24,947 nucleotides of DNA from a virus: the IMG/VR virus record IMGVR_UViG_3300026097_000097, positions 1 through 24,947 of that record. One strand, written 5' to 3'. Shown piece by piece: positions 1-24,947 of the stretch; positions within the stretch are counted from its first letter, which is position 1, and the number at the start of each line of letters is the position of its first letter. The position numbers were made by a program, and so were the translations under genes. The notes below the pieces were generated by a model. The model made no database searches and had not been told where the DNA came from. It was given only the letters and a program-made list of their open reading frames with translations.

Positions 1-114
1 TGGGGAGATTTCTTGGGGTTACCTTCGGTAATTCTGGGAAGGTCTCGTGAACACCCCCACCCCCATAAACGTGCAGGATTCTATATATATATAATACCCC
101 TGTGACATAATTAG

Positions 115-221
115 AATTTTGAGAAGCTTTATCATCAGGGTAAATCTGGGAAATACTTGGGAAATAAAATGAGTAAAACACCTACCTAGTAATTATAAAA
201 TTTTACAAGGTTTATCATCAG
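115..221. repeat. Imperfect direct repeat pair
   Basis: Two copies of a roughly 23-base segment, 115-138 and 199-221, share AATTTT at the left end and TTTATCATCAG at the right, with starts about 84 bases apart. Between them lies the TGGGAAATA pair. Repeats beside a terminase gene can be protein-binding sites (packaging or regulation), but nothing in the sequence proves a function. Confidence 0.6.
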
Positions 222-290
222 ACATAAACAAGCACTGTCCACAACCTTGGGCTACCAGGGCGGGCCTACGAGGTGGTATTGAGATAATAG

Positions 291-319
291 TTGTATAAGG
301 ATAGAGGTAGAAGTATAAT
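291..319 (+). promoter_or_regulatory. Sigma70-like promoter for terminase
   Basis: TTGTAT at 291-296 and TATAAT at 314-319 are separated by exactly 17 bases. The expected transcription start is near 326, which gives terL a leader of about 184 nt. The -10 box is followed by A, as in the other promoters here. Confidence 0.6.
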
Positions 320-439
320 AGCTACAGTCAATAGATGTCGTATTGTCTTAGATACTTCTTTGAGGGGGCTTGCTAGGTTCTATATAGAGGAACATAGTAT
401 ATGTACTACCCCCGAACCTTAAAGTAAGGTTAGTATAGC

Positions 440-520
440 ATGGATTTTTACAACACACAATACACAAACAAGAGATTACTTAATCACAAATTATTACAAT
501 TGGTAACATATGGACACTGA
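440..520 (+). CDS. Possible 26-residue leader peptide overlapping terL
   Basis: ATG at 440 opens 26 codons ending at TGA 518-520, inside the first codons of terL in another frame. An AAGG-containing sequence at 426-431 sits about 8 bases before this ATG and could be its ribosome binding site, whereas terL itself has no visible Shine-Dalgarno. The AAGGTT is the 3' arm of a 6-bp hairpin (AACCTT at 415-420, loop AAAGT). This could be a translational-coupling leader, or chance. No homology is recognised. Confidence 0.25.
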   Translation: MDFYNTQYTNKRLLNHKLLQLVTYGH

Positions 521-2084
521 ATTAGATATTGAAAGCCTTGAGGCATTAGCCTTACCTCCCGTTGCTGTGCCTAAAGCTTATGCAGACTTTGATAAAGCAC
601 TAAGTGATTACATACATGTTAAGTCAAAGACAGACCTGATAACCTTTGTACGTAAGACAGCACCTACACTAGTAACAGACTTCCACATGGGTAGACATAT
701 TGAACTACTATGTGACAGACTACAGAAGGTAGCAGACGGTGAGATTAAAAGACTTATGGTCTTCCTGCCACCACGTAGTTCTAAGAGTCTTATTACCAGT
801 AAGATATTCCCTGCATGGTATATAGGCAGAGAACCTAACCACGAGATTATGTCTGTCTCACACAGTGACCAGCTGGCTAGTGACTTTGGTCGTAGCGTAA
901 GGGACATTGTAAATACAGAGGACTTCCAGAAAACCTTCAAGGGTGTACAGCTACGTAGTGACGTTAAGGCAGCTGGTAAGTGGAAGACTAATCACAATGG
1001 CTCATACTATGCTGCTGGTGTCAGGTCACAGATTGCTGGTCGTGGTGCTCACTTAGCCCTGCTGGATGATGTGATGTCTGAAGAGGATTCTTTCTCTGAG
1101 GCAGGACGTAGGTATATTAAAGACTGGTGGCCTTCTGGTCTACGTACACGTCTTATGCCTAATGGTGCCATTATTATTATTAATACAAGGTATCACTATG
1201 ATGACCTATGTGGTTGGTTATTGAAGCAGGAGTCAGACATCTCTGGTATACCATGGGAAGTTATTAGTATCCCTGCCTGGCTAGATGAGACAGCAGCAGA
1301 GCTACTGGGCTTGCCAGTGGGTAGTAGCTACTTCCCTGAGTGGAAGCCTGACCATGTACTACAGCTAGATGAGCAAGAGATTAGGTCAAGTAATGGCAGC
1401 AGGTACTGGGATGCTCTGTATATGCAGAACCCATCACCAGATGAAGGTGGTATTATTAAGAAGAAGTGGTTCCAGTGGTGGGAGTATGAGGACCCACCCT
1501 ACTGTGAGTTTATTATTCAGACGTATGACACGGCGTTTTCCACCAAGAAAACGGCTGACTATAGTGTCATACAAACATGGGGTATCTTTAATCAAAGTCA
1601 AAGAGATGAGTTTGGTAATGAGTTTACTGTCCCCAATCTAATACTATTAGGTAATGTAAAGGAAAGGTTTGAGTATCCAGACCTAAGACGTGCAGCACAG
1701 CACCTATACCAGAAGCATAGACCAGATGTCTGTATCATTGAGAAGAAGGCATCAGGTCAGTCATTGTTACAAGACATGAGGCTGGCAGGCTTGCCTGTAC
1801 TAGACTATCTGCCTGACAGGGATAAGGTATCACGTGTCTATGCAGCCACACCACTAATGGAGTCTGGTCGTGTCTACCTACCCAAGGGTAAGGAGTGGGC
1901 TAAGGATTTATACGATGAATCATTGGCATTTCCCAATGGAGCACACGATGACCAAGTGGACGCAATGACCATGGCCATCCATTATATGAGAGATAGTTGG
2001 CATGTCTCCCACAGTGAAGACCCTAGCTGGGAAGACGATTATAACCCAAGACGACAGAAGAGGGTTGGATACTGGCGCACTTGA
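510..2084 (+). CDS. terL: Terminase large subunit
   Basis: Packaging ATPase-nuclease that pumps DNA into the prohead through the portal and cuts concatemers. The N-terminal ATPase domain has a Walker A-type motif, LPPRSSKS, at residues 86-93, and a Walker B strand LALLDD at 182-187. A strand ending in NTR at 225-227 fits the coupling motif position. The C-terminal RNase H-like nuclease shows the expected acidic residues: D340 in QTYDTA, E411 in IIEKKASG, and the HDDQVDA cluster (D480, D481, D484). The length of 524 aa is normal for the family and no catalytic element is missing. The ATG at 510 has no clear Shine-Dalgarno, but the next in-frame ATG (residue 60) would cut into the ATPase domain. 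The adjacent portal gene supports the assignment. Confidence 0.96.
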   Translation: MDTELDIESLEALALPPVAVPKAYADFDKALSDYIHVKSKTDLITFVRKTAPTLVTDFHMGRHIELLCDRLQKVADGEIKRLMVFLPPRSSKSLITSKIFPAWYIGREPNHEIMSVSHSDQLASDFGRSVRDIVNTEDFQKTFKGVQLRSDVKAAGKWKTNHNGSYYAAGVRSQIAGRGAHLALLDDVMSEEDSFSEAGRRYIKDWWPSGLRTRLMPNGAIIIINTRYHYDDLCGWLLKQESDISGIPWEVISIPAWLDETAAELLGLPVGSSYFPEWKPDHVLQLDEQEIRSSNGSRYWDALYMQNPSPDEGGIIKKKWFQWWEYEDPPYCEFIIQTYDTAFSTKKTADYSVIQTWGIFNQSQRDEFGNEFTVPNLILLGNVKERFEYPDLRRAAQHLYQKHRPDVCIIEKKASGQSLLQDMRLAGLPVLDYLPDRDKVSRVYAATPLMESGRVYLPKGKEWAKDLYDESLAFPNGAHDDQVDAMTMAIHYMRDSWHVSHSEDPSWEDDYNPRRQKRVGYWRT

Positions 2085-2093
2085 GTGTATAAT
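2065..2093 (+). promoter_or_regulatory. Sigma70-like promoter for portal
   Basis: TTGGAT at 2065-2070 and TATAAT at 2088-2093 have a 17-base spacer. The promoter lies across the last codons of terL, and the predicted start near 2100 leaves a 26-nt leader before the portal ATG at 2127. Confidence 0.6.
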
Positions 2094-2126
2094 ATAGGCA
2101 ACAGCAATTAATCAAGGAAATTTAAT

Positions 2127-4658
2127 ATGGCAACTGAACGCAATCCATACGAAGTAGATGGTGGAAGAGAATACACTAATATGGAATTAGAGCTTGAGGA
2201 TGTATCGTCTGCTGATGCAGCGATTACAGTAGACCCTGAGACTGGAGAGATTGAAGTAGACTTCTCTGGCGTAGCAGATGAAATAGAGATTGAGATTGGA
2301 ATGGATTCAGAAGGGTTCTATCAGAACCTTGTAGAAATCCTAGATGAAGATACTTTAGATGACATAGGTAATATGGTCGTTGATAAGTTTGAAGCTGATA
2401 AAGATTCACGTGCTGAATGGGAGTCAATGTTTGAACGTGGTTTTGACCTACTAGGTCTGAAGCTGGAAGACACAAGCGAACCATTTGAGGGTGCCGCCAC
2501 TGCAGTGCACCCACTACTAATTGAATCAGCAGTTAAGTTCCAAGCTAAAGCATCTACAGAACTGTTCCCATCTAAAGGACCAGTCAAGGCACAGGTACTA
2601 GGGGAAGCAACACTAGAGAAACAACAACAAGCTAATCGTGTTCAGAACTTTATGAACTATCAGGTAACAACACAGATGCCTGAATACTTCGATGAGTTTG
2701 AGCGCATGTTGTTCCACCTACCACTTATCGGTTCAGCAATAAAGAAAGTATACTATGATGCAAGTCTTGAGCGTCCTGTATCTGAGTTTGTTCCTATTGA
2801 CCAGTTCTATGTATCTTACTATGCAACTGACCTACGTAGAGCAGACCGCTATACACATGTAATCTATCGTAGCCCTGTAGACTTGGCTCGTCAGATTGAT
2901 GCAGGTATGTATGCTGATGTTGATTTACCTAAAGCAGGTATGCCTTCTTTGTCTGGCATGGCAGAGAAGATGGACAATGTTCTTGGTTTGTCTCCTGCCT
3001 CAGACAATGACCCACAATATGTATTGCTTGAGCAGCATTGTTATTTAGAGATACCAGAAGATGTACGGCACAAAGGTAATGTTGCCTGTCCATACATTGT
3101 AACTGTAGAACAAACATCAGGCAAAGTATTATCTATTAGACGTAACTGGGCAGAAGACGATGATAAATATGTTAAGAAAATGCACTTCACACATTACCGA
3201 TATGTTCCTGGCTTTGGTTTCTATGGTCTTGGTCTCATTCACTTTCTTGGTAATCTTACTATGTCTGCTACTGCTGCTATGCGTTCATTGCTTGACGCTG
3301 GTCAGTTCGCTAACCTTCCAGGTGGTTTCAAAGCTAAAGGTGTACGTATGGTGGGTGACAATGACCCTATTGCTCCTGGTGAGTTTAAGGAGGTAGAAGC
3401 AACAGGTATGGACTTATCTAAGTCTATTATCCCACTACCATTTAAAGAACCATCGCAGACACTGTTTAATATGCTTACCTTTGTAACACAAACAGGACAA
3501 AGATTTGCTGACAGCACTGAGCAAGTGATTGCAGACAGTGGTGGCTATGGTCCTGTAGGTACAACGATGGCATTGTTAGAAGCTTCAAGCAAGTTCTTCT
3601 CTTCAATCCATAAGCGTTTACATAAAGCACAGGGTGATGAGTTTAAAATTCTAGCACGTATTGATTCTGAATACTTGCCAGATGAATATCCATATGACCT
3701 ACCAGGCTTATCAGAAAAGATTCTACGTTTAGACTTTGATGGACGTATAGATATTATTCCAGTATCTGACCCGAACATTCCATCTAATGCACAGCGTATG
3801 ATGCTTATCCAAATGGTACAGCAGATTGCTGCTCAGTCAGAGCCTGGCATGTTTGATATGGAAGCTATTAATCGTATGCTTCTTACAACTGCTAATGTTC
3901 CTGATGTTGAGAAGCTAATGCCTCTTAAGAAGGACGCTGTGGCTCAAGACCCAATGTCTGATATCAGGTCAGCAGCACAAGGCAAACCAATCAAAGCATT
4001 TACTGGTCAGAACCATGATGCACATATTGCAGTTAAGACTGCCTTCTTGCAAGACCCAACCAATGCAAAGAATCCTACAATGCCTCGTATTGCTGCTGCA
4101 CTACAGGCTAATATTTCTGAGCATGTTATTATTAAGTACGAAGAACAACTTGGTGGTCTTATGCAACAAGCAACACAACAGATTGCTGCTAACCCAGAGA
4201 TGGCTATGCAAGTACAACAACAGCTTGCCTCAGCTCCTGAACCAGAAGCAATGGTACAGGCACAAGCTGCACAGCAACTACTACAGATGCACCAGCAGAT
4301 TATGCAGGGTGGTCCTATGTCTCCTGAACAACAGATGGTTCAGATGGAAGGACAACGCATTCAGGTTGAAGCACAGAAAAATCAAACACAAGCTGCCAAG
4401 GCGCAGGTTGATGCAGCACTTAAAAACCGTGCACTTGATTTGAAAGAGCAAGAGATTATGATGGATGCTCAAGAGGCAGGCATGGATAAACAATTAACCA
4501 TAATGCAGAAAGAAGAAGACCGTAGTAACAAACGTGCTATCGAAGCAATGAAACTATTGGGTGACCTTCTTAAAGCACAAGATGCAAATGAAATTGAAGA
4601 ATCTAAAATAGCTGGCAACTTGTTAATGGATATAATTAAAACAGGTGGTATTAATTAG
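2127..4658 (+). CDS. Portal protein (P22-like, long C-terminal helical tail)
   Basis: Forms the dodecameric ring at the capsid vertex through which DNA enters and leaves. At 843 aa it is long, comparable with or larger than the P22 portal (about 725 aa). The N-terminal 110 residues are acidic. Next comes a core with segments typical of this portal group, such as HPLLIESAVKFQAKASTELF near residue 128 and a conserved D-x-F-Y-V strand near residue 230. From about residue 690 the protein is rich in Gln, Met and Ala with coiled-coil character, as expected for a helical barrel projecting into the capsid. The Shine-Dalgarno AAGGAAA lies at 2114-2120. It follows terL and shares its last base with the next gene. 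Confidence 0.93.
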   Translation: MATERNPYEVDGGREYTNMELELEDVSSADAAITVDPETGEIEVDFSGVADEIEIEIGMDSEGFYQNLVEILDEDTLDDIGNMVVDKFEADKDSRAEWESMFERGFDLLGLKLEDTSEPFEGAATAVHPLLIESAVKFQAKASTELFPSKGPVKAQVLGEATLEKQQQANRVQNFMNYQVTTQMPEYFDEFERMLFHLPLIGSAIKKVYYDASLERPVSEFVPIDQFYVSYYATDLRRADRYTHVIYRSPVDLARQIDAGMYADVDLPKAGMPSLSGMAEKMDNVLGLSPASDNDPQYVLLEQHCYLEIPEDVRHKGNVACPYIVTVEQTSGKVLSIRRNWAEDDDKYVKKMHFTHYRYVPGFGFYGLGLIHFLGNLTMSATAAMRSLLDAGQFANLPGGFKAKGVRMVGDNDPIAPGEFKEVEATGMDLSKSIIPLPFKEPSQTLFNMLTFVTQTGQRFADSTEQVIADSGGYGPVGTTMALLEASSKFFSSIHKRLHKAQGDEFKILARIDSEYLPDEYPYDLPGLSEKILRLDFDGRIDIIPVSDPNIPSNAQRMMLIQMVQQIAAQSEPGMFDMEAINRMLLTTANVPDVEKLMPLKKDAVAQDPMSDIRSAAQGKPIKAFTGQNHDAHIAVKTAFLQDPTNAKNPTMPRIAAALQANISEHVIIKYEEQLGGLMQQATQQIAANPEMAMQVQQQLASAPEPEAMVQAQAAQQLLQMHQQIMQGGPMSPEQQMVQMEGQRIQVEAQKNQTQAAKAQVDAALKNRALDLKEQEIMMDAQEAGMDKQLTIMQKEEDRSNKRAIEAMKLLGDLLKAQDANEIEESKIAGNLLMDIIKTGGIN

Positions 4659-4840
4659 TGTTATATGACGAGTTAGTTCGAGAACTACAAAAAGAAATTG
4701 AAATAATAAAAAATTCGCTTGCGTATGGAACCGCTTCAGACTATGCTAGTTATCGTGAGACAGTTGGTACGATAACAGGGATTGAGAAATCAATAGGTCT
4801 TGTAAAAGACTATCTCAACAAGTATATAGAAGAGGACTAA
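4658..4840 (+). CDS. Small conserved phage protein, 60 aa, unknown function
   Basis: Starts with GTG at 4658, which uses the last base of the portal TAG, so translation is probably coupled to portal. An ATG at 4665 is out of frame, which supports the GTG start. The protein is one amphipathic helix-rich unit with regular hydrophobic spacing (LVRELQKEIEIIKNSL) and probably forms a small coiled coil. Function is not recognised; its fixed place between portal and the co-chaperonin suggests a head-assembly role. Confidence 0.75.
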   Translation: MLYDELVRELQKEIEIIKNSLAYGTASDYASYRETVGTITGIEKSIGLVKDYLNKYIEED

Positions 4841-4844
4841 ACAA

Positions 4845-5252
4845 ATGCGAGCAGGCAGCAATGCACTTAAAAACGATGAGTGGATTACAGATGAAAATGT
4901 TGAAGACCCAAAAGTATTACCAGAAATTCCAGGATATCACTTACTTGTACGTCCTGTCTCTGTTAAGCAGACAACAAAGGGCGGTATTATTCTTCCTGAC
5001 TCAACCAAATCGGACATGGCTTATCTTACAACAGTGGGTCGTGTAGTTAAGGTTGGTAACCTAGCATACAAGGATGACAAGTTTGATGGCAAACCTTGGT
5101 GTAAGGAGGGAGACTATGTTTGCTATGGTAAACATACAGGCGATAAGTTTTTGTATAAAGGTATCCAGTTCCTACTTATCTTTGACGATGCTGTTAAAAT
5201 GGTAGTGGAAAGTGCTAAGGACTTAGACCCTACATTTAACTTATCAAATTAA
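4845..5252 (+). CDS. GroES-like co-chaperonin
   Basis: Cap of the chaperonin folding chamber, comparable in role with phage T4 gp31. The 135-aa protein has an extension of about 28 residues and then the Cpn10 fold: YHLLVRPVSV (31-40), a mobile loop with GGIILPD at 46-52, VGRVVKVG (64-71), and the GDYVCYGKHTG strand (89-99) matching the GroES GDIVLFGKYAG-type segment. The GGI-I-L tripeptide that contacts GroEL is retained, so it could work with host GroEL; no GroEL gene is visible. AGAGGA at 4831-4836 is the likely ribosome binding site. It sits just ahead of scaffold and capsid genes, which suggests capsid folding as its task. The N-terminal extension and the Cys residues C86 and C93 are unusual compared with host GroES. 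Confidence 0.92.
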   Translation: MRAGSNALKNDEWITDENVEDPKVLPEIPGYHLLVRPVSVKQTTKGGIILPDSTKSDMAYLTTVGRVVKVGNLAYKDDKFDGKPWCKEGDYVCYGKHTGDKFLYKGIQFLLIFDDAVKMVVESAKDLDPTFNLSN

Positions 5253-5267
5253 TTTACAGTGTTGCTA

Positions 5268-5296
5268 TTGTGACACAGTAATTTATACTATATAAT
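5268..5296 (+). promoter_or_regulatory. Sigma70-like promoter for scaffold/capsid operon
   Basis: TTGTGA at 5268-5273 and TATAAT at 5291-5296 are spaced by 17 bases, with transcription predicted from about 5303. An imperfect inverted repeat, TTACAGTGT (5254-5262) and ACACAGTAA (5273-5281), overlaps the -35 box and could be an operator. Confidence 0.65.
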
Positions 5297-5305
5297 ATAT
5301 CACAT

Positions 5306-5329
5306 CAGCGTTATTCGTCTTATTCGCTG
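5306..5329 (+). other. 5' leader hairpin of the scaffold/capsid transcript
   Basis: CAGCG at 5306-5310 pairs with CGCTG at 5325-5329 around a 14-base loop that holds parts of two TTATTCG copies (5311-5317 and 5320-5326). It begins about three bases after the predicted transcription start, where hairpins often protect mRNA from 5' decay. It is not followed by a T-run, so it is not a terminator. Confidence 0.4.
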
Positions 5330-5354
5330 AGGACGTTAAACAGGAGAATAAAAA

Positions 5355-6371
5355 ATGTCAGAGACTGAATGGTCTACTATTACACCTAATGAAGGTGAAT
5401 CCCAAGAAAAAATTGAATTTGAAATCGAAGGACAGGAAGAAGAAGCACAAGCAGAAACTCCAGAGGTCCAAGAAAAAGTAGAGGTAGAATCCGATACTAC
5501 AGAAGAGGCTCAAAGTGAAGAGCAAGAAGTTCCAGAAGAAAAAGGTGTTGAAACCTCTGGTGCTCAAAAAAGAATTAGACAGCTAGTTGCTCAAAAGAAA
5601 GAGCGTGAAGCTGAGATTGAAAAACTACTAGAGCAGAACAAGCAATATCAACTTGAACTACAACAGCAAAAAGAAGAATACTTTGCAGCAGTAGGAAGTA
5701 ACTTAGAAAACTCTGAGTTACAAGTTAAAGAGAAACTATCAATTGCACGTGATGCCTACAAAAGAGCTATTGAAAGTGGTGAGGCAGACCTTATCCTACA
5801 AGCTCAAGAGTATTTAAATAATGCACAGTTAGATGTTACTCGTCTAGCAGATGCAAAGAAACAATATCAAGCTCTTACTCCTGCGCAGAAGAATGCAATT
5901 GCAGAAGAGCAAATACAGGCTCAACCTCAAGCCCCTGCTGAAAACTACAATGGATATGGACTTAAAGCATATCAGTGGGCAGCAAGCAACGAGTGGTTTA
6001 ATACCGACCCTATCCTTACAAATGCAGCATTAGTTATTGATGCGCAACTTAAGGAAGAAGGTTACGACCCAGAGGAAGACGAGTTTTATGCGGAAGTAGA
6101 TAAGCGTCTTGCTGATAACTTCCCTAACAAGTTTGGTGCACCTGCAAAGGCTGTTGCCGAAACCCCCGTAACGAAGCCTACGTCATCGGCTTCTCAGGTA
6201 GTAGCTGGAGCCTCGCACACTTCAGCAGCCCCGTCAAGTAAAAAGGTTAAGCTCTCACAAGAAGATGTACGCCTTGCAAACAAATGGGGTATTACGCTTG
6301 AACAGTATGCCGCCGAAAAGTTGAAGGTCGAATCGGCTGGAGACGGTGAATATACAACAATTAATCGATAG
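5355..6371 (+). CDS. Capsid scaffolding / assembly protein
   Basis: Probable internal scaffold that organises capsid protein into a prohead and then leaves. The call rests on position and architecture rather than catalytic residues. Residues 1-65 are extremely acidic (many Glu). About 70-115 form a strong coiled coil (REAEIEKLLEQNKQYQLELQ). The C-terminus carries a short helical segment, LSQEDVRLANKWGITLEQYA (about 300-319), of the kind scaffolds use to bind the coat protein. The start at 5355 is set by AGGAGA at 5342-5347. It is 338 aa, near the size of T7-type scaffolds (about 300 aa), and lies two genes before the decoration and capsid genes. No protease domain is seen. Confidence 0.82.
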   Translation: MSETEWSTITPNEGESQEKIEFEIEGQEEEAQAETPEVQEKVEVESDTTEEAQSEEQEVPEEKGVETSGAQKRIRQLVAQKKEREAEIEKLLEQNKQYQLELQQQKEEYFAAVGSNLENSELQVKEKLSIARDAYKRAIESGEADLILQAQEYLNNAQLDVTRLADAKKQYQALTPAQKNAIAEEQIQAQPQAPAENYNGYGLKAYQWAASNEWFNTDPILTNAALVIDAQLKEEGYDPEEDEFYAEVDKRLADNFPNKFGAPAKAVAETPVTKPTSSASQVVAGASHTSAAPSSKKVKLSQEDVRLANKWGITLEQYAAEKLKVESAGDGEYTTINR

Positions 6372-6393
6372 CTGCGAAAGGATACATACACTT

Positions 6394-6882
6394 ATGGCAC
6401 GAAATACAACACGTGAAAGCCAGACTCGTGAACTGGAAACAAGAGAAGAAGACGATTATGAATACCGTGAACCGAACCTTTTAGATATTCCTGATTCAAT
6501 TAAGAATCGTTTTGAAGACCAAGGAATGACACTTCGCTGGATACGTATATCCCTTAAAGGTGCGGATGACTACACTAACGTTGGTAAACGACTAGCCGAA
6601 GGCTGGCAGTTTGTTTCTCTTGATGAGGTACCTGAAATGGGACACACTTCTATGGTTAGAAATGAAGGTCGTTATTCAGGTACAGTTTGTCGTGGTGACT
6701 TGGCTCTTGCTAAATTGCCAATCAAACGTGCACTATCACGGCAACGACATTTTGAAAACGCTTCTGCAGAAATGGTCGAAGCAGTTAACTCTCAACTTGA
6801 GGGTGCTGGTGACCGCAGGATGCCGATTCGAAATCAAAGCAAAACTAACGTAACTAAAGGACGTTCGGCTAAATTCGATTAA
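6394..6882 (+). CDS. Conserved head-module protein, unknown function
   Basis: A 162-aa protein when started at ATG 6394, with AAAGGA at 6377-6382 as ribosome binding site. An upstream in-frame GTG at 6346 would add 16 residues and overlap the scaffold end, and is less likely. The N-terminus is charged and Arg/Glu-rich; the middle has LLDIPDSIKNRF, MTLRWIRISLKGADD, NVGKRLAEGW and EVPEM; the C-terminus is basic with MPIRNQSKTN. I associate this pattern with proteins next to capsid genes in marine phages, but no function is known to me. It may be an assembly factor or internal head protein. Confidence 0.75.
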   Translation: MARNTTRESQTRELETREEDDYEYREPNLLDIPDSIKNRFEDQGMTLRWIRISLKGADDYTNVGKRLAEGWQFVSLDEVPEMGHTSMVRNEGRYSGTVCRGDLALAKLPIKRALSRQRHFENASAEMVEAVNSQLEGAGDRRMPIRNQSKTNVTKGRSAKFD

Positions 6883-6944
6883 AGATATTTAACGACAGCC
6901 TTGGTTACTAATTTTAAAATTTAATCTTTGAAGGAGATATAAAA

Positions 6945-7538
6945 ATGAGTGCAACTAAACAAGCTCGTGGTCTTGTTCCTTCTCGTATTCGTGGCGCAGG
7001 TTACAACAGTGCAGGTACTAATGAGTACAGCATTGCTTCAGGTGCCGCCGCTAGCATGTACACAGGACAACCTGTTCGTGTATCAGCTGGCTACGTAGTA
7101 GCTCTTACCTCTGCTGGTGAGTCTACTGACGGTGTATTCCAAGGCTGTCGCTATGTAGAAAACGGGGAACAAAAATTTAAAGCCTATTGGACAGGCGGTA
7201 CATCAGCTACCGATGCTGTTGCTTACGTGATTGACAACCCATCACAAACTTACATCATCCAGTGTAACTCTACCATCACGCAAGCTGCTGTTGGTCAGAA
7301 CGTAGCTGTATCAGGTGTCGGTGGCGGTTCGACCTTTACTGGTCAATCTGCTATGGTCGCTAAAGCCTCTACTGTAGGCACAGGCGTACTAGACCTGAAA
7401 ATCATTGGTGTAGTAAATGAACCAGGCAATGCCGTTGGCGATGCTTATACAAAAATTGAAGTTACTCAAGCTTTACATTCTGACAATTTCCGTCAGGTCT
7501 ATGTAACTGCTCCAGTAACCTCTACAGATGGTAACTAA
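6945..7538 (+). CDS. Putative capsid decoration / head structural protein
   Basis: A 197-aa protein rich in Gly, Ala, Ser, Thr and Val with many short beta-prone stretches and few charges, consistent with a beta-sandwich surface protein. Recognisable segments are GYVVALTSAG (about 49-58), DGVFQGCRYVENG and KFKAYWTGGT. The ATG at 6945 follows the strong AAGGAG at 6931-6936, and the capsid gene begins 15 bases after its stop behind a near-identical GGAGATATAAAAA leader. Both may therefore be made in large, similar amounts, as expected for a stoichiometric shell component. Direct homology to a named decoration protein is not established here. Confidence 0.65.
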   Translation: MSATKQARGLVPSRIRGAGYNSAGTNEYSIASGAAASMYTGQPVRVSAGYVVALTSAGESTDGVFQGCRYVENGEQKFKAYWTGGTSATDAVAYVIDNPSQTYIIQCNSTITQAAVGQNVAVSGVGGGSTFTGQSAMVAKASTVGTGVLDLKIIGVVNEPGNAVGDAYTKIEVTQALHSDNFRQVYVTAPVTSTDGN

Positions 7539-7552
7539 GGGAGATATAAAAA

Positions 7553-8485
7553 ATGGCTATTAATAGAGCAAGTATTTCAAAAGAGCTACTCCCTGGCCTC
7601 AACGCCGTATTCGGTCTTGAGTATGGGGAAGTCTCTGACGAACATGCACCGTTGTTTGAAATTGAAAATTCAGACCGTGCATTTGAAGAAGAAGTTCTCT
7701 TCACAGGCTTCGGCACTGCACCTGTTAAAGGTGAAGGTGCTGCAGTATCATATGATGACGCACAAGAAAGCTACACAGCTCGTTACACACACGAGACTGT
7801 CGCCCTTGGCTTCGCTATTACTGAAGAAGCAATGGAAGACAACTTGTATGACACATTCGCTAAACTACGTGCCAAAGGTCTGGCCCGTGCAATGGCGAAC
7901 ACCAAACAAGTTAAAGCTGCCGATGTATTTAACAACGGCTTTAACACTTCATATGTAGGTGGCGATGGTAAACCATTGTTCTCTGCATCACACGCTACGA
8001 TTGGCGATGGCAACCAAAGCAACCTGCTTTCTGCCGCTGACCTTTCAGAAGCATCTTTGGAAACTGCATTGATTTCAATTTCGAAAATCAAAGATGACCG
8101 TGGTATCTTGGTTGGAGCGCAAGCTGAAAGCTTACACATCCCATCAGACCTCGCATTCACTGCAGACCAAATCTTGAACTCAGCGTTGTCAACGACTGTA
8201 GTTACGAACAGCACGACTGGCGTAACGAATGTCAACGACATCAACAGCATCCGTAACCAAGGTCTAGTCCCTGGTGGTTTCTATGTGAACCGCCGCTTTA
8301 CCGATACGAATGCTTTCTTCATCAAGACTGATTGCCCGAACGGAACAAAAATGTTTGTACGTTCACCGCTTCAGACTAAGATGGAGCCTGACTTCGACAC
8401 AGGTAACCTTCGCTTTAAGGCCCGTGAGCGTTATGCTTTCGGTTGGTCTGACTGGCGTGGGTTCTTTGGTAACGCTGGTGCATAA
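7553..8485 (+). CDS. Major capsid protein (HK97-fold)
   Basis: The shell protein. At 310 aa it fits a compact HK97-fold coat without an added protease. The N-terminus MAINRASISKELLPGLNAVF resembles the N-arm of Mu gpT-like coats. Around residues 137-147 is GDGKPLFSASH, typical of coat proteins in that group, and the C-terminus YAFGWSDWRGFFG (294-306) resembles the P-domain end in which coats of this class finish. GGGAGA just before the start is the ribosome binding site. The gene has a much higher GC content and more C-ending codons than its neighbours, fitting strong expression, and it is followed by the only strong terminator in the window. Confidence 0.93.
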   Translation: MAINRASISKELLPGLNAVFGLEYGEVSDEHAPLFEIENSDRAFEEEVLFTGFGTAPVKGEGAAVSYDDAQESYTARYTHETVALGFAITEEAMEDNLYDTFAKLRAKGLARAMANTKQVKAADVFNNGFNTSYVGGDGKPLFSASHATIGDGNQSNLLSAADLSEASLETALISISKIKDDRGILVGAQAESLHIPSDLAFTADQILNSALSTTVVTNSTTGVTNVNDINSIRNQGLVPGGFYVNRRFTDTNAFFIKTDCPNGTKMFVRSPLQTKMEPDFDTGNLRFKARERYAFGWSDWRGFFGNAGA

Positions 8486-8515
8486 GCACTAACTTACTAA
8501 AGACTAAAAATAGGA

Positions 8516-8547
8516 GGGCGTGGGAGTTGTATCCTGCGCCCTTTTTT
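8516..8547 (+). terminator. Intrinsic terminator after the capsid gene
   Basis: A 10-bp stem, GGGCGTGGGA (8516-8525) with TCCTGCGCCC (8532-8541, two G-U pairs), a 6-base loop, and TTTTTT at 8542-8547. It probably separates capsid mRNA from downstream genes. Confidence 0.88.
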
Positions 8548-8555
8548 AGTATAAT
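8527..8555 (+). promoter_or_regulatory. Promoter embedded in the capsid terminator
   Basis: TTGTAT at 8527-8532 lies mainly in the terminator loop and TATAAT at 8550-8555 starts two bases after the T-run, with a 17-base spacer. The predicted start is near 8562, followed by AGGAG at 8578-8582 for the gene at 8591. Confidence 0.65.
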
Positions 8556-8590
8556 ATAGCTATTATAGTTTTTATACAGGAGCAAACAAT

Positions 8591-8908
8591 ATGTCGGCAA
8601 ATCTTAGAGTAGCATATGTTACTGCCACTACTACGTTAGTTAACACAGCTGTAGATACAGTAAGCGGTGTAACCGTAACAGATACACGGATTCGGGGCGT
8701 ACATGCTCAGGGTGTAGGAGAGTTTATTATTACTGGTACTTCACTAGACCCATTTGGTAACACAACAGGTGGCATCATTAAGTTTACTAATACATCTAAT
8801 TCAGATATTACAGAAGCCTATCTTACAGATAACGGTGTTCGTATGGCTGGGCCTGTAGTTGTCCAGTGTCCTACCACCGCATCAACGGTAACAATCTATT
8901 ATGGCTAA
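8591..8908 (+). CDS. Small beta-rich virion protein, unknown role
   Basis: A 105-aa protein dominated by Thr, Val and Gly with alternating hydrophobic strands (TLVNTAVDTVSGVTVTDTRI) and an aromatic end, STVTIYYG. It is almost certainly an all-beta domain of the kind found in phage head fibers, decoration or neck proteins. AGGAG lies 8 bases before the ATG. Its last 8 bases overlap the next gene, so the two are translationally coupled; this and its place between capsid and adaptor suggest a structural part of head or neck. I do not recognise a specific family. Confidence 0.75.
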   Translation: MSANLRVAYVTATTTLVNTAVDTVSGVTVTDTRIRGVHAQGVGEFIITGTSLDPFGNTTGGIIKFTNTSNSDITEAYLTDNGVRMAGPVVVQCPTTASTVTIYYG

Positions 8909-9554
8909 TTACACATACCTAGTCAATGATATTATAGAAGCAACTGAGAACGAAGGTTCTGAGTTTATCTCTTATATTCCTAAAATGGTTAATCGTGTTG
9001 AGGAACGACTAACTAAGGCATTGGATGATTATGGTCTGGTAACTGCAACATCTATTACACTTACGTCAGGTACCAATACATATACTCTTCCAACAGGAAC
9101 ACGTATTATTAAGAATATTAATATTGAAGAAGCAGGTAGCAAAATAAATCTACTTCAAAGAACAGATGAATTTATTAATGACTACTGGCCAGTAAGCGCA
9201 GAGACAGGAACACCTAAGTATTATGCAAGGCAAACAAATAGCAACATTATCTTTGCTCCTACTGCAAGTGCTACTTATAGTGGCAAACTTGTCTATGTCG
9301 TTAAGCCAGCAGCTTTAACAAGTGCTAATCAAAATAACTATTATAGTGATTATTGCTACGATGCTTTGTTTTATGGTTGCATGATTGAAGCAACTAACTT
9401 TATGAAGAACTATACTGTTACTCAAGTATATGAACAGCAGTATCAAAATGCAGTTGAAGGACTTCGCAATCAATCAAGACGTACACGCCGTGATGACATG
9501 GAAGCTAATGCTTCTCCTGCAGGTGGTGACAATACAATTGGAGGAGGAAACTAA
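8901..9554 (+). CDS. Putative head-tail adaptor / neck protein
   Basis: A 217-aa protein with the layout of head-tail adaptors: an N-terminal helix, NDIIEATENEGSEFISYIPK (9-28), then MVNRVEERLTKALDDYGL, a beta domain (about 47-125), and a C-terminal pair of helices (CYDALFYGCMIEATNFMKNY, near 151-170). The tail is polar and Gly-rich. The plan resembles the gp4-like protein at 13472 although the two are not close in sequence. In short-tailed phages such proteins sit between portal and tail hub. The specific counterpart (P22 gp4, T7 gp11 or another) cannot be fixed from sequence alone. It overlaps the previous gene by 8 bases and the next by one (TAATG). Confidence 0.68.
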   Translation: MANYTYLVNDIIEATENEGSEFISYIPKMVNRVEERLTKALDDYGLVTATSITLTSGTNTYTLPTGTRIIKNINIEEAGSKINLLQRTDEFINDYWPVSAETGTPKYYARQTNSNIIFAPTASATYSGKLVYVVKPAALTSANQNNYYSDYCYDALFYGCMIEATNFMKNYTVTQVYEQQYQNAVEGLRNQSRRTRRDDMEANASPAGGDNTIGGGN

Positions 9555-10270
9555 TGAGTAGTGCTCTTATTAAAGCTTTACTTAAGCAAGGTAAAAAAGG
9601 AGCAGCTGAAAAAGATTTCGGTAAGCGTGCAGTTGCTCAGGTTATTCGCCGTGATAAAGCTAAAGCAGAAAAAGAAATGGCTAAAAGAGTTGCCGATAAA
9701 GCTGGTGCAATGCCTAGCATTAAGAAAGAAAAGATGTCTAAGCAACAAAAAGCTACTGCTGCTTTTAAACGTGCTGAAGCCAAAGCAAAGAAACTTAAAG
9801 ATACTCCTCCTAAGAAACCAGTACAGGTACAGAAAGTTAAAAGCAAAGAAGCACAAGCAATGCTTGATGACGAAATGCGCCGTGAACTTAGAGGTGAAAC
9901 TGTTAAGGCAAGACGTGAGCGTCTTAAGAAGGCTACTGATAAAAAGAAACAACGTAAAGCTCGTAAGTTAACTGAAGGTCGTGAGTCTAGTGAAGAGTTT
10001 GAAGCACGTATGTCTCGTGAAGCTCGTCAAGGCGGTGGTCAGGATGTGGGTCGCCGTAAAGCTAATCGTGGTTCAGCCTCTGACCCTCTATATGAATATG
10101 AGGCAGGTCAGGCATCTTCTTTCTTACGTGGTAAAGATAAACCATTCTTAGATGAATATGAAAAAGATTTGGTTGATATAGTGTCAAGAAAGAAAGGCGG
10201 TAAAGTTTCTCCTCGTGGTTGCGGCAAAGCTTTACGTGGTTATGGTAAAGCTATGAAAGGTGGTAAGTAA
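9554..10270 (+). CDS. Basic protein with C-terminal RGYGKAMKGGK tag (1 of 3)
   Basis: A 238-aa, Lys/Arg-rich protein with long charged helices (KRAEAKAKKLKDTPPKKPVQ; RRELRGETVKARRERLKKAT) and no hydrophobic core resembling an enzyme. The C-terminus reads KKGGK, then RGCGKALRGYGKAMKGGK. Closely related endings occur on the next two gene products, so this is a modular tag. The strong positive charge suggests DNA or RNA binding inside the virion or scaffold-like behaviour, but that is inference. It begins within the stop of the adaptor gene (TAATG at 9552-9556). No named family is recognised. Confidence 0.8.
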   Translation: MSSALIKALLKQGKKGAAEKDFGKRAVAQVIRRDKAKAEKEMAKRVADKAGAMPSIKKEKMSKQQKATAAFKRAEAKAKKLKDTPPKKPVQVQKVKSKEAQAMLDDEMRRELRGETVKARRERLKKATDKKKQRKARKLTEGRESSEEFEARMSREARQGGGQDVGRRKANRGSASDPLYEYEAGQASSFLRGKDKPFLDEYEKDLVDIVSRKKGGKVSPRGCGKALRGYGKAMKGGK

Positions 10271-10271
10271 A

Positions 10272-11225
10272 ATGTCCATGAGAAAAAAACTTTTAGAAGG
10301 TATAATTAAACCTAAAGGAACTAGAGCAGCTAAAGAAATAGAAGCTTCTAAAAAAAATCGTGAAACAATTAGTAGGCTTGCTAATCAAAAACGCATAGCT
10401 AAATCTGGTCAGTCTGCTGTTTTACCAGCAGCAAAAGCTTCTGTAAAAAAAGCAGTTAAAGGTTCTAACAAAGAAACAGGAAGCAAAAGAATTGTAGGTA
10501 CAAATCAAATAGGTAAAAAACCTGTTAAAGAAATGACTAAGCTTGAGAAACAAGATTATGATTTTGAAGGTTTTAATAAAGGATTAAAACGTTCTCTTAT
10601 AGATAAGGCTAGAAAAGGTGAATCAGCAGTATATCAAGGAACAGACTATAGCTTCATGCTTTCTGAATTACGTGGTATTAAACCCAGAGGAGAAAAGAAA
10701 GCTTTAAAAGAACGTCAAAAAGCAAATGTAGAAGAAGTAAAAAAGCGTCAGGCAGGAACAGTTAATAAAAGAGAAGGTGGTAAAATTAATACATCTAAGA
10801 GGTATAGAATGAAACCACGTAATAAAGAAACAATGTCTCCTACGGACGCAATGAGAGCTAAATTAAAAGGCAGAGTTTCTACAGGTACTTCTAAGTCGTC
10901 TCCTGCGGCACCTTCTTTAACAACTCCTAAAGAAACGTCACCTAAAAAAACATTTACTAAGAAAAAAGAATTTATGTATGGAGATAAACTACCAGAAACA
11001 AAACCTAAACAAACATTTGGTCAGGCTTTTGCAGCTGCTCGTAAAGCTGGTAAAAAAGAATTTATGTATAATGGTAAACCATATCATACACGTACAAAAG
11101 AAGAAGAAGCTAAAAGAAAAAAATCAGGAACAGTTAATAAAAGAGCAGGTGGTAAAGTAAGTAAACCTAAAGGTTGCGGTGCTGCAACACGTGGTTATGG
11201 TAAAGCAATGAAAGGAAACAAATAA
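10272..11225 (+). CDS. Basic repeat-containing protein with C-terminal RGYGKAMK tag (2 of 3)
   Basis: ATG 10272 is preferred (317 aa) because AAAGGTGG lies about 8 bases upstream; a GTG at 10260 would overlap the previous gene. The protein is highly basic and low in complexity. GTVNKR-x-GGK occurs twice, encoded by 32-base repeats at 10753-10784 and 11125-11156 with one mismatch. KKEFMY occurs twice, encoded by an exact 18-base repeat at 10962-10979 and 11052-11069. Residues 249-262 read FGQAFAAARKAGKK, followed by a FMYNGKPYHTRTKEEE segment, a short module I recall from other phage structural proteins. The end is KGCGAATRGYGKAMKGNK. The function is unknown; it is probably a virion or DNA-associated protein. 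Confidence 0.78.
   Translation: MSMRKKLLEGIIKPKGTRAAKEIEASKKNRETISRLANQKRIAKSGQSAVLPAAKASVKKAVKGSNKETGSKRIVGTNQIGKKPVKEMTKLEKQDYDFEGFNKGLKRSLIDKARKGESAVYQGTDYSFMLSELRGIKPRGEKKALKERQKANVEEVKKRQAGTVNKREGGKINTSKRYRMKPRNKETMSPTDAMRAKLKGRVSTGTSKSSPAAPSLTTPKETSPKKTFTKKKEFMYGDKLPETKPKQTFGQAFAAARKAGKKEFMYNGKPYHTRTKEEEAKRKKSGTVNKRAGGKVSKPKGCGAATRGYGKAMKGNK
10753..11156 (+). repeat. 32-base direct repeat encoding GTVNKRxGGK
   Basis: Copies at 10753-10784 and 11125-11156 differ at one base. Each encodes the KGG-type segment; in the second copy it runs straight into the RGYGKAMK tag, while the first is internal. It looks like a duplicated tag-proximal module. Confidence 0.8.
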
Positions 11226-11226
11226 A

Positions 11227-11550
11227 ATGGTATTACCTCTATTATTAGGCGGAGCAGGTGCAACAGCAGCTGGAAAACTCTATGAAGCTTTTGAAAAAAA
11301 GAAAGACAAGAAAAAGAAAAAGGCTTACGAAGCTGGTAAAGCTGCTGGTATGGCTGCAGGCATGGAACAAGCAGGCATGGAAAATGTAGGCGGTGGAGCA
11401 GGCATGTCAGTTAATCGTAAAAAGGGCGGTAAGCTTGGTGGCGGTTCTTCATGTAAGAAAAGTATGAAGATGAAAAAAGGCGGAAAGATGGGTTCAAAAC
11501 CTCGTGGCGTTGGCTGTGCACAACGTGGTTACGGGAAAGCAATGAAGTAA
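11227..11550 (+). CDS. Small protein with hydrophobic N-terminus and RGYGKAMK tag (3 of 3)
   Basis: A 107-aa protein. The first 20 residues (MVLPLLLGGAGATAAGKLYE) are hydrophobic and could insert in a membrane or act as a packing helix. Then come a Lys cluster (EKKKDKKKKKAY), an Ala/Gly/Met-rich helix (AGKAAGMAAGMEQAGMENVG), two KKGGK motifs, and an ending RGVGCAQRGYGKAMK that lacks the final GGK. It follows the previous gene by one base. The tag shared with the two upstream products suggests common targeting or assembly. The family is not recognised. Confidence 0.75.
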   Translation: MVLPLLLGGAGATAAGKLYEAFEKKKDKKKKKAYEAGKAAGMAAGMEQAGMENVGGGAGMSVNRKKGGKLGGGSSCKKSMKMKKGGKMGSKPRGVGCAQRGYGKAMK

Positions 11551-11552
11551 TA

Positions 11553-11684
11553 ATGTCTAACGCTAAAGAAACATTTTCTTTTTATCAGAAACTTGCTAAG
11601 CTAGAAGCTGTAGGTTACAAGGATAGACTTAAGAAGATGTATAAAGAACAAGGGAAGGCTACTAAAAATGGAAAAGAAAAGTAA
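11553..11684 (+). CDS. 43-aa basic microprotein
   Basis: ATG at 11553 begins two bases after the previous stop. The product contains FYQKLAKLEAVGYKDRLKKM, a likely helix, and a Lys-rich tail (KNGKEK). It overlaps the next ORF by 17 bases, and the chained starts and stops argue that it is translated. The function is unknown. Confidence 0.55.
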   Translation: MSNAKETFSFYQKLAKLEAVGYKDRLKKMYKEQGKATKNGKEK

Positions 11685-11844
11685 ACCTATGGTTGGCACA
11701 ACTAGCAGAGGAACCACACGTGGTACTCCTGAGCAGGGTGATGCAGCATACAAACGTAATCAAGAACAAATGAAACAGTTTGATGACTACATGAAATATG
11801 TTGAAGAACAGCTTTCAGATAACCGTGGAGGCAAACGTAACTAA
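11668..11844 (+). CDS. 58-aa charged microprotein
   Basis: ATG at 11668 overlaps the end of the 43-aa gene, and its TAA at 11842-11844 shares one base with the following ATG. The N-terminal part is Gly/Thr/Arg-rich ([16 protein letters not shown]), the second half is a predicted helix ([18 protein letters not shown]), and the end is NRGGKRN. It belongs to the tightly coupled basic-protein island; the function is not recognised. Confidence 0.6.
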
Positions 11845-11981
11845 TGCCACTTTCTAAAGGTAAAAGTCAGAAATCTATTAGCAAGAATATTAAGATGCTA
11901 AAGAAAGAAGGCCGCCCACAGAAGCAGGCTGTTGCTATTGCTTTGTCTACTGCTAAGAAGAGTAAGAAGAAAAAGAAATGA
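11844..11981 (+). CDS. 45-aa protein with KGKSQKxISKN / [10 protein letters not shown] motif
   Basis: The sequence runs [35 protein letters not shown], and a poly-Lys tail. The pattern K-G-x-S-x-K-x-I-S-K-N-I and G[11 protein letters not shown] is a short module I have seen repeatedly in phages, either as a free peptide or joined to larger structural proteins. Its role is not known to me; the basic amphipathic character fits nucleic acid or capsid-interior binding. It starts in TAATG with the previous gene and ends in ATGA with the next, so it is translationally coupled on both sides. Confidence 0.75.
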
Positions 11982-12379
11982 CTACTTACACTAAACCTTC
12001 TCTACGTAAGTCTGTTGTTGCTCGTGTCAAAGCAGGAACAAAGGGCGGTGCAGCTGGTCAGTGGTCAGCACGTAAGGCTCAGTTAGCAGCACAGGCTTAT
12101 GAGAAAGCAGGCGGTGGTTACAAGGGTGGTAAAGGAAAGAAGCAGAAATCTTTAAGTAAATGGACAAAAGAAGAATGGGGAACCAAAAGTGGTAAGCCAA
12201 GTACGCAGGGCAAGAAGGCAACTGGCGAAAGGTACCTACCAAAGAAGGCAAGGGCCGCACTCTCAAAAGCAGAGTATGCGAAGACTTCGGCAGCAAAAAG
12301 AAAAGGAACTGCACAAGGAAAACAGTTTGTTAAGCAACCTAAAGCTATAGCAAAGAAAACAAGTAAGTATAGGAAATAA
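11978..12379 (+). CDS. Basic protein resembling DUF5872 (virus-associated)
   Basis: A 133-aa protein. Its conserved blocks are [20 protein letters not shown] (4-23), [39 protein letters not shown], a [19 protein letters not shown] block, and [20 protein letters not shown] near the C-terminus. From memory this pattern matches a domain of unknown function (DUF5872 is my best guess) found in phages and in giant eukaryotic viruses. The W-S-A-R-K and E-R-Y-L-P-K-K-A-R blocks are the strongest signs. It is very basic, with no enzyme signature. It starts in an ATGA overlap and belongs to the basic-protein island. The exact family name should be treated as tentative. Confidence 0.8.
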
Positions 12380-12381
12380 TA

Positions 12382-12657
12382 ATGGCAGTAGATTATAGAG
12401 GTGAAAAGTTTTCAGGTTACAACAAACCAAAGCGTACACCTGGACATAAAACTAAAAGTCACGCAGTCTTAGCCAAAGAGGGAGAGAAGGTTAAGCTGGT
12501 AAGGTTTGGTCAACAAGGTGTCAAGGGTGCTGGGAAAAACCCTAAGACAGCTAAGGACAAAGCACGTAAGAAATCTTACTACGCTCGACACGATGCACAA
12601 GGTAAGCCTACTACAAAACTAAGTCCAAAGTACTGGAGTCATAAAGTTAAGTGGTAA
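12382..12657 (+). CDS. Small basic protein of a viral unknown family (DUF6321-like?)
   Basis: A 91-aa protein. The pattern FSGYNKPKRTPGHKTKSHAV (10-29), LAKEGEKVKLVRFGQQGVKG (31-50), then GKNPKT, ARKKSYYARH and LSPKYWSHKVKW is one I recall from a viral domain of unknown function, possibly DUF6321. Like the preceding gene, relatives occur in both phages and large eukaryotic viruses as far as I remember. The conserved RFGQQG core and the aromatic YW near the end suggest a small folded domain rather than pure disorder. It begins two bases after the previous stop. Confidence 0.78.
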   Translation: MAVDYRGEKFSGYNKPKRTPGHKTKSHAVLAKEGEKVKLVRFGQQGVKGAGKNPKTAKDKARKKSYYARHDAQGKPTTKLSPKYWSHKVKW

Positions 12658-12658
12658 G

Positions 12659-12681
12659 TTTCCTTCTGGAGAGAAAGGAAA
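12659..12681 (+). promoter_or_regulatory. Hairpin covering the ribosome binding site of the next gene
   Basis: TTTCCTT (12659-12665) pairs with AAGGAAA (12675-12681), extended by two inner pairs across a bulged A, around a GGAG loop. The 3' arm is the Shine-Dalgarno for ATG 12685, so the hairpin could limit translation. There is no T-run, so it is not a terminator. Confidence 0.4.
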
Positions 12682-12684
12682 AAC

Positions 12685-13152
12685 ATGGAGCCAATAACTG
12701 CAGTGCTAACAGGTATAGCACTTGTTAAGCAATCTGTAGAGTTTATTAAATCTAATATCGAAACCGTCAAAGATATTGGAGAAATTGTAGGGGCTATTGA
12801 TGGATTATTAGACGGTGAGACGCAGGTACAACAAGAAAGATTTGGAAATAAAAGCATTATTAGCTCGCATAAATCAGCAGCATCTGATATAATAGATGCG
12901 AAGCTGGCGCAAGAAGCACTAAGTGAAATGCGGTCGCTAATAAATTTCAGGTTCGGACCAGATACATGGAAGACTATTGTAGACGAAAGAGCCAGAAGAT
13001 TACAGGAACATAAGGAGCTAGTAGCTAAAGAACGAAAGATTAAACTACAAAAGAAAAAAGAACTTCAGAAGGTAATGACTTATGTAGGTTTGGGAGTAGG
13101 TTTTCTTTTATTAATAGCAGCTTCAATATTTGGATATATAGAATTAGCATAA
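12685..13152 (+). CDS. Membrane-anchored phage protein, unknown function
   Basis: A 155-aa protein with an N-terminal helix (PITAVLTGIALVKQSVEFIK), a central region with GEIVGAIDGLLDGE, and a charged helix (about 98-129, ERARRLQEHKELVAKERKIK). A single clear transmembrane segment spans about residues 131-152 near the C-terminus. The tail-anchored design would allow membrane insertion late in infection or during DNA entry; lysis accessory and ejection roles are both possible and neither is shown. It is the only clearly membrane-anchored product in this otherwise basic island. Its ribosome binding site lies in a hairpin. The stop overlaps the next start by one base. Confidence 0.7.
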   Translation: MEPITAVLTGIALVKQSVEFIKSNIETVKDIGEIVGAIDGLLDGETQVQQERFGNKSIISSHKSAASDIIDAKLAQEALSEMRSLINFRFGPDTWKTIVDERARRLQEHKELVAKERKIKLQKKKELQKVMTYVGLGVGFLLLIAASIFGYIELA

Positions 13153-13319
13153 TGATAAATAGGTCTAGTGTCAGTCAGCAAGTTAGTAAACCTGGAAGAA
13201 AGGTAGGTGGTCCGAAGAAGAAGCGTTCAACCAGCCCTAAGAGTCCAAGAGGTTCTAAGGGACATATTAGAACTAGCTTGTCGGCTGGCCCTAGGCAAAA
13301 AGCAGCGAGACGACCATGA
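13152..13319 (+). CDS. 55-aa Arg/Lys/Ser-rich protein
   Basis: Read from ATG 13152 (TAATG with the previous gene) to TGA 13317-13319. The composition is protamine-like: KPGRKVGGPKKKRSTSPKSP, RGSKGHIRTS, and QKAARRP at the end, with almost no hydrophobic residues apart from the first few. It is probably disordered and nucleic-acid binding. It overlaps the following ORF in ATGA. No family is recognised. Confidence 0.6.
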   Translation: MINRSSVSQQVSKPGRKVGGPKKKRSTSPKSPRGSKGHIRTSLSAGPRQKAARRP

Positions 13320-13471
13320 TTATAAATAGTAAATGCCAGCAGCCTAACTATAGCTGGCTAAAGTTAAAGAATAAAGAACAGTTTAAAATACACCATGTAT
13401 GTTTTGGATGTTCAGAAAGACCTTGTAATAAAGAGACATGTCAGTGTGACTGTCATAAGAAGGAGAAGTAA
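13316..13471 (+). CDS. 51-aa Cys-rich microprotein, likely metal binding
   Basis: Starts at ATG 13316, overlapping the previous TGA. The product has seven Cys (7, 29, 32, 37, 42, 44, 46) and His 27, 28 and 47, most packed in HHVCFGCSERPCNKETCQCD (27-46). The CxxC and CxCxCH spacing suggests zinc or another metal. It is immediately followed by the gp4-like adaptor gene and its Lys-Glu-rich end encodes the AAGGAG that serves that gene. Two further Cys/His proteins follow at 14143 and 14403. The family is not recognised. Confidence 0.6.
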   Translation: MIINSKCQQPNYSWLKLKNKEQFKIHHVCFGCSERPCNKETCQCDCHKKEK

Positions 13472-14137
13472 ATGGCAACATCAGGTACATATAGCTTTAG
13501 CATGGACATAGATGAAGTAATCGAAGAAGCTATGGAGATGATTGGTGGAGAAGCTACACTTGGTAATGAACCAAAGTCTGCTCGCCGTTCTATTAACTTA
13601 CTTCTACAAGACTGGCAGAACCGTGGTATTCAGCTATGGACTGTGGGTACAACTACTGTTACTGTAACTACAAGTGTTACATCTTATACTCTTGGTAATG
13701 AGAATGTAGATGTACTAGAAGCAGTAGTAAGTCGTAATGGTATTGACCTACAACTTGAGCGTATTAGCATGGAGGAGTATCTCAAAGTTCCACGTAAAGG
13801 GCAGACAGGTCGTCCTACTCAGTTTGCTGTACGCCGTGAGCGTGATGCGTCTAAAGTATTTCTATGGCCTGTACCAGAAAATAGTACAGATAAAATTAAG
13901 TTTGAAACATTTAAATACTTTGAAGATGTAACAAGGTCTTCACAGACTGCAGATATATCTCGTAGGTTCTATCCTTGCTTAACTGCAGGTACAGCTTACT
14001 TCATGTCAATGAAACGTCCTGGCGTAGACCCTGGGCGTATTACTATGATTAAACAAGAGTATGAAGAAAGACTTATGAGGGCACAGGAGGAAGACAAGGA
14101 ACGTGCAAGTATGTTTATACTTCCTCGTTTAAGGTAA
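13472..14137 (+). CDS. P22 gp4-like tail accessory factor / head-tail adaptor
   Basis: Head completion protein that binds below the portal ring and stabilises packaged DNA. The 221-aa sequence has the recognisable P22 gp4-type N-terminal helices: IDEVIEEAMEMIGGE (13-27), and EPKSARRSINLLLQDWQNRG (33-52) leading into IQLWTVG. A beta domain follows, then YPCLTAGTAYFMSMKRPG (about 167-184) and a charged C-terminal helix. Family members are typically 160-220 aa, so the length fits. Together with the gp10-like hub at 21662 it is the main evidence for a P22-like short tail. The ATG directly follows the previous stop. Confidence 0.87.
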   Translation: MATSGTYSFSMDIDEVIEEAMEMIGGEATLGNEPKSARRSINLLLQDWQNRGIQLWTVGTTTVTVTTSVTSYTLGNENVDVLEAVVSRNGIDLQLERISMEEYLKVPRKGQTGRPTQFAVRRERDASKVFLWPVPENSTDKIKFETFKYFEDVTRSSQTADISRRFYPCLTAGTAYFMSMKRPGVDPGRITMIKQEYEERLMRAQEEDKERASMFILPRLR

Positions 14138-14142
14138 TTATT

Positions 14143-14394
14143 ATGGCAGCAAGAAGAACATTAGGTCTATGTGATATCTGTGGGTTTAGATATCCATTAA
14201 AGAGTTTAAAGAAAAATAGTTATGGTATGATGGTTTGTTCCATGGACTACGAAGGTAAATATGATTTGGTAAACCATCCACAGAATAGGATAGCTAAAGT
14301 TTCAGATGACGAGAATGTTAAAGACGCAAGACCTCAAGTACCATCAATGGTTTCTGCAGTTCCCGTATCAGCTTGGTTGCCTCCATATCCGTAG
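14143..14394 (+). CDS. CDICG zinc-finger structural-module protein A
   Basis: An 83-aa protein with LCDICGFRYPLKSLKKNSYG (9-28), then MVC and GKYDLVNHPQN. The candidate metal ligands are C10, C13, C32 and H45. The same blocks with identical spacing appear in the next gene, so the two are tandem paralogs. This copy ends in a Pro/Val-rich tail rather than the RWNTV ending. CDICG/NSYG proteins recur in phage tail modules, but their job is unknown to me. The Shine-Dalgarno is AAGG in the end of the adaptor gene. Confidence 0.78.
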   Translation: MAARRTLGLCDICGFRYPLKSLKKNSYGMMVCSMDYEGKYDLVNHPQNRIAKVSDDENVKDARPQVPSMVSAVPVSAWLPPYP

Positions 14395-14402
14395 GGAAGT
14401 AA

Positions 14403-14702
14403 ATGGCAAAAGGAAAACATGTTAGAGCTGAGTGTGATATTTGTGGGTTTGCTTATAGAAGGAGCTTACTACGTAAGAACAGCTATAACTTATGGGTATG
14501 CCCAAGTGATTGGGATGGTGGATATGATAGAGTTAACCACGCCCAGAACAAGTCGCCTGACTTAAGAGACAATAGTCAGTATGTAATAAACGCACGACCC
14601 GACCCTAACATTGATAGGAATATTAAATGGGAAGATGCAACTGAAGTTTATACCACTATTTATCAGTGGGAACTTGTAGATAAAAGGTGGAATACAGTAT
14701 AA
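14403..14702 (+). CDS. CDICG zinc-finger structural-module protein B (paralog)
   Basis: A 99-aa protein with CDICGFAYRRSLLRKNSYNL (11-30), WVC, and GGYDRVNHAQN, so C11, C14, C33 and H46 match protein A one residue later. The C-terminus WELVDKRWNTV is typical of the full-length form of this family as I remember it. It lies 8 bases after copy A and its stop shares one base with the fiber start (TAATG), suggesting coupled synthesis with the fiber. It may be a small virion or fiber-associated protein; it could also regulate, but no DNA-binding evidence is seen. Confidence 0.8.
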   Translation: MAKGKHVRAECDICGFAYRRSLLRKNSYNLWVCPSDWDGGYDRVNHAQNKSPDLRDNSQYVINARPDPNIDRNIKWEDATEVYTTIYQWELVDKRWNTV

Positions 14703-17521
14703 TGACAGACTTAACTGGTAAACTAATTGCTAACTCCTATAAAGACCTTCTCACTATTAACTCTAGTGCAACAAATGAAGGTGTTGATGGTACTCTTCGT
14801 AGAGTACAGGATGGCTCAGGAACTAATACTGCATTAGAACTTTCTCAAAACGCAGCTAAGATTTACGGTGATGTAGACATTACTGGTACACTAGATGTAG
14901 CAGCAATTAATCTTAATGGTTTAGATGTCAGTGCTATTAATGTAGTAGACCTTTCTGCTACTAATATTAATACAACAAACATCACAGTAAATGGTGACGG
15001 TGTAGCTACAAGTGCTGCACTTACATCTGTTGAAGCAATTATCTCAAGTAACATTGTATTTGTTCTTAATGCACAGGCATCTGTGCTAGGTGTATTAGCA
15101 AGCTTAGCAGCTGTAGATACTAACTTACAAAGTAATATTAATCAGGTATCAGCTGTAGCTGCTCAGAATACAGTACAAACAAGTATCAATGCTGTACAGA
15201 TAGGATTAGCTCAAACATCTATTGCAGCTAATGCTTCAGCTATTCTAGCTAATACTTCAGCTATTGCTCTTAATGCTACTGCTATTAATAATGTATCAGC
15301 TGCACTGGTATCCACCTCTGGCGTTTTAACAACTAATATTAACACAGTTTCAGCAGGGTTGTCAACAGCTAATGTTAGCATTGCGGCAAATAGTTCTGCA
15401 ATTGCTGTAAATTCTGCGGCGATTACATCTATTAATGGAGTGATAGGAACTTTAGCAAGTGCTGGTACATCTGCCACTTTAGAAAGCCGTATAGCTGCTG
15501 TAAGCTCTACAATGGCAACAAGTATAGCTAATAGTAATTCTGCTATTACAGCCTTATCTGCTACACTTGAAAGCCGTATAGATACTGTAAGCTCAACTAT
15601 GGCTACAAGCATTAGTAATAGTAACTCTGCTATTACTGCCTTATCTGCAACTATGGCTACAAGTATTAGTAATAGTAATTCTGCTATTGCTGCCCTATCT
15701 GCAACTATGGCTACAAGCATTGCCAATCATCTGCCTCTAGCAGGTGGGACAATGACTGGTAACCTTATTTTAAATGCTGACCCCACAGTAGACCTTGGTG
15801 CTGCTACTAAACAATATGTAGATAATCTTACTGCAGCAGGCATTCACTTCCATGAGGCAGTTCGATTTGAACAGCCAGGACCAGTATCTGCTACTTATGA
15901 TAATGGTACAGATGGTGTAGGTGCTACGCTGACTAATGCAGGCACACAATCTATATTAATAGTTGATGGTGTAACAGCTGTTAATGATGACCGTATTCTT
16001 ATTTATGAACAAGTGTCAGCTACACAAAATGGTGTATATGTAGTTACAACTATTGGTTCACCTAGTACTAACTGGGTACTTACACGTTCTTCAGATACAA
16101 ATACTGCAGGACCTGGTTCTTCTACTCAACTAGATTCAGGCTCTTATTTCTTTATTACTGAGGGTAATACAGGAGCAGGTGAATCTTATATCTGTAACGT
16201 AGATACATCTATTGTCTTTGGTACTACTGATATTACATTTGTACAGTTTAGTTCAGCTATACAGTATACAGCAGGAACTAACATTAACATATCAAATGAC
16301 CGTATTATTTCTACATCAGGTGTACCTACTAATGCTGAGTTAGCTGCAGTCTCTGCAACATTGGCTACAAGCATTGCTAACGTATCTGCTACATTAGAAG
16401 GTAGGATTGCTGCAGTTTCTGCGCTTATTCCTACATCATTAACACAACTTGGTATTAGTGATGGAACAGCTGGTCAATATTTACAAACAGATGGTAACAA
16501 TGTATTTACATTTGTCTCCATAGCAGCAGGAGGTGGCTCTGGAACAGTAACAAATATTAAAGCTGGTTCTAATATCTCTATAACAGAGGCAGGGACTACA
16601 GTTACTGAGACAACTACAAGTGCCACTATTGCTGTGACTGCTAGCCCTACATTCTCTAGTGCAGTAATTACTGGTGACTTAACAGTTGATACAAATACAT
16701 TATATGTTGATAGCGCAAATAATAATGTTGGTATTGGTACTATAACTCCAAATACTTTGTTGGACGTAGAGTCAAATACAGCATCAGAAATTAGAGCTGT
16801 TAGAGATGGTGGAAGGTCTGTCAACATTTATGCTGATGGAGTAAATGCAATACTTGGGTATAATACTGGAGAACTAAGAATCGGTGAAACCACCAGCACC
16901 ATTTCTTCTAATTTTACAGAACGTATGCGCATTGATAGCAGTGGAAATGTTGGAATTGGTATTACATCCCCAAGTGCTGACTTGCATTTGTTTAAAACAA
17001 CTGGTGACGTTGGTATTAATATCCAATCAAGCGCAACAATAAACGCAAAAGCATTTATTAACCTTTATGGAAGGGATGGGTCAAACGTCAACCAGATTTG
17101 GAAGATTGAGAATAATGCACATGCTTTAACATTTAATGATGATGGCACAGAGCGCATGAGACTTGAAACAGATGGTGACCTACATGTCGATGGTAACGTA
17201 GTTGCTTACTCTACTACTATATCTGATAAGCGTCTTAAGAAAAACATCCAACCTATTGAAAATGCCTTGTGGAAAGTAAGCCAAATCAATGGCTGTACCT
17301 TTACATATCTTAAAGATGACCGTAAAAGCGCAGGCTTGATTGCTCAAGACCTTGAGAAAGTTTTACCATCTGCTGTTATTGAAGACAAGGCAGTATTCCA
17401 TGGGGAAGAGGGAGAGACTTATAAGACTGTACAGTATGACCAAGTTATTGGTTTGCTTGTAGAAGCTATCAAAGAGTTGAATGCTAAAGTTGAAAGGTTA
17501 GAGAATGGCTCTTCCAGCTAG
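14702..17521 (+). CDS. Tail fiber with C-terminal S74 intramolecular chaperone
   Basis: A 939-aa receptor-binding fiber. ATG 14702 (TAATG with the previous stop) is preferred; an upstream ATG at 14687 adds five residues. The N-terminus (MTDLTGKLIANSYKDLLTIN) is a virion-attachment module seen in marine phage fibers. Residues 268-342 contain 18-residue repeats (MATSISNSNSAITALSA) suited to a trimeric coiled coil. LPLAGGTMTGNL (near 344) is a common fiber segment. The last 99 residues form a Peptidase_S74 domain beginning SDKRLKKNI: S841 and K846 match the Ser-Lys dyad used for self-cleavage just before the serine once the trimer has folded. The overlapping adhesin gene starts inside its last codons. 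Host range would depend on the part between about 380 and 840. Confidence 0.93.
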   Translation: MTDLTGKLIANSYKDLLTINSSATNEGVDGTLRRVQDGSGTNTALELSQNAAKIYGDVDITGTLDVAAINLNGLDVSAINVVDLSATNINTTNITVNGDGVATSAALTSVEAIISSNIVFVLNAQASVLGVLASLAAVDTNLQSNINQVSAVAAQNTVQTSINAVQIGLAQTSIAANASAILANTSAIALNATAINNVSAALVSTSGVLTTNINTVSAGLSTANVSIAANSSAIAVNSAAITSINGVIGTLASAGTSATLESRIAAVSSTMATSIANSNSAITALSATLESRIDTVSSTMATSISNSNSAITALSATMATSISNSNSAIAALSATMATSIANHLPLAGGTMTGNLILNADPTVDLGAATKQYVDNLTAAGIHFHEAVRFEQPGPVSATYDNGTDGVGATLTNAGTQSILIVDGVTAVNDDRILIYEQVSATQNGVYVVTTIGSPSTNWVLTRSSDTNTAGPGSSTQLDSGSYFFITEGNTGAGESYICNVDTSIVFGTTDITFVQFSSAIQYTAGTNINISNDRIISTSGVPTNAELAAVSATLATSIANVSATLEGRIAAVSALIPTSLTQLGISDGTAGQYLQTDGNNVFTFVSIAAGGGSGTVTNIKAGSNISITEAGTTVTETTTSATIAVTASPTFSSAVITGDLTVDTNTLYVDSANNNVGIGTITPNTLLDVESNTASEIRAVRDGGRSVNIYADGVNAILGYNTGELRIGETTSTISSNFTERMRIDSSGNVGIGITSPSADLHLFKTTGDVGINIQSSATINAKAFINLYGRDGSNVNQIWKIENNAHALTFNDDGTERMRLETDGDLHVDGNVVAYSTTISDKRLKKNIQPIENALWKVSQINGCTFTYLKDDRKSAGLIAQDLEKVLPSAVIEDKAVFHGEEGETYKTVQYDQVIGLLVEAIKELNAKVERLENGSSS
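15503..15727 (+). repeat. 54-base coding repeats in the fiber shaft
   Basis: Units at 15503-15556, 15590-15643 and 15644-15697, with a partial copy at 15698-15727, encode variants of S-x-T-M-A-T-S-I-x-N-S-N-S-A-I-x-A-L. A 33-base LESRI-containing insert (15557-15589) separates the first two. Copies differ mostly at synonymous positions. Confidence 0.85.
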
Positions 17522-18467
17522 CGGCCAAATAACATTAAATGAAATACATGTTGAAGCTGGTGGTACATCAACTACTGAAGTTACTATCAATGATGCAGAT
17601 GTTCGTGCGCTTATTGGTGCATCATCTGGTCAAGCTAACTTATCCTTTGCAGACTTTTATGGTGCGAGTGCCACTGTAACAATTAACATTACTCTTACAG
17701 GTAATACTAATAACTATAATATATTTAATAGTAAGGGTGGTACATATGTTGCAGGTAAGACAATAGTTAATCTAACTATTAACTCTGGTGTTACAGTTGG
17801 TTCTACCTCTACAGGTACTTATGCCTTAGATACAGGAACTGGTTGGGCATCTGGTGATGTAATTAATATTGTAAACAATGGTACTGTTAAAGGCCGTGGT
17901 GGTAATGGCGGTAAGGGTGGGGATGCTGCGTATGGTGTGTCTGTTCAAAATGGTGCTGCAGGTGGAACAGGTGGTCCTGCTTTCCGTGCGCAGTTTGCCT
18001 GTACATTCACAAACAACGGCTCTGTCTATGGCGGTGGTGGTGGCGGTGGTGGAGCTGGTGGACGTTATTTTAGTACTTCTGTAGGTAAAGTCACTACTTT
18101 TTATGTAGATGGAGGAAACGGCGGTGGCGGTGGAGCTGGTGTAAACGGAGGTAGCGGAGGAGGAGGAGGAACTGCAAGCGGTGGTCCTAATGGTACTATT
18201 CGAACAAATGGCAACTCAGGCTCTAATGGTACTTCAACAGCTGGTGGGGCTGGAGGAACTAGTGATAACCTTGGTGGTGGCGGTCTTGTTGGAGGTGCTG
18301 GTGGTGGTTTAGGAGCTAACGGTTCAGCAGGGACAGCCAATACTTTTAATAATACTACAGCAGCTACACCAGGAGCAGGAGGGACACGTGGATTCTATCA
18401 AGTAGGTGCAGCAAGTATTAATGGTGGTTCTGGTATAGGTGGAACAGTAGGTGGTAGAAGTTCTTAG
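17505..18467 (+). CDS. Glycine-rich tail adhesin
   Basis: A 320-aa protein. The first 55 residues (MALPASGQITLNEIHVEAGG through FADFYGA) are an attachment domain seen on marine phage fibers. Residues 56-125 are beta-rich. From about 126 to the end the protein is dominated by Gly with Asn, Ser and Thr (for example GGNGGGGGAGVNGGSGGGGG, 203-222). This resembles the glycine-rich blocks of T-even gp38-type adhesins, which pack as polyglycine II sheets and expose variable loops for receptor binding. Intervening non-glycine stretches (FRAQFACTFTNNG, RYFSTSVGKVTTFYVD, RGFYQVGAASIN) would be candidate loops. The ATG overlaps the fiber gene by 17 bases, so expression is coupled. Confidence 0.85.
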   Translation: MALPASGQITLNEIHVEAGGTSTTEVTINDADVRALIGASSGQANLSFADFYGASATVTINITLTGNTNNYNIFNSKGGTYVAGKTIVNLTINSGVTVGSTSTGTYALDTGTGWASGDVINIVNNGTVKGRGGNGGKGGDAAYGVSVQNGAAGGTGGPAFRAQFACTFTNNGSVYGGGGGGGGAGGRYFSTSVGKVTTFYVDGGNGGGGGAGVNGGSGGGGGTASGGPNGTIRTNGNSGSNGTSTAGGAGGTSDNLGGGGLVGGAGGGLGANGSAGTANTFNNTTAATPGAGGTRGFYQVGAASINGGSGIGGTVGGRSS

Positions 18468-18496
18468 TTGACATTAATTAATATAAAGGTTATAAT
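18468..18496 (+). promoter_or_regulatory. Full-consensus sigma70 promoter
   Basis: TTGACA at 18468-18473 and TATAAT at 18491-18496 with a 17-base spacer, a perfect match to the sigma70 consensus. The -35 begins at the base after the adhesin stop. The expected start, 18503, is the A of the next gene's ATG. Confidence 0.8.
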
Positions 18497-18502
18497 AGTA
18501 AG

Positions 18503-18862
18503 ATGAATTATAAAATACATGTATCAGGTTATATTGAAGAAACACAACAATTGCTTGTATCTTTTTCTAGTGATGACACAAAGCTTGAAGCTAAAGACTA
18601 TCAGTCTATGGCTTTTGATATTGTACCTTATGGTGATATAAGCATTGAAGAAATTTTAAAGAATATCGCTAGGCAAGCTCCTACTGTTTGTCAAGACATT
18701 GTTACTTATGAATCTATTACGAATAACGATAAGAAATCAGAAGAGTTTAGAAATTTAATTGGACAGAGTTTTGATTATGATATTTCTGATTTATTTATAC
18801 TAGATAGAGCAGTAATAGAAAAAGAGTTGACTAAAGATGTAAAGGAAAGCGAAGAAATATAA
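18503..18862 (+). CDS. Unknown phage protein downstream of adhesin (cassette gene 1)
   Basis: A 119-aa acidic protein. The N-terminus MNYKIHVSGYIEETQQLLVS begins with a beta hairpin pattern, followed by FSSDDTKLEAKDYQSMAFDI, PYGD, and a helical half with an acidic end. I recall similar small proteins after fibers in marine phages, where a fiber-assembly chaperone could be expected, but the function is not established. There is no close Shine-Dalgarno; the predicted transcription start coincides with the ATG, so translation may be leaderless. The stop overlaps the next ATG by one base. Confidence 0.72.
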   Translation: MNYKIHVSGYIEETQQLLVSFSSDDTKLEAKDYQSMAFDIVPYGDISIEEILKNIARQAPTVCQDIVTYESITNNDKKSEEFRNLIGQSFDYDISDLFILDRAVIEKELTKDVKESEEI

Positions 18863-19539
18863 TGACTGTTGAATCTACTATTACTTTTGAAACTCCAGAA
18901 AATACTGATAATATTATTTTAGTAGCTGCTGCTTTTAATATTCAAAAGGGACAGTTTATGAGTAGGGATGATGCTCGTGATATCCCGCATAATAAAACAA
19001 AGATAATAAATCATCCTACTATTTCTGGATTAATTAAGACGGGTGAAAATCATCTTATGACTAAAGGTCGCATACGTATGATTTTTACACTAGATAAAGA
19101 TATAACGACAGAACAGATTCAAAATTATATTACATATATTGAATCAGATTTAATTAATGGTAAGGCTATTTATGTAGAAGCAGCTAATGAACTACATGTT
19201 TTTTATACAGCAATATATGCTCAGGAAACATTTAGAGAGTTTAGTGTTAAGTATGCACCATTGTCTACTAAAGCTAAAATGATTTTCCATGAGGGAAGTG
19301 ATTTACTTTGCTGTCTTAGAATAGATGGTGAGCCTGAGGCTTGGACTACAGAGTATAGAGATATTACTAATACGGCTACGATAGATAAGAAGGGTAACTT
19401 ATGTTATGTTGTGTTTAGTACTGATGTTTCTTCTGGTAATAAATCTTTATCTCGTGGTAAAGCATATAAGTTAACCTCAGATACTATTGATATTACTGTA
19501 TCTGAAAATACTAAAGTTGTGAGAATGTATCGTGATTAA
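18862..19539 (+). CDS. Unknown 225-aa protein (cassette gene 2)
   Basis: Starts in TAATG with cassette gene 1. The sequence is a mixed alpha/beta protein with strands (NIILVAAAFNI, AIYVEAANELHVFYTAIYA), a helix (TTEQIQNYITYIESDLI), and a C-terminal part with KGNLCYVVFSTDVSSGNKSL and RGKAYKLTSDTIDI. No catalytic motif or transmembrane segment is visible and I do not recognise the family. It is AT-rich and tied by overlap to the Coq4-like gene. A fiber-associated or host-interaction function is only a guess. Confidence 0.7.
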   Translation: MTVESTITFETPENTDNIILVAAAFNIQKGQFMSRDDARDIPHNKTKIINHPTISGLIKTGENHLMTKGRIRMIFTLDKDITTEQIQNYITYIESDLINGKAIYVEAANELHVFYTAIYAQETFREFSVKYAPLSTKAKMIFHEGSDLLCCLRIDGEPEAWTTEYRDITNTATIDKKGNLCYVVFSTDVSSGNKSLSRGKAYKLTSDTIDITVSENTKVVRMYRD

Positions 19540-20209
19540 TTTTATTAAAGCAGTTTATCATTGCAATAAACTAAGAACAGATAAACCAGAAGATAAACCT
19601 AAGAGAGTTTCTAAAATAATAAATCTATTTGGAACAAAGAGATACTTAAAGAAACGTGCTAAGTTTTTTTCTAATCCAGAAAATACAGAGTTATTATATC
19701 GTAAAAAAACTTTATACACATTGCTTAAAGATTATAAACAATTTCGTAAGTATAAAGAAGGAACTTTAGGAAAAGAACTTTATAATTTTTTAAGTTCTGA
19801 AGAAGTTGATTATGCTAAAGCAATAGCAGACTTTGCAGGTTTTAATGATGAATATGGCAAACGTGAGAAAAGCATGCACGATATTATACATGTTGTCTTT
19901 GGTTATAGTCGCTCTCGTTTTGGAGAAGGAGCCACATTAATTACAGATTATTGGCAGGGTAATTCTTTTGGATTTGCTTTTATTACTTTACTAGCCCTTG
20001 CTAGACAGAGCATATTACAGCCTTCAGCTGCCCCTATAATCTTTACTGCGCTTAAAGATATATATATAAGACAACAAGGTATAGGCTTACATTTATACCC
20101 TTTTGAAGATAATTTAAAGAAAGATATAAATCAGGTACGAAAAGAACTAAGGATACCTAATAAAGGAAAAGCTACGCATCTTCTTGATAAGTATTCTTCA
20201 TGGGGATGA
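19532..20209 (+). CDS. Coq4-like (ubiquinone biosynthesis family) protein
   Basis: A 225-aa protein with the hallmarks of the Coq4 family: EGTLGKELYNFL (76-87), the metal-binding motif H-D-x-x-H-x11-E (H116, D117, H120, E132) in MHDIIHVVFGYSRSRFGEGA (115-134), and a C-terminal IYIRQQGIGLHLYPFEDN (178-194) followed by DINQVRKELRIP. In cells Coq4 acts in coenzyme Q formation, where eukaryotic COQ4 is linked to processing of the ring C1 position, and it binds membranes and isoprenoid lipid. Whether this protein does that is unknown. The first 60 residues are basic and not obviously part of the family. It starts with GTG 19532, overlapping the previous stop by 8 bases; the first internal Met is residue 115, inside the motif. 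The gene is very AT-rich. Confidence 0.8.
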   Translation: MINFIKAVYHCNKLRTDKPEDKPKRVSKIINLFGTKRYLKKRAKFFSNPENTELLYRKKTLYTLLKDYKQFRKYKEGTLGKELYNFLSSEEVDYAKAIADFAGFNDEYGKREKSMHDIIHVVFGYSRSRFGEGATLITDYWQGNSFGFAFITLLALARQSILQPSAAPIIFTALKDIYIRQQGIGLHLYPFEDNLKKDINQVRKELRIPNKGKATHLLDKYSSWG

Positions 20210-20211
20210 CA

Positions 20212-20240
20212 TTGTTTATTTCAGAGTTTTACTGTATAAT
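20212..20240 (+). promoter_or_regulatory. Sigma70-like promoter for holin and fiber genes
   Basis: TTGTTT at 20212-20217 and TATAAT at 20235-20240 are 17 bases apart. The predicted start near 20247 leaves about 36 nt before the holin-like ATG at 20283. Confidence 0.6.
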
Positions 20241-20282
20241 ATAACAATATATTTTACATTTAGCTTATAGGATAATAATAAC

Positions 20283-20447
20283 ATGCAAGAAGAAACAAAA
20301 CAAGTTATAGATGTAACAGCAGGCGGCGTAACACTAGGGGCATATTTTGCCTGGATACCAGAGGCCACTGCGGTTGCTTCACTTGTCTGGGTACTTCTAC
20401 GTATTTGGGAAACTGAAACAATTCAGAAATTAGTAAATAAAGAATAG
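20283..20447 (+). CDS. Holin-like small membrane protein
   Basis: A 54-aa ORF read from ATG 20283 to TAG 20445-20447. A short polar N-terminus (MQEETKQVIDVTAG) is followed by one or two hydrophobic segments: GVTLGAYFAWIPEATAVASL (15-34) and VWVLLRIWETETIQKL, ending in a charged tail (NKE). The aromatic hydrophobic core with a Pro turn between two helices and an IWET-type basic/acidic end resembles small phage holins, which permeabilise the inner membrane to trigger lysis. No endolysin or spanin is next to it, so the lysis assignment rests on topology alone. Confidence 0.7.
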   Translation: MQEETKQVIDVTAGGVTLGAYFAWIPEATAVASLVWVLLRIWETETIQKLVNKE

Positions 20448-20456
20448 GATAAAAAG

Positions 20457-21368
20457 ATGGCATCAACATATACTTCACGTATTAGGCTGGAAAAACAAGG
20501 TGATGGTGAAAACGCTAACACATGGGGATTAAGACTTAATCAAAATACTATTGACATGGTTGATGAAGCTGTAGCTGGTTATGAAACCATTAGTGTTGAT
20601 ACTTTATCTTCTATTACATTAACTAGCAATAATGGCACAGAAGACCAATCAAGAAATTTTGCATTAAGATTTACAGGAAATTTAAGCGCAACCTGTACTG
20701 TCGTTGCTCCTGCTTCAGAAAAAGTTTACTTTATAAGCAATGAGACAACAGGTGACCAAGACATTATAATTAAATCAGGTAGTGCTTCTGAAACTATTTC
20801 TGTAGGAAAGCCTGCTTTAGTTGCCTTTGATGGTACAAATTCTGTTAAACTTCAAGATACAATTAATCCTCCTGAGTTTGAATCAGGAACATCTTTGCTT
20901 TTTTATCAAGCAGCAGCTCCTACTGGATGGACAAAGCAGGTTATTAATGATAAAGTTCTCCGTGTAGTTAGCGGCTCTGGTGGCAGCACTGGTGGTACTA
21001 CAGCTTTTAGTACAGTTTTTTCTTCAAAAACTCCAGCTGGCACAGTGGGTGTTACTGTATCTGGTCACGCTCTTACTGTTTCACAGATACCTGCACACAA
21101 TCACCAATGGTATATTGGTACAGGTGGTGGTAGTGGTGCTAATTCTACTATTGATTTTTTCTTTGGCACACCTACTTCTTCATATAATAGTAGTGGTTCA
21201 CCGTCAGGTTTTACAGGTGACCCAGATTACAACAGTTATTATACAGGCGGAGTAAGAAATTTAGGCGCAGCTTCTACACACACACATAGTGCCACAGCTA
21301 CATTTACTGGAACAGCATTAGACTTTGATGTTCAATATGCAGATGTTATTATTTGTACAAAGGATTAA
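20457..21368 (+). CDS. Tail fiber / collar-type adhesin with HxH motifs
   Basis: A 303-aa protein. The N-terminus SRIRLEKQGDGENANTWGLR (7-26) is an attachment module common to marine phage fibers. Residues 51-135 form a beta-rich shaft. The C-terminal part begins LLFYQAAAPTGWTK (147-160), typical of phage tail-collar domains, and carries IPAHNH (211-216) and HTH (275-277) with glycine-rich loops between. In T4 long tail fibers HxH motifs from three chains coordinate iron along the trimer axis; here the same use is plausible but unproven. The ribosome binding site AGGAT at 20446-20450 overlaps the holin stop. This is the third fiber or adhesin gene of the window. Confidence 0.85.
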   Translation: MASTYTSRIRLEKQGDGENANTWGLRLNQNTIDMVDEAVAGYETISVDTLSSITLTSNNGTEDQSRNFALRFTGNLSATCTVVAPASEKVYFISNETTGDQDIIIKSGSASETISVGKPALVAFDGTNSVKLQDTINPPEFESGTSLLFYQAAAPTGWTKQVINDKVLRVVSGSGGSTGGTTAFSTVFSSKTPAGTVGVTVSGHALTVSQIPAHNHQWYIGTGGGSGANSTIDFFFGTPTSSYNSSGSPSGFTGDPDYNSYYTGGVRNLGAASTHTHSATATFTGTALDFDVQYADVIICTKD

Positions 21369-21371
21369 TAA

Positions 21372-21662
21372 ATGAAATTAGAAGTTAAGGACAACTGTCC
21401 TATAAATAATTTTGAGCCATGCAAAAAACTTGAATGTGCTTGGTTTATTCAAATAAAAGGTACCAATCCTCAAACTGGTGAAGAGGTTGAAGACTGGGGC
21501 TGTTCTATAGCTCTCTTACCTATTCTAGTGATTGAGAATGCTAGGCAGTCTGGGCAAACAGGAGCAGCAGTTGAAAGCTTTAGAAATGTAATGGTTAATC
21601 AGCATAAAACACTTTTAGAATTAGCAAGTTCTGGAGAAGTTGAAACAAAACTTATTAAATAA
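21372..21662 (+). CDS. Conserved Cys-containing phage protein
   Basis: A 96-aa protein with four Cys (C9, C17, C22, C44) in PINNFEPCKKLECAWFIQIK (10-29) and EVEDWGCSIALLPILVIENA (38-57), then a helix with QTGAAVESFRNVMV. This arrangement is familiar from short proteins in phage tail modules and may bind zinc. It is unrelated in sequence to the CDICG proteins. AAAGGA at the end of the fiber gene is the likely ribosome binding site, and the stop overlaps the hub gene start (TAATG), so it may be made together with the hub. The function is not known. Confidence 0.78.
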   Translation: MKLEVKDNCPINNFEPCKKLECAWFIQIKGTNPQTGEEVEDWGCSIALLPILVIENARQSGQTGAAVESFRNVMVNQHKTLLELASSGEVETKLIK

Positions 21663-23515
21663 TGGCATCAACAGATTCAACATTAACTACATTAAAGTTT
21701 CTTCCAGGGTTTAATAGGGAGAGTACTAGATATGCTGAAGAAGGTAAATGGTATGATGGCAACCGTGTACGTTTTCGTGAAGGTAAACCAGAAAACTTAA
21801 GAGGTTATAGTAAGTTTAGTGAAGATATTATTAATGGCATTGCTCGTGATATGCTTTCATGGACAGACAATGAGACACGTCCTTATATTGGTATAGGTAC
21901 AAATTCTTATTTATATATCATTCAAAACGAAACTCAATATGATGTTACTCCTATTGTGACAGCAGTTTCTATTTCTGGTAACTTTGAAACATATACAGAT
22001 AAAACATTAGTACGAGTAAGTATTAATAATAATACAGTATCTACAACAGATAGAATTGAAATCAGCGGCCTTGCAACTATTGGTGGTAATTTAAATATTA
22101 ATGGTATCTCAACTGTTGTTAGTGTATCTGGTATTAATAGCTATTATATTGATGCAGGAGTTACTGCAAGTTCTGCTTCCTCAGACCAAGGAACTACTGG
22201 TATTATATCTAACTTTTTAAATACACAGGAATCAAACGCTATTCAAGGACTTGGTTTTGGTGCTGGTGTTTATAATGCTGGTGTTTCAGTTAGTGGTGGA
22301 AGAGGCTGGAATGACCCTGCTACAGAAAGTAATATAACATTTCTACCTACTATGTGGAAACTAGATAACTGGGGTGAAGACTTAATGGCTTTACGCCGTG
22401 GTGGTCAAATCTATTATGCAGATATTGATGCTTCTCTTGTTCCTACTCGTTCGACACTTATTACTGCCTCTCCTACTGCCACAACATTCTTAGTGTCTCC
22501 TAATGATAGACATGTTATTTGTTATGGTGCTAGAGAGTTTGCGGTTACAGTAGGTGAAGGTATTAATCCAATGTTAGTTCGTTGGTCAGACCAAGAAGAC
22601 TTTACAAACTGGACACCAAGTATTACAACTACTTCTGGTGAGGTAGTTCTTGCTGAAGGCTCTAGGATTGTAGGTGCTAATCGTTCACGTAATGCTATTA
22701 ACATTTGGACAGACAGAGCAATGTATACTCAATCTTTTGTTGGTCCACCTTTTATCTTTACATTTACTCAAGTAGGTTCTAACTGTGGTCTTATAGGACA
22801 ACATGCCGCTATTGATTATGATGGTGTTTCTTACTGGATGGGTGAGAATAACTTCTATGCTTTTGATGGTCGTGTACAAACAATGCCATGTACCATACGC
22901 CGTAAACTCTTTGAAGACTTTAACTCAACAAACAAAGAGAAAGTATATGCAGGTATTAATGCAGAGTTTAAAGAAATCATTTGGTTATATCCATTAGCTA
23001 ATAGCCCTGAACCTAATGCCTATGTTATTTATAATGTAGAAGAAAGAACATGGGTATATGGTAAGTTGTTTGCTGATGGTATTGTAACTACATTTAATGA
23101 TAGGATTATATATCCAAATACACTAACAACTGGATACACTTCGGCTACTGCTTCTTCTTATGTTTGGAATAATGAACCTGATGATTTATACACAGGTGAT
23201 GGAAAAGCATTGACTTCATATGTTGAATCAGCTGAGTTTGACCTTAATGAAGGTAAAGAACTTATGTTCATGGACAGGATTATCCCTGACTATACTTTTG
23301 ATTTAGGTGAAACAGTTAAGATAGAACTTACTTTAAAAGATTATCCTAATGGAGCAAAGAAAGTAAAAGGTCCATATACTATAGGACAGAACACAACCAA
23401 GGTAGATTTAAGGGCTAGGGGTAGACAAGCAAGTGTTAAGCTTTCTGCTACCAATACAGGAGGCTGGCGTTGGGGTAGTGTCAGGTTGTCTTTACAACAG
23501 GATGGTAATAGATAA
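21662..23515 (+). CDS. P22 gp10-like tail hub / DNA stabilization protein
   Basis: A 617-aa protein of the group that closes the neck below the gp4-like adaptor. The call comes from segments typical of gp10-like tail hubs: FLPGFNRESTRYAEEGKWYD (13-32), GNRVRFREGKPENLRGYSKF, WKLDNWGEDLMALRRGGQIY, VRWSDQEDFTNWTP, GEVVLAEGSRIVGANRSRNA, and a C-terminal jelly-roll-like region. Such proteins are beta-propeller-like, comparable with T7 gp12. P22 gp10 is about 470 aa; the extra length is partly an insert (roughly 95-215) rich in Ser, Thr and Asn (TVSTTDRIEISGLATIGGNL). Translation is coupled by one-base overlaps on both sides. Confidence 0.85.
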   Translation: MASTDSTLTTLKFLPGFNRESTRYAEEGKWYDGNRVRFREGKPENLRGYSKFSEDIINGIARDMLSWTDNETRPYIGIGTNSYLYIIQNETQYDVTPIVTAVSISGNFETYTDKTLVRVSINNNTVSTTDRIEISGLATIGGNLNINGISTVVSVSGINSYYIDAGVTASSASSDQGTTGIISNFLNTQESNAIQGLGFGAGVYNAGVSVSGGRGWNDPATESNITFLPTMWKLDNWGEDLMALRRGGQIYYADIDASLVPTRSTLITASPTATTFLVSPNDRHVICYGAREFAVTVGEGINPMLVRWSDQEDFTNWTPSITTTSGEVVLAEGSRIVGANRSRNAINIWTDRAMYTQSFVGPPFIFTFTQVGSNCGLIGQHAAIDYDGVSYWMGENNFYAFDGRVQTMPCTIRRKLFEDFNSTNKEKVYAGINAEFKEIIWLYPLANSPEPNAYVIYNVEERTWVYGKLFADGIVTTFNDRIIYPNTLTTGYTSATASSYVWNNEPDDLYTGDGKALTSYVESAEFDLNEGKELMFMDRIIPDYTFDLGETVKIELTLKDYPNGAKKVKGPYTIGQNTTKVDLRARGRQASVKLSATNTGGWRWGSVRLSLQQDGNR

Positions 23516-23784
23516 TGGCTACTTATCCCAGATTTCCACGGTTTCTTACTATTAATACACTAGATGATTTCTATAGAGTTATTAGTACATATACTAATGA
23601 GCTTACTCGTGAACTTGATTTAGAGGATGCAAAGCAAACATCTGCACCTAGTACCAAGATATACACTGTAACATCTATTACAGAGATTGGGCGGCCTTCT
23701 GCAGGAGATGTCGCCTATTCTACTAGCTCTTCTATCTTTAGAGGATACACAACCACAGCCGCAGGGTGGGTAGATTTTAATTAA
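23515..23784 (+). CDS. Small tail-associated protein
   Basis: An 89-aa protein. The N-terminal helix region FPRFLTINTLDDFYRVISTY (6-25) leads to NELTRELDLED. After a short linker come STKIYTVTSITEIGRPSAGD (46-65) and a sequence ending FRGYTTTAAGWVDFN. A GRPSAGDVAYSTS-FRGY-WVDF ending is one I associate with small proteins and fiber tips of marine phages. Its start overlaps the hub stop (TAATG), so it is probably made in proportion with the hub and may sit on the tail. The exact role is unknown. Confidence 0.75.
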   Translation: MATYPRFPRFLTINTLDDFYRVISTYTNELTRELDLEDAKQTSAPSTKIYTVTSITEIGRPSAGDVAYSTSSSIFRGYTTTAAGWVDFN

Positions 23785-23789
23785 AGGTA

Positions 23790-23818
23790 TGGTATAACAA
23801 CAACAAATATAGTATAAT
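23790..23818 (+). promoter_or_regulatory. Possible promoter before the last gene
   Basis: TATAAT at 23813-23818 sits in the same AGTATAATA context as the other promoters, but the sequence 17 bases upstream (TGGTAT) is a poor -35. The downstream AGGCAATTAA resembles the bases after the portal promoter (AGGCAACAGCAATTAA). Confidence 0.4.
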
Positions 23819-23845
23819 AAAGGCAATTAAATAAGGGAAACTAAT

Positions 23846-24947
23846 ATGGCATACGGACAAAATATGAAGGCACCTATGGCAGGTATCACAGGTCTCGCAG
23901 CTTTAAAGGGCAGGCAGGGTGACAATACATTAGTGCACGTTAATCCTACAGAGTTAAAAGCATTAGATAACATGGCTCCTGGCGGTCTTACACGTAATCC
24001 ATATACAGGTCTTCCTGAAGCCTTTAAGCTTAAAGATATTCTACCTGCTCTCGGTGCTGTAGCTGGTGCTGCGTTTCTTCCAATGATGATTCCTGCTTTG
24101 GCTGGTGGTTCAGCCTTAGCTGCTGCTGGTGCTGCTGGTTTAGGTGGTGCTGCAGGTACTGCTTTAGCTGGTGGTAATAAAGAAGAGATTATAGGCTCTG
24201 GTCTTATGTCTGGTGCTACAGCAGGTTTAGGTTCTTATTTGTCGGGTGCTGGTAAAACTGTAGGCGGTTTAGAAGATGCTGCTTTTGATAAGGCGTTAGG
24301 AGCGCAGGGAATAACTGACGGCGGTGTTACGGCTACACAAGCACAGTTAGACCTTGCTAATACAGCTGCTAGTCAAGCAGGTAATAAAGCTATATCGGCT
24401 GGTATTCCTACACAAGCTGAAATAGCTGGAAGAACAACACTACAACAAGCAACAGCAAATGTAGGTGGTCTTGGTGGGGCAGCAACTACAGGCTTAGCTG
24501 CAATGGCTCCAATGATGGCTCCAGAACAACCAGAAGAAGAACAGTATCAAGGTCCTATTCAGAGCATTGAAACAAAACAAACACCTACAGCCACTAGAGA
24601 AGACATCGATAAGTACATTAGACAGGGTGGCGTAACTCCACAGTTCTTTCAATCTACTGTCACAACACCTGGGATTTACAGAGCAGAGGGTGGTTCTGTA
24701 GCTCCTACTAGTGGTGAGATGTTTTCTGGTCTGGTACAAGGAAAAGGAGATGGTATGTCTGATGGGGTAGCCTTTGAAGTAGTTGGTGACCCTGATGTTG
24801 GAACAGCTATGTTAAGCCCAGATGAATATGTAATGGACGCACACACAGTCGCAGCTCTTGGTAACGGGTCATCCGATGCAGGTGCTGCTAAATTAGATGA
24901 ATTTAGAAAAGCTTTGAGAGAGAAAGTCTATGGTAAGGAGAGCCAGC
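23846..24947 (+). CDS. Large Ala/Gly-rich virion protein, truncated by window end
   Basis: ATG 23846, after AAGGGAAA, opens a frame that stays open through 367 codons to the last base. Residues 66-110 are hydrophobic and Ala/Gly-rich (ALGAVAGAAFLPMMIPALAG), as in proteins that interact with membranes or pass through the tail. Residues 299-310, GKGDGMSDGVAF, then AMLSPDEYVMDAHTVAALGN (321-340) and GSSDAGAAKLDEF form a module recurring in phage virion proteins (GDGMSD ... LSxGEYVVPA ... LGNGSSDAG). A YRAEGGSV segment precedes it. Following the tail hub, an internal or ejection-type protein is plausible; the C-terminal part is needed to say more. Confidence 0.82.
   Translation, partial: MAYGQNMKAPMAGITGLAALKGRQGDNTLVHVNPTELKALDNMAPGGLTRNPYTGLPEAFKLKDILPALGAVAGAAFLPMMIPALAGGSALAAAGAAGLGGAAGTALAGGNKEEIIGSGLMSGATAGLGSYLSGAGKTVGGLEDAAFDKALGAQGITDGGVTATQAQLDLANTAASQAGNKAISAGIPTQAEIAGRTTLQQATANVGGLGGAATTGLAAMAPMMAPEQPEEEQYQGPIQSIETKQTPTATREDIDKYIRQGGVTPQFFQSTVTTPGIYRAEGGSVAPTSGEMFSGLVQGKGDGMSDGVAFEVVGDPDVGTAMLSPDEYVMDAHTVAALGNGSSDAGAAKLDEFRKALREKVYGKESQ

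Follow-up and report, generated by a model that had tools for sequence, protein, structure and literature searches.

The tagged genes and their setting

The window, by which we mean the whole stretch of DNA that was analysed, is one linear virus record of 24,947 bases (IMGVR_UViG_3300026097_000097), and it encodes in the 5' to 3' direction a large terminase, a portal-sized protein, GroES, a probable scaffold, two small head genes and the major capsid protein (Table 1). After the capsid gene come a gene at 8591-8908, an SU10-type adaptor, three tagged genes that we call A, B and C, two conserved basic genes and a second adaptor-like gene; two SU10-adaptor-like genes are thus present within one phage. 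The probable scaffold matches phrog_28737, a family of unknown function, and the capsid gene has a Phage_capsid_4 match, from which we infer an HK97-type fold for the capsid protein. The nearest cultured relatives of this protein, at 52-57% identity, belong to Phage DSL-LC04, 023Pt_psg01, the Roseobacter phages CRP-901/902 and the Pelagibacter phages HTVC023P/HTVC027P. The SU10-type adaptor and the HTVC023P-like relatives point to a short-tailed phage. A Coq4-like protein, unexpected for a phage, is encoded at 19532-20209 (PF05019, 1.4e-8).

Table 1. Positions of the landmark genes, tagged proteins, linkers and tags in the window.
Feature	Position	Strand	Basis
Large terminase	510-2084		
Portal protein	2127-4658	+	size, place after terminase, homologues in collected loci
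GroES	4845-5252		
Probable scaffolding protein, N-terminal half acidic	5355-6371	+	precedes capsid gene, sequence
Major capsid protein	7553-8485	+	PF25209 1.3e-14; phrog_371
SU10-type head-tail adaptor, left border of tagged slot	8901-9554	+	PF24175 1.9e-24; conserved order
Tagged protein A, 238 aa, net charge +36	9554-10270	+	17 body homologues (cluster c1)
Linker KKGGKVS ahead of tag A	10190-10210	+	sequence
Tag A, C-terminal: PRGCGKALRGYGKAMKGGK	10211-10267	+	degenerate-pattern scan, tail alignment
Tagged protein B	10260-11225	+	body cluster c3
Linker KRAGGKVSK ahead of tag B	11139-11165	+	sequence
Tag B, C-terminal: PKGCGAATRGYGKAMKGNK	11166-11222	+	degenerate-pattern scan, tail alignment
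Tagged protein C, 107 aa, basic	11227-11550	+	body without cluster partner
Linker KKGGKMGSK ahead of tag C	11473-11499	+	sequence
Tag C, C-terminal: PRGVGCAQRGYGKAMK	11500-11547	+	degenerate-pattern scan, tail alignment
Conserved basic protein, right border of slot	11978-12379	+	phrog_14910 6.9e-31
Conserved basic gene	12382-12657		
Second adaptor-like gene	13472-14137		

A sequence-only reading of this DNA had proposed that three consecutive basic proteins, unlike in their bodies, end in a common RGYGKAMK tag, and our comparisons bear out both parts of the proposal. Three in-frame copies of RGYGKAMK, at 10235-10258, 11190-11213 and 11524-11547, lie on the plus strand, each within a shared ending RG[CV]GxAxRGYGKAMK, and the degenerate pattern has no further match in the window and none in the backward reading. 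Pairwise alignment of the 30-residue tails gives scores of 108, 81 and 83, against means of about 28-30 for shuffled tails (SD about 5.5; best shuffles 51, 61 and 51). The alignment scores of the bodies lie within the shuffle range, being equalled by 46, 38 and 154 of 500 shuffles for the three pairs, and profile-profile comparison of the tag-trimmed families A-B, B-C and A-C returns probabilities of only 0.1-0.3%. Alignment and profile comparison therefore show unrelated bodies and not a recent paralogy of whole proteins. The K-x-GGK lead-in ascribed to all three proteins does not survive in its strict form, and what precedes the tags is a loosely shared stretch. The eight RGYGKAMK codons differ among the three copies at 1, 4 and 3 positions with identical amino acids. 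In a structure model most of protein A is helical and its tail is disordered, the tag having a pLDDT of about 38, which matches what is expected of a short linear motif.

The start of protein B is more likely the ATG at 10272 than the GTG at 10260. This protein carries a FGQAFAAARKAGKKEFMYNGKPY motif that, within the collected loci, is confined to tagged proteins. It also holds an internal linker-like stretch, GTVNKREGGKI (10754-10800), with no tag after it, possibly a relic of an earlier protein end.

Distribution of the tag in environmental phages

A scan of IMG/VR with a degenerate GYGKAMK DNA pattern, unconstrained in position, recovered at least 119 loci, a set chosen by the tag from which no frequencies can be read and in which position, bodies and neighbourhood are unselected. 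Among the matches listed, 131 of 138 in-frame copies end no more than six residues from the stop, the commonest distances being 0 and 3, and internal copies are essentially absent. In these loci the tag profile finds at least 176 tagged ORFs with at least 144 distinct bodies, which form at least 42 clusters by BLASTP at 1e-4, a threshold that may split distant homologues. A sister form, RGxGAAxRGxKFxG[VI]F, occurs at least 115 times by a second IMG/VR pattern (RGxGAAxRGxKF), ends exactly four residues after KF in 114 of the 115 matches listed, and is carried by at least 94 bodies in at least 15 clusters. One body ending in GTKFKGVF (L255:4932-5324) matches bodies with GYGKA endings in L102 and L082 at 37-39% over 106 residues, and certain bodies are thus related across both tag forms. 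The general motif can be written as R-G-x-G-x-A-x-R-G-[Y/F]-G-K-A-M-K or R-G-x-G-A-A-x-R-G-x-K-F-x-G-x-x, usually with a flexible K/G-rich linker ahead of it.

At the invariant Gly, Ala, Arg and Lys residues of the tag every or nearly every synonymous codon is used, which indicates selection on the protein. We rejected an element acting at the level of DNA or RNA, since the tag codons vary freely and no Rfam or tRNA match was found anywhere in the window. Tags within one genome are more alike than tags of different genomes (1.70 versus 1.00 of 3 positions; 0 of 2,000 permutations), a similarity that may come in part from gene conversion or common descent. A cysteine is often seen at position 3 (RGCGxA) or position 5 (RGVGCA) of the tag, and never at both in the per-locus tag table.

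The tagged genes lie between the adaptor and the counterparts of the two conserved basic genes that follow gene C in the window, or between terminase and portal; genes with the sister tag are mostly found in the interval from portal to GroES or in that from terminase to portal. The tag profile has one to three matches in 9 of 17 whole records, and long records carry from 0 to 3 tags each, nearly all within these head-module slots. Loci fetched by capsid similarity alone have the strict tag in 11 of the 29 with a bounded slot, and many further loci of this kind have slot variants such as RGMGVALRGGGKVMK or RGCGAAMRGGGAVMRKGRM, or other endings. Related uncultured phages often have the tag, its carriers belonging to a large marine group that is uncultured and probably short-tailed. 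In the IMG/VR loci bodies differ while the tag and the head-module neighbourhood stay, a comparison that the sequence-only reading had asked for. An off-slot exception is a LysM protein with the weaker variant AGAALRGMGKVII (L214:3175-4263), which adjoins an M15-peptidase-like gene and fits a role in lysis equally well.

Several other endings are seen in and around the slot. Proteins of about 335-490 aa that lie beside tagged ones (L025:6231-7700, L035:430-1605, L105:9947-11236 and others) end in ARQVKGFGAARRPKK, which is possibly related to the tag, and a small slot family has RPTGQGFGAARKGPxVxG followed by an acidic tail (L159:5358-5555, L161:11082-11300, L192:10839-11018 and others). The ending SGHNRLY, CSHNRLY or PNRLY closes 56 basic ORFs from 40 loci (e.g. 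L019:8126-8575 and L019:8938-9102); orthologues of the window genes at 11978-12379, where it reads SGHNRLY, and 13152-13319 carry it in the nearest relatives, and neither window copy does. A third ending, GGxITYRMTGGQVVDxSYD or LVASLYD, occupies the same slot and is also carried by LysM proteins (examples are L161:10001-10756, L169, L174, L179, L190:3793-5457 and L033:3303-4052).

The RGYGKAMK form matched none of 50,697 cultured-phage records, in which tblastn of the tag peptides gave only weak chance-level matches, the short queries being insensitive enough to miss the variants of HTVC023P. A whole-record profile search of that phage shows two RGxxF variants, RGVGAAIRGHKFIGVK at the end of gp32 and RGGGAAVRGMGFKGVF at the end of gp51, the latter encoded near an M15 peptidase gene. 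The same search finds no variant in HTVC027P, CRP-901 or 023Pt_psg01, and these phages, like the further cultured relatives by capsid that were examined, lack the tag. The tag pattern occurs in three stretches (L133, L134, L135) of the 84,980 species genomes of bacteria and archaea searched. Homologues of the window phage's portal or capsid genes are present on the L134 and L135 contigs and none on that of L133, and we rejected a host-derived or prophage tag because two of the three stretches lie on such phage-like contigs. The queried tag peptides were not found printed in the literature searched.

Exchange of bodies beneath a constant tag

Bodies have been exchanged between near-identical phages while the tag and the neighbouring genes stayed in place. 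Loci L019 and L055 share 97.2% identity along 3,461 bases that run to 5 bases inside the first tagged gene. Identity is lost there and returns at L019:7823, with 65 bases of the last tagged gene still to come, and is 93.8% for 2,931 bases. In between, L019 has bodies of clusters c1 and c4 and L055 a single, unrelated c3 body, and the last 18 codons of the two tags show 7 synonymous differences and none that alters an amino acid. The same pattern is seen for L019 against L020 (c4 versus c3) and against L090 (c4 versus c8). In relatives that match the window's capsid protein at 93% identity, protein A is kept at 52-67% or missing, and protein B often aligns over its last 8-9% only, which is the tag. 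A tag on swappable bodies is thus well supported.

All 144 tagged bodies are basic, the lowest net charge being +0.086 per residue, and with the last 40 aa removed the mean is +0.13 per residue for RG-tagged ORFs versus +0.016 for other ORFs. For the majority neither Pfam nor PHROG gives a match. The recurrent recognisable domain is LysM, found in 17 of 237 distinct tagged ORFs versus 1 of 2,522 untagged ones, an enrichment whose P value overstates independence because homologues were counted separately. A Pfam scan of tagged proteins confirmed the domain in 13. Some LysM proteins are encoded in the slot by the gene that immediately follows the adaptor (L137, L138 and L148), and the PHROG matches of the LysM proteins are to endolysins; no catalytic domain was found in them, and those matches rest on LysM. 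Among 64 tagged or variant-tagged members there was no Pfam or PHROG ejection family, and the tag profile matches no solved chain in the PDB. A fold search with the largest tagged family, c0, returned nothing at E <= 0.001 from a weak model (mean pLDDT 66, pTM 0.32). In the N-terminal region of this family (L016, L110, L025) AT-hook-like RGRP stretches stand among lysines. Membrane insertion was rejected, since a segment of 19 residues with strong hydrophobicity occurs in just 1 of the 144 tagged proteins.

Possible roles of the tag

We suggest, with a probability of roughly one half, that the motif serves as a docking tag at the C-terminus, through which accessory proteins that can replace one another are loaded within or on the virion. 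This reading is favoured by a constant label on changing payload next to head genes, together with the precedents of T4 and the encapsulins considered below, and the constant position in the head module fits virion loading. What speaks against it is that many relatives selected by their capsid are without the strict tag, and that the L214 LysM protein suits lysis just as well. A common phage component (scaffold, portal, adaptor or capsid interior), itself conserved while the bodies change, would bind the tag, and binding would carry the owner into or onto the assembling virion. At infection the tagged proteins would exit the virion together with the DNA, to act in the cell or at its envelope; LysM bodies may bind peptidoglycan there, and the remaining basic ones may bind DNA or targets in the host. 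In other words, the cassette would be a changeable payload under a fixed address label. As receptor for the basic tag one might guess at the acidic scaffold, and the portal is another candidate. The sequence-only reading had likewise seen a conserved tag on diverse bodies, which is strongly supported, and had suggested a sorting signal, which with docking is the best reading. The recognition site for a protease that it also offered is disfavoured, since the motif stands at the extreme C-terminus and ends at, or a few residues before, the stop; recognition by a host factor is conceivable.

We considered how else such a tag might be explained. Every tagged protein is basic, the tag is rich in Arg, Gly and Lys, and family c0 has its AT-hook-like stretches, as might be expected if the tag were a nucleic-acid-binding tail with which small basic proteins cover or compact the packaged DNA, independently of any receptor protein. 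Charge alone, however, would fix neither the spacing of Gly, Ala and Tyr nor the distance to the stop, internal copies are essentially absent, and the tag is also carried by LysM bodies, which to our knowledge are not DNA binders; we regard this explanation as unlikely. It also seems improbable that the tag works in the infected cell, directing proteins late to the envelope or to a host partner for lysis or takeover. The dominant slot lies within the head module, after the adaptor and before the head-tail genes, or around the portal, and although LysM is frequent among the tagged bodies, with endolysin matches, and M15 peptidase genes lie near L214 and HTVC023P gp51, the endolysin matches come from LysM without a catalytic domain.

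Two further explanations appear far less probable. In three phage pairs DNA identity returns at the tag of the last tagged gene or shortly ahead of it, as would be seen if the tag were mainly a recombination anchor, where shared gene-end DNA permits cassette exchange and the peptide has little function. The tag DNA, however, differs only synonymously (7 versus 0) with all codons in use, which argues that the peptide is kept and not the DNA, and each of two to four adjacent genes has a tag, so that we think this very improbable. Least credible of all is that A, B and C are recent whole-gene duplicates with fast-diverged bodies: they are adjacent, basic and similarly lysine-rich, but profile comparison shows no relation, and their body families have orthologues of their own elsewhere and move independently.

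The SGHNRLY and VVDxSYD endings suggest that there is more than one such code. It is conceivable, if rather doubtful, that interchangeable C-terminal codes (RGxGxAxRG..., ...SGHNRLY and ...GGxVVDxSYD), each with its own virion site, let a hypervariable payload, made up of basic and of peptidoglycan-binding proteins, re-assort freely between phages; if so, they would form a modular cargo-addressing system that is absent from the literature searched. Small basic proteins of unknown function abound in environmental phage genomes, and with a common terminal tag possible virion cargo can be picked out as a class in many of them from sequence alone, so that one can ask what proteins phages deliver at entry and what receives them. 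If the tag were sufficient for loading, it would also be a compact means of placing chosen proteins in laboratory phage capsids.

The docking-tag reading can be set against known systems. The internal proteins of phage T4 have variable, poorly conserved basic bodies and a common N-terminal targeting peptide, the capsid targeting sequence (CTS), and are loaded into the prohead (PMC9026906). As in IPI, IPII, IPIII and Alt with the CTS, one short peptide is common here to basic, sequence-diverse proteins. In contrast, the CTS is N-terminal, about 10 residues long and cleaved by gp21, and the tag is C-terminal and unrelated in sequence; the N-termini differ between tagged families, with no T4-style N-terminal peptide. 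The T4 proteins are packed in the head and ejected, as the tagged proteins may be. Among short-tailed phages, the ejection proteins of P22 and T7 and the N4 virion RNA polymerase, whose C-terminal domain has an encapsidation role cited as unpublished in PMC4496689, are placed in the head and released with the DNA. The tagged genes lie in the head-tail module of a phage that is probably short-tailed. These, however, are large conserved proteins or domains, in contrast to a short tag on many swappable bodies, and no sequence relation of the tagged proteins to P22 gp7/16/20, T7 gp14-16 or the N4 virion RNA polymerase was found. The HTVC023P-like pelagiphages, with a capsid protein 52% identical to the window's in HTVC023P, are without the RGYGKAMK form. 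Encapsulin cargo loading peptides are short, usually C-terminal, borne by unrelated cargo near an HK97-fold shell gene, and sufficient for loading (PMC7355545). The phage tag resembles them as a short terminal peptide conserved over unrelated proteins near a shell gene of probable HK97 fold, although encapsulins are cellular compartments with a different peptide sequence and the shell here is a phage head to which binding is putative. The tag may be seen as a relative in kind of virion and compartment cargo tags, unrelated to them in sequence and perhaps serving, like them, to load cargo.

Follow-up and report, generated by a model that had tools for sequence, protein, structure and literature searches.

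A Coq4-like gene paired with a predicted bicupin in a phage tail-fibre cassette

Introduction

What does a protein of the Coq4 family do when its gene lies among the tail-fibre genes of a phage? Coq4 belongs to the pathway of coenzyme Q synthesis, and how it acts chemically was settled only recently. Work on human and ancestral COQ4 identified a Zn-dependent C1 decarboxylase that loses its activity when the metal ligands are mutated (PMC7615680); a review describes the protein instead as an oxidative decarboxylase (PMC11495197). Viral auxiliary genes have been reported to include another quinone gene, ubiG (PMC9301287).

The gene considered here lies in a 24,947-nucleotide stretch of marine phage DNA (IMG/VR record IMGVR_UViG_3300026097_000097), the whole of which is referred to as the window. 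An original prediction had noted its intact Coq4 metal-binding signature and had offered two roles, the tuning of host quinone metabolism and respiration, or a virion or membrane function for which the lipid-binding Coq4 fold has been co-opted. In this study, we examine the family and fold of the protein, the gene directly upstream, and the corresponding loci of related phages. The features of the window are collected in Table 1.

Table 1. Features of the window around the Coq4-like gene
Feature	Position	Strand	Details
Tail fibre with C-terminal endosialidase-type chaperone (Peptidase_S74)	14687..17521	+	PF13884 3.8e-16; phrog_5668
Gly-rich tail-fibre/Gp38-like adhesin	17505..18467	+	phrog_11439 1.1e-15; PF05268 weak, below cut-off
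Conserved 119-aa protein preceding the bicupin gene	18503..18862	+	
Partner protein, predicted two-domain cupin (bicupin/pirin-like)	18862..19539	+	225 aa; AlphaFold2 model, fold matches
Overlap of partner stop and Coq4 start	19532..19539	+	8 nt, GTGATTAA
Coq4-like protein gene	19532..20209	+	225 aa; GTG start; PF05019
Putative metal site H116, D117, H120, E132 (HDxxHx11E)	19877..19927	+	HDIIHVVFGYSRSRFGE
Fibre-like structural gene downstream of Coq4	20457..21368	+	303 aa; phrog_31104 4.7e-12

Results

Family and fold of the Coq4-like protein

The product of the window gene is a genuine Coq4-family protein. The original prediction had proposed a profile search and a structure comparison as checks on this assignment, and both bear it out. 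In the first, the PF05019 profile matched the protein with 34.7 bits (E 1.4e-8), above the curated Pfam cut-off of 22.9 bits, and the match ran over residues 40-209, equivalent to profile positions 47-218 of 221. All four predicted signature residues, H116, D117, H120 and E132, are present in the translation at the correct HDxxHx11E spacing, and the EGTLG segment and the C-terminal FED...VRKELRI pattern were likewise located (KEGTLGKEL at about 75-83, YPFED at 189-193 and VRKELRI at 202-208). Glycines at +4 and +11 after H120, seen in cellular Coq4, are also kept. The motif is invariant in alignment A1, and shuffled windows gave an expected count of 0.00 for its DNA pattern. The reading frame is under purifying selection, with a dN/dS of 0.17 (NG86; dN 0.049, dS 0.283) when compared to a relative of 91% identity (L002).

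For the second check, an AlphaFold2 model was built from 33 phage relatives. The model is all-helical (pLDDT 89, pTM 0.85), and in the PDB its fold is shared with the two solved Coq4 structures alone: 6e12, the cyanobacterial protein Alr8543, bound to oleate and Mg according to the entry's title (Z 15.7, rmsd 3.4, 194 residues aligned), and 3msq, or Npun02000094, also cyanobacterial (Z 15.0), the next PDB entry reaching only Z 3.2. The match spans residues 1-210 of the window protein. A profile of the phage sequences found the 6e12 and 3msq chains at 1.7e-21 and 2.2e-15, respectively, and the HDxxH and GE columns align with both solved chains, column for column. A phmmer search of the PDB with the single window protein had returned a DNA primase, a chance match; the family profile gave the Coq4 chains instead. 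In the predicted model the four ligands would be clustered in space, where they probably hold a divalent metal.

Relatives of the phage protein

A first scan with the window protein returned one close contig, and a scan with the upstream gene returned five, each with an adjacent Coq4-like gene. The degenerate DNA pattern HDxxHxxxGx6GE found 66 IMG/VR stretches, 61 of which were judged Coq4-like and fell into six loose groups; these counts include near-duplicates, and the contigs are fragments without hosts. Five pattern matches (L032, L060, L061, L062 and L080) were discarded by eye as not Coq4. All 33 non-redundant phage relatives match PF05019. Conservation of the scan motif in alignment A4 is partly by construction, the loci having been picked by that motif.

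Searches of existing collections returned no counterpart. PHROGs searched with all relatives gave no Coq4-like family, only noise at E 0.05-0.1, and tblastn against 50,697 isolate phage records gave no match for five Coq4 proteins or for two of the bicupins described below. No phage Coq4 was mentioned in the open-access papers searched, a coverage that stops short of subscription journals and preprints.

A scan of 84,980 genomes (A6) found no close cellular relative of the phage protein. In a tree of 85 rows, for which a limited sample of cellular Coq4 genes was fetched with the HDxxHxxxGx6GE pattern, the phage proteins form several phage-only clades, including that of the window, on a long branch; the tree has several long branches and leaves open whether phage Coq4 arose once or more often. 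Within this limited cellular sample, neither scan nor tree points to a recent origin from a host gene. One candidate for a host Coq4, L140, titled Flavobacteriaceae (MAG ARS19), was rejected. The phage cassette is present on it, and its neighbours, a fibre-like gene, a bicupin and phage-type small basic proteins, suggest a phage contig that was mis-binned. The nearest isolate terminases are those of pelagiphages of the HTVC023P kind (39%), a similarity that does not fix the host.

A predicted bicupin is paired with the Coq4-like gene

The gene directly upstream, of which the original prediction made no mention, encodes a protein with the predicted double-stranded beta-barrel fold of the cupin superfamily. 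Its AlphaFold2 model (pLDDT 92) found the pirin YhhW as best fold match at Z 7.8, with cupins throughout the match list (VIA), and HutD at 3.3e-5 by Foldseek. The window bicupin has no Pfam match over cut-off; the bicupin of L026, a T4-like relative, has one that scores above it, to PF17954, a pirin-type cupin domain. A DIP2116 match of the partner protein fell below cut-off and was not used. No conserved metal-ligand motif was found: among 24 sequences there is no invariant His or Glu, and only C150 is invariant. Many cupins are without metal.

The pairing extends well beyond the window. A homologous bicupin adjoins Coq4 in 40 of the 62 phage loci found by the Coq4 motif, a set that includes the window row, itself entered as empty. 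It directly precedes Coq4 in 38 of these 40, often with an overlap of 4-8 nt; the other two have a 2OG-Fe(II) oxygenase gene between bicupin and Coq4 (L081, 2362-3015) or the bicupin downstream (L070). Relatives of the window type share its 8-nt overlap, and many others have one of 4 nt. Such overlaps of bicupin stop and Coq4 start suggest translational coupling. Coq4 occurs without a bicupin in T4-like phages (the L016 group) and in the L040 group. In L040 (5543-7037), and also in L052, the Coq4-like gene overlaps the end of a glycosyltransferase-2 gene in place of a bicupin. None of the sampled cellular Coq4 genes has a bicupin alongside, except that on the phage-like contig L140.

The pair lies within a fibre cassette

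The location inside a fibre cassette, as originally predicted, holds: fibre genes lie on both sides of the pair, and the arrangement is a conserved feature rather than an accident. A gene of the same type as the downstream fibre-like gene follows Coq4 in two other contigs (L003 and L005), and the downstream region also holds a virion structural protein (phrog_3287). A weak match of the 119-aa protein to MJ0548_N fell below cut-off and was not used. In four relatives the Coq4 gene is adjoined by a 2OG-Fe(II) oxygenase gene (L025, 4654-5205; L043, 11647-12192; L058, 8637-9179; L054, 7824-8390).

Several other features of the window were observed. Immediately ahead of the S74 fibre gene stand two neighbouring small paralogues with CxxC pairs (14143-14702), and three consecutive basic, Lys-rich proteins of 238, 321 and 107 aa (9554-11550) have near-identical tails (RGYGKAMKGGK, RGYGKAMKGNK and RGYGKAMK). 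A candidate GroES-type co-chaperonin was noted by eye at 4845-5252.

Conservation of the position between fibre genes across different tailed phages, together with the translational overlap, would be expected if the Coq4 fold and the bicupin had been re-used as a structural or chaperone component of the fibre or baseplate. No PHROG structural family was matched convincingly, however, and two results of the following section also weigh against such a virion part.

Desaturases occupy the Coq4 slot in related phages

Because a motif scan selects for the motif, loci were also collected by the bicupin alone. This second search fetched 57 contigs, 53 of which reach the next slot; three that end too early and one with too little bicupin were excluded from the slot count. 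The slot after the bicupin holds Coq4 in 40 of the 53 and a PF00487 fatty-acid desaturase in the other 13, and never both. The desaturases carry three His boxes (HRLFTH, HxHHH and HxxHH). At the level of whole records the two genes were again mutually exclusive, with a desaturase in 0 of 18 Coq4 records and Coq4 in 0 of 9 desaturase records. The exchange is seen most directly between L033, with Coq4, and L217, with a desaturase: identity is 62% for the gene before the bicupin, 58% for the bicupin, 40% for the next small gene and 93% for a gene further downstream. Two different types of desaturase stand in tandem after the bicupin in L210 (4693-6230), L214 (4693-6182) and L229 (3299-4788). Since every window-type bicupin locus found (7 of 7) keeps Coq4, the exchange has been seen in relatives alone, and these belong to another subfamily.

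Among the contigs chosen by bicupin, HDxxHx11E is kept in all 32 distinct complete Coq4 proteins, three of which lack the glycines required by the scan pattern and still keep the ligands. If the role were purely structural, there would be no need for these ligands, and replacement by a multi-pass membrane enzyme is hard to reconcile with a component of the virion. We therefore regard re-use in fibre or baseplate assembly as improbable.

The exchange of Coq4 and desaturase behind the same bicupin most likely means that the slot encodes interchangeable lipid-acting enzymes, although it may instead be a modular insertion site whose occupants have no common function.

Discussion

Both occupants of the slot belong to families of metalloenzymes that act on membrane lipids, which favours a lipid-acting cassette. 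Our main reading, to which we give a probability of about one half, is that the locus is a cassette, linked to the fibre genes, of lipid-acting metalloenzymes that can take one another's place and that, late in infection, modify a lipid of the host or envelope.

Family, fold, motif conservation, pairing and slot exchange are observed; the working that follows is a proposal built on them. The Coq4-like protein and the upstream bicupin would be made together, from a cassette inserted among tail-fibre genes. The Coq4-like protein may dock on the membrane and take a prenyl or acyl lipid from the membrane or envelope of the infected cell into its helical cavity, where the lipid head group would be modified at a divalent metal coordinated by the four HDxxHx11E residues. 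The bicupin could serve as a ligand-binding or docking partner. Linkage to the fibre genes suggests that expression is late and that the cassette is connected to host recognition and adsorption, for example if surface lipids were altered during infection. That several marine tailed-phage lineages share a cassette of bicupin plus Coq4-like protein or desaturase that remodels host envelope lipid, possibly in connection with the receptor, is a more tentative proposal, which we rate at somewhat less than even. If true, it would give Coq4-fold proteins a role in viruses beyond the synthesis of coenzyme Q.

The first role originally offered was that of an auxiliary metabolic gene, in which the Coq4 step of ubiquinone synthesis, whether C1 or oxidative decarboxylation, keeps host respiration running. 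Such a gene would account for conservation of the fold and of all four ligands, on which the activity of COQ4 depends (PMC7615680), and ubiG provides a viral precedent. Several results speak against it. UbiE-type (PF01209) and COQ7 (PF03232) genes were absent from 18 related phage records, many of them fragments; the phage proteins form clades of their own with no close cellular relative; the gene sits with fibre genes rather than with other metabolic genes; and its slot is exchanged with desaturases. Quinone tuning thus gains no support, and re-use of the Coq4 fold for a membrane-related function, the membrane half of the second role offered, fits better. Compared with a lipid-acting cassette, a dedicated ubiquinone gene is the less probable reading, and we consider it unlikely.

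As a special case of the lipid-acting cassette, the enzymes might modify a receptor or surface lipid in a manner tied to fibre specificity, as in superinfection exclusion. Linkage to an adhesin gene is consistent with this, as is the presence in some phages of 2OG oxygenases, glycosyltransferase-2 and desaturases as neighbours. Serotype-converting enzymes provide the model here, and the likeness to them is one of analogy; we hold this more specific version to be quite improbable, slightly more so than a role in the virion.

The phage Coq4-like proteins are a large and old group with conserved metal ligands, no visible quinone pathway and a slot in which desaturases can take their place. If our reading of the cassette is true, they provide new test material for the capabilities of the Coq4 fold and put a name to a lipid-acting function beside phage fibres.

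Three known systems bear comparison with the locus. The partner protein shares the predicted two-domain cupin fold of the pirins YhhW and YhaK and of HutD, but the resemblance is of middling strength (Z up to 7.8) and it has no conserved set of metal ligands. The Coq4-like protein agrees with the Coq4/COQ4 family in its fold, its HDxxHx11E ligands, the GE at +11/+12 and profile matches in both directions, whereas its identity to the solved Coq4 chains in structural alignment is only 14-18%; unlike cellular Coq4, it belongs to phage-only clades, is coupled to a bicupin and lies among fibre genes, with no quinone genes found alongside. Fatty-acid desaturases are multi-pass membrane enzymes of the di-iron type, with a fold unrelated to that of Coq4. 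The desaturases of phages, such as that of pelagiphage Mosig, are alike to the Coq4-like protein in being metal-dependent lipid enzymes, and in sister phages it is desaturases that fill the slot after the bicupin.
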